From: Alteromonadaceae bacterium
Lineage (GTDB): Bacteria; Pseudomonadota; Gammaproteobacteria; Enterobacterales; Alteromonadaceae
Assembly (NCBI GenBank): GCA_013373625.1
Contig: JABXHM010000011.1
Location: 1 to 64,000, forward strand
Direction of reading: 5' to 3'
DNA: 64,000 nt
The notes under the pieces are model-generated. The model did not search any database and was not told where the DNA came from. It saw nothing but the letters and a program-made list of their open reading frames with translations. The first letter of the stretch is position 1. Each line of letters begins with the position of its first letter. Made by a program: the position numbers and the translations under genes. Below are positions 1-64,000 of the stretch, piece after piece.

Positions 1-278
1 ACAACTAACGTGTTGGCATCCGGGGCCTTTCTATCGTAGCTGAGCGTCACTGAGCCACTTAACACCTTTGCTGAAAAGTCAGCAGTCAGCTCAAGATCCA
101 AATGCGTGACGGTCACTTCGTCGGGGTTAGAGAAAGAATGGTAATCCACCCCGGCTTTAATATGGTCGGCTGACGCCTGTATGTCTTGCGGTTGTGATGT
201 TTGTGATGCGTTATCTGTGGCAGGTGTACATGCCATATAAAGAGGAATTGTGGTAAGTAACCAAGCGAGCTTTTTCAT
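1..278 (-). CDS. M1-family aminopeptidase (LTA4H/aminopeptidase B type), N-terminal fragment
   Basis: Only the first 92 codons are in the window; the gene continues past base 1. The start ATG is at 278 and opens a lipoprotein-type signal (MKKLAW... with a Cys in LYMAC), so the enzyme is probably exported and lipid-anchored. The mature start carries the pattern DYHSFSNPDEV followed by THLDLELTADF and GSVTLSYDRK, which is the beta-sandwich N-terminal domain of M1 metallopeptidases of the leukotriene-A4-hydrolase/aminopeptidase B branch. The zinc motif HExxH lies outside the window and cannot be checked. Expected role is removal of N-terminal residues from imported or periplasmic peptides. The family call is from sequence resemblance; substrate is unknown. 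Confidence 0.75.
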   Translation of the reverse strand, partial: MKKLAWLLTTIPLYMACTPATDNASQTSQPQDIQASADHIKAGVDYHSFSNPDEVTVTHLDLELTADFSAKVLSGSVTLSYDRKAPDANTLV

Positions 279-494
279 TGTGATCCTGTTGTTATTATTA
301 CACAGGATCATAGTACCGGATTCGCGAGCTGGTTGCATCAGTGAGCCAAAGTGAAAACTTGTTTACCGCAGTCTGATAACGCCGGCAAAGACTGTTTGTT
401 TTCAGCCCTTACCTAGCTAAATAAATGAACAACCTTAGCTATGAATACGCTAACCTGCTTTACCCGCAAATAAGCATGCCAGGGTCAGCATGTG

Positions 495-2174
495 TTAAAG
501 TTTAAATTGGCCCACCAGCTTATCCAGCCGCTGAGTCTTGTCATTAAACACATTGCAAACCTGCTTATTATCGGCCGAAGCCTGAGCGAGCTGGCTGGTA
601 TGTTCATTGACTTCATTAACACGTGCACTGATATCTGCCGACACTTCACTTTGCTCATGCGCTGCGGCAGCAATTTGCGCATTCATGCCGTTAATCGTTT
701 GTGTTGCTTTAGCAATAACGAGTAATGCGCTTTGTGTTTCAGCTACCTGCTGCTGAGTTTTCTGGCTCTGCGTAATGCTGGCTTCCATGGTTTTCAGTGC
801 TGATTCTGAGCCCGTCTGCAAACGTTGAATCATATCCTGAATCTGCTCTGTGCTTGACTGAGTTTTACTTGCCAGGCTTCTTACTTCGTCGGCAACCACC
901 GCGAAACCACGTCCCTGTTCACCCGCTCTGGCAGCCTCAATGGCCGCATTTAATGCTAACAAATTCGTTTGTGCTGCAATATTCTCAATAACTTGCAACA
1001 AGCTAACAATACCTTCAACGTCACCACCGACACGTTTAACCACATCACTGGCCCGGCCGATCTCTTCAACTAACTGGTTCATACTGCTAACGGTGTCTGC
1101 CACCGTTTTACCTGCAAGTTCTCCTTGCTCCTCAGCTTCCTGAGCCGCTTTTGATGCGTCGTTTGCATGACTGGTAACACTCTGAGACGATACCGACAAC
1201 TCGGTCACAGCAGTGGCAATCTGGTCAGTATTACTTTGTTGCTCCGCTGCAATGTTGTCGACATTGTGAGCCCCGTCGCTTAAGCGCACGGTTTCTTTTT
1301 CCATATCACTGGATAAATCCCGGATCATACACATCATTTTGTGTAAATTAGCCAGCAAATCATTAACATTACCCGCCAGCCTGCCTATTTCAAATTTATC
1401 GTCAACGATGACTTTGCGGGTTAAATCTCCGTTCCCCTGGGCCAGCTCCCTGATTGATAAATTCACTTCATCCAGTGGCTTGGTAATGCTCTTACGCACC
1501 ATTAAACCAACAACAAAAGCGATCGCGCCCAGCACAATGCATGTGAGTATCAAGAAGGTCACAAGGCGGTTGCGGCTCGCATATACCGTCTCTTCTATCA
1601 CTGCCAGCTCTTCTTCCACTTCATCAATGTAAAAGCCAGTGCCAATCATTAACTCCCAATCAGGAAAGTAGGCAGAATAGGAAAGCTTAGGGTAAGGGGT
1701 GTCGCCACCCAGTTTAGGAAAATAATAGGTTACAAACTCATCGCCGTTTGCGAACCCGTTTCGCTTTCCGGCTTTCACTAATTCCCGAATCAGATAAACG
1801 CCGTTACTGTCCTTAAGATCCCAAAAGCTGTCGCCAAGCCGTGCAGGATTTTCGCCGTTAAAAACGCGTATCCCCTGATCATCATAGCCAAATACATAGC
1901 CTGACTCGCCGTACTTGAACCGTTTTAATAAAGCGGTCGCTTCATCTATACTGCCACCGCGGTCGTAAATGGGTTTCACAAGGCTGACCGCCATTTCGAC
2001 CAACGCCTTAACCTCGTTCTCTCTGTCCTGGATCATGACAGTACGACTACTTTCTAAACGCGCTTCAGCTTGCTCATTGACCTGGTAAATTGACAGAATA
2101 CTCATAATTCCACCAATCAATACGACTGGCAATACAGAAATAAGTAGCAACTTTTGTTTAATGGAAAGATTCAC
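495..2174 (-). CDS. methyl-accepting chemotaxis protein with periplasmic single-Cache domain
   Basis: This is a classical transmembrane chemoreceptor of about 559 residues. A first membrane helix ([19 protein letters not shown]) is followed by a periplasmic Cache_2-like ligand domain (about residues 35-195, with the [13 protein letters not shown] and [13 protein letters not shown] stretches typical of small-molecule sensing domains), a second helix near residue 205-225, a HAMP linker and a long signalling coiled coil whose tip carries [17 protein letters not shown], the CheA/CheW contact. An ATG at 2216 is in frame, but I prefer the GTG at 2174 because it has a GGAG eight bases upstream and leaves a normal short N-terminus. 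It stands alone in a single-gene unit. Ligand is unknown. Confidence 0.9.
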
Positions 2175-2578
2175 CGCTGAAACTCCAACACTGTAAATGT
2201 TTACAATACTGCACATTAGTATTAACCATAAGTGCCTAATAAACCATCAAATTCAGCGCAAAAAGTAAAAATAAAGTTAAATTGTAGTAATCGGTGTGTA
2301 TTTTTTTAAAGTGAAAGAGCATTGTCTCCAACCAAAGATAAAGGTTCGGCAGGCGGCTAAAGATAAAATGTAACGGTGATAGAAATACCAGTTGAAGCCC
2401 ATTTTCGCTGCTTTAACACAGTTAAAGATGTGGAAAAACAGCTAACGTATAAGCTCAATGAATAGCATCATTAGCCAACGTAACTGCATTTACTGCAACT
2501 TTTTTTAGTGGTGGATAACTGCTGCAACTGGCTTTGCTCTGTACCGCGCGTTTCATTAAACAATGGTTAAAATATGTA
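2175..2578. other. gene-free stretch between chemoreceptor and acr3
   Basis: About 400 bases without a supportable ORF. It should hold the chemoreceptor promoter near its left end and the 3' end of the ars operon near its right end. I see no strong hairpin-plus-T-run terminator for the ars operon and no repeat. Confidence 0.5.
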
Positions 2579-3595
2579 TTATTCAAACCAGGTACGAGTG
2601 CGGTTAGCAAACCACACCAGTGAGAGCATCACTGGCACTTCTACCAACACGCCAACAACAGTTGCCAGCGCAGCGCCAGACTGTAATCCAAATACGGAGA
2701 TAGCGACTGCGACAGCGAGTTCAAAAAAATTGGAAGTGCCAATCATACAGGCAGGTGCAGCTACGTTATGCGGCAATTTCAAACGTTTCGCTAAGATATA
2801 CGCAATGGCAAAAATGCCGTAAGTTTGAATCAGCAACGGAATAGCGATGAGCACAATGGCTTCTGGTTTCGCCAGAATCGTTTGTGACTGAAAACCAAAC
2901 AATAAAATAACGGTGGAGAGCAAGCCAACTATTGACCAGGGTTTCATAGTTTGTAAAAACTGCTCCAGGCGGGAATGGTCATGTTGCTTATCCAGTAATT
3001 TACGGGTGAACGCGCCTGCCACCAATGGGAGCAGAACATACAATACTACCGACATCAGCAACGTATCCCAGGGCACGGTGATATCGGTTACACCCAGCAG
3101 TAAACCTGCAATGGGTGCAAAGGCAAAAATCATGATGACATCATTAATAGACACCTGCACTAATGTATAGTTTGCATCCCCCTTTGTAAGCTGACTCCAG
3201 ACAAACACCATTGCTGTGCATGGCGCGACACCAAGCAGAATCATCCCGGCAATGTATTCACTGGCTGTTTGTGGGTCGACCATATCGGCAAACAGTACCT
3301 TAAAAAACAACCAGCCCAGAAATGCCATTGTAAAGGGCTTAATAAGCCAGTTGACAGCCAGTGTTAATAATATCCCTTTCGGTTTCTTACCCACATCTTT
3401 GATGGCAGAAAAGTCGACCTGAACCATCATTGGGTAAATCATTAACCAAATAAGTACGGCGATGACTAAATTCACCTGTGCATATTGCCACCCGGCAACC
3501 ACGGCAAAACCTTGTGGTACTATGCTGCCCAAAGCAATCCCCACAACAATAGCCAGACCTACCCAAACAGAAAGATAACGCTCGAATAATCCCAT
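2579..3595 (-). CDS. acr3: ACR3-family arsenite efflux permease
   Basis: A ten-helix inner-membrane carrier that expels arsenite using the proton motive force. The 338 residues match the family length. The essential Cys lies in the [14 protein letters not shown] motif (Cys126), and further family signatures include [16 protein letters not shown] and the late [18 protein letters not shown] helix. The ATG at 3595 has a GGAGATTATC ribosome-binding site. It is the last gene of the arsR-arsC-arsH-acr3 operon and lies 23 bases after arsH. Regulation is presumably by the ArsR encoded at the head of the operon. Bile-acid-symporter-fold relatives exist, but the Cys motif and the operon make ACR3 secure. 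Confidence 0.95.
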
Positions 3596-3618
3596 GATAA
3601 TCTCCGTTTTACGTGCCT

Positions 3619-4359
3619 TTACAGACTCCGTTGATTCACTCGCTCACTGACCTGTTGTGCTGACTCAACACGTTCAGAATAGCGGTCTACTAAGTAATCG
3701 CTGTTCGCACGGGTTAGCAAGGTAAACTTCATAAGCTCTTCCATTACATCCACAATACGATTGTAATAAGGTGAAGGCTTCATTCGGTCATTTTCGTCAA
3801 ACTCTAAAAATGCTTTGGCCACCGATGACTGGTTAGGAATGGTGATCATACGCATCCAGCGACCCAGAATACGCAGTTGATTAACCACATTGAACGACTG
3901 GGAGCCGCCACATACCTGCATGACAGCTAACGTTTTTCCTTGCGTAGGCCGCACCCCGCCAAGATTCAAAGGCACCCAGTCTAGCTGACTTTTAAAAATA
4001 CTGGTCATTGAGCCATGGCGCTCTGGCGAGCACCATACCTGCCCTTCTGACCACATCATTAATTCGCGTAATTCCACCACCTTAGGGTGAGAGCCATCAT
4101 TGGTGTCTGTTTGCGGTAAACCACTGGGATCAAATATTCGAGCCTCAGCACCAAACAAGGTCAGTAAACGCTGACATTCCTCTACCACCAAACGACTAAA
4201 TGAGCGCTCCCGTAACGAACCGTATAATAATAAGATGCGCGGAGGATTTGCTAACTGCTGAGGTGATGTTGAAGAAACGCCGGCAAAATCTGACAACGCC
4301 GGACACTTGAGGTGCCTTTCGTCAATATTAGGTAACCCGGTATCAATAGGCCGCGCCAT
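3619..4359 (-). CDS. arsH: ArsH, NADPH-dependent FMN reductase / organoarsenical oxidase
   Basis: A flavodoxin-fold flavoprotein of 246 residues. The FMN phosphate loop is [10 protein letters not shown] near residue 48, and the ArsH-specific stretch [21 protein letters not shown] follows at about 110-130. Family members oxidise trivalent methylarsenicals and reduce quinones or oxygen with NADPH. The N-terminal extension (residues 1-35, containing [12 protein letters not shown]) is usual for ArsH. The ATG at 4359 has GGGAG upstream and starts one base after the arsC stop codon, so translation is probably coupled. It sits between arsC and acr3, the standard context. Confidence 0.95.
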
Positions 4360-4360
4360 A

Positions 4361-4843
4361 CTATTGTGCTCCCAATTGCGTTAACGCATTGCGCAGTTCA
4401 TCACTACTGAGACTTTCTTGCTTCACCTTCTCAGCTACACCAATAAGGTGTTTTACCCTTTCTTCGATTAACGTGATGCATGCTTTAAACGCAGCTTCAA
4501 TGTCTTGTTCCCGGCCAACTATTCTGGATGGATCGCTCAGCCCCCAATGCACTTTAATGCAGTTGCCAAACCAGACCGGACAACTTTCTCCTGCAGCAGA
4601 GTCACATACGGTTACCACAATATCCGGTGCGAAACTTTCAAACTCGTCCCACGACTGGCTTTGTAAACCACCTGTGCTGTAACCTGCCTGCTTAAGATAC
4701 TGCAATGACAATGGGTGAACGACACCCGCCGGTTGGCTACCGGCGCTTCTGGCTTCAATAACACCGCTGGCTAATTGATTGGTCACTGCTTCAGACAAAA
4801 TACTTCTACAGCGATTATGGGTACAAATATAGAGAATTTTCAT
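4361..4843 (-). CDS. arsC: ArsC arsenate reductase (low-molecular-weight phosphatase family)
   Basis: Cytoplasmic reductase converting arsenate to arsenite for export. The catalytic P-loop is C-THNRC-RS at residues 7-14 (CX5R) and the downstream cysteines in [10 protein letters not shown] supply the redox relay; the aspartate-bearing DPSRIVG segment matches the phosphatase fold. I take the ATG at 4843, which has AGGA seven bases upstream and gives the family N-terminus [10 protein letters not shown]; an ATG at 4864 in the same frame would overlap the end of arsR and add seven unlikely residues. The protein is then 160 residues, slightly longer than the 130-140 of minimal members because of a C-terminal helix. 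Second gene of the ars operon. Confidence 0.93.
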
Positions 4844-4854
4844 AATGGTCCTGG

Positions 4855-5190
4855 TTAACAACAATTAGACGAATCACTGCGCGCTGCGCGTAACCGCTTT
4901 AACGCTTCCTGTAGATACGCTGGATTCGCTTGCGCACTGGTATTTATCACGTCTTTAACCCAGACTGGCAACGTAGCCGAAAGAGCATAGAACACCCATT
5001 TACCGCGTCGTGTATCGGTGACGATGTGACACTTTCTTAACGCTGCGAGATGGCGGGAAATTTTGGGCTGATCCTGCTGCAATGCCGTCATTAAGTCGCA
5101 GACGCAAATTTCGCCTTCAAGCGCCATCAATAACACTGATTGAAGCCGGGTTTCATCGGCCAAACATTTAAAAAACTGACAGGGATTCAT
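4855..5190 (-). CDS. arsR: ArsR arsenite-responsive repressor
   Basis: A winged-helix dimeric repressor of 111 residues. The arsenite-binding motif EICVCDLM is at about residues 27-34 and the recognition helix is QPKISRHLAALRKC. The protein ends in NCC, an extra vicinal cysteine pair that could contribute to metalloid binding, as seen in some ArsR subtypes. It is first in the operon; a perfect inverted repeat sits 21-44 bases before its ATG and overlaps the expected promoter, which indicates autorepression relieved by As(III). The ribosome-binding site is weak (TAAGA). Confidence 0.95.
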   Translation of the reverse strand: MNPCQFFKCLADETRLQSVLLMALEGEICVCDLMTALQQDQPKISRHLAALRKCHIVTDTRRGKWVFYALSATLPVWVKDVINTSAQANPAYLQEALKRLRAARSDSSNCC

Positions 5191-5210
5191 TCTTACACAT
5201 TCGATTTTTT

Positions 5211-5249
5211 ACATATGTGATTTTTCACATATGTCGTGTTTTATGTCAA
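5211..5249 (-). promoter_or_regulatory. ars operon promoter/operator
   Basis: Two perfect 10-base arms, ACATATGTGA (5211-5220) and TCACATATGT (5225-5234), face each other across TTTT. On the minus strand a TTGACA hexamer at 5249-5244 lies immediately upstream, so the repeat covers the spacer/-10 region of the arsR promoter. Position and symmetry fit an ArsR-family dimer site; binding is inferred. Confidence 0.75.
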
Positions 5250-5260
5250 CCCACCACATA

Positions 5261-5290
5261 AAAAAAGCGGTCTGATTTAACCGCTTTTTT
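5261..5290 (-). terminator. Rho-independent terminator
   Basis: AAAAAAGCGGT (5261-5271) pairs with ACCGCTTTTTT (5280-5290) across an 8-base loop. With A- and T-runs on both flanks it can work in both directions. It lies just downstream of the small minus-strand gene ending at 5305 and insulates the ars promoter from it. Confidence 0.85.
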
Positions 5291-5304
5291 ATTGAATTTA
5301 CTGA

Positions 5305-5556
5305 CTAGTGATTGGAGACTTTCTGGTATTGTTGCTTTCCTGCAATCATTTCCGGTTTCACCGGGACCGGAAAGTCATGGCTTGAGTCTAAAATTAATGA
5401 ACTGCCATCGCCAAATTCATACTTTGTGAGGTTTTTAGACACCGTCTGGCAACTTGAGCACGTTCGAAAACAATGTAGCCACAGATGGCCTTTTTCCACC
5501 TGCAACGCCAAATCAGCCTTTGAACGAAAAGTAGGTTTTATTGCATGCACTGTCAT
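5305..5556 (-). CDS. small hypothetical protein with CxxC motif
   Basis: I do not recognise this 83-residue protein. It is supported by a good ribosome-binding site (GGAGAT, six bases before the ATG at 5556) and by a strong terminator just after its stop. The sequence is soluble and contains HCFRTCSSCQTV near residues 28-39, so one Cys pair could bind a metal or be redox active, and a proline/valine-rich tail FPVPVKP. No signal peptide or membrane helix is visible. It lies beside the ars operon but is separated from it by terminator and operator, so an arsenic role is not implied. Confidence 0.6.
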   Translation of the reverse strand: MTVHAIKPTFRSKADLALQVEKGHLWLHCFRTCSSCQTVSKNLTKYEFGDGSSLILDSSHDFPVPVKPEMIAGKQQYQKVSNH

Positions 5557-5831
5557 GGCTATCTCCAGAGCTATGTCTTTCGCATTACCACGGCCGAAAG
5601 AAATGTAGGGTAAATTTAATTATGAATACTCAGGTAGCAGCGTTACTACGCTGACTACTCAATAAGTATAGCAACACTCACTGATTAAAAATTGATCTGC
5701 GTCTGTTTTTTGCACTACTTGAGATAACCTACTCTATAAAATAACATTTATTTTTAATGATTCGTTCACCAAGCCAGAACAGGGGGCGAAAATCGTCTTA
5801 TCAGTGAACAGAATCTGACGTTCCAGCAACA

Positions 5832-6365
5832 TTAACCTGCCTGATAATGGGCTTTTACTTTTTCAATAAAGGCCAACCATGTATCATTGGGCTGCCAAAT
5901 AGCATCGAGATCCTGCCTTGCCACCGCCTCGGATTGGTTTAGTTGAGTCAAACGGTACAAATAAGTAAAAACCGCACCACGCCAATTTTTTCGGCAATGC
6001 GTTAACACTATTCCGGGTTGAGATCTGGCTGTGTTCATTAGTGCTACATAAGCCTTGAAATTCTCGACTGTCGGATTCTCCCACTCCACCTGAATATTAT
6101 GATATTCCAATCCAAGATCACTCACCATGGATTGCTCCACCGCGCGATCACCCGGAATCAAATCGATCACCGTGGTGACGCCCTGAGTTTTAAATACCGA
6201 AAAATGCGCTTCATTCGGCAAACCAGAACTAATCATTTTACTGTTGTTAATCTGGAAGTTTTCAATTGGCGGTAACGCTTCAAACGATACTTTATTGTCA
6301 GCCATGGATTTACCTGCTCCGAGCATTAGTGCGAGACATAGAATGCCCCCGTATAACGTTTTCAT
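5832..6365 (-). CDS. periplasmic protein-tyrosine-phosphatase-like protein (CX4R loop)
   Basis: A 177-residue protein with a signal peptide (MKTLYGGILCLALMLGAGKSMA). The body resembles the dual-specificity phosphatase/beta-lactamase-hydrolase-like phosphatase fold: GVTTVIDLIPGDRA at 62-75 is the strand-loop that precedes the general-acid region, and THCRKNWRGA at 122-131 sits where the phosphate-binding P-loop should be. The loop reads C-X4-R (Cys124, Arg129), one residue shorter than canonical CX5R. Related small secreted bacterial proteins carry a similar short loop, so this may be a family trait and not a defect. Substrate unknown; it is a single-gene unit. Enzymatic activity is uncertain. 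Confidence 0.7.
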   Translation of the reverse strand: MKTLYGGILCLALMLGAGKSMADNKVSFEALPPIENFQINNSKMISSGLPNEAHFSVFKTQGVTTVIDLIPGDRAVEQSMVSDLGLEYHNIQVEWENPTVENFKAYVALMNTARSQPGIVLTHCRKNWRGAVFTYLYRLTQLNQSEAVARQDLDAIWQPNDTWLAFIEKVKAHYQAG

Positions 6366-6592
6366 AAACTATCCTGTCAATAACCAGTACTCAGTATATG
6401 GGGCTGCAATCAAAAAACAATGTAATCAAATTAAAAGTGACGCAATTTTGCAACACTTTCACACCCCGACGATGACTAACAACATTCAATCCCTTGTTTT
6501 AAAAAGGCATTACTAACCTGGCACACCAGTTGATTACATAAGCTAAGACTATAAAAGAGATGTAATAAACTGATTATAAGCAGGAGTCAGAA

Positions 6593-7570
6593 ATGAATAA
6601 GCCATTCAATACCCTTTCAAATACAATACAAAAAACGCTTGCGAAAGGCGCTTTCATTACACTCGTTTCAACATCATTAGTTGCCTGTGGCGGAAGCAGC
6701 AACAACAGCGAACAACCCGCGACTCCGGATACTGCCACCTTCAGCCTGGCAGTCTCTGACGCGCCTGTCGATCAGGCAAGCGAAGTCGTTGTTTACTTTG
6801 ATTCGGTTGAACTGATCGGTGGCGATGGCAAGCAAACTTTTGATGTCCGGGACGAAAACGGTGATCCCAGAGCGATCAACTTACTGAACTATCAGGGCGA
6901 ATCGTTTGTCACCATTGTTGAAGGTACCGAAATCCCGACAGGCACCTATACGCAACTTCGTTTAGCCGTTACCGAAGCGTCTTATATTGTAATGGATGAT
7001 GGCACTTATGAACTGTCAGTGCCGAGCAACGAGCTTAAGCTGGATGGTATTACTGTTTTACCTGGCGTCGAAGCGGCCTATACTGTTGAGTTTGACTTGC
7101 GTAAGAGCTTAGTCGATCCAGTAGGGCAACCCAATACTATTTTCCTCAAACCGCGCGGTGTTCGCTTGGTTGCAAACGACTCCGTTGGTTCATTGTCAGG
7201 TGCCGTCAGCGAAGATTTAGTATTAGACAGCGCTTGTGCAGCAAAAGCAAATATAGACGAAGGTAATGCCGTCTACATTTATCCGGGTAGCAATCTGGAT
7301 CCGGCACTATTGGGTGATGATGCGGATTCACCGGCAAATACTAATGAAATATCGCCCTACGCTGTAGCTAATGTTTACTATAACGCTGACTCTGAAACAT
7401 ATGAGTTTGTGGCCGGATATTTACCCGCTGATGACTACACCGTTGCTTTTACCTGCCTGGCTCTTTTTGACCAGCCAGAAACCGATGAAAATAGCGATAT
7501 ATTTGGTTTTCAGGCTGTCATTGAAACGTCTGTCGCGGCAACCGAAAACACCTCTGTTACCCTTCAATAA
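6593..7570 (+). CDS. DUF4382-domain lipoprotein
   Basis: A 325-residue secreted lipoprotein: signal peptide with lipobox LVAC and acylated Cys32, followed by a Ser/Asn-rich linker (GGSSNNSEQ). Residues about 47-190 form a DUF4382 domain (FSLAVSDAPVDQASEVVVYFDSVEL, then GTYTQLRLAV and ANDSVGSLSGAV), a beta-sandwich of unknown function frequent in marine lipoproteins. The C-terminal part (about 190-325) looks like a second all-beta domain. The ATG at 6593 has CAGGAG nine bases upstream. A long perfect hairpin follows the stop. Function unknown; likely surface or periplasmic. Confidence 0.85.
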   Translation: MNKPFNTLSNTIQKTLAKGAFITLVSTSLVACGGSSNNSEQPATPDTATFSLAVSDAPVDQASEVVVYFDSVELIGGDGKQTFDVRDENGDPRAINLLNYQGESFVTIVEGTEIPTGTYTQLRLAVTEASYIVMDDGTYELSVPSNELKLDGITVLPGVEAAYTVEFDLRKSLVDPVGQPNTIFLKPRGVRLVANDSVGSLSGAVSEDLVLDSACAAKANIDEGNAVYIYPGSNLDPALLGDDADSPANTNEISPYAVANVYYNADSETYEFVAGYLPADDYTVAFTCLALFDQPETDENSDIFGFQAVIETSVAATENTSVTLQ

Positions 7571-7580
7571 ACAGTTACCA

Positions 7581-7606
7581 ATGACAAGAAAGGGACTTCT
7601 TGTCAT
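7581..7606 (+). terminator. hairpin after DUF4382 gene
   Basis: Perfect 10-base arms ATGACAAGAA and TTCTTGTCAT with a 6-base loop, starting 11 bases after the stop codon. No T-run follows, so it may be a 3' stabilising hairpin or a weak terminator. Confidence 0.5.
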
Positions 7607-7726
7607 ATCCTGGCAATAAACTACCTGAAGGCGCTACTGTGCCTAATAAATTGTTTTAAATTTAACCAGAATAGTGTAAAAGTAATAGCATAAAGAGATT
7701 CTATCGATGAAATAGTACAGCGTTAC

Positions 7727-9592
7727 ATGGAGTTAGAAGTGGTTGCAGTATTGAGAAAATTATCACTGTTCAGTATTGCTGTGCTTTTGTCTATTTTTAC
7801 GTCTCCGGTAAATGCCCAATTCGAGATATTTTCTACCTCTTACCAAAATCAGCCTTTTACACAAACCCGTCAGGCATTGTTAGACCAACTGGATAAACAA
7901 GATCCGGCAGTTCATATTCAACAGCAACTTGCCACATTATATTTTTTGTACAGTCGAACAGATTTACTGCAACCGTTAGTACAAAAACTTCCCATTGAAG
8001 CCGACAGCAACAGTGCCAGCCTCAACGCCTTTTTCCATGGTTTCGTGCAGTTTCATACCGGGCAGTATGCCAAAGCCGAGCCTTTATTTAACACTGCTTT
8101 AAATAAGGCATCTCCTCAAACGGCAGACACAGTTAACAAAAATAAATGGGTCACAATTATTAAAATGTATAACGCTATCAACCATGCCTATCTGCAGCGC
8201 TATACACAAGCTATTAAAGAACTTGGTGAAATTCGTGTGCAAGCCGAACAAAAGAACTGGCCAACAATTACTGCCAAGGCAGATTTTCTGCTGGGGGACG
8301 TAAATTATCAGTTGCAGGATTACGCATCAGCGCTAATCCATTATACGCGAGCCGAAGCAAGCTATAGTGATGCCGACACACTATTGAAAGCACGTGCAAC
8401 AATGGCGCGTAGCCAGATGATCAATATTGTCGGCGAACGACCGCAGGCATTTGCGTTACTGGAACAAGCCATTGACGTTTTTCAACGTCTGGAAGATACC
8501 GCTTCACTGGCTTATGCCTATTTGCTCATGTCTTATTATTTTGACAAAGATGGTTACCCTGAGGAAGCTCTGAAATGGATAGCGCAGTCTGTTACTTTAC
8601 GCGAACAACTGGGAAATTTACCTGATATCGCCAATGCCTACGTACATTATGCCAGCCTGTTAAACGATAATGGTTATACGCAAGAAGCGCTGGAGTATGG
8701 GCAAAAATCGGTTGAAATAGTGCAGGACACTGACGACCTGGCAGGCTTATGGGATGCTCATGTCGTTTATGCTGACATTCTTTATGACGCCAAACAATAC
8801 AAAGCTGCTTTCGAAAATATGAGTAAGGGCGAACGCGCGCTGCTAAAGAAAGCGAGGCTCGATATGACTTCAGAAGCTGCGCGTCTCAACAGCGAGTTTA
8901 GCCTCGAGCTGGAACAAATCAAAAACCAGCATCTTGATTATGCTAACGAAGCGCTAGAAGTAAAATTAGCCTTAAATGAACAAAAACAACGATTTCAAAC
9001 ATGGCTAATGGCAGGTCTTGTCACTTTGCTTTTTGTATTCGCTGTTGCCGTGGTGCTGGTGTATCGCTTGTATTCGAAAAACCGGCAACTGGCTAACCAC
9101 GATGTTCTCACTGGCCTTCATAACCGTCGAAAGATCATGGAAATTGGCGAGCATAGCTTTTCCGTGAGTCAACGCTACAAGCAGCCCCTGGCGGTATTAA
9201 TGCTCGATATCGATAACTTTAAATTAATCAACGACCAGTTTGGTCACCATGAAGGCGACAGTGTTTTACTGTTTATTGCCAATCAATGCAGCAGCAGCTT
9301 GCGCAGCAGTGACTGTGTTGGTCGAATTGGTGGAGAAGAATTTTTGTTTGTGCTGCCCAACACCACTGCAAATGAAGCCGCGATATTAGCGAACCGTCTT
9401 TGCAATACGATTAAAGCATCTTCTGAGATTACGGATTTGAGCATCGATCTGGTCACCGTCAGTATTGGTGTTGCCGAATATAAAGAAACCTATACCGACT
9501 TTATTGAATTGGTCAATAAAGCAGACATGGCCTTGTACGATGCAAAAAACAAAGGTCGCGATCAGGTGGGTTTAGCAGATCCCCCTCAATAA
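7727..9592 (+). CDS. diguanylate cyclase with periplasmic TPR repeats (TPR-TM-GGDEF)
   Basis: Makes c-di-GMP from GTP. A signal-anchor N-terminus (RKLSLFSIAVLLSIFTSPVNA) is followed by about 380 residues of tetratricopeptide-like helical pairs in the periplasm, a coiled linker, a membrane helix (WLMAGLVTLLFVFAVAVVLVY, about 426-446) and a GGDEF domain. The active site is GGEEF at 535-539 and the inhibitory site is RSSD at 526-529, so the cyclase should be active and product-inhibited. ATG at 7727 is used; a TTG at 7751 would remove eight residues and give a more normal signal sequence. The TPR region probably senses a periplasmic protein partner. Single gene. Confidence 0.9.
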   Translation: MELEVVAVLRKLSLFSIAVLLSIFTSPVNAQFEIFSTSYQNQPFTQTRQALLDQLDKQDPAVHIQQQLATLYFLYSRTDLLQPLVQKLPIEADSNSASLNAFFHGFVQFHTGQYAKAEPLFNTALNKASPQTADTVNKNKWVTIIKMYNAINHAYLQRYTQAIKELGEIRVQAEQKNWPTITAKADFLLGDVNYQLQDYASALIHYTRAEASYSDADTLLKARATMARSQMINIVGERPQAFALLEQAIDVFQRLEDTASLAYAYLLMSYYFDKDGYPEEALKWIAQSVTLREQLGNLPDIANAYVHYASLLNDNGYTQEALEYGQKSVEIVQDTDDLAGLWDAHVVYADILYDAKQYKAAFENMSKGERALLKKARLDMTSEAARLNSEFSLELEQIKNQHLDYANEALEVKLALNEQKQRFQTWLMAGLVTLLFVFAVAVVLVYRLYSKNRQLANHDVLTGLHNRRKIMEIGEHSFSVSQRYKQPLAVLMLDIDNFKLINDQFGHHEGDSVLLFIANQCSSSLRSSDCVGRIGGEEFLFVLPNTTANEAAILANRLCNTIKASSEITDLSIDLVTVSIGVAEYKETYTDFIELVNKADMALYDAKNKGRDQVGLADPPQ

Positions 9593-9703
9593 ACCGCCTT
9601 AAACAATGGCGTTATCGAGTGGGCTAGTAACCAATGCCAGCGAAAATTACAGTTGCACCACATGCCAACATCGCTGATTAATACTACAGAACAGGACAAT
9701 TCA

Positions 9704-10228
9704 ATGAATGCCAGTGCACTTCGTGATACGACAGCCGGCGGCGAGTTATTAAAGCGGTTTATGCATTCAGGGCTTATGTTATGTAAAACCCACTATGAAG
9801 TATTATTGGTGCTGTTAGCGGTTTGCCTTTATCAGCTATACGCATTCGCTGAACGCCATAAGGCAGATACGGTTTTTGCGCAACCTCAAAAAAGTGATTT
9901 TTATTTCGTCGATTTTCATGCCATAGACCCGGATAGCGATCAAAGATACCGCTATATTCCGATGAAAGTATTAGCAGTGCAGAACGATGGGATTGTGTTT
10001 AAAGCCGGAAATATTGGTCACACAACACCGGTATCACCCCGCCAGCATTTACAGTTCGATCATGCCCTCACATTGCGTAATTTTTATCGCGTTGACCCTG
10101 TTTTTGTCAGCCACCAGAAACTAGCCTCCCTGTATACCGCTGGTGATATTTACACGGTGCGTCGTCCCAACACGATTTATATTGACGGCTGGATAGCTAT
10201 TCACAAACACGAGCAATTCACCGAATAG
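9704..10228 (+). CDS. hypothetical single-pass membrane protein
   Basis: Not recognised. I choose the ATG at 9704 (174 residues) because AGGA lies eight bases upstream; an in-frame ATG at 9653 lacks a ribosome-binding site. The protein has a cytoplasmic N-terminus, one membrane helix (YEVLLVLLAVCLYQLYAFA, about residues 31-49) and an extracytoplasmic domain of about 120 residues rich in beta-prone and aromatic residues (SDFYFVDFHAIDPDSDQRY, then IYIDGWIAI). It follows the GGDEF gene by 111 bases and may share its transcript. No enzymatic motif is visible. Confidence 0.65.
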   Translation: MNASALRDTTAGGELLKRFMHSGLMLCKTHYEVLLVLLAVCLYQLYAFAERHKADTVFAQPQKSDFYFVDFHAIDPDSDQRYRYIPMKVLAVQNDGIVFKAGNIGHTTPVSPRQHLQFDHALTLRNFYRVDPVFVSHQKLASLYTAGDIYTVRRPNTIYIDGWIAIHKHEQFTE

Positions 10229-10286
10229 CCCCGCTTTTTACAAACCAACACGGCAGAACTAAAAGACTCGCTGTCATTGGCTGAGA

Positions 10287-10628
10287 TCAAGGCTGCTTGC
10301 TGGTTAATCGCCGTTTCCAATTTCCATTGTGGGCGGTCTGGCAAGCTTCTTCTGTATCGTAGCGAACATGCTTGCTGATATTTTTTAGTCTAATACCTGC
10401 TTGCTCAAGACGCTGTTGTATTAACCCATTTAAGTCAGTTGTGTCAGCACTGGCTAGTTGCTGCTCAGTGTTAAAAATACACCAGACTGAGATGGCGTCT
10501 GGAAACTGACTATAGTTAGCAAAATGTGTTAGCCACACAAATCCCGGATAGCGTTCAAGCGCAGTTTCGCACACGTCAGTGAGTGTCTCTCGCAATAAGT
10601 TGTCGAGTTTTTTGTCGGTTTTTCTCAT
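10287..10628 (-). CDS. conserved hypothetical protein (sometimes labelled Fis-like)
   Basis: A 113-residue soluble protein starting MRKTDKKLDNLLRETLTDVCE and containing GFVWLTHFANYSQFPDAISVWCIF and the C-terminal RYDTEEACQTAHNGNWKRRL. Proteins with this layout are conserved in Shewanella/Alteromonas relatives and have been given the label Fis family regulator, but I see no helix-turn-helix here, so I would not assign DNA binding. No membrane segment. It is convergent with the preceding gene and transcribed alone. Function unknown. Confidence 0.65.
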   Translation of the reverse strand: MRKTDKKLDNLLRETLTDVCETALERYPGFVWLTHFANYSQFPDAISVWCIFNTEQQLASADTTDLNGLIQQRLEQAGIRLKNISKHVRYDTEEACQTAHNGNWKRRLTSKQP

Positions 10629-10894
10629 ATTTCGCAGGCCTCAATCGTGTAGTGGCGAGATTACCCATTGTTAACCAACATAGCCATACCATGGGCGAGT
10701 TCATTCGCCGGCTGATAGCTGACATTAAAAGCCGTGACAGTGCAACATACTGCCTCATTAATCCGCCAATGTTTAAATCAACATGTATTATTAATTCAAT
10801 AACGTGTACGTTACGCTGATAAGCCCTAAAACGTTTAATGGCAACGCGACCTTTAGCGTCGCGATAAGTTGTAATAGTCATTGAGCAGGATCGG

Positions 10895-12094
10895 ATGCCG
10901 AGTTATATATTGAACAGTTCAAAATCCACACCACCGTTATTGCAAAACGCTGCGTTACCCAAGGGTCAGTCAGCTCTGCGAGCCGCTAATGAGCGCCGTA
11001 TTTTGTCGCTAATCAGGCACCACAAGTCGCTGCCCAAGTCCTCTATTGCCAAACAAACGGGCTTATCAGCTCAGGCTGCCACTGTCATCATTAATAAACT
11101 TGAGGAAGACGGATTAGTGCAGCGTGGTGCACCGCTCAAGGGTAATCGAGGCCAGCCATCGGTGCCCTTTTCGCTAAATCCCGATGGCGCATTTGGCATT
11201 GGGGTAAAAATCGGTCGGCGCAACATTAGCGTTACGCTTATCAATTTTACCGGGACAGTAGTGACCTCGTACAGTAAACAGTGGGAATATCCCTCGGTTG
11301 CCACTATGCGCACTTTTTTGAAACAGAGTATTGATCAAATAATCAGCCAGTTACCCTATGATCAGCAACAACGTATTAGCGGTATAGGCGTTGCAATGCC
11401 TTTTGAGCTGTGGCGCTGGAGTGCGCAAACCGGTGCTCCGGACACAGAACTATCAGCGTGGAAACTCATTGATATACAAGCAGAGGTTCAGCAGTTTTCC
11501 GATCTGCCGGTGTTTTTATGTAACGATGACACTGCGGCTTGCGCGGCTGAACTGTGGTTTGGTGCTCACAGCAACCTCACAGATTATCTTTATTGTTTTA
11601 TCGGTACCTTTATCGGCGGCGGACTCGTGCTCAACCGTCATTTGCATACTGGCCGAACCGGCAATGCTGGTGCTATTGGCTCGCTTCCTACTTTCAGCGG
11701 CACAACAAGTCAGCAACTCATTGAGCAATCTTCATTGTATTTGCTTGAACAACACCTTCGGAAAATGGCTATCGACACCCGGTTTTTGCATCATCAGCCG
11801 ATGCACTGGCCGAATGATTTGCCATTACTTGATGACTGGATAGCGCAAGTTACCGATGGTCTGGTGCATACAGCAGTTAGCGCTCAGGCGTTTTTAGATC
11901 TCGATGCGATAGTCATTGACGGCACTCTGCCAGAACACATAAAGCATCGTATTGTAAGCCAGTGCCAAACAAAACTGGCCACTGCCGACCTGCGCGGCTT
12001 GTGCCCCATAGCAGTCCACGCAGGTTCAGTAGGACCAGGCGCCCAAGCTCTGGGCAGTGCAAATTTACCGTTACTCGCGCTTTATGGGATCTGA
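10895..12094 (+). CDS. ROK-family transcriptional regulator
   Basis: A 399-residue sugar-responsive regulator of the NagC/XylR type. Residues about 25-90 are a winged helix (RRILSLIRHHKSLPKSSIAKQTGLSAQAATVIINKLEEDGLVQ); residues about 95-395 are the ROK sugar-binding domain (GIGVKIGRRNISVTLINFTG, GIGVAMPFELWRW, NDDTAACAAELWFG, GTFIGGGLVL). The zinc cluster CxCGxxGC of kinase-type ROK proteins is absent, as in many pure regulators, so kinase activity is unlikely. It is directly upstream of a PfkB sugar kinase gene on the same strand, with an AT-rich inverted repeat between them, suggesting that it controls that kinase. Confidence 0.9.
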   Translation: MPSYILNSSKSTPPLLQNAALPKGQSALRAANERRILSLIRHHKSLPKSSIAKQTGLSAQAATVIINKLEEDGLVQRGAPLKGNRGQPSVPFSLNPDGAFGIGVKIGRRNISVTLINFTGTVVTSYSKQWEYPSVATMRTFLKQSIDQIISQLPYDQQQRISGIGVAMPFELWRWSAQTGAPDTELSAWKLIDIQAEVQQFSDLPVFLCNDDTAACAAELWFGAHSNLTDYLYCFIGTFIGGGLVLNRHLHTGRTGNAGAIGSLPTFSGTTSQQLIEQSSLYLLEQHLRKMAIDTRFLHHQPMHWPNDLPLLDDWIAQVTDGLVHTAVSAQAFLDLDAIVIDGTLPEHIKHRIVSQCQTKLATADLRGLCPIAVHAGSVGPGAQALGSANLPLLALYGI

Positions 12095-12108
12095 GTAACC
12101 ATAAAATA

Positions 12109-12131
12109 TTAAATAAACTTTGTTGATTTAA
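12109..12131 (+). promoter_or_regulatory. candidate ROK operator upstream of sugar kinase
   Basis: TTAAATAAA (12109-12117) and TTGATTTAA (12123-12131) form a 23-base interrupted palindrome, eight of nine positions matching, spacer CTTTG. AT-rich 20-25 bp palindromes are typical NagC/Mlc-type sites. It lies about 120 bases before the kinase start. Binding by the adjacent ROK protein is inference. Confidence 0.5.
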
Positions 12132-12252
12132 TTTATACACTACACTAAATTGCGCTTATTGAAGTTTTGGTTAGCTCAGTATATTCACATTAAAATACGT
12201 TACATTTACACATCGCTAGCCATTGAATCGTGAACAATATCGGAGGCGAATA

Positions 12253-13215
12253 ATGCAAGTTTTGTGTATGGGTGAAGCGCTAATCGACATGCTGTCTAAC
12301 CGGGGACAGCCTGGCATTGATGATAACAACGAAAGTTTTCGAAAATTTGCGGGCGGAGCGCCGGCCAATGTGGCCGTTGCGATCGCCAAACTCGGAGGCA
12401 ACAGTGCGTTGCTGGGCAAGTTAGGGAATGATCAGTTCGGCCACTACCTCATGAAAACGCTCTCAAGTTTTGGCGTGGCGACAACATTTACCGCTTACTC
12501 CGAGACAGGTAAAACCGCCCTTGCCTTTGTAGGGTTAGACAGTGACGGCGAGCGCTCTTTCGAATTTTATATCGACAACGCAGCACATACTGATTTGCAC
12601 CCAGAGGATTTAGTTCCGGCGCTGTTTGACGCACCTCGGATTGTGAGTTTTTGCTCCGGCTCGGTATGCCTGCCAGGCCTGCGCGCAGTAACCGCTGAAG
12701 CAATACCCAAGTTTAAAGCAGCAGGCAGTGTGTTAACCCTCGATATTAACCTGCGCCCTGCATTTTGGGATGATCCAGCCCTTGCACCCACAACAATTGA
12801 TGACATTGCTTCACAGGTCGACATCATCAAAGCCAGCAAAGAAGAAATGCTAGAGCTCTACGGCGAAGCTGAAGCAGACGTCAAAGTGGCACACTGGCTC
12901 AGTCAGGGAGTGTCGCTAGTACTGATTACCAATGGCGCCGCTCCGATAGCCTACTACAGTAACGAGGCAACTGGCAGTTTTGCCAGTCCAAAGGATGTAA
13001 AAGCTGTGGATACCACCGCCGCAGGCGATGCCTTTGTTGGCGGGTTTTTGTTTCAACTCGCCGCGCAAATAAATCACCGGAACGAACTGACAAACTGGTT
13101 AGCTAACCAGAATGAACTCCTGCGTGCTTTGCGCTTCGCCTCAGCATGCGGCGCACATGCAGTGTCACATTACGGTGCATTTGACGCATTACCCACCGCA
13201 AAGGATATTCAATAA
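12253..13215 (+). CDS. PfkB-family carbohydrate kinase, probable fructokinase
   Basis: Cytoplasmic ribokinase-fold enzyme (320 residues) that phosphorylates a sugar with ATP. Start is the ATG at 12253, preceded by GGAGG; the longer frame from 12223 adds an unlikely basic tail. Signatures: GEALIDML at the N-terminus, FRKFAGGAPANVAVAIAKLGG (PfkB signature 1, about 31-51), and the catalytic anion-hole motif VDTTAAGDAFVGGFLFQL, where DTxGAGD has Ala for the first Gly. That variant occurs in fructokinase-like members. It follows the ROK regulator gene, which supports a role in catabolism of one hexose; the sugar is not proven. Confidence 0.88.
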   Translation: MQVLCMGEALIDMLSNRGQPGIDDNNESFRKFAGGAPANVAVAIAKLGGNSALLGKLGNDQFGHYLMKTLSSFGVATTFTAYSETGKTALAFVGLDSDGERSFEFYIDNAAHTDLHPEDLVPALFDAPRIVSFCSGSVCLPGLRAVTAEAIPKFKAAGSVLTLDINLRPAFWDDPALAPTTIDDIASQVDIIKASKEEMLELYGEAEADVKVAHWLSQGVSLVLITNGAAPIAYYSNEATGSFASPKDVKAVDTTAAGDAFVGGFLFQLAAQINHRNELTNWLANQNELLRALRFASACGAHAVSHYGAFDALPTAKDIQ

Positions 13216-13231
13216 TATCTGACACACTGTC

Positions 13232-13256
13232 GGCGCTCCCCTCTAAAGGTGGCGCC
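13232..13256. terminator. possible hairpin between convergent genes
   Basis: GGCGC (13232-13236) and GCGCC (13252-13256) can pair, with partial pairing inside. It lies between the sugar kinase and adenylate cyclase stop codons. No T-run, so only a weak candidate. Confidence 0.3.
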
Positions 13257-13279
13257 AACTCATTTCCTGCTACCGTTGT

Positions 13280-15259
13280 TTACCAATAATTGAGCAGTTC
13301 AAAGTCATATTCTGTGGTATCGACAAATGCCTGATAAATTCTTTTGCGTTGCATACCGTCAGGTACAAATACATAGCATGGCGGGCGTGGAAAGACCTCT
13401 TGCAGTTCAAACCATAGATTGTCGATAGCCTCTTTACCCGGCACCAGGAATGTTTCCCCCCAGGACGTGGAATACACTACCGTAATCTCTTCAACTGTTT
13501 GCTTTATCCGCATAGTGGTAAAATTAGCGACCACCAGGCAGGCCTTAATATAAGCAGGTTCAAGTAAGTTTTGCCGGGGCACGGCGTTGACACGTACTGG
13601 CGGAAAAATATCGGTAAAGTGTTTTATAAGCGACTTTAAATCATTTTCGACTACCGGCTCAGTATCATAATCGAGTAACACTTTTGTATCGGTATTGACG
13701 ACTCTGTTGCAGACACACCACAACATCAAACCCACTGGTGATTCGGCTACATATACCCGGCTTTTGTCCTGCGCTTTACCCTGTTTACCTAACAGATTGC
13801 CGTCGTAGGCGGCCCAGACCGGTTGGCCGTTTTTCAATTTATGTTGTTTAACGGTAATCACCGGACAATTTACTTTATCGTCAAAGCCGATACGCAAAAA
13901 GTCCAGTTTGTGCTCTTTTTTAGCATAATAGGCTTCAAGTCGTCGGCCCAGTACCGTCATGTCTTCCTTACTCACCGACTGCCTGCCCATTTTTAATTGC
14001 GCCGACATTCGCCGATAACACTGGATCAAAAATCGATGAATACGACGACTCAGTTGCACTAACTCACTGAACGTCCAGTTATCAGCATTGTCGAGGTGAC
14101 GCAGTTGACTGCGGTTCCAGCCCCAACGTTTTACATAGCCGGCAATAATAAGACGTTTAAAGTTAACTTCATTTTCTTCGACCGGCTGACTAAGCTTACA
14201 GCCACATTTGATATATAAACATTGCTGCAAAAGCGAGACGACGTCAGGTTGCCGGGCAGACTCATAGTGAGCAATAAGCTGGTCAAACATTAACGCATAG
14301 GGATCGATATTGGCGACATTACCCGGTGCTTCATCACCATGATGAACATGTTGTTTGAGAAGATTACATAGCGGTTGCTCATGCTCAAGATTGTCAAGGA
14401 ACACCTCAAGCTTGGCCATTTTTAACACCGACTTAAAAGGCGAGTCCATGGCTTTTCCTAATTGCCAGATCGCAGCGCCAAACAGCTCGTTAACGTCCAG
14501 CTTTTCGAGATGACCCAAATCCATAAACCAGTCGAGATCAGGAGAACCGCCTGCTTCAAGTTGATTGAGCAGCGCGTAATATTGTTTTTCTGTTGTACTA
14601 TCTGGCGTGAGCCACCAAAAAGGCGCCTTACCGGCAACCACAATGTTGGTAGTATAGAATTCGGCCTTTAAAAAGACGGCTTGCGCCGAGCCTGCACTTT
14701 CACCTTCAGCGACACCAAAGTCGTTATTTTTAACCTTATCGATGTCAGACAAAAAGAAGTGAACTTCAATATCAAAATTGTTCTGAGCCCACTGCTCTAT
14801 TGCCGAAAGCTTGTCTTGCATTTTCTGCATCGATGCCGGCGTGAGTTTATTACCGTCCACACATACCCAGTAATCAAAGTCAGACTTATCTGACTGAGCT
14901 ATGGTGCCGACACTCCCCATCAATACCAGCGCATCAATAGCACGTTGTCGAGGCCAAATGGCTTTAAGATCTTCCAGCAACGCTATTTGTTCAGGGAATA
15001 TTGCTGAAATAGCCTGCTTAACTTCCTCACGCAATGAATAGTTATTCAGGCCAAAACAAGCATCACCTTTAGCCTCTACAAAACCGGGCAGATCCGGGTG
15101 ATTAATATGCAGCAAAAAAGGTAACACATGAAACAACGGCCGATGTTCTTCCGGTAACAATACCAAAGCTCTTTCTATTCTGGCTTTGTTGTAACGCAAA
15201 ACCCGCAGCAAGCGGATTGTTAGATTTTGCTTAACCGTTCGCGGTTGTTGTGAACTCAT
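13280..15259 (-). CDS. class I adenylate cyclase, short paralogue
   Basis: Converts ATP to cAMP in the cytoplasm. The start at 15259 (MSSQQPRTVK, 659 residues) is preferred to the in-frame site at 15325. The catalytic nucleotidyltransferase half is clear: LVLMGSVGTIAQSDKSDFDYW has the Gly115-Ser116 and Asp127-x-Asp129 metal ligands in the spacing seen in E. coli CyaA, then EVHFFLSDIDKVKNNDFG and GSAQAVFLKAEFYTTNIVVAGK match the enterobacterial enzyme. The protein is about 190 residues shorter than E. coli CyaA (848), mostly in the C-terminal regulatory part, although an STSWGETFLV segment remains. The genome probably has a full-length cyaA elsewhere. It lies 143 bases after an NTF2-like gene with no clear terminator between. 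Confidence 0.85.
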   Translation of the reverse strand: MSSQQPRTVKQNLTIRLLRVLRYNKARIERALVLLPEEHRPLFHVLPFLLHINHPDLPGFVEAKGDACFGLNNYSLREEVKQAISAIFPEQIALLEDLKAIWPRQRAIDALVLMGSVGTIAQSDKSDFDYWVCVDGNKLTPASMQKMQDKLSAIEQWAQNNFDIEVHFFLSDIDKVKNNDFGVAEGESAGSAQAVFLKAEFYTTNIVVAGKAPFWWLTPDSTTEKQYYALLNQLEAGGSPDLDWFMDLGHLEKLDVNELFGAAIWQLGKAMDSPFKSVLKMAKLEVFLDNLEHEQPLCNLLKQHVHHGDEAPGNVANIDPYALMFDQLIAHYESARQPDVVSLLQQCLYIKCGCKLSQPVEENEVNFKRLIIAGYVKRWGWNRSQLRHLDNADNWTFSELVQLSRRIHRFLIQCYRRMSAQLKMGRQSVSKEDMTVLGRRLEAYYAKKEHKLDFLRIGFDDKVNCPVITVKQHKLKNGQPVWAAYDGNLLGKQGKAQDKSRVYVAESPVGLMLWCVCNRVVNTDTKVLLDYDTEPVVENDLKSLIKHFTDIFPPVRVNAVPRQNLLEPAYIKACLVVANFTTMRIKQTVEEITVVYSTSWGETFLVPGKEAIDNLWFELQEVFPRPPCYVFVPDGMQRKRIYQAFVDTTEYDFELLNYW

Positions 15260-15402
15260 TTCACCACTGTTCCTAAAAGACTCGTTACAGAATAGCTGCT
15301 TTCCTGCCAATCTGCCTAGCACCAATTTAAGTTTGCCGTGCTTTTTCTACACGCTTAACAGGCGACCGAGTGTAAACCATAGCATGATGAAACTGAAACT
15401 CG

Positions 15403-15795
15403 TTAGGCAAAGTCCAACAAGTCAGTGCCAAAGAAATTATCGATAATACAACGCCATTGATCATCGGCTTGTTTCTGCATCACATACACTGCCCGCTTGC
15501 CCTCACACGGCATGGCATTGGGCGTGTTTTTAGGTACCAGGTACAACTTGGCAATAACCAGGGCAACATCACCGGCCTCAATAACAATTTCATCGCCCGT
15601 GGTCACCAGCTGCTCTGGCATGAACCGTTGCTGAAAGTGTTGTAAGGCGGCAACGCAATCGTGCTGAACTGAGCCAGTTAATGGTGTCGACACCACTTTT
15701 GCCTGCTCACCATAACAATCGGCAAGTGCATTCAGATCGTCACAGTTGACTGCATTATGGATACGTTTTAGTACATAGGATATGGAGTCATTCAT
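15403..15795 (-). CDS. NTF2-like / SnoaL-like domain protein
   Basis: A 130-residue soluble cone-fold protein: the N-terminal helix pair (SYVLKRIHNAVNCDDLNALADCYGEQAKVV) and the strands DEIVIEAGDVALVIAKLYLV and WRCIIDNFFGT match DUF4440/SnoaL_3-type NTF2-like domains, which can be small enzymes or ligand-binding modules. Function unknown. The gene is remarkable for its upstream region: a promoter, a leader peptide rich in Ile/Val/Leu and a terminator end 37 bases before its ATG, so it appears to be attenuator-controlled. The adenylate cyclase gene follows on the same strand. Confidence 0.75.
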   Translation of the reverse strand: MNDSISYVLKRIHNAVNCDDLNALADCYGEQAKVVSTPLTGSVQHDCVAALQHFQQRFMPEQLVTTGDEIVIEAGDVALVIAKLYLVPKNTPNAMPCEGKRAVYVMQKQADDQWRCIIDNFFGTDLLDFA

Positions 15796-15831
15796 AGCTG
15801 TCGTCTCTTTATTTCACCACCACGACAAGCC

Positions 15832-15860
15832 AAAAAAAACCCGCCTTGGCGGCGGGTTTT
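15832..15860 (-). terminator. attenuator terminator with competing antiterminator
   Basis: Read on the minus strand, CCCGCC (15856-15851) pairs with GGCGGG (15845-15840) across a 5-base loop and is followed by a run of eight T. A second GGCGGG, at 15895-15890 at the end of the leader ORF, is also complementary to the same CCCGCC and would form an antiterminator. The terminator has no other upstream gene to serve on either strand. Confidence 0.8.
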
Positions 15861-15881
15861 AGTGATTCTTTTAATTACGCA

Positions 15882-15962
15882 CTAACCTTCCCGCCTATTC
15901 CGTAGAATAACGAGAATAATAATATTAACTAACAAAGCGATTGGTGCTGTGTGGTTAAACAT
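15882..15962 (-). CDS. branched-chain amino-acid leader peptide (ilv-like attenuator)
   Basis: A 26-codon ORF whose middle reads LLVNIIILVIL: ten of eleven consecutive residues are Leu, Ile or Val. It ends RNRREG-stop, and the stop codon is 22 bases before the 5' side of a T-run terminator. An in-frame ATG at 15977 would make it 31 residues; an in-frame stop lies just above that. No clear Shine-Dalgarno sequence precedes either start, which is the main weakness. Known ilv leader peptides use the same design: a ribosome stalled on Ile/Val/Leu codons leaves the GGCGGG near the ORF end free to pair with CCCGCC, preventing termination. The following genes here are NTF2-like and adenylate cyclase, not ilv genes. 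Confidence 0.6.
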   Translation of the reverse strand: MFNHTAPIALLVNIIILVILRNRREG

Positions 15963-15993
15963 ATCAGTGTTGTGCATTGATTAAGATAAGCTG

Positions 15994-16022
15994 ATTATTG
16001 AGTGCATACGAATAAAAGTCAA
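15994..16022 (-). promoter_or_regulatory. sigma70-type promoter of the leader peptide
   Basis: On the minus strand TTGACT (16022-16017) and AATAAT (15999-15994) are separated by 17 bases. Transcription would begin near 15987, ten to twenty-five bases before the leader peptide start codons. Confidence 0.6.
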
Positions 16023-16194
16023 CGGTTAAATATTCACCTTTCAGGTAACTTTGTGTATATGTGTTTTGCGCATTACCCTTAATAACTCGATAAAAAATAA
16101 CTCAATAAAAACCAGACCTGTTTAAGTTTTATTATTGCTACACACATGACTCTGAGTAAAATGAGTAAATTACATACGAAGAAGGGAAGCTAAT

Positions 16195-16440
16195 ATGGGC
16201 TCCGATACAGATGTACGAGATAAACTGGCACTTGAGCGCACTCGCCTGGCGAATGAACGGACTTTTTTAGCTTACATTCGTACTGGTTTATCGCTGCTCG
16301 GTGCAGCGGCTGTGCTGTTCCAGTTTTTTTCATCCATTAATGCGTACCTTGCAATCGCATGGGTTCTGGTCGCGCTGGGTGCGGCAGTACTCGTTGTTGG
16401 CGTATTTCGGTTTAAGCGTGTTAATGCTCAACTGAAATAA
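16195..16440 (+). CDS. DUF202 (YidH-like) inner-membrane protein
   Basis: An 81-residue two-helix membrane protein. The DUF202 signature LALERTRLANERTFLAYIRTGLSLLGAA spans residues 12-39, followed by the second hydrophobic helix AWVLVALGAAVLVVGVFRF. Family members are small inner-membrane proteins of unknown function. The ATG at 16195 has GAAGGGAAG upstream. Single gene, convergent with the acetyltransferase. Confidence 0.88.
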   Translation: MGSDTDVRDKLALERTRLANERTFLAYIRTGLSLLGAAAVLFQFFSSINAYLAIAWVLVALGAAVLVVGVFRFKRVNAQLK

Positions 16441-16441
16441 C

Positions 16442-16513
16442 ACATAATCGTGTTGCCTTCACTGCCCTGAATGTCGATATAGGCACATGGCCACAACGAG
16501 ACAACGATTATGT
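16442..16513. repeat. long inverted repeat between convergent genes
   Basis: ACATAATCGT (16442-16451) and ACGATTATGT (16504-16513) are perfect 10-base arms, with additional short complementarity (GTTG/CAAC) inside. It sits between the stop codons of the DUF202 gene and the acetyltransferase gene and may end both transcripts. Confidence 0.6.
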
Positions 16514-16526
16514 TGAGTTTCCGGCG

Positions 16527-17081
16527 TTATGGCGCAGGTTTTACCGCTTTACATGGACTGCCTACGGCAATCATTCCTGGTGCAATATCCTTCGTTACAA
16601 CACTCCCTGCGCCGATCACGCAGCCGTCACCAATAGTCACGCCAGCCAATACGGTTACGTTTCCGCCAATCCACACATCGTTACCAATGGTAATAGGCTC
16701 TGCAAAGCCAATATGCTCAGCCCGTTCCTCAGCGTTAAGCGGATGATGTGCGGTGTAAAATGACGTATTAGGGCCAATGAAAACACGACTGCCAATAGTC
16801 ACCGGACAACAATCCAGTACCGTCCAGTTAAAATTGATAAAGACATCGCTACCCATCTTTATATTCAAACCGTAGTCGATTCTAATCGGCTTTTCGACAT
16901 GGATGTTCTCACCCATCTCACCCAAAAGGGCTCTGAGATAATCGGTACGCTGCGAGACATCACGGGGGCCAAGCGCATTAATTTTGTCGGTAAGGTCACG
17001 GGCTTTGTAACGGGTTTCGACCAGATCGGGATCGTTGATCCAGTACTTCTCGCCGGCCATCATTTTTTGATACGCATTCAC
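16527..17081 (-). CDS. sugar O-acetyltransferase (Maa/LacA type)
   Basis: A 184-residue trimeric left-handed beta-helix acetyltransferase using acetyl-CoA. An N-terminal maltose-acetyltransferase domain (MAGEKYWINDPDLVETRYKA) is followed by hexapeptide repeats from about residue 60, including MGSDVFINFNWTVLDCCPVTIG and GNDVWIGGNVTVLAGVTIGDG. The catalytic His lies in SFYTAHHPLNAEER. The start is a GTG at 17081 with GGAG eight bases upstream. Likely acetylates a mono- or oligosaccharide; the acceptor is unknown. Single gene. Confidence 0.92.
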   Translation of the reverse strand: MNAYQKMMAGEKYWINDPDLVETRYKARDLTDKINALGPRDVSQRTDYLRALLGEMGENIHVEKPIRIDYGLNIKMGSDVFINFNWTVLDCCPVTIGSRVFIGPNTSFYTAHHPLNAEERAEHIGFAEPITIGNDVWIGGNVTVLAGVTIGDGCVIGAGSVVTKDIAPGMIAVGSPCKAVKPAP

Positions 17082-17182
17082 TATTTTTACTCCGTTACTG
17101 TCAGTAGTACTCTATAGTACTATTTTTCGAACTTTCCAGCAGACTTCGTTGTGCTGATGGTTATGCTGTGCGTCGAATTGTA

Positions 17183-19726
17183 CTACATGGTCGAAATAGT
17201 TTGTTGTGCACGGGCACTTCCGACACTGCACGACTGTATGGTTGACAGCACAATTGAGAGCTTTTCTTCCAGGCCTGGAACATCCAGCCAATAAGCAAAA
17301 GCATCTGCCACCATGTTAGCCTCTGCTCCGGAGCAAGCTGTTAAAAAATTGTAGGGAAACCATTGTAACTGATCATCCGGGATGCGTTGGCTGATGCTGT
17401 CGCGATGTGACTGAATATAATCAGCCACAGTTTGGCGTAAATGGGGCTTAAAGGCGGGAAACTGAAAGCGATAATCAATGACATGACCTTTGGTCTTATC
17501 ACTTAACAGAAAGCGATAAAATAACCCGACATGCTGTGGCGTTGGGACATAACCCAAAGCATCCAGTAAATCTTCTTTCACCTCGATTTCAGCCGTTTCA
17601 AACAAAGCCAGCAAGCGATGATATTGTTTAATCGTTGAGTTTGACGTGACGACACGCAATACGGCAAGCCGTTTATCAATAGCTGCTAGTGGCGCAGAAG
17701 CCAGGTACTGCCGGGCAAAGCTGCTTGCCTGCGCAGAGCGCAGATAGAGGCCGTATAGCTCTAGCCACTTGCCGCCTGTTTTTTGCTGTATAAGTGTTTT
17801 CCAGGGTAGCGCTTCGGGTAACTGCTCTTGAATGTAGCGGGCATATTGGGTTTGCAGCGAAGTTGGGATCAATTCTATAAATGAATTGTTCAGAGCGTCG
17901 AGTGCATTGTCCACTGCCAGGCTATCTGAGGGCAATTCATTTAGCGTGCGAATTAAGCTATCTGTGTATAGCTTGTAGTTTAATCGCCCTGACTGCGCCA
18001 GTGCGTTGTTATTATCCATGTCGGCCAACCGTTCTGGTACAGAGAGCTTTGCTAATGGAAAAGCGTCACTCGTTGTTTGTTGCTGGTATCGAAAATACCC
18101 TGCGCCGTTGCCGCCTATAAAAATAGGTTGCTGCAATTTAATACCAGGCAGCAGCTGTTTTTGATGCGCAAGAACATACCGCTGGCTAACGACCTCTGTG
18201 CCATTCCACGATTTAATCGTTAAAGGAATCACCCAACGTTTCACCGTTTGTTGTTTGTCCTGATTATGAAATGGCTGCTGCATAACATAGACCTGCCCTT
18301 TCTCTGTTGTCATTGTCACCAGTGGGAAACCCGGTTGTTCGGTAAATGAAGTAACAATTTCGGGTACTAGCAGGTCGGGAGGGAATAAACCGGTAAAGTC
18401 TGCAGTCGTCACATTCCCGTTAACGTGTTGCGAGACATATTGACGAAACACACGCTTGAGTAACGATTGCCCTGCATGAGCCTCAATCATTTCCAACAGC
18501 GTGCGACCTTTAGTGTAATAAATTTGCCCTGCGCCCGCGGTATCAACCCGAGATTGCACTGACCGCTTTAAAGGCCTGGCAGTTTGGTTATCATCCCGAA
18601 AAGCGCTGGCCTGTGGCAGGTATGTACATGCTTGATTATCTGGCGAGTAATCCTGAATTACTTTAGCAGCAAAAAACTCCGTAAAGGATTCATTTAACCA
18701 ATAATCATCATACCACTGCATGGTTATCGCATTTCCAAACCACATATGGATCACTTCATGCGCAATCAATTTCCGAAAGACACACAACTCGGTGTCACTG
18801 GGGGTGCTGCCGGGCAACTGATTACTATTGAGTGCAACTAACCCAGTGTTTTCCATCGCCGCGATTGTGCCCAGTGGCGCAACAAAAAAATCCAGCTTAT
18901 GGTAAGGAAAAGGCGCGTTCAGATAATCCTGCATAAAACGAATAGTATGGTTTATCAGTGCAGGCATATCAGCGGGCAACGTGGGGGCGTTGTCAGACAA
19001 TGAATAGACATTTGAGTTAAAAATAGAATCGGTGAGCGGGGTCGCATTGAAATTGCCCACCGCCAGCGACAGCACATCGGTATTCATTCGCGGTGTAGGC
19101 GCAAACTCTATGATTTTCCTCGCGCCTTTGATTACCGTCGACACCGGCCTGGTCGTATGCACGGCACTCATACTTGCTGGAATATTAAGCGTAAAGGTAA
19201 AAGAGGTTTTCTTACTTGGCTCATCCAGTGACGGAAATACCCGGCGAGCTTCCATTTCCTGAAATTGAGAAAAAATGTAAGGATTACCCTTTGGTTCGCC
19301 GCGCAAGAATAACCCTTGCACACTATCGGCATCGTTCACGTGCCCGATAAACACCATTTTCAGCGTTGCTTCACCAATGATAGTCTGCGGTAGCGGATAG
19401 CGCACCATGTCAAAACCATCAGCCTGAGTGTCAGGCAATTGATGTTTGCGACCGTGATACTCAAGTTCAGCTGCCTTGATGGCCAGTCCATTGTTATGCA
19501 CAAAGAGAAATTCTGTCGGCCGGTCAATAGACAGTTTTATGGTGGTTTCACCGGTAAACTCGGCGCGTCCCGGCGTAATATTTAAATCAACAGCCTGCGA
19601 AGTTACAGATATCGAGTCGGGTAAACGGTGCTCTGCTGATAAGGCAACTGCCGACGCTGAAAAAAGAATGAAGTGTAACAACAACACCCGTTTGATGGAG
19701 CGAAACACCATTGAAAAATTTCTCAT
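17183..19726 (-). CDS. secreted M1-family aminopeptidase
   Basis: An 847-residue zinc aminopeptidase with a signal peptide (VLLLHFILFSASAVALSA). The zinc site is HEVIH at 323-327 with the third ligand Glu346 in WLNESFTEFF, and the exopeptidase motif is AAMENTG around residue 295, a variant of GAMEN. The C-terminal half (about 550-847) is the helical ERAP1-like domain. Expected to trim peptides in the periplasm or outside the cell. Start at 19726 lacks a good ribosome-binding site; ATG at 19711 is an alternative. Monocistronic. Confidence 0.9.
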   Translation of the reverse strand: MRNFSMVFRSIKRVLLLHFILFSASAVALSAEHRLPDSISVTSQAVDLNITPGRAEFTGETTIKLSIDRPTEFLFVHNNGLAIKAAELEYHGRKHQLPDTQADGFDMVRYPLPQTIIGEATLKMVFIGHVNDADSVQGLFLRGEPKGNPYIFSQFQEMEARRVFPSLDEPSKKTSFTFTLNIPASMSAVHTTRPVSTVIKGARKIIEFAPTPRMNTDVLSLAVGNFNATPLTDSIFNSNVYSLSDNAPTLPADMPALINHTIRFMQDYLNAPFPYHKLDFFVAPLGTIAAMENTGLVALNSNQLPGSTPSDTELCVFRKLIAHEVIHMWFGNAITMQWYDDYWLNESFTEFFAAKVIQDYSPDNQACTYLPQASAFRDDNQTARPLKRSVQSRVDTAGAGQIYYTKGRTLLEMIEAHAGQSLLKRVFRQYVSQHVNGNVTTADFTGLFPPDLLVPEIVTSFTEQPGFPLVTMTTEKGQVYVMQQPFHNQDKQQTVKRWVIPLTIKSWNGTEVVSQRYVLAHQKQLLPGIKLQQPIFIGGNGAGYFRYQQQTTSDAFPLAKLSVPERLADMDNNNALAQSGRLNYKLYTDSLIRTLNELPSDSLAVDNALDALNNSFIELIPTSLQTQYARYIQEQLPEALPWKTLIQQKTGGKWLELYGLYLRSAQASSFARQYLASAPLAAIDKRLAVLRVVTSNSTIKQYHRLLALFETAEIEVKEDLLDALGYVPTPQHVGLFYRFLLSDKTKGHVIDYRFQFPAFKPHLRQTVADYIQSHRDSISQRIPDDQLQWFPYNFLTACSGAEANMVADAFAYWLDVPGLEEKLSIVLSTIQSCSVGSARAQQTISTM

Positions 19727-19884
19727 TAATTATGTTCTGCCGCGAGAAGATAGGCCAAAGCTTACCGTCAGTCGCAATACAATACAAAGGGGATTTCGTG
19801 TCGTTTTTCTGCTGTAAACTACTGAATTGACTTGCTATTGCCATTATAAAATGAAAGTAAAGTTAAACCAGGGCAATAAACATG

Positions 19885-19906
19885 CGCGGATCAGTGGTGA
19901 TCCGCG
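19885..19906 (-). terminator. GC-rich hairpin downstream of mesD
   Basis: Perfect 9-base arms CGCGGATCA and TGATCCGCG with a 4-base loop, about 93 bases after the mesD stop. No T-run on either side, so it may be a transcript-end hairpin rather than an intrinsic terminator. Confidence 0.45.
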
Positions 19907-19998
19907 TTGACACTCATCCAGCATCATTGGAGAGGTTCAGGCCGATACAGCCAGGTAATTCTGCCGCCCTGAACATTAACATTGCTGAACGTTTTACT

Positions 19999-21036
19999 TT
20001 ATTTACTTAACTCGTTTCTAAGGATAGCGGCGCCAGCGCTTAGCGCTTGCAGTTTCGCTTCTGCAACCCTGCGCGGCAATGGTGCCATACCGCAGTTGGT
20101 CGATGGATAAAGCTTATCGGGGTCGACAAACTTAAATACATTGCGCAGCGTACTGGCGACTTCTTCAGGTGTTTCAATAGCATGGTTCGCTACATCGATG
20201 GCACCAACCATCACCTTCTTGCCACGAATAAGCTCAATGAGATCCATCGGCACCCGCGAGTTGTGACACTCCAATGAAATCATATCAATCGCAGAGCGTT
20301 GTAGTTTTGGGAACACCTCTTCGTATTGGCGCCATTCTGCACCTAACGATTTTTTCCAATCCGTATTCGCTTTTATGCCATAGCCATAGCAAATATGCAC
20401 CGCCGTTTCGCACTTAAGACCTTCAACGGCCTTTTCCAGCGCAGCAATGCCCCAGTCGTTAACTTCATCAAAAAACACGTTAAAGGCTGGCTCGTCAAAC
20501 TGAATGATATCCACACCTGCCGCTTCTAATTCTCTGGCTTCCTGATTGAGAATTTTGGCAAATTCCCAGGCCAGTTTCTCTCGGCTTTTATAGTGGCTGT
20601 CATACAGAGTGTCAATCATCGTCATAGGCCCTGGCAACGCCCATTTAATTGGCTGCTGAGTTTGCTGACGTAAATATTTGGCATCATCAACAAATACCGA
20701 TTGGGGTCGGGTTACCGCATCGACCACCACCGGCACGCTGGCATCGTAACGATTGCGAATTTTAACGGTTTTGCGCTGCGTAAAATCGACACCGCTTAAG
20801 TGCTCAATAAATGTCGTGACAAAGTGTTGGCGGGTTTGTTCGCCATCACTGATAATATCAATCCCGGCCTGTTGCTGAGCCAGCAAAGACAAACGCAGCG
20901 CATCCTGTTTGCCCTCAATAAGTTCGTCATCCTGTAATTTCCAGGGCGACCACAGTGTTTCTGGTTGTGCCAACCAGACGGGCTTGGGCAGGCTGCCAGC
21001 AATGGATGTGGGTAAAAGTGTTTTCATAATAGTCAT
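19999..21036 (-). CDS. mesD: folate-independent methionine synthase MesD
   Basis: A 345-residue protein homologous to the catalytic C-terminal half of MetE, lacking the folate-binding N-terminal half. The zinc ligands expected from MetE are present: His214 and Cys216 in AVHICYGYG, Glu256 in ISLECHN and Cys315 in STNCGMAPL. The substrate-proximal FDEPAF is at 180-185. The gene is followed from upstream by a DUF1852 gene, and this pairing defines MesD-MesX, a methionine synthase reported to need MesX and oxygen; the methyl donor is not established. ATG at 21036 or 21027 are both possible and neither has a clear ribosome-binding site. It lies 18 bases after mesX, so the two are co-transcribed. 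Confidence 0.88.
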   Translation of the reverse strand: MTIMKTLLPTSIAGSLPKPVWLAQPETLWSPWKLQDDELIEGKQDALRLSLLAQQQAGIDIISDGEQTRQHFVTTFIEHLSGVDFTQRKTVKIRNRYDASVPVVVDAVTRPQSVFVDDAKYLRQQTQQPIKWALPGPMTMIDTLYDSHYKSREKLAWEFAKILNQEARELEAAGVDIIQFDEPAFNVFFDEVNDWGIAALEKAVEGLKCETAVHICYGYGIKANTDWKKSLGAEWRQYEEVFPKLQRSAIDMISLECHNSRVPMDLIELIRGKKVMVGAIDVANHAIETPEEVASTLRNVFKFVDPDKLYPSTNCGMAPLPRRVAEAKLQALSAGAAILRNELSK

Positions 21037-21054
21037 ACTGTTCGTTTTACTGAG

Positions 21055-22032
21055 TTACGTGGCGCAGTTCGCAGACCACTGTTCAAGCACTGTTTGGTAA
21101 GGTTTAATAAAGTGCTGCTCGACAAATTTGCCTTGTTTCACTGCTAAATGGCTGCGCTCTTCACGGTCATACTGAATTTGCGTAACCGAGTGATCAGGAT
21201 GTTTTAAGTTGGGTTGATAGCACTTTCCCGCAACGGCATTGGCATTGTAGATTTCCGGCCGATAGATCTTTTGGAATGTCTCCATGGTGCTGATAGTACT
21301 GATGAGCTCAAGGTGTGAGTAATCATTAAGCAGATCGCCAAAGAAGTAAAAAGCCAGTGGAGCCACGCTGTTTGGCGGCATAAAATAGCGCACCTGCAGA
21401 CCCATCTTGCGAAAATACTGCTCAGTTAACGACGATTCATTTGGCTGATATTCAACACCTAATATCGGATGCTGATTTTCGGTGCGATGATACACTTTGT
21501 TTTCAGACACGCTGAGGCAGATCACTGGCGGCTTCTCAAAGTGAGATTTATAAACATCAGAGTTCACAAAATGCTTAAAGATTTTACCATGCAATTCACC
21601 AAAGCTTTGCGGAATACTAAATTGCGCTTGATCCTTGTTGTGATCAGGCAGTACAACACTGAAATCATAGTCGCGCACGTAAGAGGAAAAGTTATTGCCC
21701 ACAATGCCGGCAATGCGCTTTTCCGTGATGCGATCCACAATGGTAGCCTTGAGCATTTCAATGGTAGGGAACCCTTCCCCCTTACCCGCGATATCCATTT
21801 CAACAGAGATAATGTCCAGCTCAACTGAATACCGGTTGCCTTCAGCATTGTCCCAATGGGCTAACGCATTAAAACGGTTATCCACCATTTTGAGGGTGTT
21901 GCGCAGATTCTCACGGCGCATACTACCGCGCGCCAAATTTGCAAAGTTAGTGGTAATGCGTGTGTTGTCTGATGGCGTGTAGTTTTCATCAAAACTAACG
22001 CTCTTAATTGTAAATCTAACGTCGTTATTCAT
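21055..22032 (-). CDS. mesX: MesX (DUF1852), partner of methionine synthase MesD
   Basis: A 325-residue soluble protein of the DUF1852 family. I choose the ATG at 22032 (MNNDVRFTIKSVSFDENY), the conserved N-terminus; the reading frame stays open upstream but that sequence is non-coding in character. Conserved stretches include TTNFANLARGSMRRENLRNTLKMVDNRFNALAHWDN and VRYFMPPNSVAPLAFYFFGDLL. MesX is required for MesD-dependent methionine synthesis in Acinetobacter; its chemistry is not known, and formation or delivery of the methyl group is one idea. First gene of the mesX-mesD operon, behind a structured leader. Confidence 0.88.
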   Translation of the reverse strand: MNNDVRFTIKSVSFDENYTPSDNTRITTNFANLARGSMRRENLRNTLKMVDNRFNALAHWDNAEGNRYSVELDIISVEMDIAGKGEGFPTIEMLKATIVDRITEKRIAGIVGNNFSSYVRDYDFSVVLPDHNKDQAQFSIPQSFGELHGKIFKHFVNSDVYKSHFEKPPVICLSVSENKVYHRTENQHPILGVEYQPNESSLTEQYFRKMGLQVRYFMPPNSVAPLAFYFFGDLLNDYSHLELISTISTMETFQKIYRPEIYNANAVAGKCYQPNLKHPDHSVTQIQYDREERSHLAVKQGKFVEQHFIKPYQTVLEQWSANCAT

Positions 22033-22035
22033 CAT

Positions 22036-22158
22036 GATTCGCATTCTATTTTGTGAGATCAAACCTATTTTATGCATGGTTTTAGCTGAGGACTCAGCTC
22101 CAGCATGCACGTTCAACCAGCCGCTGTGGCTGTGGTTGAGACTACGGGTAGATTTATA
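22036..22158 (-). promoter_or_regulatory. structured 5' leader and promoter of mesXD
   Basis: Minus-strand TATAAA at 22158-22153 is a candidate -10, giving a leader of about 110 bases. In the leader, P1 pairs TCAACC..AGCC with GGCT/GGTTGA (22139-22113, 10 pairs with a 2-base bulge). P2 pairs TGCATG (22109-22104) with CATGCA (22078-22073) and encloses P3, AGCTGA/TCAGCT with a GTCC loop (22099-22084). Consecutive nested helices just before a start codon suggest a regulatory RNA. No known riboswitch consensus is recognised. Confidence 0.45.
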
Positions 22159-22201
22159 CGCAAATATTTACATGAATAAAAATGACTTTATTGCATTAAT
22201 A

Positions 22202-22218
22202 CATGAGTGTATCTCATG
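22202..22218. repeat. perfect inverted repeat upstream of mesX promoter
   Basis: CATGAG (22202-22207) and CTCATG (22213-22218), spacer TGTAT. It lies about 45 bases upstream of the candidate -10, a position suited to an activator site. The binding protein is unknown. Confidence 0.4.
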
Positions 22219-22272
22219 ATTTATAAAAAGTAGTGGCTATGACGGTTGCAAAAATGCAAGCAGGCTTCTGCT

Positions 22273-22308
22273 CTTTACCATACAAGCTATAGCTTTTGCA
22301 TGGTAAAG
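22273..22308. repeat. 36-base inverted repeat
   Basis: Perfect 9-base arms CTTTACCAT (22273-22281) and ATGGTAAAG (22300-22308) enclose a second small palindrome AGCT-AT-AGCT. It lies downstream of the DUF1206 stop codon and may be the transcript end of that gene, but there is no T-run. Confidence 0.5.
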
Positions 22309-22430
22309 GGCGTTAAACCCCGTTTGTGTATAGCGTTAGAGGCGGAAGTCACCAGGTAGCGATAGACACCACGCAGTGACACACTGATTAACAGGTTTAA
22401 CAAACGGCGTTCGTCTTTTGGAAAAGTCAG

Positions 22431-23234
22431 TCAGATGCGGCGATATTTAGCTTCAAACGCGCAATAGACACCGAACATAATAAAGCCGATACCAATCGCC
22501 CCCAACAAGTAAGGCCCAAAGCTTTGCTCAGTAAGCGTGGCTAATGCCTGTTGCAAACCGCCTGCTTCCGATGCGTCGTGGCGGTAAGCCGCTATCATAA
22601 AAAAGCTGCCCACCAGCAGGTATACCACGCCTCTGGCAGTGTAACCAATACGGCCAGCGTAACAGGTTGCTTTTTGTACAGCCAGCGAGAGTTTGTCGGT
22701 TTCAAACTTATCCATAAAATCAGCTTTAACTGCATGTTTGAACTGAATAAAAGCAAAGATGAGTACCGCAGCGCCAATAACCGCCACCAAGGCCATACCC
22801 CATTCATATTGCAGTAATTGCGCACTTAACTGCTCGCTGTTGGAGCCTTTCTTTTCACCCGAAGAGTCTTCACCCGTCAGTACTTTTATTCCCAAAAACG
22901 CTGCCCCAAAATAAAAAAGCCCCGAAACGAACAGGAATAATCGCATGATGATATCTTTGGCTTTAGTCATATCCAGAGACTCGGTGTTTAACATGCCCTG
23001 CAACCACCGCCATAGCGCATAGCACACCAGACCAGCGATCACAGCTATCAGTAAAAACTGCCCGAACGGTTGGGACTGTACGGTTTCAAAAACATGCTTT
23101 TGCGTGTTTTTTTCATGACTGACGGCAGAAATTACCGACGACAATATAAATAGACCAAGTAATGTATACATGACCGTTTTGGCACTGTAGCCCGCACTGG
23201 CAATCGCGCTCAATACTTTTGAAGAGTTGCCCAT
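22431..23234 (-). CDS. DUF1206 membrane protein
   Basis: A 267-residue integral membrane protein with about six hydrophobic helices arranged as three two-helix repeats, the DUF1206 pattern. Each repeat starts with a similar short motif: GYSAKTVMYTLLGLF (15-29), MRLFLFVSGLFYFGAAFLG and GRIGYTARGVVYLLVGSFF. A charged, Ser/Gly-rich cytoplasmic or periplasmic loop (TGEDSSGEKKGSNSEQ) lies before the fourth helix. The ATG has AGGAG upstream. Function of the family is unknown; monocistronic. Confidence 0.88.
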   Translation of the reverse strand: MGNSSKVLSAIASAGYSAKTVMYTLLGLFILSSVISAVSHEKNTQKHVFETVQSQPFGQFLLIAVIAGLVCYALWRWLQGMLNTESLDMTKAKDIIMRLFLFVSGLFYFGAAFLGIKVLTGEDSSGEKKGSNSEQLSAQLLQYEWGMALVAVIGAAVLIFAFIQFKHAVKADFMDKFETDKLSLAVQKATCYAGRIGYTARGVVYLLVGSFFMIAAYRHDASEAGGLQQALATLTEQSFGPYLLGAIGIGFIMFGVYCAFEAKYRRI

Positions 23235-23430
23235 TGGCGGCTCCTGATCGTTAAATGCTTAAATATACACAAAGCTACTTCAAGAACTACGCCAGAGCTG
23301 GAGGATATTGAAATTTATATTTCTATGGATTTACTCATACGCATAGAGTGGGCTAAATAACAGAGGTTTGTTTACGTTGTGGCTGTCATGTATAAGCGAC
23401 ATGCCCAAGCATAGTAATGAATAGCACCAA

Positions 23431-23856
23431 TCATTCCTTTAAAGCCCGGGCTATTGCAGCTTTGTATTGATTGGCGTCGAATACCAGGTCAGGAAACGCT
23501 TTGTAGCTCCAAAACAGCCCTTGTGATTTTTGGTCGCGTTTGTCGCGATAAGGGTTTTCCCATCGGCCCCAACTGACGTACTCATCAAAGGTGAGTACTT
23601 CGCCAGTCACAAACCAGCACTCAGTAACACCACAATCACATCCCAGCGGCATAAAGCGGCTGCCTGCAGTACAAAGCTCAGACTGCAAAGCCTTCTCGGA
23701 CAACGCATCGGTGTATGCGCCATTGATTCGCTGACTATACTGCGCCTCATAATCACGAAACAAGTCCACCAGCGGTGCATCGTCTACAAGGACCTGGTAG
23801 ATACGCCTGCGCGCAGCATCTTCATCGATGGATTTAATGCAAATCGTATTTAGCAT
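23431..23856 (-). CDS. hypothetical protein with clustered cysteines
   Basis: Not recognised. I take the ATG at 23856 (141 residues); the longer frame needs a TTG start at 23874. The protein is soluble and acidic at its N-terminus, with a central FMPLGCDCGVTECWFVTGEVLTFDEY segment: Cys-x-Cys-x4-Cys could bind a metal. The remainder (WGRWENPYRDKRDQKSQGLFW, then FPDLVFDANQYKAAIARAL) looks like a compact alpha/beta domain. No signal peptide. Stand-alone gene between DUF1206 and the helicase. Confidence 0.6.
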   Translation of the reverse strand: MLNTICIKSIDEDAARRRIYQVLVDDAPLVDLFRDYEAQYSQRINGAYTDALSEKALQSELCTAGSRFMPLGCDCGVTECWFVTGEVLTFDEYVSWGRWENPYRDKRDQKSQGLFWSYKAFPDLVFDANQYKAAIARALKE

Positions 23857-24150
23857 AGCGGCTTCTACTGGCAACGTTTAATCTACAAGAATTAACTACT
23901 TTGTATTAAAAAACAATGACTGTCTTTAAATACGCTAAGCAAATTAGACAGCCACCCTCAATGGCTGCACAATAGTCACCTGGCCTGGCATAGTCATCTG
24001 ATTCACCTGGCATAATTACCGTCTCGGCTTTTGCTGGCTTTACCTGCTCAAGCCACAAGTCTTATCTGTCTGTATGGGCGTTGAAATATATTACGTGTCT
24101 ACGTTCATAGTTACCTTTAAATGGCATCACGCCAGGGAATAATTAGCCCA

Positions 24151-26118
24151 ATGAGTTCAGATTACACCGCGATTTTACACAAGCTGTTTGGATTTGAGTC
24201 TTTTCGCGATGGTCAACAGGACGTCGTAGACAGTCTGTTGAACCAGCGGTCAGCATTAGCGATTTTCCCAACCGGCTCGGGCAAGTCGTTGTGTTACCAG
24301 TTTGTGGCAACTCAACTGCCCAATTTAACCCTGGTTGTGTCGCCACTATTAGCGTTGATGAAAGATCAGCTCGCCTTTTTGCACAGTAAGGGGATCGCTG
24401 CGGCCAGTATCGATTCCACCCTAACGCCAGAACAAAATAAACAGGTGATGAAGGATATACGTTCAGGAGAATGCAAAATCCTGATGGTATCGGTAGAGCG
24501 ATTTAAAAACGAACGGTTCAGGCAGTTTATCGCCTCTATTAACGTGTCGATGTTGGTAGTCGATGAAGCCCACTGTATATCGGAATGGGGGCACAATTTT
24601 CGGCCTGACTATTTAAAATTGCCTGCCTATCAACAAGACTTAAATATCCCATTGGTTTTGCTTTTAACCGCCACGGCAACAAAAAAAGTTAAGCAAGACA
24701 TGGCTCGCCGTTTTGCCATCGACAACTCCGATATAGTGCAAACCGGTTTCTACAGGGCTAATCTGAATTTGAACGTTCTGCCAGTAACGCAAGCCAGTAT
24801 AGATCAGGCGTTACTGCAGACACTCGATCAACAAACTGGCGCCGGTATTGTGTATGTCACCTTGCAGCACACAGCTGAGCAAGTGGCGCGTTTTTTACAG
24901 CAACAGGGAATAAAAGCATGTGCCTATCATGCTGGGTTAGACAATGGTGTTCGGCAACACATCCAACAAGACTTTATGCAAAACAACCTGCAGGTAGTGG
25001 TGGCGACTATTGCCTTTGGCATGGGGATCGACAAATCAGATATCCGCTTTGTGGTGCATTACGATTTGCCCAAGTCGATTGAAAACTACAGCCAGGAAAT
25101 TGGTCGCGGAGGGCGCGACGGGCAAAGTGCCAACTGCACGGTACTGGCAAACTTAGATGGCCTGGTAACCATAGAAAATTTTGTTTATGGCGACACGCCC
25201 GACCTGGTTGCCATTCAAAAAGTTATCAACGACATTGCCGCCCAAGACGCAGACACATCAGGTAGTGATACGTTTCAGTGGGAAACGCAAATCAACAGTT
25301 TATCTGTATTGAGTAATATTCGTCAGTTGCCCTTGAAAACCCTGTTGGTACAACTTGAATTAGCCGACGTTATTCGCCCATTATATGCCTATTTTGCCGA
25401 ATTTAAATACCGCTTTATTACCGACAAATCCGATATTTTGAGCCTGTTTTCTGCAGAGCGAAGTGATTTCCTCAGCGCCGTATTTAGCCATACCGACATG
25501 AAAAAAACCTGGGGACAAGTGAATTTTGACAATATTTACCAGCACTATGGCGCAGAGCGTAGCAGAGTGATAAAAGCCCTGGAGTATTTACACGCCCATC
25601 AGCACATTGAGTTAGTAACGCGGCTGATCACCGATGTATACGAAGTAAACCAGTTAGCACTATCAGAGGCCGACCTTACGGCAAAATTAGCGCGGTATTT
25701 TGCCGAAAACGAACGTAAAGAAATACAACGTATCGCCGCACTGGTTCGGTTCTTTGAACTGGATAGCTGTTTAAATTATAACTTGTCGGCCTATTTTGAC
25801 GATCAGCAGGCGCCGGAAAAATGCGGGCACTGCAGCGTTTGCAACGGCCAGATTGCCAAACTGGACTATTCAAGCCCGATCCCCACGCCAGATGAAGCCC
25901 AAGTTGCAGCGGCTATGACAGCGCTTAACCGGTATCTTGAAGGCAAGTTCGACGGTTCACTTACTGAGTCAATCTATTGCCGATTTTTAACCGCTATGGC
26001 AATGCCCTTATTTACGCGATTAAAAATAAAACAGGTTACCGGCTTTGGATGCTGCGAACAGTGCCGCTATGCAGATGTAAAAGCCATTGTTGGGTCATTG
26101 ATGCCGGCCCACAGTTAG
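24151..26118 (+). CDS. RecQ-family ATP-dependent DNA helicase
   Basis: A 3'-5' superfamily 2 helicase, about 655 residues from the ATG at 24151 (MSSDYTAILHKLFGFESFRDGQQDVV); an ATG ten codons upstream is possible. Motif 0 is FRDGQQDVV, Walker A is PTGSGKSLCYQ, motif II is VVDEAHCISEWG, and motif VI is QEIGRGGRDG. The RecQ zinc-binding helix bundle is shown by CGHCSVC near residue 565 with an earlier Cys in DSCLNY, and a second group CCEQCRYADVK is close to the C-terminus. No HRDC domain is evident, so this is probably a RecQ-like paralogue and not the main RecQ. Role: repair or recombination intermediate processing. Confidence 0.9.
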   Translation: MSSDYTAILHKLFGFESFRDGQQDVVDSLLNQRSALAIFPTGSGKSLCYQFVATQLPNLTLVVSPLLALMKDQLAFLHSKGIAAASIDSTLTPEQNKQVMKDIRSGECKILMVSVERFKNERFRQFIASINVSMLVVDEAHCISEWGHNFRPDYLKLPAYQQDLNIPLVLLLTATATKKVKQDMARRFAIDNSDIVQTGFYRANLNLNVLPVTQASIDQALLQTLDQQTGAGIVYVTLQHTAEQVARFLQQQGIKACAYHAGLDNGVRQHIQQDFMQNNLQVVVATIAFGMGIDKSDIRFVVHYDLPKSIENYSQEIGRGGRDGQSANCTVLANLDGLVTIENFVYGDTPDLVAIQKVINDIAAQDADTSGSDTFQWETQINSLSVLSNIRQLPLKTLLVQLELADVIRPLYAYFAEFKYRFITDKSDILSLFSAERSDFLSAVFSHTDMKKTWGQVNFDNIYQHYGAERSRVIKALEYLHAHQHIELVTRLITDVYEVNQLALSEADLTAKLARYFAENERKEIQRIAALVRFFELDSCLNYNLSAYFDDQQAPEKCGHCSVCNGQIAKLDYSSPIPTPDEAQVAAAMTALNRYLEGKFDGSLTESIYCRFLTAMAMPLFTRLKIKQVTGFGCCEQCRYADVKAIVGSLMPAHS

Positions 26119-26176
26119 TACGCTCACTTGCACGTTTTTGAAAACCCCCCTACAGATAGCGTAAGCAAGCCCTTGA

Positions 26177-26685
26177 TTAGCCTTTAAAGTAACCCCGGCA
26201 GTATTGTTCAATGCAGATGTAAACCGCTACCATAAGGCCTCCCAGCATACACGCGACAAGATCAGAAACATCGAAGATGCCCAGCCCTGTTAAAGGTTGC
26301 AGACACTCTTACAAACAGGCCCCAACCGTAACATAAAAAACTGCTGTCATAGGGTGCAATGATTTTTCATATAATGACAGAATGAAATAAGCGCCAGCGG
26401 TACTAAAAAAGCTCACACCCGAGTCTGCCACTCCAAAGATCCTGGATCTGATTACTGTAAATATAGGGGCGATACAACAATTCAATAACAATACATATCA
26501 ATACACAAGTCAGCCCGACAGGCAGTGCAAGCGCAGTGGCGTGCATCTGCTCACCGGCCGTAACGCCCCGTTTAGCCAACATACCTAACGCCGTCCGCGT
26601 TGCCACCCGTTGACTCACGAGATGCTGTGTCTTTCAGGTACTCGTAAGCCGCTTTAACGCCATCATTATTTGAACCGCCAATCAT
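26177..26685 (-). pseudogene. decayed VanZ-like membrane protein gene
   Basis: Three reading-frame pieces read on the minus strand join into one plausible membrane protein. A segment from 26618 has VGLTCVLICIVIELLYRPYIY. It loses frame near 26440, where removing one base yields QDFGVADSGVSFFSTAGAYF in the next frame. That frame continues through FYVTVGACL, hits a TAA at 26309-26311, and resumes as ECLQPLTGLGIFDVSDLVAC to a normal stop at 26177. The pattern E-x2-Q...F-D-x2-D-x-x-A matches the C-terminal part of VanZ-like proteins. A good ribosome-binding site (AAGGTGA) before ATG 26685 opens a 37-codon frame (MIGGSNNDGVKAAYEYL...) that may be the original N-terminus after a further frameshift. 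Sequencing error cannot be excluded. Confidence 0.55.
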
Positions 26686-26820
26686 TGCGTTGCTCACCTT
26701 TACCTGTGTTTATCGAATTGCCAGCCTGACACAAACAATACAGTCTCTAAACTGAACAAACTAACAGCATTACAGAAAACCCTGATAACTCATTGAATAT
26801 CAAAAAATTAGAATCACAAT

Positions 26821-28917
26821 CTATTCATCAGCCCGACGTATCATCACTTGCTTATTGTGAAACAGGTTTTCTACCTGTGAAAGAGTGGCATCATCGTCAA
26901 ACATACTGGCATCCAGCGCTGACTCAACGCCAACCCAGGTGTCTTTACCGGCAGATTTAGCGGCATAAAGACAACTGTCAGCAACCGCCATTAGCGATGT
27001 AAAACTAATTGGCTTGCCTTGGGCTGCTATCACTGGTGGATAACACACGTAGCCAATAGAGCAGGTTTGGTTCAGCTTTTTGGTATCGCTAATTTTAAAA
27101 TCCTGCTTGTTTATTATCTCTAGCATCCTTTGCGCCAGGTGAGCGGCTTCTTCTCTATCAATAAAACGCGCCACCGCAACAAACTCTTCACCGCCCCAAC
27201 GCACTAAATAGTCAGATTGACGAAACACCTGGCTCATGCGGTGAGCAAGCTGACTAAGCATACTATCGCCAACATTGTGCCCGTAAGAATCGTTCACCTC
27301 TTTAAAGTCATCAAGATCGATAATAAACAGCGCAATATCCGCTTCGGTGGGCTTGTCGGTTTTGCCGGTATACCAGTCAAAATAAAGCCGGCGGGATCGC
27401 TCTAGATCAGCTCCGACCTGATTTTCTAAAAATCGCCGATTATGCAGACCGGTAAGCTTATCCGTCAGGCTTATCGTTTCTACTTCGCGATAAGCGGCCG
27501 ACAATTGATGGTTTTTCTCCTCCAGTTGCTGGGTACGCTGAGCGACTTTTAGCTCGAGCTGACGATTAACCTGACGCTGGAGAAAGCGCCCGTAAAGCAA
27601 TATAACGAGTGACAACACACATATCACGGTAATTGTTACTGTCATCCATAACATGCGAGATGTTTGCTGTAACGCCTGTTCTTTTTCAAGCAGCTCTATT
27701 TGATGAGCCCGACGTACAAATTCCGCCTGAGCCTGCACTTTTGCTATGCCCTCAACACGAATGTCGTTCAGACGTTGATCGTCGAGCTGCTTTTGTCTTT
27801 GTAACGCCTCAAACGCTTGCTGCAACGAGTTATTCGCCAAATGCACTTTTACCCGTAAAGCTTCAAAATCAGACTCATGGGCAAGCTCTTTATTTTGTTT
27901 TGCTTGTTCAAGACCAGCATTAATATAATACAACGCCGATGTATAGTTTTTTTGCTGGTATTCAAGCTCTGCAGCAATTTCATAGGCGTCGACCAATAGA
28001 CTGCGATAGTCGCTTTCAATCGCACGTTCAATCACGCCATCAATTAACGTTTTGGCCGCTGAAAGATTACCACTGTCCAATTCTAACTTGGCCAACGACG
28101 ATAATGCCCAGTCGGTATCTCGTGGTGTCTGGATTTTACGAAACAGTGCCAGCGCTTTGAGAATGTGTGTACGCGCCTGATCGTGTTGACCCATGGTATT
28201 GAGTAAATAGCCTATTTTATTATGGCTATAAGCAATGTTCTTTTTATCACCTGAGGCAATATCCAGTTTCAGCGCATCCTCAAAATAGACCAATGCCGTG
28301 TCGAGATCGCCCATCACCCGGCGCAAATCACCTATATTGTATAACGCGCTGGCCACCCCCGGCTGATCGTTAAGCTCAGTGTTCATTTCCAACGCTTTTT
28401 GGTGGGCTTGCAACGCTTCTTCGTAATACCCCATTTTTTCCAGTATTACGCCAATACTGTTATGCGCTGAACTAATGGCATCTTTGTCGTCTGACTGCCG
28501 AAATATCTGCATCGCCAAATACACATACTGCAATGCCAGAGAATAATTAGACTGATACCGATAGGTTAATCCCATCTGCCGGTATGCTTGCCCTAACCCC
28601 TTTTGATCATTAACGCTCTGATACAACTCCATTGCCTGTGTCAGTTTACTCTGGGCCACATCATAGCGATTTCGTTCCATTGCATTGCGGGCTTGCTGAT
28701 ATAACGCCTGGGCCAGAAGTCCGGGATTATCCTGCTTCGTGGCAAGTGTCATTAAACGACCAGCCAATTCATCGGCACGTTGCATAGCGCCAGCAAGTCG
28801 CGCATCGGCAATCTGCTCAGCCAAACCATTAACTGACTCTGTCTGCGCAGTTAAAGGAAAAGCGATAAACACCCAAACCGACATCACAAGCCACCAACAG
28901 GCTGAACGATAAGACAT
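26821..28917 (-). CDS. diguanylate cyclase with periplasmic TPR repeats (TPR-TM-coiled coil-GGDEF)
   Basis: Start at ATG 28917 (GAGG six bases upstream; 698 residues). A signal peptide (LVMSVWVFIAFPLTAQ) leads to about ten tetratricopeptide repeats, easily seen as ALYQQARNAMERNRYDVAQ, AYRQMGLTYRYQSNYSLAL, AHNSIGVILEKMGYYEEAL and following units. A membrane helix (MLWMTVTITVICVLSLVILLYG, about 425-446) and a coiled coil connect to the GGDEF domain. Active site GGEEF is at 575-579, and the inhibitory RxxD is RQSD nine residues before, so c-di-GMP synthesis with product inhibition is expected. Same architecture as the protein at 7727, suggesting two paralogous envelope sensors. Confidence 0.92.
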   Translation of the reverse strand: MSYRSACWWLVMSVWVFIAFPLTAQTESVNGLAEQIADARLAGAMQRADELAGRLMTLATKQDNPGLLAQALYQQARNAMERNRYDVAQSKLTQAMELYQSVNDQKGLGQAYRQMGLTYRYQSNYSLALQYVYLAMQIFRQSDDKDAISSAHNSIGVILEKMGYYEEALQAHQKALEMNTELNDQPGVASALYNIGDLRRVMGDLDTALVYFEDALKLDIASGDKKNIAYSHNKIGYLLNTMGQHDQARTHILKALALFRKIQTPRDTDWALSSLAKLELDSGNLSAAKTLIDGVIERAIESDYRSLLVDAYEIAAELEYQQKNYTSALYYINAGLEQAKQNKELAHESDFEALRVKVHLANNSLQQAFEALQRQKQLDDQRLNDIRVEGIAKVQAQAEFVRRAHQIELLEKEQALQQTSRMLWMTVTITVICVLSLVILLYGRFLQRQVNRQLELKVAQRTQQLEEKNHQLSAAYREVETISLTDKLTGLHNRRFLENQVGADLERSRRLYFDWYTGKTDKPTEADIALFIIDLDDFKEVNDSYGHNVGDSMLSQLAHRMSQVFRQSDYLVRWGGEEFVAVARFIDREEAAHLAQRMLEIINKQDFKISDTKKLNQTCSIGYVCYPPVIAAQGKPISFTSLMAVADSCLYAAKSAGKDTWVGVESALDASMFDDDATLSQVENLFHNKQVMIRRADE

Positions 28918-29046
28918 GAAAAACCTCAACTACAGGGTATTGATAATCGCGTCAATGCGTATTCTATTCATTATATTAGCAACAACTGATTTGTTCTGCC
29001 GGATGTTGACGGGTACATCCTACAGATGTGTATTTGAGTGCAACGC

Positions 29047-30243
29047 TTAACCGTCTGTTTCGAGTAATTTCACCCAATGTGGCGACACGTCTAAATGCTC
29101 AAGAATGATTTTTATACAAACCAGTACGGGCACGGCCAGCAACACCCCAACGACGCCCCACAACCAACCCATGATGGCGAGCCAGACGATAATGACCAGA
29201 GGGTTTAGCCGTAGACTTTTGCCTAAAATAGACGGGGTTAAGAACTGAGATTCGAGAATATTGATACACAAAAAAATGGTCGATGGAAGAAATGCTGCAG
29301 AAACTAAGCCGTATTGCACAACACCGACCATTAATAAAATGGTGCAACTAAACAACCCGCCTAAGTAAGGTACAAAGTTTAGCAAGCCTACGAGTGCTCC
29401 CCATAGCAATGCATCTTCTACACCAAGAAAAGAGAACGCAATGGCAGTACAGATGCCTAACAAGCCGTTAATCATGCTGATAGTAACAATATAACTGGAC
29501 AGGCGTTTTTGAATCTGACTGACTAATACAATAGTGCGCCGCTTATTGGTCACTGCGGGGAAATCCTGAATAAATACTTTAAATAGCGCCTGCCCGTATA
29601 TGAGCAGAAACAATATCAGGATAATGCTTCCGAACACTTGCGCAAAGAGAAATGGCGCATTGGACAGCACTGATAAGAAAGCCTGTGCGCTGCCCTGTTT
29701 CAGTTGGCCTGTTACGACGCTCTCTTTTTCTTCTTCGGCGACTTTAGCTTCTTCATCTTCAAACCAGCTACTAAAAAATGAAGTTTCTTCTGCTGCTTTT
29801 TTGTTTGCTTCCTCACCGTTTAACTGAGCATCCGTTTGCCCTTTCTCAAATTTTTCACTAATTTCCTCTATGTGATCAGAAAATTTAGCGGATAACATAG
29901 GTAGTGCATCCATCCATCGCTCTGCGGGTTTAACTAACTGCACACCCAAAAAGGAAAATGGCGCCACAACCAGGCCAATCAAAACAAACGCCGAGATGGT
30001 TCGTGGAATATATATTTTACGGGCTAAGGTAACCAGTGGGCTAAGCAGCAGCGCAACAAAGGCAGAAAAGACCAAAGGTATAAATAACGTTTTAGCCAGA
30101 TACAGCGTGTAAATAACTGACATCAATAAAAATACTTTTAGGAGCTTGGTTTGTCGTGCCTCCCGGAGAGTAATACCGGATTGCTCCTGCCATTTAGCGG
30201 GCTGTTCTTGTGCTTCAGTCGCTTCATCGTTTTTATACGTCAA
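29047..30243 (-). CDS. AI-2E family (PerM-like) permease
   Basis: A 398-residue multi-helix membrane protein of the AI-2E/UPF0118 family. N-terminal helices LLKVFLLMSVIYTLYLAKTLF and ALLLSPLVTLARK, and the C-terminal hallmark regions GLLNFVPYLGGLFSC and LRLNPLVIIVWLAIMGWLWGVVG. Translation starts at a TTG (30243) with a strong GAGGAAA six bases upstream. A long acidic insertion (about residues 135-185, EEANKKAAEE, WFEDEEAKVAEEEKES) lies in the loop before the fifth helix. Members export various small molecules or Na+; substrate cannot be told. Monocistronic, divergent from the PAP2 gene. Confidence 0.88.
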   Translation of the reverse strand: MTYKNDEATEAQEQPAKWQEQSGITLREARQTKLLKVFLLMSVIYTLYLAKTLFIPLVFSAFVALLLSPLVTLARKIYIPRTISAFVLIGLVVAPFSFLGVQLVKPAERWMDALPMLSAKFSDHIEEISEKFEKGQTDAQLNGEEANKKAAEETSFFSSWFEDEEAKVAEEEKESVVTGQLKQGSAQAFLSVLSNAPFLFAQVFGSIILILFLLIYGQALFKVFIQDFPAVTNKRRTIVLVSQIQKRLSSYIVTISMINGLLGICTAIAFSFLGVEDALLWGALVGLLNFVPYLGGLFSCTILLMVGVVQYGLVSAAFLPSTIFLCINILESQFLTPSILGKSLRLNPLVIIVWLAIMGWLWGVVGVLLAVPVLVCIKIILEHLDVSPHWVKLLETDG

Positions 30244-30498
30244 TCGTATTTCCTCTCATTTTTGCACTATTCCCGCAGACGCGTTATACGTTTATTGTCA
30301 GTGTTTTGGTCAACCAACTTATTCCATACTATACGTTGCGTGTCAGCAGAAAACTAAGCCTATAATATTTTTTTTCTCCCTGTCATACTCTGTTCCCTAA
30401 ACAAACAGTCAATTATTAGGTTAAGTAATGGCTGCTTTCGGTCTATTGAAATAACAAGACGCACAACGGTGTAACACTACGTTGTCCAGGAGAATAGA

Positions 30499-31248
30499 AT
30501 GGTCGCCAGGTACCATGACATTAAAAATATAGATTTACTCACACTATCGGGGCTGCTTTTATTAGCGGCATGTTTATGGGCATTCGTTGAACTGGCAGGC
30601 TTAGTTATCGATGGCGGCACCGCTGGGGTCGATAAACAATTATTGCTGATGTTTCGCTCTGCAGAGGATTTGTCTGATCCCATTGGAGCGCATTGGGTAG
30701 AAGAGCTAATGAGAGACGTCACAGGTCTGGGCGGTGTGGGGATCCTGACTTTTTTTACTATTATGTCAGCCGCTTACCTGGTGATAATAAAAAAATCTAA
30801 AATGGCCATTTTTGTCATTGTTGCCATTGCCACCGGAACGCTGTTGAGCTTTGCACTTAAATACGGATTTGACCGACCCAGGCCTGATTTAGTGCCCCAT
30901 GGCAGTTACGTATATACCCACAGTTTTCCAAGCGGTCATTCATTAATGTCGGCGCTGGTGTATTTTACACTGGCCAGCTTGCTTGCACGTGTTGACAGCC
31001 GAAGACGAGTAAAAATATTTTTATTTTTTATGGCCTCGTTGCTCACGGTAAGCATTGGCATTAGCCGGGTATACCTTGGCGTTCACTGGCCCTCTGATGT
31101 GGTAGCCGGATGGACTGCTGGTGTGTTCTGGGCCACCTTGTCGTTTATGGTGGCCTCCAGAATGCAATCGTCAGGGAATATTGAGCAAGAGGGCGAGGAA
31201 GTCAGCGCCGAACGTCTGGGCGAGGCCACCAACGCACCTGATAAATGA
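30499..31248 (+). CDS. PAP2-family membrane phosphatase
   Basis: A 249-residue membrane-bound lipid phosphatase of the undecaprenyl-pyrophosphate/phosphatidylglycerophosphatase B type. The three catalytic motifs are complete: KYGFDRPRP (KX6RP), PSGH in HSFPSGHSLMS, and SRVYLGVHWPSDV (SRX5HX3D). Six hydrophobic segments are visible. A hydrophilic tail (EQEGEEVSAERLGEATNAPDK) extends into the cytoplasm. The ATG has GGAGAAT upstream, and a strong terminator follows the stop. Confidence 0.92.
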   Translation: MVARYHDIKNIDLLTLSGLLLLAACLWAFVELAGLVIDGGTAGVDKQLLLMFRSAEDLSDPIGAHWVEELMRDVTGLGGVGILTFFTIMSAAYLVIIKKSKMAIFVIVAIATGTLLSFALKYGFDRPRPDLVPHGSYVYTHSFPSGHSLMSALVYFTLASLLARVDSRRRVKIFLFFMASLLTVSIGISRVYLGVHWPSDVVAGWTAGVFWATLSFMVASRMQSSGNIEQEGEEVSAERLGEATNAPDK

Positions 31249-31268
31249 AACCGCGGTACAACAAAAGT

Positions 31269-31296
31269 AAAAAACCAGCTGCAAAGCTGGTTTTTT
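31269..31296. terminator. bidirectional Rho-independent terminator
   Basis: CCAGCT/AGCTGG stem with A-run on the left and a T-run of six on the right, between the convergent PAP2 and PQQ-dehydrogenase stop codons. Works for both strands. Confidence 0.88.
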
Positions 31297-31303
31297 AATG
31301 CCT

Positions 31304-32485
31304 TTACTGAAGCTTTATGAGACGGCCGCCTTCTTTGTCTTCAAGCACATAGATGTTGCCTTCGCTATCCTGCTCCACTTCGCGAACCCGTTTACCCCAT
31401 TCATAACGTTCCGCTTCTGCCACGTTCCACTTGCCTTTATCATCCTTGTTAAAGGCAACACGGACTAACGCTTTTGATGACAAACCGCCAATAAATCCAT
31501 TGCCTTTGAAATCACGGAATTTATCACCCTTGTAAATAATAAACCCAGCGGGGCTGATGGCCGGAACCCATGCCAGCTCCGGTGCTTTAAAAACAGGATA
31601 GTCCTCATGATTGGGTATTTTCACACCTGAGTAATGATCGCCCTGTGACACCATGGGGTAGCCGTAGTTGCGCCCCCGCTCTATCATGTTAAGTTCATCG
31701 CCATGACGTGGCCCCATTTCGTGCGCCCACAAATTACCCTGCTCATCAAAATCTATGCCCAGTGGATTACGATGGCCCAGTGTCCATATTTGCCCGGTCA
31801 CGCTGCCGTTACCATAAAACGGATTGTCTTTAGGCACGCTACCATCGTCATTTAAGCGCAGGATTTTACCCAGGTTCATTGCCATATTTTGTGCTGGCGT
31901 AAATTTTTGTCGCTCGCCTGACGTTACAAACAAGTAGCCATCGGGTGAAAATACCATTCGATGGGAATAATGCCCATTACCGGTTACTTTGGGAGATTGG
32001 CGCCAAATGAGTTCTCTGTTTGTCAGGCTTGCACCATTCTCAGTAATGTTAAGTGTGGCCCGCTCAATCACGGCTCCGCTGAATTCGTCGTCTTTTGGGT
32101 CGCGCTCGATATACGACACATAAATGATGTTATTAGTGGCAAAATCAGGGTGTACAATCACATCACCAAGACCGCCTTGTCCCCGCGCTGTCACATCAGG
32201 CACATTGGAAACGGGGAAGCGTTTTTGCTGGTTTTCGTCGAGCAACCACAATGTGCCGGTCTTTTCTGTGACCAGACTATGGCCATCGGGTAAAAATGTC
32301 ATCGCCCATGGGTGATCAAAAGACGACCTGACCTGACCAACGAGCGTAGTGCCCTCGCTGCCTTTCATTTCGACTTGCGCAGCCGAACCTGACTGCGCAA
32401 AAGCGCCAAATGACGTCGCTATCAAAGTCACTAAAAAAGCTATCTTATGACGCATGATAATTGGTTTTGTAACGTTTGAATTCAC
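31304..32485 (-). CDS. PQQ-dependent soluble aldose sugar dehydrogenase (Asd/YliI type)
   Basis: A 393-residue periplasmic six-bladed beta-propeller quinoprotein that oxidises aldoses to lactones. Signal peptide RHKIAFLVTLIATSFGAFAQ is followed by the family hallmarks HPWAMTFLPDGHSLVTEKTG, ARGQGGLGDVIVHPDF, SHRMVFSPDGYLFVTSGER, GHRNPLGIDFDEQGNLWAHEMGP and HGDELNMIERGRNYGYP, which carry the catalytic His and PQQ-contacting residues. The start is a GTG at 32485 with AGGAAA seven bases upstream; ATG at 32455 is an alternative. Monocistronic. Confidence 0.92.
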   Translation of the reverse strand: MNSNVTKPIIMRHKIAFLVTLIATSFGAFAQSGSAAQVEMKGSEGTTLVGQVRSSFDHPWAMTFLPDGHSLVTEKTGTLWLLDENQQKRFPVSNVPDVTARGQGGLGDVIVHPDFATNNIIYVSYIERDPKDDEFSGAVIERATLNITENGASLTNRELIWRQSPKVTGNGHYSHRMVFSPDGYLFVTSGERQKFTPAQNMAMNLGKILRLNDDGSVPKDNPFYGNGSVTGQIWTLGHRNPLGIDFDEQGNLWAHEMGPRHGDELNMIERGRNYGYPMVSQGDHYSGVKIPNHEDYPVFKAPELAWVPAISPAGFIIYKGDKFRDFKGNGFIGGLSSKALVRVAFNKDDKGKWNVAEAERYEWGKRVREVEQDSEGNIYVLEDKEGGRLIKLQ

Positions 32486-32640
32486 AATGGTTTCCTACCT
32501 TTTCAATGTTCGCGTAATACCCACTACACTATTTTTCACATCACGGTGCAGCACGCAAATAATTATTAGTAAGATAGTTACGGTTATTAGTTCGGTTCGG
32601 CTCAACGAATAGTGGTATTACTGCTTTACTTAACCATTTA

Positions 32641-32676
32641 AATAAAACCGCCTTAACACCGCAATAAGTTAAGGCG
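32641..32676 (-). terminator. Rho-independent terminator after transglutaminase
   Basis: On the minus strand CGCCTTAA (32676-32669) pairs with TTAAGGCG (32656-32649) across 12 bases and is followed by GTTTTATT. It is about 150 bases past the transglutaminase stop; the rest of 32486-32829 contains nothing I can assign. Confidence 0.7.
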
Positions 32677-32829
32677 CTATTAACATGTTAGCTTTGCTTT
32701 TTTTTGGTAAAACACATAGTGGCTAATCACTGCGGTTTCCAACTTCACGGCAAAGACCAGTAATAAAGTAGGCCAGGTCAGCAAGTCCTGTATCGATAAG
32801 ATTGCAATAACGGCTATATGAGTAACGCG

Positions 32830-33636
32830 TTATGGGCGAAGATCTTCGGGCGGGGCGATTTCACTGACATTCACAGTCATACTTTGCGGTGCTACGGCTG
32901 GCCCGAACTGCGTGAAGGTGGCAACATCAGAGGCATCATGACCAAAAGCAATCGCCACGCGCGCACCACTTGAATCAGGCTGTGTAGCATCGAACGTGTA
33001 CCAGCGCCCACCTACATAGGCTTCAAACCAGGCATGCATGTCCATTGGGGTTAATCCGTGCAAATAGCCCACCACCATTCGGGCTGGAATACATAAGCTG
33101 CGACACATTGCGATGCCCAGGTGTGCAAGCTCGCGGCACACACCTTCGCGAGATTGATTGACCTCTGTGGCAGACAACTGAAAGTAAACTGAGTCGGGGT
33201 TAAATCGCACGTTGGTGCGGATCCAGTCTTCAAGTGCCGCCACTTGTTCATACCCCGGAACACAGCCTGCAACAATGTTGTGCGCCATATCCACAAAACG
33301 ATCCGACTCACAATACCGTGATGGCAGCAAATAACCCAGCAACTCATTGGGCAGCGTATCTACTTCGTTAAAACCAGCCCAGCGGTCCCCTATAGGTACC
33401 GGTGACGTTAATACATGGGCAGACGTCCTCACTGAGAACATGCCGACTGGCGCAACCAAACGCTGGCATGCATTGCCAAAGCTATCATTGTACTCGGTAA
33501 CCGGTACATTAGGCGTAATCATATAGGTTTGCTTTGCGACCCATTGGCTTAAATCGTTCCGCGGGCGCAACATCAGAATAAACGGGGTAGGCGTTGTTAT
33601 CTCAAAGGTAAGATTGCACTCTGTTTTTAGCCACAT
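32830..33636 (-). CDS. transglutaminase-like protease/ligase (Anbu-associated)
   Basis: A 268-residue cytoplasmic protein with a bacterial transglutaminase N-terminal beta domain (TFEITTPTPFILMLRPR) and a transglutaminase core. The triad is complete: Cys167 in SREGVCRELAHLG, His201 in MDMHAWFEAYV and Asp216 in WYTFDATQ. Proteins of this type are repeatedly encoded next to the proteasome homologue Anbu, usually with an alpha-E protein and an ATP-grasp protein; here it follows the Anbu gene by 147 bases, and the other two are absent. Likely hydrolyses or ligates peptide-type bonds in a small peptide modification system; substrate unknown. Confidence 0.88.
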   Translation of the reverse strand: MWLKTECNLTFEITTPTPFILMLRPRNDLSQWVAKQTYMITPNVPVTEYNDSFGNACQRLVAPVGMFSVRTSAHVLTSPVPIGDRWAGFNEVDTLPNELLGYLLPSRYCESDRFVDMAHNIVAGCVPGYEQVAALEDWIRTNVRFNPDSVYFQLSATEVNQSREGVCRELAHLGIAMCRSLCIPARMVVGYLHGLTPMDMHAWFEAYVGGRWYTFDATQPDSSGARVAIAFGHDASDVATFTQFGPAVAPQSMTVNVSEIAPPEDLRP

Positions 33637-33783
33637 ACCCAGATTAATTCCTTATAGGTTACTTGCAAGGCCACTGCAAACGAGTGACTCATTGATGATC
33701 TATTCACCACAGTAACAGCGTTTGGATAGCACGCCTAGCGGTTTGTGATGCCCGCCGTGATCGCGCTATCTGGCGACGCCGGA

Positions 33784-34785
33784 TTATTTTGTGTTTTGTT
33801 GGTTTGCAGCTACCGCAGGCGAACGTTGCGCGGGCTGATTATTTTGCGCCGCATGCATTAAACTTGTTGTAGGTGCTGATGATTGATTGTCTTGTGATGA
33901 GCTTTCCGCTTCTGTTTGCGTTGAGGACGGTTGCACTGGGGCTACACTGGCGTTTACCGAAGCAGGTGTCAGGGTTTGAGAATGTTGAGTGGATGTTTGT
34001 GCAACAGGCGTGCCTAACGGCTGCGCAGACTCAGTTACAGCTGCTTGCGTATTGCTTTCGAACCCATCAGGCGCGGGCAACCCATCAAATAAGGTAGTGA
34101 GTCCTTCACGCCATGAAGTACTAATGTGCGAAAAATACGCATCATCTTCGGTAATATGATATTGGCTGTTAAACTCAAACTGGTTCGGTTTTACACTCAC
34201 CAAATCAATGGGTAAACCCACTGAAATATTGCTTCGCACAGTTGAGTCAAGCGACACCAAAGCACACTTTATAGCATTAACCAGTGTGGTTTCCGGCTGC
34301 ATAAATCTGTCCAGCACGGGCTTACCGTATTTTGTTTCACCAATTTGAAAAAACGGCGTTTCTTCGGTGGCTTCTATGAAATTGCCTTCAGAATATATCA
34401 GGAACAAACGTTGAGGTTCACCGGCAACCTGACCACCGACAATAAAATTAACCCCCATATCAACCTTTGTCTGGTCTAAATAAGCGGCGGTTTCTTTTCT
34501 GACTTCACGCAGACATTCACCAAACAAGGTGGCGACATCAAATAATGACTTCGCATTCCACACGTTAGGCACGTCCGGATCGTTGGCGCGTTGCTCTATG
34601 AGATTCACCACACTCTGTGTAATCGATAAATTACCCGAGGTTAAGGTCACAATTACACGGTCTGTGCCATTGTTGTAGGTACGCATCTTTTTGAAAGAAG
34701 ATATTTGATCGACACCCGCATTAGTTCTGGAGTCGGAGGCGAAGACCATGCCTTCATTCATTTTTAGCGCCAAACAATACGTCAT
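33784..34785 (-). CDS. Anbu-type bacterial proteasome homologue with C-terminal tail
   Basis: The N-terminal 240 residues are a proteasome-type Ntn hydrolase of the Anbu/BPH family: MTYCLALKMNEGMVFASDSRTNAG with Thr2 exposed after Met removal, then RVIVTLTSGNLSITQSVV and MGVNFIVGGQVAGEPQRLFLIY. Homologues form open helical or ring assemblies in the cytoplasm. Unusual is a tail of about 90 residues (243-333) made almost only of Ser, Thr, Gln, Pro, Ala and Asn, which ordinary Anbu proteins of about 240-250 residues lack. The gene precedes the transglutaminase gene on the same strand and is divergent from a GGDEF gene. Confidence 0.88.
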   Translation of the reverse strand: MTYCLALKMNEGMVFASDSRTNAGVDQISSFKKMRTYNNGTDRVIVTLTSGNLSITQSVVNLIEQRANDPDVPNVWNAKSLFDVATLFGECLREVRKETAAYLDQTKVDMGVNFIVGGQVAGEPQRLFLIYSEGNFIEATEETPFFQIGETKYGKPVLDRFMQPETTLVNAIKCALVSLDSTVRSNISVGLPIDLVSVKPNQFEFNSQYHITEDDAYFSHISTSWREGLTTLFDGLPAPDGFESNTQAAVTESAQPLGTPVAQTSTQHSQTLTPASVNASVAPVQPSSTQTEAESSSQDNQSSAPTTSLMHAAQNNQPAQRSPAVAANQQNTK

Positions 34786-34988
34786 GGGTTATCTCACAGC
34801 AAAGAGGCTAAAAAGCATAAACTACATTTCTTCTCTATACAACAAATGCCGGATTCTCCGCAGGCCATGACTGACACCGTTTATTTACAGTGTCTAAAAG
34901 TACATTGCTACATATGACGAGATTTTCGATACATCTTGGAAGAACTGTTCGATTTAATTCTTTAGCCTATACTTTTTAAATAATTGAG

Positions 34989-35064
34989 ACATAAAGTTTG
35001 CCTCGTGTGTTTATGGCTAAGCTTTAAGGCGTCTCGGTCGCTCCGCTAAGTGGCGACTTTATGT
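34989..35064. repeat. wide inverted repeat in divergent intergenic region
   Basis: Perfect 9-base arms ACATAAAGT (34989-34997) and ACTTTATGT (35056-35064) enclose 58 bases, inside which GTCGC/GCGAC and GCCT/AGGC can pair, partly in competition with the outer arms. The surrounding 34786-35162 region separates the divergent Anbu and GGDEF genes. It could be a structured leader for the GGDEF gene starting at 35163; no known motif such as GEMM is seen. Confidence 0.4.
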
Positions 35065-35162
35065 TTGTGTCATTAAGTGAACACTGAATAGTATTTAACA
35101 ACAAGTATAAATGATGTTATCACTGATGAATTACTTACCAATGGGTTTGCAGAGAATTTGCC

Positions 35163-36830
35163 GTGTTTAAAATTGCTAACCAGCCCCGCGAAACACTTTC
35201 TAAACGGCGTTTTAGGTATCCGGCACAACTACAATGGTTTGCGCTGTTAGCGGCATTGATGTGGGTGGTGGGTGCGCTGTTGGTGTGCCGCGAATTGGTT
35301 ACCGAAAAGCTCAACCAAAGCCTGCAACTGAGTCAACACCAACTCGACAATGAGACAAGCTTAATTGCACGGGTGTTCGACCAGAACCTGCATCAGGCTG
35401 AGCAGCTCTCGCGAACATTATCTTTCGATCGGTCTTATTGGAAAGTACTGAAAGACTCGCAATTAAAAAATGATGCTTACTCAAGCATGGATATAACCGG
35501 CCTCAGGGAACACATCTTCAATCTTGAAAACGCCGTTGAAACTAACGAACAATTTAAAACCATAGAAAGAGAAATCAATGTCAATCAGGTATTCATGCTC
35601 GACAACAAAGGCTATTGTGTTGCCTCGGGCCGCAGTGGAAAAGAAAATGACTGCCTCGGTACACACTATGATAATCGGCAATATTTTGTTACCGCCAAGG
35701 CTGAGGGGACAGGCAGACAATTCGCCATTGGCCGGGTTCACTCAGTGCCCTCGTTTTTTTTCGCCACCGCAATCGCTGACAAAGACAATTTTCTGGGCGT
35801 TATTGTCCTTCGGGTACTAACGTCTGACGTGGTCGACTTTATTCGCCTTGACCGCTCCCTTACCTTGGTGACCGGTGAGGATGGCGTTGTGATCGCAGGC
35901 TCTGAACCAGATGCAATGTTTAATCACATTGGTATGGCACTTTCCCCGCTTCCCGATATGAGCAAATATCGAAGTCTCTATAAAAAAAATACGCTTCAAC
36001 CCCTACCGCTGCACCTGGCGACAAACAACATGAGCGATCACTTTGCTATTTGGCTCTGGCAAAACCAGAGGCATCTGATGTCGAAGCAAGAGGTTGAGTC
36101 TGGTGATTTCTATATTTACAGGTTTACCAATATTGAGAGCGCATTCGCTCGTGCACGCAATCACTGGACGCTGAGTATTGTTACTGTAGTGGCCGGGTTG
36201 CTGATTATTCTGTTGGTAGAGCGAAGCCTTAATTTTAGCGCTCAACGCAAATTGCACCTTGCTCAGATGTCAAAAACAAACCAGCAACTGTCAGAAGCTT
36301 CAAAAAAATTGTATGAGCAGACGATAACCGATCACTTAACAGGCTTGTATAATCGGCGTTACTTCAATGAAAGACTAAATAAAGAAGTCAACCGCCGTAA
36401 TGAGCACACGTCTCCACAAAGCAATAACGGCGAGCCATTGAGCATTCTGTCTATCGATGTCGATAGGTTTAAACAAATCAATGATCGCTATGGCCACCTG
36501 GCTGGCGATAAAGCTCTGAAAACCATTGCAGAGATTTGTAAGGCGTCAGTGAGACCTTCAGATGTAGTGGCCCGTATCGGTGGTGAAGAATTTGCTATTT
36601 TACTGCCTGGCATCGATAAAATGGGCGCTCAGGCACTTGCCGAGCGCATTCTGCACAAGTGCGCAGCGACTGAGATAAATTTCGAACAGTCGCGTTTCAA
36701 ACAAACCTGTTCAATTGGCCTGGCTCAGCTGACAGCGAATCAAACTTCTACACAGCTACTTTCACAAGCAGACGAGGCGCTATACCTGGCCAAAAACAGA
36801 GGTCGGAATCGTTTCGTTATCGCAGAATAA
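35163..36830 (+). CDS. diguanylate cyclase with periplasmic double-Cache-like sensor
   Basis: A 555-residue membrane c-di-GMP synthase. Helix 1 (WFALLAALMWVVGALLVCREL, about 24-44), a periplasmic sensor of about 270 residues containing the Cache-like core VFMLDNKGYCVASGR and DNRQYFVTAKAEGTGRQFAIG, helix 2 (HWTLSIVTVVAGLLIILLVE, about 337-356), then GGDEF. The active site GGEEF is at 473-477 and the inhibitory site is RPSD nine residues earlier. The start is a GTG with AGAGAA upstream. Ligand unknown; two cysteines in the sensor (GYCVASG, NDCLGTH) could form a disulfide. Confidence 0.9.
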   Translation: MFKIANQPRETLSKRRFRYPAQLQWFALLAALMWVVGALLVCRELVTEKLNQSLQLSQHQLDNETSLIARVFDQNLHQAEQLSRTLSFDRSYWKVLKDSQLKNDAYSSMDITGLREHIFNLENAVETNEQFKTIEREINVNQVFMLDNKGYCVASGRSGKENDCLGTHYDNRQYFVTAKAEGTGRQFAIGRVHSVPSFFFATAIADKDNFLGVIVLRVLTSDVVDFIRLDRSLTLVTGEDGVVIAGSEPDAMFNHIGMALSPLPDMSKYRSLYKKNTLQPLPLHLATNNMSDHFAIWLWQNQRHLMSKQEVESGDFYIYRFTNIESAFARARNHWTLSIVTVVAGLLIILLVERSLNFSAQRKLHLAQMSKTNQQLSEASKKLYEQTITDHLTGLYNRRYFNERLNKEVNRRNEHTSPQSNNGEPLSILSIDVDRFKQINDRYGHLAGDKALKTIAEICKASVRPSDVVARIGGEEFAILLPGIDKMGAQALAERILHKCAATEINFEQSRFKQTCSIGLAQLTANQTSTQLLSQADEALYLAKNRGRNRFVIAE

Positions 36831-36886
36831 TAAGCAGTGTCGCCTGCACTGAGTATGCCCCACAACCATCATTCGCTCGCCCTTGG

Positions 36887-37951
36887 CTAGTTAGTAGATG
36901 ACAACATGGCTTTTTCTCCATCTAATTTCCCTACATACAGGCCGTCGGGCTCTACCAGCAATAGTTCGCCGGTAAGTCCACGTTTAATACCACTGTCGAT
37001 GGCAATGACTTTGTTATCATAAAAACCCATTACATGTTCTTGCGTGGTATGGCCAACAACGATGTGTGTAACCGCAAAGTGGGTCAGCAGAGTATCGATG
37101 TCGTCAGTGGAAGCCCTTGGCTCCCTAAAGTAGCCACGATACCAGACAGGCCCCTCTGAGTTGTGCACGAATTGGCCAAACCCGGTTCGCGACGATTTGT
37201 CTTTTGCTACCAGCCTTTGTGTAAAAGCCTGGTTAATGTCTGCCAGTGTTTTACCTTGCTGCGCTAAACTGACATGCAAGCCACCATGCAAAAACAATAT
37301 ATTGTTAATCTTTACCAATACGTTACGACTTTGCAGCCACTGCCCCAACACTGTGGTTTTACTAAATAAATTTGGGATAGACTGGTGAAGAACCCGCTCT
37401 GTTTGTTTATATTTCTCGTGCAGGTATCGCAAGTCTCCGTTTAAAACCATGACCTCATGATTTCCCAGTAGTAGGTGTACGAATCCGCCGGCATCCCGGG
37501 CTTGTTTGTCGAGTTGGTATAGCATCCAAAGGCTTTCTGTTACTGTAGGGCCGCGATCAAACACGTCACCAGTGATCACCAAATGACCAGTACCATATCG
37601 CCAGTTGCCTTCTGTATCGATTACCCCGTGAGCACGCAGCAGGCCTTCTAGCAGATGATACTGGCCGTGAATATCACTGATAGCTGCAATACGGGACACA
37701 TTGTCATAGGTCAATTGAGGCCGGTTGGCAATTTCGTTACTAAGCTCAGCACTCAGGTTGCATTTTTCAACCCGTTTGCGAGTATCCGGAGGAGGAAATT
37801 CAAAACGTTTGTTTTGCCCGTTGCATACCCAAAGGGCTTCCCAGGTGTCAGAATGTTTGAGTACGTAGGGGCCATCGCTATATGTCGTTGACTGATTTTC
37901 TGAGCACGCAGATAGAATAAACACTAAGGCAATATAAAGAGACAGTTTCAT
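36887..37951 (-). CDS. Shelphs-like PPP metallophosphatase, lipoprotein
   Basis: A 354-residue lipoprotein (LVFILSACSENQ lipobox) starting at ATG 37951, which has AGGAACAG upstream. The metallophosphoesterase motifs are all present: ISDIHGQYHLL, GDVFDRG, LLGNHEVM and VGHTTQEHV, with the GDxxDRG/GNHE forms of the PPP serine/threonine phosphatase branch. The layout resembles Shewanella-like protein phosphatases, which are periplasmic and often act on phosphotyrosine. Dinuclear metal centre expected. Monocistronic. Confidence 0.88.
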   Translation of the reverse strand: MKLSLYIALVFILSACSENQSTTYSDGPYVLKHSDTWEALWVCNGQNKRFEFPPPDTRKRVEKCNLSAELSNEIANRPQLTYDNVSRIAAISDIHGQYHLLEGLLRAHGVIDTEGNWRYGTGHLVITGDVFDRGPTVTESLWMLYQLDKQARDAGGFVHLLLGNHEVMVLNGDLRYLHEKYKQTERVLHQSIPNLFSKTTVLGQWLQSRNVLVKINNILFLHGGLHVSLAQQGKTLADINQAFTQRLVAKDKSSRTGFGQFVHNSEGPVWYRGYFREPRASTDDIDTLLTHFAVTHIVVGHTTQEHVMGFYDNKVIAIDSGIKRGLTGELLLVEPDGLYVGKLDGEKAMLSSTN

Positions 37952-38035
37952 TCTGTTCCTATAAAAGTAACGAGCGGCAGCAATCAATCATAATTAGCAG
38001 AAAGGCTGAAACTACATTTGTGTTACAAAGGAGAA

Positions 38036-38053
38036 GGCGGCCATATGGCCGCC
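38036..38053 (-). terminator. perfect 18-base palindrome after TonB receptor gene
   Basis: GGCGGCC-ATAT-GGCCGCC, nine bases past the receptor stop codon. It is followed by TTCTCCTTTG on the minus strand and GTTTTAG on the plus strand. Probable transcript-end hairpin of the receptor gene. Confidence 0.65.
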
Positions 38054-38061
38054 GTTTTAGC

Positions 38062-41000
38062 TTAAAAACGAATTTCAGCGCCAGCATAGGCAAATCGACC
38101 TACACCACCACCATAGGCACTGTTAAAGTTACCGCGCCCGCTTTCGGTATTGTCACCTGTATTAGGCACCCATGGCCCCAGATTGTTAAACAGGTTCCGT
38201 ACCCCGCCATAGAACTTAAGATCCCATTTCTGTTGCGTATCCATGCGATAGGAAAACGACAGATCGTGGGTAATATACGATCCATAGTACAAATAATAAG
38301 GCGTTTCAGGATTGCTTATCGCGTCAGGGTCACCCGCGTCCAGGAGTGCCTGGTTTTCGGCTTTCAGCTCTTCCCAGTCTTCTACCCGATCAAAGTCGTC
38401 GACAACTGATCCTTTGTACCTGGTTCTCCAGCGAATGCGTAAATTGTCGTAGCGCCACGCTATTGAAGCCGTCGCTCGATCGGTAAATACGCCACTGCTG
38501 AGTTCGCCGTTGTAGTCATTGGTTTCAAGACCGTCATTACCTACAAACGAGGTTGAACGCTCAATGACATGGTTCATGTCTGCTTTAAAGGTTAATGATC
38601 CCCACTCCTCTACATCGTATTTATAGGCAATAGACAGGTCATAACCACGAGCGGTCTCTTCATTCAGGTTAAACTGACGCTGTATAATTTGCGTTATTTG
38701 CCCTTCAGAATCGCGGGTAATATCGCCACAGAAACTATTGTCAGCGCCATAAGCAACCGTTGAGTCATAACACTCGCGCAGGATATCCGCATTCGGGATT
38801 TGGGTAATCGCATCCTCAATAGTGATGTCATAATAATCTATCGCCAGTTGCAGCCCCTCTAGTTGCTCAGGCGACATTGTAATGCCCAGAGTGTAAGTAT
38901 CTGCGGTTTCTTCAACGAGGTCTTCGTTACCAGCATTGGGAGAGTAACCGGTATTTTCATCGATAAACACGCCATCTTCAGAGGCCGCAATACCCGCTAA
39001 AATGGCCGGATCCTGACGACAAGCATCATGGCCTGGATCGTCAGACGTTAAGGTAACGCCATCACAAATATCGGTAAAACTATCGTAGTCGCCACGTGGT
39101 GGAGAGATGAGCTCGGTGATATTGGGGGCTCTTTGAGCGCGAGCATAGTTAGCTCTAAGCGCATAGCCGTCGATGGGTTGCCATAATAATCCGGCGCGAT
39201 AACTGGCCATAAGATCAATGTTTTTCTGGCTGTAGTCTGCCAGACGCAACGACAGATCCAACGTGAGGCTTTGTTGGCCTTCAGCATTAGAAAGCAAAGG
39301 TACGCTGGCCTCAGCGAAAGCTTCCTTAACGGTTACATCGCCTTTAAAGTTTGGTACATCATTAAAGGTAATCGCCAGGGCTCTCAGCGCCGAATCAACA
39401 TGTACTTCCTGTTCATCTTTACGGTATTCAAAACCAAAGGCAGACGTTACAACACCCGCTGGTACCGAGAACAGATCACCGGCCATATAACCGCCAAGGG
39501 TAAACTGGCTAATGTCGGTATCAATAATCGGGTTGGCGCGGATATAGTCTGCCGCTTCTGGTGTAATGCTGTTGTAGCCAAAGATATTAATGGGTACACA
39601 ACCGTCATCTCTGGCGCTTTGGTCAGCACACTGAATGGTCTCGCCATCGTCGGCATATTCCGCATTCAGAGCATTACGCAACTTAACGATACTGATTTCA
39701 TTGCTGCGTCGCTGTTCTTGTTTGAATTTGCCGTAGCCAACAGACAGGTCCCAGTCCCACTCACCATCAAACGCTGTGCCCTGCAAGCCAAAGTATGTCC
39801 GCAACGTTTTACGCTGGTTGTCATTTACGATATCACCCACTTCGTTGAAAGACCGATCCCAACTAACACTGCTCCCTGCGGTTTCACGAATTGCGTCAGG
39901 AACATAAGGGTTATCCGGCGAAATAGAACCGGGAATGATCAGTGAAGATTCGCCGGTGACCGGATCAACCAATAGTTCATCATCGTTATAATCCTGACCT
40001 TCAGGCGCTTTAGTGTTCACCGAATGATTGTCGCTGTACTGCAGGTGCATTTTGGCGGTGATGTCGTCAGTGAGGTCATAATCTAACTTCAGGGCAACTG
40101 CCAGTTTGTCGTTAGGAATTTTAAGCAGGTCGTAGGGCTCGGCATTAAAACCGTCCCGCTCTTCAACAAAACCTTCGGTGAGGCCATTTTCAGGATGATA
40201 GAACCAGTCATTTCCTTCAAATGTACCGCCAGGTGTATTGTCGGAGCGCTCACGCCAGTCATCAGGAGTAATATCCCGCATGCATTGGTCGCCATCGACG
40301 GTATTCATTTCATTACACAATTTGGATGTGTTGTAGTCATAACTTGACTCGTAACGGGCTCTGTCGCGTTCAGACGGATCCAGTCCAAACTCACGGTCCC
40401 ATGACGCGGCAAAGTAAAGATATCCGCGGTCATTGGCAAAGTCAGCACCATAGCCGGTATCAATGGTAAATTCGCGCGCACCGCCTTCTACGCTTTGGCC
40501 GCCACGAAAATCAATATCGAAGCCCGTTTTACCCGACTCAGTTATAATATTAACCACGCCTGCAATCGCATCTGAGCCGTAAATAGCTGAGGCACCACCG
40601 CTGATAATTTCAACCCTGTCGACCATAGAAGAAGGAATGGTACTCAGGCTGATGTAATTACCGCTATAACTGTTTGACACGGCTCGGCGGCCATCAATAA
40701 GGGTCAGTGTACGGTCGGTGCCCAGATCTCGTAAATCTATGGTAGAAAGACCGGTATTCTGGACACTCGATTGAGAATTAGTGTTGCTGGAACCGGCGCT
40801 GATAGACGGGATTTGATCAACCAGGATATCGGCCAGTTCACCCAGGCCAGAGTCTTCCAGTTCCTCGCTGTCCATAGACATCATAGGGGTCGCCAAAGAG
40901 AAACTGTCTCTTTTTATGCGTGTACCGGTTACTGCGATCTTTTCAACTTGCTTGTTGTCTGTTGCTAACGGGGCTTCCTGAACCGTATTGGCAGTGGACT

Positions 41001-41088
41001 GAACTTCCACTTCCTGCGCTGATGCCATCACACAGGTGCCACTCAATATGGCCGCCTGGATGGCGAGAGTCAATTTTTGCTTATTCAT
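38062..41088 (-). CDS. TonB-dependent outer-membrane receptor
   Basis: A 1008-residue outer-membrane importer energised by TonB-ExbBD. Signal peptide (TLAIQAAILSGTCVMASAQE), a TonB-box-like region EKIAVTGTRIKRDS (about 50-63), plug domain with IDLRDLGTDRTLTLIDGRRAV and DRVEIISGGASAIYGSDAIAGVVNIIT, then a 22-strand barrel ending in FAYAGAEIRF with the terminal aromatic residue. The size and the absence of siderophore-type features fit the large Alteromonadales receptors for peptides, glycans or other organic compounds. It is divergent from a membrane-bound regulator gene, with an M16 peptidase beyond it, which hints at peptide import; substrate unproven. Confidence 0.92.
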   Translation of the reverse strand: MNKQKLTLAIQAAILSGTCVMASAQEVEVQSTANTVQEAPLATDNKQVEKIAVTGTRIKRDSFSLATPMMSMDSEELEDSGLGELADILVDQIPSISAGSSNTNSQSSVQNTGLSTIDLRDLGTDRTLTLIDGRRAVSNSYSGNYISLSTIPSSMVDRVEIISGGASAIYGSDAIAGVVNIITESGKTGFDIDFRGGQSVEGGAREFTIDTGYGADFANDRGYLYFAASWDREFGLDPSERDRARYESSYDYNTSKLCNEMNTVDGDQCMRDITPDDWRERSDNTPGGTFEGNDWFYHPENGLTEGFVEERDGFNAEPYDLLKIPNDKLAVALKLDYDLTDDITAKMHLQYSDNHSVNTKAPEGQDYNDDELLVDPVTGESSLIIPGSISPDNPYVPDAIRETAGSSVSWDRSFNEVGDIVNDNQRKTLRTYFGLQGTAFDGEWDWDLSVGYGKFKQEQRRSNEISIVKLRNALNAEYADDGETIQCADQSARDDGCVPINIFGYNSITPEAADYIRANPIIDTDISQFTLGGYMAGDLFSVPAGVVTSAFGFEYRKDEQEVHVDSALRALAITFNDVPNFKGDVTVKEAFAEASVPLLSNAEGQQSLTLDLSLRLADYSQKNIDLMASYRAGLLWQPIDGYALRANYARAQRAPNITELISPPRGDYDSFTDICDGVTLTSDDPGHDACRQDPAILAGIAASEDGVFIDENTGYSPNAGNEDLVEETADTYTLGITMSPEQLEGLQLAIDYYDITIEDAITQIPNADILRECYDSTVAYGADNSFCGDITRDSEGQITQIIQRQFNLNEETARGYDLSIAYKYDVEEWGSLTFKADMNHVIERSTSFVGNDGLETNDYNGELSSGVFTDRATASIAWRYDNLRIRWRTRYKGSVVDDFDRVEDWEELKAENQALLDAGDPDAISNPETPYYLYYGSYITHDLSFSYRMDTQQKWDLKFYGGVRNLFNNLGPWVPNTGDNTESGRGNFNSAYGGGVGRFAYAGAEIRF

Positions 41089-41393
41089 TGTGCATGTTCC
41101 CGGATTGTTATTATGAAGCCACCCGGCAGAGTTTACTGAATGGCTTAGTCTGTTTTATGCAAGAATGTATAAACAAACAATCTGCAACAGGTCGTTTCTT
41201 CACCACTTTTGTATCTATTTCATCTCTATTTACATTTTTAGCTTTAATTTTCATTAAGTTATAACACACTGTCTAAAATAAGTTTCTGCCGGGTTACGCT
41301 CCCTTGCCATTGATACAAACATGGGTATCGGGTAAAGTTCCTTTACGTTAGCAGCTGTCCTTCAAGACGTTACCTCGATTACTAAGCGTATCA
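41089..41393. other. divergent promoter region of TonB receptor and membrane regulator
   Basis: About 305 bases between the receptor ATG (41088) and the regulator ATG (41394). Long T- and A-rich tracts suggest promoters on both strands. I find no convincing palindromic operator. Confidence 0.4.
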
Positions 41394-43490
41394 ATGAACT
41401 TGCGACAAACCTATAGACTGGGAAATTTCAGGGTCGAGCCGCTGGAATGTGCGCTTTATCACCCTCAGCATGGCAAGCAAAGCCTTCAGCCCAAGTTTAT
41501 TGACGTGCTTAATTATTTGGTACAGCAATACCCCAAGGTGGTATCCAGGCAAGAATTGATAGAGCAGGTTTGGCAGGGCAACGAATATGTTGGTGAAAAA
41601 GCCCTGACAAATGCGGTATGGCACCTTCGCCAGGCGTTAAAAGCGGATAACAGCGACGAGGTTATCGAAACTATTCGTAAAACCGGCTACCGCTTGCTAC
41701 TTGCGCCGGATGTTGACGCCGCCGGAACACCTGAAACAGAACCCCTTAGCCCATCCGGGTTTCTGCTCGCCAGGTACAACATATTAGTCGCGAGCCTGGT
41801 GATGCTGATTATCGCGTTATTGGTTTACACAAACTGGCCTTCACCAGCGCCGTCTTCGAAGCTCCCCATAACCGTTACCACAGAACCGGGACTGGAATTA
41901 TTTCCTGCCCCGTCGCCAGATGGGCGTTACATTGTCTATAAATGGTTGGGGCAAGGCGGTCAGGCTGACTTATTCAAACGTGATCTGCAACAACCTGAAC
42001 TGGGCGCCATTCGCCTGACCTTTGATCAGGCCTACGAGGGGCATTCTGTTTGGAGTAATGATGGGCGCTACCTTTACTTCAGCCGTAAAGACCGCGAAAT
42101 TGACCAATGTGATGTGGTTCGTATGGACATGCAAAGTTTTCAGGAAACCTTTGTTACTCAATGCCCTACTTTTGGTGGCTATCACTACATTGATATTTCG
42201 CCGGATGACAAAACGCTGGCCTTTTATGGCGATGAAGACGGTGCAACCCGCTCTGGAATATATACCTTAGATTTAACCGACAAATCAGCTACGCCTAAGC
42301 GTTTTTCCTGCGATCAGGATTGCTCCCACAAAGAACGTGACATGGCCTTTTCACCCGATGGTCGCTATATGGCGGTTACCCGCCGGTTTAATTCCTTTAA
42401 TGAAAACATTTTCTTGGTTGAACTGACATCCGGTGAAACGCACCAGTTAACCTTTAATGAAGAAGACATCGTTGGTTTAAGCTGGCATCCGGACGGCACT
42501 AAACTGGTTTACGGTGTGCAAAGGGCTGATACCCGAACAGGGTACTTGCTGGATGTCGACACTATGCAGCGCCAGCCTCTAAGCATTGAGGGGCTAAGCT
42601 ACCCGAATTTCGCCCGCAAAACGCCGCTGCTGTTTTTTCAATATCGTAAAGAGCAGTATCAGATTGCAGCCTGGCCCTTGGATCAGGAAGTAAACAGTAG
42701 TCCGTTTCCAGTGTTGCAATCAGGCTATAACCACAAATCTCCCGACTACCATGAGACATTGCAACGCATTGCCTATTTATCAAATGAAACCGGTCACTAT
42801 GAAATCTGGACAGCAGATTCAGATGGCAGCAATCGTAAGCAACTAACCCACTTAGGCCGCTCGTCGCGTTATCCTAAATGGTCGCACGATGGGCAATATA
42901 TTGCTTTTTTAGCGCCCGATGAAGATGGCGATGGCGATCACGTTTATCTGGTTGAAGCTGCCACCAAGCGTGTACAGCAACTCTCCAGTCCGTTTAATAG
43001 CCATAACCGGCCATTTTGGTCGCCCGATGACAGTGCGATTTTAACCACGGTGTTTACCCCACAACATTCTGATATTTATCGTTTTAGCCTGTCAGGAGCT
43101 TCCCCTGAAAGGCTAACCCATAACCGGGGTCGATACGGGGTGATGCCCGATGAACATACCCTGATATACAGCACCTGGCGCCGGGGCTTGTGGAAGCTCT
43201 CACTTCACACCGGAGAAACCGTGGAATTGCTCAATAGTGATACCTTCCCCCACCGCTATGCATGGACCGCGACCACTGAAGGGATCTATTACCTGGTTGA
43301 AGAAGATCAGTATCAGGAACTGCACTTTTATAATTTTGCCAATCAGGAACACGCAGTGCTGTTAAGAACACCGCGCTCAACCTTTGTTGGTGACGGCGAT
43401 CTGCGGCTGGATATGGGCGAGCGCCGAATACTGTTTACTAAAACCTTGTTTAATCAATCGGACATCAAATATGTTACGGTTGATGAGTAG
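41394..43490 (+). CDS. membrane-anchored winged-helix regulator with periplasmic beta-propeller (CadC-like)
   Basis: A 698-residue one-component transcription factor. Residues about 8-103 are an OmpR/CadC-type winged helix (QPKFIDVLNYLVQQYPKVVSRQELIEQVW, then ALTNAVWHLRQALKA and VIETIRKTGYRLL). A single membrane helix (ILVASLVMLIIALLVYTNW, about 129-147) leads to a periplasmic TolB/PD40-like propeller with repeated SPDGRYIVYKW, SNDGRYLYFSRK, SPDDKTLAFYGD, SPDGRYMAVTRR, HPDGTKLVYGV and SHDGQYIAFLAP units. DNA-bound regulation from the membrane in response to a periplasmic signal is expected. It faces away from the TonB receptor gene and probably controls it or the M16 protease. Its 3' end overlaps the protease gene by 17 bases. 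Confidence 0.88.
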   Translation: MNLRQTYRLGNFRVEPLECALYHPQHGKQSLQPKFIDVLNYLVQQYPKVVSRQELIEQVWQGNEYVGEKALTNAVWHLRQALKADNSDEVIETIRKTGYRLLLAPDVDAAGTPETEPLSPSGFLLARYNILVASLVMLIIALLVYTNWPSPAPSSKLPITVTTEPGLELFPAPSPDGRYIVYKWLGQGGQADLFKRDLQQPELGAIRLTFDQAYEGHSVWSNDGRYLYFSRKDREIDQCDVVRMDMQSFQETFVTQCPTFGGYHYIDISPDDKTLAFYGDEDGATRSGIYTLDLTDKSATPKRFSCDQDCSHKERDMAFSPDGRYMAVTRRFNSFNENIFLVELTSGETHQLTFNEEDIVGLSWHPDGTKLVYGVQRADTRTGYLLDVDTMQRQPLSIEGLSYPNFARKTPLLFFQYRKEQYQIAAWPLDQEVNSSPFPVLQSGYNHKSPDYHETLQRIAYLSNETGHYEIWTADSDGSNRKQLTHLGRSSRYPKWSHDGQYIAFLAPDEDGDGDHVYLVEAATKRVQQLSSPFNSHNRPFWSPDDSAILTTVFTPQHSDIYRFSLSGASPERLTHNRGRYGVMPDEHTLIYSTWRRGLWKLSLHTGETVELLNSDTFPHRYAWTATTEGIYYLVEEDQYQELHFYNFANQEHAVLLRTPRSTFVGDGDLRLDMGERRILFTKTLFNQSDIKYVTVDE

Positions 43491-46272
43491 GTTTGGGATC
43501 GAGTAACAAACCGCTCGGTTGCGATTGAAGCAAGGCATTGACCTGCTGTTCAAAGCTAGCCAGACTCATTTGCGCCAGTGCCTGTAGCAACTGCTGCTGA
43601 TAATCCGCATCACGCCCGTACCGGTAGTTATAAACCAGTGTACCCGAAGCACTTTCATTATTTATATAAGGCTGTTGTAACTCACTCACGAGGTTTGCCT
43701 TTACCTGATTAAATTCCTCTTCGCTTAGGTGCGCAACATGATCGCTAAACCAGCCGTTAAATTCTTCCACTCGTGCCAGTAATTGCGCCGAATTTAATTT
43801 GTCTGATTGCACATAAAAGCCCAGGTAATCCTGGCCATATTTGGTAAGTGCCCTGGCCTTTACCGAATAACCCAGTTGCTCAATGGTACGCAACTGATGG
43901 AAGAATGGCGCACGCGCCAGAGCCCCGGCCATGGCGATCATGGCATCTGAGCGAGGAGTGTTTGTGGTAGGAATATACATTAGCCGTATGGCTGAATCAC
44001 CACCGTTAGCGCTGTACACTTGTTCCATTAGCGCATGATGCGGTGGTGTCCAGATGGCTGAATGTGCGGTGGCAGGCTCGATGACTTTACTTAAAAGTGG
44101 CTGTAATGTGTGGTTATTACTGCGCCATAGTTGTTCAGTAACCGCACCATAGTAAAGGCTCGTGAGGTGTGCAGTTTGCAGATAACCCGATACAAATTCA
44201 TCGTATGCCTGTTCATTAAAATGAGCAAAATAATCTTGTCGGTCTTCGTGGACCACGGACAGGCCAAGCGCGCTGTTAAGACGATATAACGTCTGGCTAC
44301 TTAACCTGTCGTAAGCAAAACCATCAAGGTTCGCTTTAAAGTATTTTAGCGTTAATCGCCTATCGGATTCATTCAGTGACGGGTGAGTGAGCACCTGGGT
44401 AATGTCGGCCATTAGCAGAGGCCAGTTTCCACCATAACCGGCCACACTGAGTTTCATACCTTGTTTAGTTGCAGTCAGTTTCAGATCGATCAAAGCCTCA
44501 TGAGCATGGCGAATCACAGTGCGTAGTTGATGATTAAGACGTTTAACAAATAAAGGGTTAAGCAACGCAAAGTCAGGCTTTGCAGGGTTGCTATCGAAGT
44601 AAAAATCCATCGCCAGATAACCATCTTTACTCTTTACCGCGGGTATATACAATGCGGTGTGCGCAGCAGTATCAAGCAGACGTGTGGGGCTATCTGGCGT
44701 CTCAGCGCTGATTGGATTTGCTCTGGCAAAGTAAGGCGACGAGCCAGGCAAAGTCATTGTGCCCCTGGGTATAGACGCGAGCTCACTCGCGGCAAGACCG
44801 GCATCACCTGAAGTAAGCACATCACGGTCTGAAACCTGGTAGCGGGTTTGATAGATAGGCTCAATCTGGTCGGTTCTCAGGCTTTTGTGCTCGCGAATTT
44901 GTAACATTCTGGCGCCACTTAGCTGTTGTAGCCAGGCCGCTAACAATGACACATTGTTTTCGGTAGCAACGCGCCCATCTAACAGGATGTATTGGGGCGC
45001 TCTGAACAGTGTTTGGTCAGCCAAAGCGCGAACGCGGGAGCTACCCAGATGCTTGCTGTCGCGGTCATAGTCTGCGCGTTGGAGCCGGGCAAACTGGTTA
45101 AACAGCGACATGCTTGCGCCCTGCTGCCGAATAAGCTCAAGGTAACTCAGGGTGGCCGCTTTAATCTGCGCTATTTGCTGACTGCCCTGTTTGGTTAGTC
45201 TGAATTCAAGATTAAACAGAATATGCTGATTATCGATTGTTTGTTGTGAAGCCCGCAGATGCGAAATTGCCCCTAGCTGCTGCAAATAGGCTTCCAGTCC
45301 TTGCGTATTAGCAGCATCAAATAACCACTCAAGATAGTCGCTGGCAAGCATTTTACGGGCGTGCTCAGGAAGCGCTAAAGGAAAGCTCAGCATAAGGCGA
45401 TTGCGTGAACGCAACGTCTTTATAGCTAATTGTTTGGTTATTTGGTTTTGGCTAAACGGTGCGGGCAAATGCGCAAGCGGTTTAGCGCAATGTGATGGCA
45501 CAGCAGAGAAAGCCTGTTTGGCTAGTTTTGCCATCTCGGCCAGCGACAGCGGTGCCATTAACGTAGCGCCCATACGTTCAGCGCAGTAGTAATCCTTGCC
45601 AAAATCTACCAAAGCCTGATGCAAAGACAAATTGGGCACATCTTTCAGGGTTTGCAGGTTACCGGTTGAAAACTTGCGATACGGATGCGCCTGATTAACC
45701 AACGTGCGTAAGACCTCGCGCTTACGGCGGTAATTGTCGCGGTATTTCATTCTGAATTCAGCTTCAACCGCATGACGCTCTTTGTATACCAACTCTGCCG
45801 GTAGCAGCGGCGCAATAAATTGCCCGGCAAATCGCGCCAGAGCAGGAGCAAATGCCTGCTGATTAACCTGAAAATAATAATTGGTTCTCTGCCCGGACGT
45901 AGACGCATTCGAGCTACCGCCACTGGCAGCCAAAAACGCTTTGTATTCTGCTGCCTGAGGGTAGTTTATCGAGCCTTTAGACAACATATGTTCGTATAGG
46001 TGGGCGAGACCGGGAATGTCATTCGGATCCTGGAAATACCCAGCGGCAGCAGACAGTGAGCCATAAGCTTTGCGCTGTTGCATATCGCTGATTAACAATA
46101 CTTTTAACCCATTATTCAGCGTCAGATAACCATAGCTGGACGGATCTTGCCTGCCTTTTTCGAGAATTGTTAAATCAGGCTGCGACGAGGTTGAGTGCAC
46201 ACCATTATATTGACAACCGAATAGACAAATTACGACAAAACTAACCAACACCAGTTGGGCTTTCGCTTTCAT
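43474..46272 (-). CDS. M16-family zinc protease, lipoprotein (pitrilysin-like)
   Basis: A 932-residue peptidase starting at ATG 46272 (an in-frame TTG lies five codons upstream). Signal peptide with lipobox LFGC makes it a periplasmic lipoprotein. The inverted zinc motif HLYEH is at residues 91-95 (HxxEH), and the third ligand is the glutamate of KERHAVEAEF about 75 residues later. The length and the second, non-catalytic M16 repeat in the C-terminal half, including RTIEQLGYSVKARALTKYGQDYLGFYVQS, match pitrilysin/insulysin, which cut short peptides inside a closed chamber. It is convergent with and overlaps the regulator gene, and may process peptides taken up by the neighbouring TonB receptor. 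Confidence 0.9.
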   Translation of the reverse strand: MKAKAQLVLVSFVVICLFGCQYNGVHSTSSQPDLTILEKGRQDPSSYGYLTLNNGLKVLLISDMQQRKAYGSLSAAAGYFQDPNDIPGLAHLYEHMLSKGSINYPQAAEYKAFLAASGGSSNASTSGQRTNYYFQVNQQAFAPALARFAGQFIAPLLPAELVYKERHAVEAEFRMKYRDNYRRKREVLRTLVNQAHPYRKFSTGNLQTLKDVPNLSLHQALVDFGKDYYCAERMGATLMAPLSLAEMAKLAKQAFSAVPSHCAKPLAHLPAPFSQNQITKQLAIKTLRSRNRLMLSFPLALPEHARKMLASDYLEWLFDAANTQGLEAYLQQLGAISHLRASQQTIDNQHILFNLEFRLTKQGSQQIAQIKAATLSYLELIRQQGASMSLFNQFARLQRADYDRDSKHLGSSRVRALADQTLFRAPQYILLDGRVATENNVSLLAAWLQQLSGARMLQIREHKSLRTDQIEPIYQTRYQVSDRDVLTSGDAGLAASELASIPRGTMTLPGSSPYFARANPISAETPDSPTRLLDTAAHTALYIPAVKSKDGYLAMDFYFDSNPAKPDFALLNPLFVKRLNHQLRTVIRHAHEALIDLKLTATKQGMKLSVAGYGGNWPLLMADITQVLTHPSLNESDRRLTLKYFKANLDGFAYDRLSSQTLYRLNSALGLSVVHEDRQDYFAHFNEQAYDEFVSGYLQTAHLTSLYYGAVTEQLWRSNNHTLQPLLSKVIEPATAHSAIWTPPHHALMEQVYSANGGDSAIRLMYIPTTNTPRSDAMIAMAGALARAPFFHQLRTIEQLGYSVKARALTKYGQDYLGFYVQSDKLNSAQLLARVEEFNGWFSDHVAHLSEEEFNQVKANLVSELQQPYINNESASGTLVYNYRYGRDADYQQQLLQALAQMSLASFEQQVNALLQSQPSGLLLDPKPTHQP

Positions 46273-46471
46273 AACTGCATTTACCAAGCCGCTTTTAAAG
46301 TGCGTATCACGGTAGGTTTTTGCCTTACTAACAACAACCTTTACAGCCTCATTTTTACCTCGATTTAATCTCTTTTATGCCAAATATCAGCAACCTTGCC
46401 GCTGGCGGACGTAATTGTTGGCAACAGTAAACTGCACCAATGTAATAGTTAAGGAAGAATTCACACAGGCG

Positions 46472-47800
46472 TTACGACACATTTTTGACTTCGATAAGGT
46501 TAGGGTCAGTCGCATTTGAGTCAACGCTGTCAATTAAGCCCTCAATCTTTCTCATATTTGAAAGCTGATCCTGAAGTCTCAGTGAAAGCTGGCTAAGCTC
46601 AGAAGAAGATAGCGACGTCTCTTCCGCAGAGGCAGCTGTTGAGTGAATTACCTGGTCAATTTCTGACATGCGTTGGTTTATCTGACTAAGCCCTGACGCC
46701 TGACCTTGCGATGCGTTATCTATTTCTTCGATATTGTGAGAGATAGAGGCCACGTGTTTAACAATTTCGCTTAACGCACTAACACACCGTTGCGTTATGG
46801 TATTGCCCTTTTCGACATTATCGACTGATGACTGAATGTATTGCGCTGACTCGCTAGCCGCTTTAGTACTGCGCTCTGCAAGTTGCCTTACTTCGTCTGC
46901 AACCACAGCAAAACCACGACCCATTTCACCTGCTCGTGCCGCCTCAATAGACGCATTGAGAGCCAGTAAATTAGTCTGAGATGCAATATCATTAATCACA
47001 TTAATAATGTCGCTAATTGCTTCGCTCGAGCGACTAATTTCCTGCATCGCTCGTTCAAGTTCACTTATTTCATCGGCGGCCATCGTCGCAGCTTGTCTGG
47101 CCTCAGACGAGACAGCACTTGCTGTTGATGCACGCTCAGCATTTTCATTGGCCTGACTTAAAATTTCATTCAGCGAACTGCCAATATGACTAATTGAGGC
47201 CGCTTGTTGAGTTGACCCTTCTGTCAGAGCGAGACTGGCAACTTTGAGCTCTTCTGCGCCTGCGGTGAGGTTCTCGCTGATAGCATCGACATCGTTGTAC
47301 ACCGAGACCAATGCCACCTTCTCTGATATCTCCTGCACGTACTCAACATGGCCTATCTTTTGGCCATCTAATCCAGTGATATAGCAAGTATCGACATGAA
47401 AATCTTTGCCCCACTGATTAAATGATGTTACTGATTTACCATTTCTTAAACAGGTAACGCCGCAATCTTTGGTATTACAGATATTTGCTCCCCAATTGGA
47501 ACAGTGCTGGCCAAGAACATCTGCTCGTTTAACTCCCAAAGGGTCGGTAGCGGCGCGATTAACAAACGTCCACTTCATATCCAAATCTGTAACGGAAAGA
47601 GGATTAGGAATAGCATCAAGAACTTGTTCATAAAAATTAAACTGCTCCCTTGCTTTAAGCTCCATTTTAAACAAACACCCCAACAACCCCGCCATCGCAA
47701 TCACCACAATCGCCAGATATGCGTTACTTATAGCGAAAAGTAAGGTAACGGCTATACATAAAATATTAATACCTAGTGCCAAACGGTAATACGTCTTCAT
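46472..47800 (-). CDS. methyl-accepting chemotaxis protein with cysteine-rich PAS domain
   Basis: A 442-residue receptor with two closely spaced N-terminal helices ([19 protein letters not shown] and [16 protein letters not shown]) and no large periplasmic domain. A cytoplasmic PAS domain (about 55-170) follows, with the cluster [20 protein letters not shown] near residues 104-123: four or five cysteines in a spacing repeated in many proteobacterial sensor PAS domains. The signalling coiled coil has the tip [20 protein letters not shown]. It probably senses an internal signal such as redox state, metal or energy level. An inverted repeat lies just upstream of the ATG. Confidence 0.9.
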
Positions 47801-47830
47801 TCTCTGCTCTCAATAACAAATCTCGCATTT

Positions 47831-47870
47831 TCGATACATCTAATAGTAATCCACTATTGAGATAAATCGA
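47831..47870. repeat. inverted repeat upstream of PAS chemoreceptor gene
   Basis: TCGAT (47831-47835) with ATCGA (47866-47870) encloses ATCTAATAGT (47838-47847) paired with ACTATTGAGAT (47853-47863, one bulge). It ends about 31 bases before the start codon, so it could be an operator or a 5' UTR hairpin. The rest of 47801-48117 holds nothing else I can assign. Confidence 0.4.
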
Positions 47871-48117
47871 GGAAACTGTTTATTTTTCATCCGAAAGGTA
47901 CGCTAAAGTAACCTAAAGACTAACGACCCACTTCATTCTGTTTACCGTCGTTTTGGTTATGATACCCATCACAGTGAGTTTTGGATGTTCAGACCTTTAA
48001 GATCAACGTGCGCAATCATAAATGGTTAATACTGAGACATTAGTCTCGATTGATTACTTTTAAGATATGAGGAGCTTCTTTAGCCCCCAAGATAATGACA
48101 ATATAGGTTTAATAAAC

Positions 48118-49221
48118 CTAAATCTTTGCCCTTGGATAATCTGTGTAGCCGATGTGATTTCCGCCAAAAAAGTAGTTTTTATGAGGCGCGTTTAGGGGTA
48201 ATTCTTGAGATAGCCTTAAGGGAAGATCCGGATTTGAAATGAAAGGTCGCCCAAACCCGATTAAGTCTGCCCAATTGTTTTTAAGCGCATGCTGCGCCTT
48301 GAGCAGGTCATATTTCCCCGAATAAATTATCGTTCCTTTGTATATTATTCGAAGTGCCTCTTTAAATGTAGCTGGCATAATTGGCGCATCTTCCCAATCC
48401 GCTTCTGCAATATGGATGTATCCTACTTTTAAATCCTGCAGTAAAGAAGCGACAGCCAAGTAGGTCGTTTCTGGCGTTTTATCTACAGTACCTTGCAGCG
48501 TTGTTAGCGGAGCCAGGCGAACACCAATTTTCCCCGGCGGGATTTCCTGACATACAGCCATGACTATTTCATGCAGAAATCGAAGGCGGTTGTGAAGCGT
48601 CCCTCCGTATATATCACTGCGTTTATTCGCCTCAGAATCAATAAACTGATTAATCAGATATCCATTAGCCCCATGCAGCTCCACGCCATCGAATCCAGCA
48701 CTACATGCGTTTCTTGCAGCCAATCTAAATTCTCCGACCACCTTTTCAATATCCTCTAATGTCATTGCACGAGGCATTGAATGTTGAACCATTTCTCCGA
48801 CACCTTGTTCCGGCCCCGTCATCTCAGGATCGATGAATACACGGACACCATCTGCTTTGATAGCTGAAGAACTGATAGGAGCAGAATTACCGGGCTGCAA
48901 CGAATTATGGGATACCCGGCCAACATGCCAGAGCTGCGCATACATTATTCCGCCAGAACGATGCACTGCATCAGTCACTTTTCTCCACCCTTGCACCTGA
49001 TCATTTGTATAAATACCTGGTGTCCAGGCATACCCCTGACCTTGCTGACTAATTTGCGTACCTTCTGAAATGATAAGGCCTGCAGAGGCTCGCTGAGCGT
49101 AATATTCTGCCATTAATGGCGTGGCTATATTGCCAGCGCCAGCTCTCGCTCTGGTCATCGGTGGCATAACGATACGATTGGAAAGCTGGATTCCGTTTAA
49201 CTGGTATTGTGAAAAAAGCAT
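48118..49221 (-). CDS. Old Yellow Enzyme family ene-reductase (NemA-like)
   Basis: A 367-residue TIM-barrel FMN enzyme that reduces activated C=C bonds or nitro compounds with NAD(P)H. N-terminal LSNRIVMPPMTRARA and the active-site strand GFDGVELHGANGYLINQFIDSEANKRSDIYGG (His/Asn substrate-binding pair in HGAN) are diagnostic, as are QLWHVGRVSH and the phosphate-binding LIGFGRPFISNPDL. The ATG overlaps the stop of the SGNH hydrolase gene (TAATG), so translation is coupled. Probably controlled with that gene by the divergent LysR regulator. Confidence 0.92.
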   Translation of the reverse strand: MLFSQYQLNGIQLSNRIVMPPMTRARAGAGNIATPLMAEYYAQRASAGLIISEGTQISQQGQGYAWTPGIYTNDQVQGWRKVTDAVHRSGGIMYAQLWHVGRVSHNSLQPGNSAPISSSAIKADGVRVFIDPEMTGPEQGVGEMVQHSMPRAMTLEDIEKVVGEFRLAARNACSAGFDGVELHGANGYLINQFIDSEANKRSDIYGGTLHNRLRFLHEIVMAVCQEIPPGKIGVRLAPLTTLQGTVDKTPETTYLAVASLLQDLKVGYIHIAEADWEDAPIMPATFKEALRIIYKGTIIYSGKYDLLKAQHALKNNWADLIGFGRPFISNPDLPLRLSQELPLNAPHKNYFFGGNHIGYTDYPRAKI

Positions 49222-50519
49222 TAGTCCCGCACTCCTGTTTCAGTTATCTTTATTTTTGTTTGGTTTGTGAAAACATTTGTATTAAAACCATAAGCCAACG
49301 CTTTGTTCCCTTTATCTCCGGGATGAAGGTGGTCGCCAGAGTCGAACGCCTTTTTCATTCTATTTGGGCTGTCCGGAGCCCGAAGTATTTTATCGGCGTC
49401 GATGACACCATCGAACACATCAGCGTTTCTAATCCAGTTGTTTAATGCCAGACGGAGAATGTTCTTTTTCTCGTTATAATAATCTTTCAGGGGAGTACCA
49501 GGTAAGGCACCTTCAAATGGGGGTAGTGTGGCAACAACAATTTTTACGTCGTAAAGATGTGCCTGGGCGGCAAGCTGGGTGAAGCCTGCTATCAATTTAT
49601 TGAGACAAGGCATTTCACTGGTTGGGGCAAAAAGAGTACCAGGCCATGCTATATCGTTTATACCTAACAGCACGACTAAATGTGATACACCAGGCTTTGA
49701 TATAACATCCCTATGAAGTCTGCTCAGCGCATTACTGCCCATCCCATCAGACAATAACCTGGCCCCGGAAATCCCTGCATTGAATACTGCAATATTTTGA
49801 TCTCTCAGGCGCGCAGCCAGAAAGTCAGTCCAACGGGCGTTTTTATTAAGACTAGCAGTCGCTCCATCAGTTATTGAATCTCCGACTACAGCGATAGCAC
49901 TAGCACCTTCGCTTCGTACATAAAGACCACTAATAAACAGGCGAGCTGTGGTTTCAAATCTATCTGAACTGAGAGCTAACGCCTGACTCTGGTCGCCGGG
50001 AACAATGAAGTTGGTTTGTCGCCCATCCCAATGAAATGTCTGTAACACCGTTTTTTCAGGGATGAATGCAGATATAACAATATTTGTTAATGGCGATACC
50101 TTAAGAGCAATGTTATCGCTGAGAAGCCTAGCCCCAGGCAAGATAATGGCCTCTTCGGCTCCTCCGAAAGTAACCGTGACCGTGTTCTTAAGCGCATAAC
50201 GGTTTTTCTCGTTTTCAGGGATGCCGACGGTTACTTTCCCTAACTTTATCGGAGTGCTCCCATATGCGTTTGACATTTCAATTTTAAAATTATCTCCACC
50301 AAGACTCACCCTGATCGCTTGCCTGACGGTTTGATTCTGTAGTGTTCTGGGAATATTTGTAGGGAAAATAAAATCATCGCCCCATACAGCCTGAGGACTG
50401 GATGTCCAGGACGTGACGTAATGCTGTGACAAATCACTTGCCACAACAGGCTCCCCTGCAAATAAAAGTAGGAGACTTGCGGTCAATCTAAATACTGAAA
50501 GGCCAGTTGGTTTTTTCAT
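49221..50519 (-). CDS. secreted SGNH/GDSL-family hydrolase
   Basis: A 432-residue esterase, starting at ATG 50519 (MKKPTGLSVFRL) which opens a signal peptide (ASLLLLFAGEPVVA); the longer frame from 50585 is less likely. An N-terminal beta domain (about 25-190) precedes the SGNH core. Block I is VVGDSITDGATAS (nucleophile Ser), block II supplies the Gly in NAGISGARLL, block III is LLGINDIAW (Asn), and block V is DSGDHLHPGDKG (Asp, His). Resembles esterases for plant or algal acylated glycans. The start of the next gene overlaps its stop. Confidence 0.88.
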   Translation of the reverse strand: MKKPTGLSVFRLTASLLLLFAGEPVVASDLSQHYVTSWTSSPQAVWGDDFIFPTNIPRTLQNQTVRQAIRVSLGGDNFKIEMSNAYGSTPIKLGKVTVGIPENEKNRYALKNTVTVTFGGAEEAIILPGARLLSDNIALKVSPLTNIVISAFIPEKTVLQTFHWDGRQTNFIVPGDQSQALALSSDRFETTARLFISGLYVRSEGASAIAVVGDSITDGATASLNKNARWTDFLAARLRDQNIAVFNAGISGARLLSDGMGSNALSRLHRDVISKPGVSHLVVLLGINDIAWPGTLFAPTSEMPCLNKLIAGFTQLAAQAHLYDVKIVVATLPPFEGALPGTPLKDYYNEKKNILRLALNNWIRNADVFDGVIDADKILRAPDSPNRMKKAFDSGDHLHPGDKGNKALAYGFNTNVFTNQTKIKITETGVRD

Positions 50520-50635
50520 TGCTACATACCGATAGAATTGGATGTAGTCATTATTATTCAACCAGTTATTGTGAAAAATACTCAATAAGGAATATTATAT
50601 GTGCCATAACGTCACAATTTGAACATCTTAAAATC

Positions 50636-51541
50636 ATGGCAAAAAGCGAGTCAAACCGCTCTGCGGAGTTAGAGGTATTTTTGAAAGTTGTTGAGTTTGG
50701 GAGCTTTTCGGCTGCCGCGCGCTTTTTAGACAATACTCCCTCGTCGGTTAGTAAAACAATTTCAAAGTTGGAAAAACGACTAGGCGCCAGATTGTTTAAT
50801 CGTTCGACAAGGCAATTGTCACTAACCAGTGAAGGGTGTATTTTTTATGAAAAAGGACTGGAGATTATAGCGGCGTTAAATGAGGCTGAACGATTAGTTA
50901 GTCGACAAAAAAAGCCATCAGGAAAAATCAGAGTTAACTGCAATATTCCTTTTGGTAAGACGTATATTCTACCGCTGATTGCAGATTTCTTGGCTGCCTA
51001 TCCAGACATTAGTATTCACCTTGAGTTAACCGATAAAGTCATCAATGTTCTTGAGGAAAGTGCAGATGTTGCTATTCGCTCGGGAAAACAGGCTGACTCA
51101 AACCTTATTTCAAAGAAGCTTGGCGATGCCAGGATGGTAGTTGTGAGCACCCCTGAGTACCTGAAGATAAATGGACATCCACAAACGCCTGAGGAGTTGA
51201 AAACTCATAATTTGCTCGACTTTACATTCTCGAGGGCTAGTCGTGAGTGGCCTTTCATTGTAGATGGTAAAGAAAAAATGATAGCACCCAAGGGTAATAT
51301 CAAAGTGAGCGACGGTGACGCATTGCGCTATCTATTATTGTCAGGCCTGGGAATAGCAAGACTTGCGTATTTTCAGGTCGAGAAAGATTTAAAAGAAGGT
51401 CGACTCATTTCTGTTCTGGACGACTATACGCCAACCGCCACTGAGAGTATATATGCTGTTTTCGTTGGTCAGGGAGGGATGCTACCAAATCGAATCAGAG
51501 CTTTTGTTGATTTTTTATCGTTGCGCCTAAAAGTGAAATAA
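50636..51541 (+). CDS. LysR-type transcriptional regulator
   Basis: A 301-residue regulator from the ATG at 50636; the longer upstream frame has no support. The N-terminal winged helix (AELEVFLKVVEFGSFSAAARFLDNTPSSVSKTISKLEKRLGARLFNRSTRQLSLT) is textbook LysR, with a two-lobed ligand-binding domain from residue 90 (GKIRVNCNIPFGKTYILPLIADFLAAYP). It is divergent from the SGNH hydrolase-ene-reductase pair with a 116-base spacer, the usual arrangement for a LysR protein and its target. Inducer unknown. Confidence 0.92.
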   Translation: MAKSESNRSAELEVFLKVVEFGSFSAAARFLDNTPSSVSKTISKLEKRLGARLFNRSTRQLSLTSEGCIFYEKGLEIIAALNEAERLVSRQKKPSGKIRVNCNIPFGKTYILPLIADFLAAYPDISIHLELTDKVINVLEESADVAIRSGKQADSNLISKKLGDARMVVVSTPEYLKINGHPQTPEELKTHNLLDFTFSRASREWPFIVDGKEKMIAPKGNIKVSDGDALRYLLLSGLGIARLAYFQVEKDLKEGRLISVLDDYTPTATESIYAVFVGQGGMLPNRIRAFVDFLSLRLKVK

Positions 51542-51596
51542 AGCGAACAGCCTTCTATCAGCACTCAGTCGCGTTGTAATTATGAGAAGATTTATC

Positions 51597-52214
51597 ATGA
51601 GAAACAATAAAATTATGTGGAAATATTTGAGGTTACTATTTTCTTTCATGATCCTGGCAACTCAGTTGATCCTATGGGTTGATTCATGGAAAAACGGATT
51701 ATTAGAGGCGTTAAATTTTTTCGGGTACTGGACAAATCAAGGAAATATTCTAGGTGCCATTGCGTTACTATTAGCATCAAAATATACCTTAAAGAACCGC
51801 CCTTTTTTTATTGAAATCATTAGGTTTATAGCAACTGTCAATATTGTTATGGTAACCGTATTATATTGGTCATTTGTTAAGGGGGATGATGTCGGGGTAC
51901 CCTTCCTATGGGCAAATTATATGGTTCATCTTATCACTGGATTAATACTTCTGGCTGACTGGGTTATTGAGGGACCTAAAACCTCGGTAAGAATGTCGAA
52001 TGTCTATATAGCAGGGATCTATCCGCTATTGTGGCTTATTTTAACCGGAATACGCTTTATAATTGACGGATGGGTACCTTATAGTGTTCTCGAACCAAAT
52101 AATGGCTTTATACCTATCGCTTTAATTTGTATTGTCTTTTTCACATCATCATTTGTTTTTGGAACAATTTTAATATTTTTAAAGCGATTTAGAGTATTGA
52201 AACCACCTCTGTAA
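51597..52214 (+). CDS. Pr6Pr-family membrane protein
   Basis: A 205-residue protein with six hydrophobic helices. I prefer the ATG at 51597 because GAGAAG lies seven bases upstream. Family features are YWTNQGNILGAI in helix 2 (usually YFTxLSN), NYMVHLITGLILLADWVI in helix 4 and the WVPYSVLEPNNG loop. The family is found in bacteria and eukaryotes and has no known function in bacteria. Follows the LysR gene by 55 bases and may be read from it. Confidence 0.8.
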   Translation: MRNNKIMWKYLRLLFSFMILATQLILWVDSWKNGLLEALNFFGYWTNQGNILGAIALLLASKYTLKNRPFFIEIIRFIATVNIVMVTVLYWSFVKGDDVGVPFLWANYMVHLITGLILLADWVIEGPKTSVRMSNVYIAGIYPLLWLILTGIRFIIDGWVPYSVLEPNNGFIPIALICIVFFTSSFVFGTILIFLKRFRVLKPPL

Positions 52215-52507
52215 TCGCTCGCGGAGAGCAATACAACCTGCCATAACCTTTTTGATAATTGAGTCCAAAATAATGTTAATAACGCTTTTTAACGCCGAAC
52301 CTGATCATTATTTACGATTGGTTTTTACGCATTTTCCACTTAGTTTAGATGACGATTCAATTCATTAAAAATGAAAGAGAGAAAACCAAGTCTAAATTTA
52401 ATTTTAGTGGAATTACAGCAACAAACGAACATAATCCACACAAATGCACATGCGAATTCAAGTATTAAATAAACATTTCAAGTCATTCAGGTTAAAAGGA
52501 ATACAAA

Positions 52508-52553
52508 AACCGAACACATAAACACATAAGACAGGCATCAAAAGTGTTCGGTT
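52508..52553 (-). terminator. terminator with long loop after S41 protease gene
   Basis: Perfect 10-base arms AACCGAACAC and GTGTTCGGTT with a 26-base loop; on the minus strand the stem is followed by TTTGTATT. It begins 14 bases after the S41 stop. The rest of 52215-52566 shows nothing else. Confidence 0.65.
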
Positions 52554-52566
52554 ACTTGATCCGTTA

Positions 52567-53997
52567 CTACTCTAATAGCAGTGACTCAAAAGCTGCCTCC
52601 AGGCCCTCATCAATACCTGATTGTCTTTCTTGCTGGCTAAAAAATGAAGTTTGAATGACAGGAGGTATGCCTTGTTGTTCAAACGACATGCGCTCACTGG
52701 ATAATAGCTTCGAATTTGACAGGCCGAACTTAAAGCCATTGGGTAACGATTTGATTAAGCTGCCAGAGAGCATTCCCTGAGTATGTTCACCAATTAGTTG
52801 TACCTGCTCTGACGTGCTAAGCATAAGTGTGGCCAATTCAGCAGCAGAGGCGGTAGTATTACTAATGAGTACCGCTACAGGCCTTGTGTAAGCAGACGAT
52901 TTTGGCGTAAGTGATATGACTTGCTCAGACGTATACTGATCTCCATACCGAACACGTTTAATGTAGCCGGTTTGCGGATTACTAATTAAATACTCAGATA
53001 ATGCCTTTGCCAGATAAGCATAGCCACCGCCATTGAACCTTAAGTCGATGACGATACCGTCAGTTAGTTCAAAGTCAGCCATGATCTGCTGCATCGTATT
53101 ATTCAATAAAGCTAATGATTGTGAATGATCATTCCCTTCAACATAGTCATTAAAGCTGTCTATAAAAATATAACCCAGGTTTTCGTGTTTGCCCCAAATA
53201 ATGTGGTTGTTCGCCGCGTAAGACAGGGTGTTGGGGTTTAAATAACCCAAAATAGCGCCTTGTATCAGACTTTCGTTATCTTCAATGTATTCGGCCAGAG
53301 CGTTGCTTTCGTTTGCTGATAGTGGAAGCGTTAACCCATTGTTCACTAAAAATTCGTTGCGTAAGCGTTCATACAGTATCGGCTTTTCAGATTGCCGGTA
53401 GACAGCCACTTTATCGTCATCCATCACAAAAACGTGGCCATTTTGCAAAGGCGCTATAGCATTTGACATAATTTTAAACAGCTCATCCCGGGTGGTGTCA
53501 GGAGAGACAGCACCTCTTGCTTGTTGAGCTATGTCAGTCCAGTCGACCCCTGCAGATTCAAAGCTGTAATAGTACTGGGAGTAGGTTTGCAAAAATATTT
53601 CCAGCATAACGTCTGGAGAGTCAGTATCAGTGTCGGATGTTAAATCAAACACATTGTTCAGACAGACGCTTGGTAATTGGTCTGATGATATGTATTCGAT
53701 CCCAAAGTCTTTATTTTCTTTTGCTAAACCCGGATAAGTGAAACTAAAAAGTGTGTCATCATTTAGTTGATAACGATCGGAAAACGCATTTTCGCTTAGG
53801 TTTTCCACGTTCGACAATACACAATAATCCGGCGTGAATTCGTAGTACATCACTGCATCTGCTACCACATGCAGCGCTGAGCCGTAGGGTTCTGATACCC
53901 AATATCCCTGTTCAGGCTCTGTTAAACGATTGTCACCGCAACCACTTAACATACACAAAACAGATAGCCCCAATAAACCCGACTGACTAATTTTCAT
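52567..53997 (-). CDS. S41-family (tail-specific type) peptidase, lipoprotein
   Basis: A 476-residue lipoprotein (LSVLCMLSGCGDN lipobox) with ATG preceded by GGGGAT. The C-terminal half is the S41 catalytic core: GIVIDLRFNGGGYAYLAKAL is the conserved strand-turn, VLISNTTASAAELATLMLS carries the nucleophile Ser, and GEHTQGMLSGSLIKSLPNG the following loop. The N-terminal 300 residues have no clear PDZ domain, which places it in the group of S41 proteins without PDZ. Probably degrades peptides in the periplasm. Monocistronic with its own terminator. Confidence 0.85.
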   Translation of the reverse strand: MKISQSGLLGLSVLCMLSGCGDNRLTEPEQGYWVSEPYGSALHVVADAVMYYEFTPDYCVLSNVENLSENAFSDRYQLNDDTLFSFTYPGLAKENKDFGIEYISSDQLPSVCLNNVFDLTSDTDTDSPDVMLEIFLQTYSQYYYSFESAGVDWTDIAQQARGAVSPDTTRDELFKIMSNAIAPLQNGHVFVMDDDKVAVYRQSEKPILYERLRNEFLVNNGLTLPLSANESNALAEYIEDNESLIQGAILGYLNPNTLSYAANNHIIWGKHENLGYIFIDSFNDYVEGNDHSQSLALLNNTMQQIMADFELTDGIVIDLRFNGGGYAYLAKALSEYLISNPQTGYIKRVRYGDQYTSEQVISLTPKSSAYTRPVAVLISNTTASAAELATLMLSTSEQVQLIGEHTQGMLSGSLIKSLPNGFKFGLSNSKLLSSERMSFEQQGIPPVIQTSFFSQQERQSGIDEGLEAAFESLLLE

Positions 53998-54091
53998 AAC
54001 ATCCCCGTAAGTTCAGTTTGCGATAGTACTTGCCACAAAGCGTGTTATTTTTGATATAAGCCAATAAAATAAAACGCTGACAAGACGCGTA

Positions 54092-54139
54092 CGAAAGCAA
54101 ACCGGTATTGATTAAATTGCCGGTATGATATTGCTTTCG
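54092..54139. repeat. 48-base inverted repeat
   Basis: CGAAAGCAA (54092-54100) pairs with TTGCTTTCG (54131-54139), and inside it ACCGG (54101-54105) with CCGGT (54120-54124). It lies in the 324-base gap 53998-54321 between two minus-strand genes, downstream of the DUF6653-like gene. No T-run. Confidence 0.5.
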
Positions 54140-54321
54140 AGCACCGGATACTGGGTCGATACGTGACGAATTGAGACAAAGTGTGACAGCATTTACTGGC
54201 GGGTATGAGCCGCTATCACCAGATCAATCAGTTCTAAGTCTTAGGTAAAAATAGGGTGAACAAAACGTCTGTAGTCAGGATAAAAGCGGAACGAGTTGAG
54301 TTTTCGCTCTGGGATCCTCAG

Positions 54322-54816
54322 TTAACTCTTTTCAGATAAGGAAATGCTATCCTGATATAACCACACCATGCGGTCTAAAAACCAGCTTTTAGCCAGGTAG
54401 GTTATGAATACGGCCAGTATACAAACAACCATGTTAAACGTATAAGCAGCCCAAAAACTTAGTAAGAAACCCAAAGAGGCCGAGAATTTTAGGATGGCAT
54501 ATAGCGGTAACTGATGATGATCGGGAAGACTTACCTTGTCCCGATTTAAGTATAGTTGTTCGCCTTTCACAGCTTTGGAAGCCCAGCTGGATAAATCCTT
54601 TGGTTTGGGGAACAAGAGGGGATTAAAAAACATCCATAATAAGGCCAGTACGAACAGCGAAATTGACAACACAACGCTGAATTCCCTAAGCCATAGTGCC
54701 ATCAAAAAAACAGGCAATACGCTATAGCGCGACCAGACACTCATCGGGTTTGCGTGCCTTTCCCATCCTTTACTGTTCAGTCTGAATAGTTGGGCCAACC
54801 GACGTTCAATAGTCAT
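54322..54816 (-). CDS. DUF6653-like membrane protein
   Basis: A 164-residue protein with about four hydrophobic helices (VLPVFLMALWL, VVLSISLFVLALLWMFF, LGFLLSFWAAYTFNMVVCILAVFITYL). The N-terminal motif ERHANPMSVWSRYSVLP resembles the HANPxSVWxR signature of DUF6653 proteins, which have no known function. The ATG has AAGGAATCG upstream. It follows the sensor kinase gene by about 150 bases and could be its target or a separate unit. Confidence 0.7.
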   Translation of the reverse strand: MTIERRLAQLFRLNSKGWERHANPMSVWSRYSVLPVFLMALWLREFSVVLSISLFVLALLWMFFNPLLFPKPKDLSSWASKAVKGEQLYLNRDKVSLPDHHQLPLYAILKFSASLGFLLSFWAAYTFNMVVCILAVFITYLAKSWFLDRMVWLYQDSISLSEKS

Positions 54817-54966
54817 GTTCGATTCCTTGCAAAAATAGTTGAGTTAACGTTTGGCAAGCAGCTGGAAAAAACGCTGCTGGTATGCACTATAACAACAGCC
54901 ATATCATCTTTCTGTGACAAACTGAGACAGCTAAAAAAGCCAATACCAGCCTTTGCAAATACATGT

Positions 54967-56577
54967 CTAACTTGTATGTCTATCGGGAGGAGGCGTAGCC
55001 GGCCATTTAAACACAAATTGTGCACCACCTGATTCACTGCGCCCTGCAGTGACGGTGCCGCCATGCCATCTGGCAATATGACTAACAATAGCCAAGCCTA
55101 ATCCGGAACCGGTATCTGATTCAGCTCTGGCGTCATTAAGTTGTTCAAAGGGCATAAAAATGCGTTCAAAATCTGCCTCATTAATACCCGGCCCATCATC
55201 ACTGACGTTAATCGAAAATTGATCAGATTCCGAGCAATATTCAAGTGAAACTGTCACCTTTGATTGAGCATATCTGCAGGCGTTAGTAACTAAATTACCG
55301 ATTGCTCGCTGAATAGCCGTTTTATCAATATGAGCTCGTCTGTCTTTACATTGAGGAGCAATTTGTAGTGAATATTGAATACCTGGATACAATTGGAAAA
55401 GACTGTCGCATTCTTGTTTTAGTAATGCTGAAAGGTTGTAGCTGTCAAAATTTGCTAACTGGATTTTGTTGCTGTAGCGAGACAACAGCAGCGTTTGGTT
55501 GATCACGTGATCTAAGTCTTCAATACTGTTAACAATGGCCAGTCGGTATTGTTCACCTTGAGCTGGCGTTGTTGACTCGTCGAGCATTTCAAAGGCAAAT
55601 CGAAGTCGATACAACGGCGTTCGCAAATCGTGTGCAATGGCATTTGTGAGCACCTTCTGACCTTCAAGTAGTTGGCCTATTTTATTTGCCATTTGGTTAA
55701 ATGTACGGCCCAGACTCGCCACAACCGATATTTTAGACACTTCTGCTCTGCTTTGAAGATTTCCTCTGCCAAATTCAGATGCGGCGCCCACAAGATGCTT
55801 CAGATCTCGCCACAAAGGATAGACCCACAAGAACATGCAAACAGAAATTAAAAAAACAAAAACTAAAATTAATACAAGGATCACTGAAATATCGACAGAA
55901 CTCATCGGGATCAAATTGGTGCGCAAAAAACCCGCGTCTTGTGGCAATAAAATATAAAAAGACAAATCTCCAGCAGCGTTCTCACGCCAAAAATACGTAT
56001 CATGGTCAAGCTGGAGTTGCTCTTGTTTTGAGAGCTGAATGACATCTGGTTCTAACAGTTGCATTTTAAACGAAAATGACTCCGACAGTTGTTCAATCAG
56101 TGATGACCAGTTCTGGCTCGGGGTATTTTCGAATGCTTGCTGAAGCAGGTATACCGAACCTTTAGCTCCCTGTTTTATTTTTTCCTCAGCGGAGAAATCG
56201 GTATATAACTGCAGTACGTAATGACTTTGCGGAATTTTTTTTAACAAAAATTCAGGCTCAGCATTGACAAATACAAGGCCACCCTGTTCGAGGCTCGCTA
56301 ATTGTTTGTCGGTGATGAATGGGGAAGTCAGGTCGAGTAATTTGACTTCAAAACCAAATTTTTGGTTCAATTTATCAACGGTATTTTGCCATTGCGGGTA
56401 TGAAACAGACTCAAGTTGAGCTTCGATTAACGCAAACGTACCTTGATAAATATGCGTAAAACGCTGTCCTTCGATATGTTCATTGAAGCGTACAATTGGA
56501 TTGTACTGACTTGGGTATAGTAAAAAAAATAACGGGCCAAATACCAACAGCCATAATCCTGCAAAAGACTTAAACAT
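54967..56577 (-). CDS. sensor histidine kinase
   Basis: A 536-residue membrane kinase. N-terminal helix (SFAGLWLLVFGPLFFLLYPSQ), a periplasmic sensor of about 205 residues, second helix (ISVILVLILVFVFLISVCMFLWVY), HAMP linker, HisKA with the phospho-acceptor His316 in NAIAHDLRTPLYRLRFAFEML, and a HATPase domain with N box NLVTNACRYAQ and G boxes VSDDGPGI and DTGSGLGLAIV. It resembles the RstB/PfeS-like EnvZ-type group. It begins 6 bases after the response-regulator stop, so the pair is co-translated. Signal unknown. Confidence 0.93.
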   Translation of the reverse strand: MFKSFAGLWLLVFGPLFFLLYPSQYNPIVRFNEHIEGQRFTHIYQGTFALIEAQLESVSYPQWQNTVDKLNQKFGFEVKLLDLTSPFITDKQLASLEQGGLVFVNAEPEFLLKKIPQSHYVLQLYTDFSAEEKIKQGAKGSVYLLQQAFENTPSQNWSSLIEQLSESFSFKMQLLEPDVIQLSKQEQLQLDHDTYFWRENAAGDLSFYILLPQDAGFLRTNLIPMSSVDISVILVLILVFVFLISVCMFLWVYPLWRDLKHLVGAASEFGRGNLQSRAEVSKISVVASLGRTFNQMANKIGQLLEGQKVLTNAIAHDLRTPLYRLRFAFEMLDESTTPAQGEQYRLAIVNSIEDLDHVINQTLLLSRYSNKIQLANFDSYNLSALLKQECDSLFQLYPGIQYSLQIAPQCKDRRAHIDKTAIQRAIGNLVTNACRYAQSKVTVSLEYCSESDQFSINVSDDGPGINEADFERIFMPFEQLNDARAESDTGSGLGLAIVSHIARWHGGTVTAGRSESGGAQFVFKWPATPPPDRHTS

Positions 56578-56583
56578 CTGTAG

Positions 56584-57378
56584 TTAACCTTGCATTACGC
56601 ATAATTGATATCCTTTACCCCTCACTGTTTTAATAAGTTCGTCAGGATAATATTGTTGCAATTTTTTCCTTAATCTTGATACCCGGCGGTCAATAGAACG
56701 GTCGAGTCCGTCATACTCGTATCCTCTGATTGTTTGTATGACGTCATCGCGAGACACAACCTGACCGACTGAACGAGCGAGTAGCACTAACAACTCGAAA
56801 TCGGCACTGGTTAGTTCAATGGTAAGTCCCTGTAGTTTCACCGAACGGTTGGTTACATCGATTGCTAAGGGGCCACACACTAGCATGTTGTCCCTTCGCG
56901 TGTTTGCATGACAACCGAGGTAGTTTGATTTATCTCGGTTTGCGCGGCGAAGCAAGGCGTTAATTCGCGTTAAAAGCAAACGAGGTTGCACTTGTTTAAC
57001 GAGGTAATCATCAGCGCCAATCTCAAGTCCCATCATTTGGTCTATATCTTCATCCAGCGCAGTTTGCATCAGAATATAACCCGTATAATGGCTGCGAATA
57101 TGACGGCAAACGTCCATACCATTCATACCAGGCAGCATAATATCCAAAATAACCAGATCGGGTTGATGCGCCAGAATTGCTTTAGCTGCCTTAGCACCAT
57201 CGGAAAAGACGGTGACTGTGAACTGATGGCGACTCAGGAAGTCACTGATTAAATTTGATAGTGCGGTATCATCTTCAACCAGAAAAATGGATTTTTGTGG
57301 AACAACTTGGTGCATAGCGAGTTTCATTTTTTGTAAAATAAACCAAGACACAGACGGTCGTGGACCTCCACCTTGCAT
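56584..57378 (-). CDS. OmpR-family response regulator
   Basis: Receiver domain (KSIFLVEDDTALSNLISDFL, phospho-acceptor in LVILDIMLPGMNGMDV, and later switch Lys in DYLVKQVQPRLLL) followed by a winged-helix DNA-binding domain (IELTSADFELLVLLARSVGQVVSRDDVIQTIRGYEYD, RVSRLRKKLQ, VRGKGYQL). The start is uncertain: the frame is open to 57378, but ATG codons at 57327 and 57315 give shorter N-terminal tails closer to the family norm; none has a clear ribosome-binding site. It is the first gene of the pair with the histidine kinase. Confidence 0.92.
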   Translation of the reverse strand: MQGGGPRPSVSWFILQKMKLAMHQVVPQKSIFLVEDDTALSNLISDFLSRHQFTVTVFSDGAKAAKAILAHQPDLVILDIMLPGMNGMDVCRHIRSHYTGYILMQTALDEDIDQMMGLEIGADDYLVKQVQPRLLLTRINALLRRANRDKSNYLGCHANTRRDNMLVCGPLAIDVTNRSVKLQGLTIELTSADFELLVLLARSVGQVVSRDDVIQTIRGYEYDGLDRSIDRRVSRLRKKLQQYYPDELIKTVRGKGYQLCVMQG

Positions 57379-57793
57379 GGTTTACCAGTGTAACAAACGC
57401 CGATAAAAACATGAGAACCATATAATAATATCATTCGGCTAGTATCGAGGCAGCTTTTATCGCTGTATATCGTAACGCCAAATCACGCTGGCGACAGCTT
57501 TCATGGACAGCTACAAACTAGACGTCAAGAAAACCTAAATCAACTGCGCTTTAATATGCTTTTTTAAGGAGTAAATGATGTCATTAGCAAAAAGCGTGTA
57601 GCTAAACTAAATTCGCGTTACCCTAAGTCTTTAGGCTGGCTCATTTGCCTTACAAGTGTATATGCAAAATTCTAGGCTGAGCGTGGCACTGGGGCCAGAG
57701 TATTATTTAGCCGCCAGCGCCCTGCCCGGAACATTGTTTAGCAGTTGCTTAAAAAAACAATGCTTAGCGAATGCCCGAAAACTTAAGCTTTAC
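57379..57793. other. gene-free stretch with a strong but dead-end translation start
   Basis: About 415 bases without a real gene. On the plus strand AAGGAG at 57566 is followed by ATG at 57575, but the frame closes after eight codons at 57599-57601. The next frame continues as AKLNSRYPKSLGWL for a short distance, so this may be the start of a decayed small gene. Confidence 0.35.
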
Positions 57794-58561
57794 TCACAGC
57801 TCACGTATTTTAATATTCCTGAAATACACCGGAGACGTCCATTCCTGCAACACAATATGCCCTTTGGTTTTGGCGGCGAATGCAGGGTAGTTATTAAAAC
57901 CCGATTCAGACACCCAGGTTTTCCAATCAACGCTGGTGAAATCGACACGGGTAGTTAAATTACCATTTAGATAAAACTCAACCTTGCCATTTTCTTGTTT
58001 AATCACTGATGTATTCCACTTACCAGTGCCATTGGTGTTGGTAAGCTGTGGCGCATAACCAAATATACAGCCGGTTTGTTTTACCGGATTGGCTTGATCA
58101 TGGTGCTTCTCGCCAAGCAATTGATACTCAGGGCCGGTTTGCCAGGCCAACGGATGTTCGGCGCTTTCCTGAACGTTGATAAAGACACCGCTATTGCCGT
58201 CTTCGGTAATTTGCCAGTCAAAGTGTAATTCGTAGTTTTCAAACTCGCGATCCGTTGCAAAATCGCCATGTTGCACGCCACTGGTTTTCAGATTAACGGT
58301 AAGCTTACCATCAAGGGCTTCCCATGCCGGTTTCGCCTGCGGGTTTTGAAACACATGCCATCCGTTGGTAGTTTTACCATCAAAAAGCAGCATCCATCCT
58401 TGCTCTTTTTCGGCCTCTGTCAAAACATTATGAGCACCGCCATGCTGGCTTGGCGACACACTATTGTCCTGCCCGTAAACACAAAAGCTAGTTGCAGTGA
58501 ATATAAAAATGCTCAATACGAGGTGAAAACCTCTAGTAAAACAGCGCCCTTTGGTGATCAT
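57794..58561 (-). CDS. secreted DUF1080 (3-keto-disaccharide hydrolase-like) protein
   Basis: A 255-residue secreted protein: signal peptide (HLVLSIFIFTATSFCVYGQ) then a single concanavalin-like DUF1080 domain. Signatures: GWMLLFDGKTTNGWHVF, FENYELHFDWQITEDGNSGVFINV, TGPEYQLLGEKHHD and WNTSVIKQENGKVEFYLNG. Characterised relatives hydrolyse 3-keto-disaccharides or 3-keto-glucosides. The ATG has GGGATAG upstream. Stand-alone gene; the partner 3-dehydrogenase is not in the window. Confidence 0.88.
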   Translation of the reverse strand: MITKGRCFTRGFHLVLSIFIFTATSFCVYGQDNSVSPSQHGGAHNVLTEAEKEQGWMLLFDGKTTNGWHVFQNPQAKPAWEALDGKLTVNLKTSGVQHGDFATDREFENYELHFDWQITEDGNSGVFINVQESAEHPLAWQTGPEYQLLGEKHHDQANPVKQTGCIFGYAPQLTNTNGTGKWNTSVIKQENGKVEFYLNGNLTTRVDFTSVDWKTWVSESGFNNYPAFAAKTKGHIVLQEWTSPVYFRNIKIREL

Positions 58562-58670
58562 CGACTATCCCTTTTTTAAATCATGACAGGCCTGAATAGT
58601 AAGCGGGTATTTGCTTGTTAACAAATTGTATTTACAATATGATTCACAGCTAAAATGAAAATTTGCCAAT

Positions 58671-58898
58671 TTATCTCTCATTTTCTATTTCAGAAAACGT
58701 CTCATCAGTCACCACCGGTGTAATTGCGTCACTTTCATCTTGTGACAAACCTGCAGGCGATTCACCTTCAGGCAATGATTGAACCACTGTCAATTCGACA
58801 TCACTTTTCACTTTATCTTGCTCACCAAAAATTAATTGCGAGTAAACATAAACCACAACTAATATAAAACCTGCAAGCAACAATATTTTTTTTAACAT
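58671..58898 (-). CDS. small membrane-anchored acidic protein
   Basis: A 75-residue protein, not recognised. ATG at 58898 has AGGGA seven bases upstream. One N-terminal membrane helix (KKILLLAGFILVVVYVYSQLI) is followed by an acidic extracytoplasmic tail of about 50 residues (GEQDKVKSDVELTVVQSLPE, ITPVVTDETFSEIENER). It lies 18 bases after another small membrane ORF and probably shares its transcript. Confidence 0.6.
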   Translation of the reverse strand: MLKKILLLAGFILVVVYVYSQLIFGEQDKVKSDVELTVVQSLPEGESPAGLSQDESDAITPVVTDETFSEIENER

Positions 58899-58916
58899 CA
58901 CAAATCCCTATGCACT

Positions 58917-59156
58917 TTACAATTTATTTAAAGACCCAGGCAACGTCATTAATTTACAAACTAACTCTAAAATAAAAACAATAGACACATTAAAACCCGC
59001 CACCAGAAAAATAGACACCCATAAAATTAGGGCTTCGTTTGTTAAAGACTGACCTGTCAGAAAGATCTGGTGATTCGGGGTGCAGAAATGGCGATTCATT
59101 CCCCATGATTGAGAGAATGTCGTCAGCGCAAGAAATCTAACGTTCAGGCAACTCAT
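58917..59156 (-). CDS. possible small membrane protein
   Basis: Open frame of 79 residues; a start at ATG 59099 would give 60 residues (MNRHFCTPNHQIFLTGQSLT then a helix ILWVSIFLVAGFNVSIVFILELVCK). The hydrophobic helix and the close, same-strand spacing to the next small membrane gene support coding. The ribosome-binding site for either start is poor, so the start is unsettled. Function unknown. Confidence 0.4.
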   Translation of the reverse strand: MSCLNVRFLALTTFSQSWGMNRHFCTPNHQIFLTGQSLTNEALILWVSIFLVAGFNVSIVFILELVCKLMTLPGSLNKL

Positions 59157-59351
59157 GTCATACCAAACACTATGTCAAGGTTATCTCCCAATATGGCACT
59201 ACAATGCATCAATTAGATCATTGCATTTGTGACGACTACCAGCGCCTGCATGCACTTTTTCTTCGCCAAAAGGCAATAAAACGCGAAATTTTGACACATT
59301 TTCCCCGCTACCATGGAGCTCTATTACCACCTAAGTAGCAGAGTTCAGATT

Positions 59352-60365
59352 ATGAATATTGTTCGCCCCGTTGGTCACGCTGATTTAGAGCAGCTCTGCC
59401 AGTTGGCTAACAAAGTCAGCCCTGGCATGACCACCTTTCCGCCCAACAAAGCGATTCTGGAAAAGAAAATCAACGCTTCCCAGGCCGCCTTTAGCGGCAA
59501 TGGTGACGATTATTTAATGGTTGTTGAAGCGCATAATTCCGGTCGTATCCTCGGTACAGCCGGCGTGTATGCCAATATTGGCCTGCACACCCCCTTTTAT
59601 AGTTTTGCCATGCTCACCCGCACCCAACAGTGTTATGACCTAGATATGCGGGTTTCGTCGCGCACGCTGCATTTAGTAAACGCCTACGCAGGTGAAACCG
59701 AAGTGGGCACGCTGATTCTCGACCCAACCCTGCGCGGCAAAGGTTTGGGCAAGCTGGCTGCGAAATCGCGTTACCTGCTCATGGCGCAGTTTCGTTCAAG
59801 ATTTGGCAATAGGGTCATGGCTGAGCTCAGAGGATGGTCAGACAGCAACGCTGTCTCGCCGTTTTGGGAGCATGTTGGCAAATACTTTTTTAAAGGCCTG
59901 ACTTACGAACAGGCAGATTTGCTCAGCGCCACCACCAATAACCAGTTTATTGCCGATCTTATGCCTACTCACCCTATCTATGTAGAGCTACTGCCCGAGG
60001 CAGCCAAAGCGGTCATCGGAAAACCCCACGATCTCGGTCGATCGGCCCTAAATATGCTGCTAAAAGAAGGTTTCCGCTACGAAAACACTATCGATATTTT
60101 TGACGGTGGGCCCACCGTCCACGCCAACATCGACGATATTCGTTCCGTTGCGAATAGCCAGCTACACACCATTAGTGCAATAGGCACTCCGATTGCCCAT
60201 GCAAAGCGATGCCTGGTGTGCAACGATTCATTGACCGATTTTCGGGTAGCTGAGGTGTTAGTAGGTTTTGACGCCAACGAGGATATAGTCATTTCACAAC
60301 ACGAAGCTGATGCGCTGTATCTCGGTGTTGGCAGTGCGTTACGCATTTTACCGTTGGAGATGTAA
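59352..60365 (+). CDS. astA: arginine N-succinyltransferase
   Basis: A 338-residue cytoplasmic enzyme that transfers succinyl from succinyl-CoA to arginine, the first step of the AST pathway. The ATG at 59352 (MNIVRPVGHADLEQLCQLA) gives the family N-terminus; the longer frame is not supported. GNAT-like acetyl-CoA-type core with VGTLILDPTLRGKGLGKLAAKSRYLLM, then SPFWEHVGKYFFKG and FIADLMPTHPIYVELLPEAAKAVIGKPH, all typical of AstA. It is followed by astD after 3 bases. astB and astE are not in the window. Confidence 0.95.
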   Translation: MNIVRPVGHADLEQLCQLANKVSPGMTTFPPNKAILEKKINASQAAFSGNGDDYLMVVEAHNSGRILGTAGVYANIGLHTPFYSFAMLTRTQQCYDLDMRVSSRTLHLVNAYAGETEVGTLILDPTLRGKGLGKLAAKSRYLLMAQFRSRFGNRVMAELRGWSDSNAVSPFWEHVGKYFFKGLTYEQADLLSATTNNQFIADLMPTHPIYVELLPEAAKAVIGKPHDLGRSALNMLLKEGFRYENTIDIFDGGPTVHANIDDIRSVANSQLHTISAIGTPIAHAKRCLVCNDSLTDFRVAEVLVGFDANEDIVISQHEADALYLGVGSALRILPLEM

Positions 60366-60368
60366 ACA

Positions 60369-61844
60369 ATGAACACCAATTTTATTAAGGGAACATGGCA
60401 ACCTGCTGCAGGTCGCCCTCTGACATCCATTAATCCTGCCAACGGCAAAGCCCTGTGGCACGGCAAATGCAGCACTCCTTCGGAAGTTCAGCACGCGGTT
60501 GATGCAGCCAGCCAGGCATTCTCTGCCTGGCGATTAATGTCTGATGACGAACGCTACCGGTACTTACACCGCTTTAATGACATCATTGAAGCAAAGCAAC
60601 ATACGTTAGCGTCACTCATCAGTCAGGAAAGCGGCAAACCGCTGTGGGAAGCACACAAAGAAGTGTCATCAGTGCTCAGCAAACTGACATTATCACAACA
60701 GGCGTGTAACACCCGCACCGGCCACCAGCAACATAACCATGCCCGCTTGCAACATTCACCAGTTGGCGTTATGGCAGTATTTGGGCCGTACAACTTTCCT
60801 TGCCACCTGGCAAACGGCCATATTATTCCAGCGTTGTTGGCCGGAAATACCGTGGTATTTAAACCCAGTGAACTCACTCCGGCCTGCGGCGAATTTATGG
60901 TTCGGTGCTGGCAGGAAGCTGAACTGCCCGACGGCGTCATCAATCTGGTCCAGGGCGATAAAACCACCGGTCAGGCACTTGCCAGCGCCACTGGCGTTAA
61001 TGGCGTATTATTCACCGGCAGCGAAAAAACCGGTCTGAGTTTACATCGTCAGTTTGCTGGTCAGCCTGAAGTAATGCTGGCACTGGAACTCGGCGGTAAT
61101 AACCCACTGGTAATCAGCGATTTGGACAATCCTGATGCTGCGGTAGATATCGTACTGGAATCGGCCTTTATAAGCAGCGGCCAGCGGTGTACCTGTGCCC
61201 GCCGCTTGCTGGTCCCCACCGGCGCCGCCGGTGACGATTTTACACAGGCATTGGTTAACCGCAGCAAATTGATCCCGATTGACCAACCGGATGCCGAACC
61301 AGCGCCCTTTATGGCAGCCATGATTAGTCATCATGCCACCGCCCAGTTGCTTGCCCAGCAACAAGCACTGGTTGATGCCGGCGCCACCATTTTAGTGGCC
61401 TGTCGTCGGCTTGCACTGGGCGATGCGTTTATCTCACCTGGCATCATTGATATTACAGCGCTGTCTGAGCCTTTCGATGACGAGGTGTTCGGCCCCTTGC
61501 TACAAATAATCCGTTATGACAATTTTGATCAGGCCATTGAGCTGGCGAATGCCACCCGTTTTGGTTTATCCGCTGGGTTAATTGGCGGTGATGCGGCCAC
61601 CTTTGATTACTTTAAAAGCCGGATACGTGCCGGCATTATCAACTGGAATATGGCGCTAACAGGCGCTAGCAGCGCAATGCCATTTGGCGGGGTAGGCCGC
61701 AGTGGCAACTATCGCCCCAGCGCATTTTATGCCGCCGACTACTGTCGTTACCCCGTTGCCTCATTAGCTCAACACGACATGCCCGACAGTGTTCTGCTCA
61801 CACCTTTTTTGCCCGCAATATCAGGAGCTCTTAATGACTACTAA
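60369..61844 (+). CDS. astD: N-succinylglutamate 5-semialdehyde dehydrogenase
   Basis: A 491-residue NAD-dependent aldehyde dehydrogenase for the fourth AST step. Features: [36 protein letters not shown], Rossmann FTGSEKTG, general-base Glu in ALELGGNNP, catalytic Cys in [11 protein letters not shown], and the [31 protein letters not shown] tail that is specific to AstD. Its GGAG site lies inside the end of astA and its own stop overlaps the next gene. Part of an astA-astD-aminotransferase operon. Confidence 0.95.
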
Positions 61845-63213
61845 ATCTTCAACTACGCTGAGTATGTTGCAACAACAGGATATCAACGGCATCCTGCATC
61901 CGGCATCGTCCATTAGCCAAATCACACAAAACGGCCCTCGTATTATGCAAAGCGCCAGTGGCGTAATGGTAACCGATACTGAAGGCAGACAGCTCATCGA
62001 CGGTGTTGGCGGTCTCTGGTGTGTCAATATTGGTTATGGTAATCAGGCGCTGGCCGCCGAAATGGCCAGGGCCAGCGAACAACTGGCGTATTTTCATACC
62101 TTTGGTGGCGCCAGCAACGAAGCTCAAATTCGCCTGGCCCAGCAATTACTCAAACGCGTACCGGCTTCTCTGGGCAAGGTGTTCTTTGGCTGTTCCGGCT
62201 CCGACGCAAATGACACCTTGATCAAACTGGTTTGGCAATATCATATGTTACGGGGTAATCCTGCCAAAGTGAAAATTATCAGTCGCCGACAGGCGTATCA
62301 TGGCACCTCAATAGCAACCGCATCACTGACCGGGCTGAGCAGCTTTCATCGCCATTTTACATTACCCCAGGACTTTGTTTTACATACCAGCCCGGCTTTT
62401 TACTATCGTGACAGTCACGATAACGAGTCAGAAACAGCTTACAGTGAGCGCTTGATCAACGAGCTTGAAACACTCATCGAACAACAGGGCGCAGAGAACA
62501 TCGGAGCATTTATTGCCGAACCTATTATGGGTGCCGGCGGCGTAATTACGCCACCATCCGGATATTTTGAGCGGCTACAGGCGTGCCTAAAAAAACACAA
62601 CATTCTGTTCATCGCCGATGAAGTAGTCTGCGGATTTGGCCGCACCGGCCACTGGTTTGCCAGCGAATATTATCAGCTTGAGCCCGATATGATGGCCACA
62701 GCCAAGGGCATTACCAGTGGTTACTTTCCCATGTCAGCGGCGTTTATCTCAGACACTATCTGGCAGACACTGAAAGACCATAGTGTTCAAACTGGCGGTC
62801 TCGCCCACGGTTATACGTATTCCGGGCATCCGGTGGGGGCTGCTGTTGCACTTAAAAACATTGACCTGCTTGAGCAACAAGGTCTTATCTCAAGTAGCGC
62901 CGATGTGGGAAGCTACCTGCACCAGCAACTCCATATTGCGCTCAGTGACCACCCTCACGTAGGCGAAATTCGCGGTCTGGGTTTGCTGGCTGGTATTCAA
63001 CTGGTAGCCGATAAAGCCAGCCGGTCGTTCTTTAATCCCGCCGACAGTGTCGCCGCTAAGGTGGCTGCAGAAGCTTATAAGTTGGGGATTATTGTGCGAC
63101 CGTTACCCAGCGTATCAACGCTGGCCTTATCACCGCCGCTGTGTATTCGCCGCAAAGAAGTCGCCTCACTGGTCAGTAATCTGGCTATTGCCGTGCAAAA
63201 AGTACTGGGATAA
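61834..63213 (+). CDS. class III pyridoxal-phosphate omega-aminotransferase
   Basis: A 459-residue fold-type I transaminase. Start at ATG 61834 ([12 protein letters not shown]) with AGGAGC upstream, overlapping the astD stop by 11 bases. The omega-transaminase motifs are present: [45 protein letters not shown] and the PLP-lysine in [12 protein letters not shown]. It is longer than AstC (about 400) and of the SpuC/putrescine-pyruvate or beta-alanine-pyruvate type, so I do not call it succinylornithine transaminase. Operon position suggests a role in arginine or polyamine breakdown. Confidence 0.88.
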
Positions 63214-63219
63214 ACCGAC

Positions 63220-63236
63220 GGCCGCCCCACGCGGCC
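63220..63236. terminator. GC-rich hairpin between convergent genes
   Basis: GGCCGC (63220-63225) and GCGGCC (63231-63236) with loop CCCAC, between the aminotransferase stop and the Lrp stop. No T-run; probable transcript-end hairpin. Confidence 0.45.
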
Positions 63237-63247
63237 TGCTAGTCTGA

Positions 63248-63712
63248 TCAATCAATTGGCATCAGGGATGGTCCCTTTAGCTGCTCCATCATGAGAATAC
63301 TCTCCGACGCAGCAATATTCTTAAGCGCCATAAGTTCGTGGCTAATAAAGTATGAAAAGCTTTCCATATCTTTGGCCAGAACACGCAGCATGGCGTATTT
63401 ATCGCCAACCACGGTCCAGCATTCCTGTACTTTGTCGTTATCCTGCACAAAACGTTGAAACTCGCGCTTGGCTGCCGGGGTATCCTGGTGCACACGCACC
63501 ATCACAATGGCATTGAGTTTCAGGTTAAAGCGAACCGGATCAAGTTGCGCCGTATATTTTTGAATAAACCCACTCGTTTCCAAACGCTTAATACGCCGGT
63601 GACATTGTGAGGCAGACAAGCCGATATACTCACCAATCATTGCAGCGGTCTGGCTGGCGTCAATCTGTAGTTGCCGCAAGATACTGATATCAAACGCGTC
63701 GAGCTTTTCCAT
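63248..63712 (-). CDS. Lrp/AsnC-family transcriptional regulator
   Basis: A 154-residue regulator: winged helix (LDAFDISILRQLQIDASQTAAMIGEYIGLSASQCHRRIKRLETSGFI) followed by the RAM ligand-binding domain (LDPVRFNLKLNAIVMVRVH, VQECWTVVGDKYAMLRVLAKDMESF). Such proteins sense amino acids and often control neighbouring catabolic genes. It is convergent with the ast/aminotransferase operon and follows a ferredoxin-domain gene by 4 bases, so it is likely the distal gene of that operon. Effector unknown. Confidence 0.92.
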   Translation of the reverse strand: MEKLDAFDISILRQLQIDASQTAAMIGEYIGLSASQCHRRIKRLETSGFIQKYTAQLDPVRFNLKLNAIVMVRVHQDTPAAKREFQRFVQDNDKVQECWTVVGDKYAMLRVLAKDMESFSYFISHELMALKNIAASESILMMEQLKGPSLMPID

Positions 63713-63716
63713 CTAA

Positions 63717-64000
63717 TTACTCCTGTGCGAGTTTAATGTCGGATTGGGCAATACAACTGCAGGCAAGAATAAAGCCCGCGTCCTGCTCACTTTGGGTAAG
63801 CCCGCCCATGTCGGGGAGGCACTGTACCTTACCATCGAGCAGCTTTACTTTGCACTCGCCACAAATACCTGCACGGCAATCACTGGGCAGAACCATACCG
63901 GCGCGCTCGCAATGATTCAAAATAGTGTCCTGATTACTGGCTGTGACCGGCGGGGTTTTATCACTAAAATGAATCTGTAACACGACCTCATTCTCTGCCA
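63717..64000 (-). CDS. plant-type [2Fe-2S] ferredoxin domain, C-terminal end of an incomplete gene
   Basis: The visible 94 codons form a plant-type ferredoxin: DCRAGICGECKVKLLDG supplies three cysteines (Cx4Cx2C) and ACSCIAQSDIKL the fourth. A GTG at 63983 could start an 88-residue ferredoxin, but the frame stays open to the window edge, and this domain closely resembles the C-terminal ferredoxin of GbcB/HCR-type flavin-ferredoxin reductases. I therefore regard it as the 3' part of an oxidoreductase whose FAD/NAD domain lies outside the window. Co-oriented with the Lrp gene. Confidence 0.75.
   Translation of the reverse strand, partial: AENEVVLQIHFSDKTPPVTASNQDTILNHCERAGMVLPSDCRAGICGECKVKLLDGKVQCLPDMGGLTQSEQDAGFILACSCIAQSDIKLAQE

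Follow-up and report, generated by a model that had tools for sequence, protein, structure and literature searches.

Known attenuators and the leader of the NTF2-like gene

In Gram-positive bacteria ileS is controlled by the T-box, which senses the charging of tRNA-Ile. The classical attenuators of thr, ilv and leu operons (Rfam RF00506, RF00512) combine control codons, three competing pairings and an intrinsic terminator, and they precede biosynthetic operons. Another RNA, P9 (RF00624), is classed among the small RNA genes in Rfam. We analysed a stretch of 64,000 nucleotides (the window) from an Alteromonadaceae genome of 5.1 Mb, in which a leader lies in front of an NTF2-like gene on the minus strand (Table 1). 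The leader has the control codons, the competing pairings and the terminator of the classical attenuators, but the gene it precedes is a single small NTF2-like gene and not a biosynthetic operon. With P9 it shares in-frame isoleucine codons, the segment order 1-2-3-4 and the motifs GGCGGG/CCCGCC/GGCGGG, and in a record of Pseudomonas aeruginosa P9 also has an NTF2-like gene directly 3′; unlike there, no ilvA gene comes next in Alteromonas.

At the Rfam gathering thresholds no family, the T-box included, matched in the window. By E-value, the best match of the 281-base stretch 15780-16060 was RF00624, ‘Pseudomonas sRNA P9’ (34 bits, E 7.9e-06), which is below the gathering threshold of 43 bits for that family. 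The scores against Thr_leader RF00506 (19.8 of 55 bits) and Leu_leader RF00512 (18.1 of 50 bits) were also below the thresholds.

The best explanation, to which we assign a probability of roughly 80 %, is that the element is a ribosome-mediated isoleucine attenuator of the P9 kind and that the NTF2-like protein is probably an accessory of isoleucine synthesis. A shortage of charged tRNA-Ile is likely to make the leader switch the NTF2-like gene on. The ORF, the segments, their conservation, the compensatory changes and the gene associations were all read in the sequences, whereas the sensing of tRNA, the read-through and the role of the protein are what we infer. The same sensor is predicted to serve other genes in other bacteria, those of a FlaR-like P-loop kinase and of a second isoleucyl-tRNA synthetase (IleRS) of type 2. 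As with the T-box, the charging of tRNA-Ile would then be sensed before an IleRS gene, although here by means of a translated leader with isoleucine codons. The mechanism itself is classical; new, as far as we found, are the P9-type RNA as an isoleucine attenuator and the set of its targets. If the explanation is correct, what is catalogued as a small RNA is in fact the sensor half of a response to isoleucine shortage, the sensor links NTF2-like DUF4440 proteins, FlaR-like kinases and type-2 IleRS to isoleucine, and Gram-negative bacteria possess a codon-reading counterpart of the T-box control of IleRS.

Table 1 Positions of the leader elements and of the genes that follow them in the window
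Feature	Position	Strand	Basis or remark
Predicted promoter TTGACT-17 nt-AATAAT	15994..16022	-	-35 at 16022-16017, -10 at 15999-15994; sequence reading
Leader ORF, 31 codons MHNTDMFNHTAPIALLVNIIILVILRNRREG from ATG 15977, or 26 from ATG 15962	15882..15977	-	
Stop codon of the leader ORF	15884-15882	-	Sequence reading
ATT ATT ATT, predicted control codons	15915..15923	-	Read from the sequence; stalling geometry inferred
Segment 1 (CTCGTTATTC), partner of segment 2 (protector)	15905..15914	-	Folds and covariation
Segment 2, GGCGGG at the end of the leader ORF	15890..15895	-	Sequence, folds and covariation
Segment 3, CCCGCC, partner of 2 (antiterminator) or 4 (terminator)	15851..15856	-	Folds and covariation
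Segment 4, GGCGGG (15845-15840) and eight T (15839-15832); with segment 3 the intrinsic terminator	15832..15845	-	
Post-terminator stretch, predicted to fold across the bases that precede the NTF2-like start codon	15796..15831	-	Single-sequence folds
NTF2-like gene (PF14534 DUF4440), 130 aa, putative regulated gene	15403..15795	-	Profile, model and conservation
Class I adenylate cyclase, short form, 659 aa, NF006981 755 of 802 bits	15259-13280 (from its ATG)	-	

Competing pairings and conservation of the leader

The original prediction had described a complete branched-chain amino acid attenuator, and on re-reading the sequence the promoter, the ORF, the three segments and the T run were all in place on the minus strand. 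The promoter match is not significant on its own, since the region 13100-16250 contained four promoter-like sites and 5.6 were expected in shuffles; TTGACT-17-AATAAT was the best of the four, and TTGAC[A/T] with the 17-nt spacing was seen again 5′ of most related leaders. Folding of 15977-15832 gave -44.4 kcal/mol (z -4.6), whereas 200 shuffled versions averaged -27.2 and none of them was as good.

When enough charged tRNA-Ile is available, the ribosome would run on to the stop codon next to segment 2; segments 3 and 4 would then pair and transcription would stop. Without translation, segment 1 would pair with segment 2 and the 3:4 terminator would still form. When charged tRNA-Ile is short, the ribosome would stall on ATT ATT ATT and cover segment 1, so that segment 2 would capture segment 3 and RNA polymerase would read into the NTF2-like gene.

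The alternative foldings agree with this scheme. All 14 core sequences folded ended in the 3:4 terminator when the full leader was used, and in the same 14 cores segment 2 paired with segment 3 when the sequence was cut before segment 4. The 1:2 protector was also present in the full fold of most cores, L009 being an exception. Clustered control codons, mutually exclusive antiterminator and terminator helices with a U run, and a protector, as expected of a ribosome-mediated attenuator, were found.

Covariation was assessed in an alignment of 49 rows, taken from loci with NTF2-like, kinase, GNAT or ileS2 genes (56 items, from which L002 was removed as it has no terminator, as were five identical rows, leaving 50, and then L007). 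In the terminator helix 98.7 % of the cells were paired and three of the eight pairs had changed on both sides, in 19 cells, a count that none of 500 shuffles reached. The antiterminator helix was paired in 99.3 % of the cells and its covariation score was higher than those of 500 out of 500 shuffles; it had one pair with a double change, and its signal came mostly from one column pair (U-G 19, U-A 16 and C-G 13). For the protector helix the corresponding values were 89.0 % and three pairs with double changes, the Alteromonas rows being partly out of register. None of 500 shuffles scored as high in covariation for any of the three helices, and sliding the pairing partner by one to three columns reduced pairing to 33-70 %.

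The NTF2-like gene was found in 18 of the 35 genomes of the same genus that were searched, in addition to the window's own. All 19 copies have the leader with the Ile/Leu block, and the element is therefore beyond chance. The terminator is present in 18 of them. In the remaining copy (L002; G028:C1, 5′ of the gene at 1501) a deletion has taken segment 4 and the T run, while the leader and segment 3 have stayed; this attenuator has probably become unregulated through a natural deletion. Conservation, folds and covariation together bear out the original view of a complete attenuator with a leader ORF, mutually exclusive pairings and a terminator, tied to the NTF2-like gene.

The amino acid presumed to be sensed was named too broadly in that view. 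The peptide block of the window reads Leu-Leu-Val-Asn-Ile-Ile-Ile-Leu-Val-Ile-Leu, and isoleucine, with some leucine, is a better name for the sensed residue than branched-chain amino acids in general. Segment 1 consists of the codons directly after the isoleucine triplet; CTC and G(C/T)T, which are conserved, are among them, and their conservation is explained by pairing. The isoleucine triplet just 5′ of segment 1 would be a natural stalling site. As the leader of the window also contains leucine and valine codons, its specificity for isoleucine is presumed.

Where leaders differed in the number of bases that separate segment 1 from segment 2, the difference was a multiple of three. The N-terminal codons varied freely; among nine close relatives there were 4, 5 and 5 variable sites at codon positions 1, 2 and 3, respectively, and the third-position (synonymous) bias looked for in these leaders was not found. 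The case for translation is therefore based on the isoleucine block and the frame.

The lack of a clear Shine-Dalgarno sequence, regarded at first as a weak point, turned out to be real and general, as 48 of 53 leaders placed by script had no such motif (two further loci had no placed leader). Counted from where the -35 element begins, the leader ATG came after 34-36 nt in 25 of the 28 kinase leaders, in three of three NTF2-like leaders outside the genus, in three of four ileS2 leaders and in 4 of 18 leaders of the genus. With this spacing the ATG would coincide with the predicted start of the transcript, as in a leaderless message, which would account for the missing Shine-Dalgarno sequence in such leaders. 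In the window the same distance is 45 nt, which is not that of a leaderless message, and a Shine-Dalgarno sequence is missing here as well.

Between the terminator and the start codon of the NTF2-like gene, a hairpin appeared in 22 of 22 single-sequence folds (mean z -1.7; z -1.0 in the window, which is weak alone). Twelve of the 22 loci were at or below the 5 % shuffle level, L019 was not above chance, and the consensus fold of the stretch predicted no pairs. It is possible that a hairpin over the start-codon region acts as a second gate.

The NTF2-like protein and its neighbourhood

The NTF2-like protein scored 25.7 bits against PF14534 (DUF4440), above the curated cut-off of 25.2, and 19.7 bits against the SgcJ/EcaC family TIGR02246, below the cut-off of 33.95. 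Its closest solved relative, both by sequence (E 1.7e-12) and by fold (TM 0.73, from a predicted model with mean pLDDT 80), is YybH of Bacillus subtilis (2gxf). A structure search with the model found a fold common to ketosteroid isomerases and polyketide cyclases. Alteromonas accounts for nearly all of the gene's named relatives; one is from Aestuariibacter and three are from metagenome-assembled genomes. Five distant NTF2 relatives were seen in viral contigs. One genome of the genus (G018) has a second, distant NTF2-like gene (L022) without such a leader; at L154 (G018:C1:1432500-1443500) a FlaR-like kinase gene and a second NTF2-like gene are about 1.5 kb apart, and no isoleucine leader was found 5′ of either.

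The original prediction connected the leader with cAMP through the adenylate cyclase gene, which follows the NTF2-like gene in the window after 143 bases. These bases indeed contain no minus-strand terminator-like site, as would suit a read-through reaching the cyclase. However, a tblastn search with the cyclase of the window gave no match near relatives of the NTF2-like gene at any of 38 loci (18 with 1.5 kb flanks and 20 named ones with up to 6 kb; at least nine contigs are in both sets), and we regard control of cAMP synthesis as the least probable of all readings. The flanking genes varied among the relatives read and the leader stayed with the NTF2-like gene. Given the differing flanks and the absence of the cyclase, the conserved unit is the leader with the NTF2-like gene and not an operon with the cyclase. 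The comparison with relatives thus upheld the Ile/Leu block, the stems and the NTF2-like gene within the genus, but not the cyclase gene. Elsewhere in the window (19999-22116), a gene resembling cobalamin-independent methionine synthase adjoins a MesX gene (PF08908).

The same leader before other genes

A first covariance model, applied to 274 genomes of the class, gave 25 matches, of which L034, L035, L036 and L056 were read as attenuators besides the one in the window. The design was shared by three other genera, before NTF2-like genes (L034, L036); in one genome it occurred before a GNAT gene (L035) and before a FlaR-like kinase gene (L056). The remaining matches in the class were read as plain terminators or unrelated leaders. 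In the window's own genome the model gave 25 matches up to E 10, and the only strong one was that in the window. A 22-bit match there is the leader of leuA, a separate leucine attenuator (L087, G000:C23; leader MPETHYNTFLLSLLLLTAARLHG) with GCACGGG segments. The start-codon contexts of the two leaders are similar; descent from the leuA leader was rejected, as leuA has its own leucine leader with GCACGGG segments.

With a second model, 37 matches of at least 50 bits were obtained in 394 genomes of the order. The downstream genes encode FlaR-like P-loop kinases (25), NTF2-like proteins (6; five in the window's genus and one in G618), isoleucyl-tRNA synthetases (4) and, in two cases, thrA. The kinase leaders end with ...RIIIIP* or alike. 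Matches below 50 bits include further thr leaders and plain terminators; L098 was rejected as a plain terminator.

The FlaR-like kinase (‘adenylate kinase’ in the records; A7, A10) belongs to a large family with a fold like those of nucleoside-monophosphate and shikimate kinases. It was found in 33 of the 394 genomes, and 27 of the 30 loci examined had an isoleucine-leader attenuator, 26 recognised by script and one variant by eye (L235, with segments GGTGGG/CCCATC/GATGGG); three had none. The NTF2-like model matched in 32 of the same 394 genomes, six of them with the leader. Among 24 other NTF2-like loci that were read, the three-segment leader was present in none of the 23 assessable ones (L205 had too little upstream DNA); L204 has one GTG ORF with KIIIIF and no segments. 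It is thus in Alteromonas and a few other genera, and not in the remaining families, that the leader and the NTF2-like gene go together. At L138 (G569:C3) an isoleucine leader, MNLNLTHKVSRIIIMP, and a terminator hairpin are followed by a different ORF of 485 aa, not a kinase, and this locus is apparently a true leftover.

Genomes with one of the four attenuated IleRS genes encode two full-length IleRS, compared with a single one in five other genomes that were checked. The N-terminal 493 aa of an attenuated IleRS matched eukaryotic cytoplasmic IleRS with 652 bits, 8c8u with 468 and the Staphylococcus aureus enzyme 1ffy with 249; we take 8c8u to be the IleRS2 of Priestia and 1ffy to be of type 1. 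The same protein matched the MupB and MupA profiles below their cut-offs, and the attenuated ORFs keep the HXGH motif (as HHGH). By sequence, each of the four attenuated IleRS is a second enzyme that resembles type 2.

P9, ilvA and the function of the leader

The P9 threshold was passed by 12 of the 28 distinct isoleucine-leader loci tested (31 given, less three repeats of the same place), including two from Alteromonas (L005 with 43.7 and L008 with 44.7 bits). The contrast loci did not match P9 (two thr leaders, a third thr leader which matched as Thr_leader, and leuA). The printed P9 consensus itself is an isoleucine leader, AUU AUU AUU ACC GCC AUU ... to UAG beside GGCGGG. In P. aeruginosa ZYPA1927, where P9 scored 89.8 bits, the leader reads MTFATLLTRRSIITAIPAMAG and is followed by an SgcJ/EcaC (NTF2-like) gene; the frame of this gene has an overlap of 4 nt with ilvA, annotated ‘threonine ammonia-lyase, biosynthetic’. 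The NTF2-like protein of this strain is 33 % identical to that of the window and 42-43 % identical to those of L104, L034 and L036. The adjacency of NTF2-like and ilvA genes was seen in this one record and was absent in three other annotated relatives (Pantoea, Klebsiella and Ruegeria). A search of plasmids with L104 for P9-like DNA returned terminator fragments only, the isoleucine stretch of P9 had no exact match in viral contigs, and the P9 consensus had no match in phages. In the literature covered, no isoleucine attenuator was reported before NTF2-like, FlaR-like or type-2 ileS genes, P9 not being among the topics, and the text of PMC3460626 did not contain the P9 terms.

If the filing of P9 as an sRNA gene is taken at its word, and several of these leaders do match that family, the element would be a trans-acting small RNA with an incidental ORF. 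We find this improbable, because the P9 consensus has in-frame isoleucine codons running to UAG beside segment 2 together with the three-segment design, the isoleucine codons are kept before unlike genes, and a gene lies 3′ on the same strand at every locus read except the apparent remnant L138.

Since the same kind of leader precedes an NTF2-like gene and ilvA in P. aeruginosa, its origin is likely to be biosynthetic (ilv). To this extent the suspicion that the attenuator of the window is left over from a lost ilv operon had substance, and ilvA downstream in P. aeruginosa would fit a remnant that now works as a terminator only. The leader would nevertheless still have a gene of its own to regulate: the block and the segments persist in 19 of 19 copies, with compensatory changes, and the leader and the NTF2-like gene remain together across unrelated neighbourhoods, so that the leftover part of the idea failed and such a remnant is very unlikely. 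The ilvA gene of the window's genome is on another contig, where it follows ilvD, and no NTF2-like gene was among the ORFs read there.

For the isoleucine attenuator with an accessory protein, our likeliest guess is that the NTF2-like protein assists at the threonine ammonia-lyase (IlvA) step, because its fold suits an enamine or enol substrate and because of the ilvA operon in P. aeruginosa, i.e. one annotated operon and a fold. A broader version is possible but held with less than even confidence: P9 would be a translated, frequently leaderless Ile-tRNA attenuator heading an isoleucine-shortage regulon, which would comprise ilvA with its NTF2-like partner, the stand-alone NTF2-like gene, type-2 IleRS and the FlaR-like kinase in marine and other Gammaproteobacteria. 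The NTF2-like protein would then be an overlooked enzyme of isoleucine synthesis, acting e.g. on the reactive enamine/imine from threonine ammonia-lyase.

It could also be that the leaders trigger a defence against IleRS inhibitors, mupirocin- or thiomarinol-like compounds that lower the charging of tRNA-Ile, with type-2 IleRS, kinase, GNAT and NTF2-like proteins bypassing or inactivating the inhibitor. PMC10485003 and PMC4861432 describe IleRS2 as the mupirocin-resistant kind and IleRS1 as the one generally present in proteobacteria, which relates the type of the four attenuated second IleRS to resistant enzymes. Marine Pseudoalteromonas produce thiomarinols (PMC3069032). Furthermore, G357, G377 and G397, with attenuated ileS2, and G046, with an attenuated kinase gene, are of one genus and carry different cargo. 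On the other hand, P9 of P. aeruginosa serves NTF2-like and ilvA genes, which is a biosynthetic setting; the attenuated IleRS have the ordinary HXGH and not the GXHH form, which is linked with hyper-resistance; and an inhibitor-directed activity of the kinase and the NTF2-like protein is conjecture. We consider the defence reading doubtful and retain the isoleucine attenuator with a biosynthetic accessory.

The P. aeruginosa locus (L241) lies in a record labelled as a plasmid of ZYPA1927 (NZ_CP133752.1), in which cyoE, a siderophore receptor gene, P9, the NTF2-like gene and ilvA occur in a stretch that looks chromosomal.
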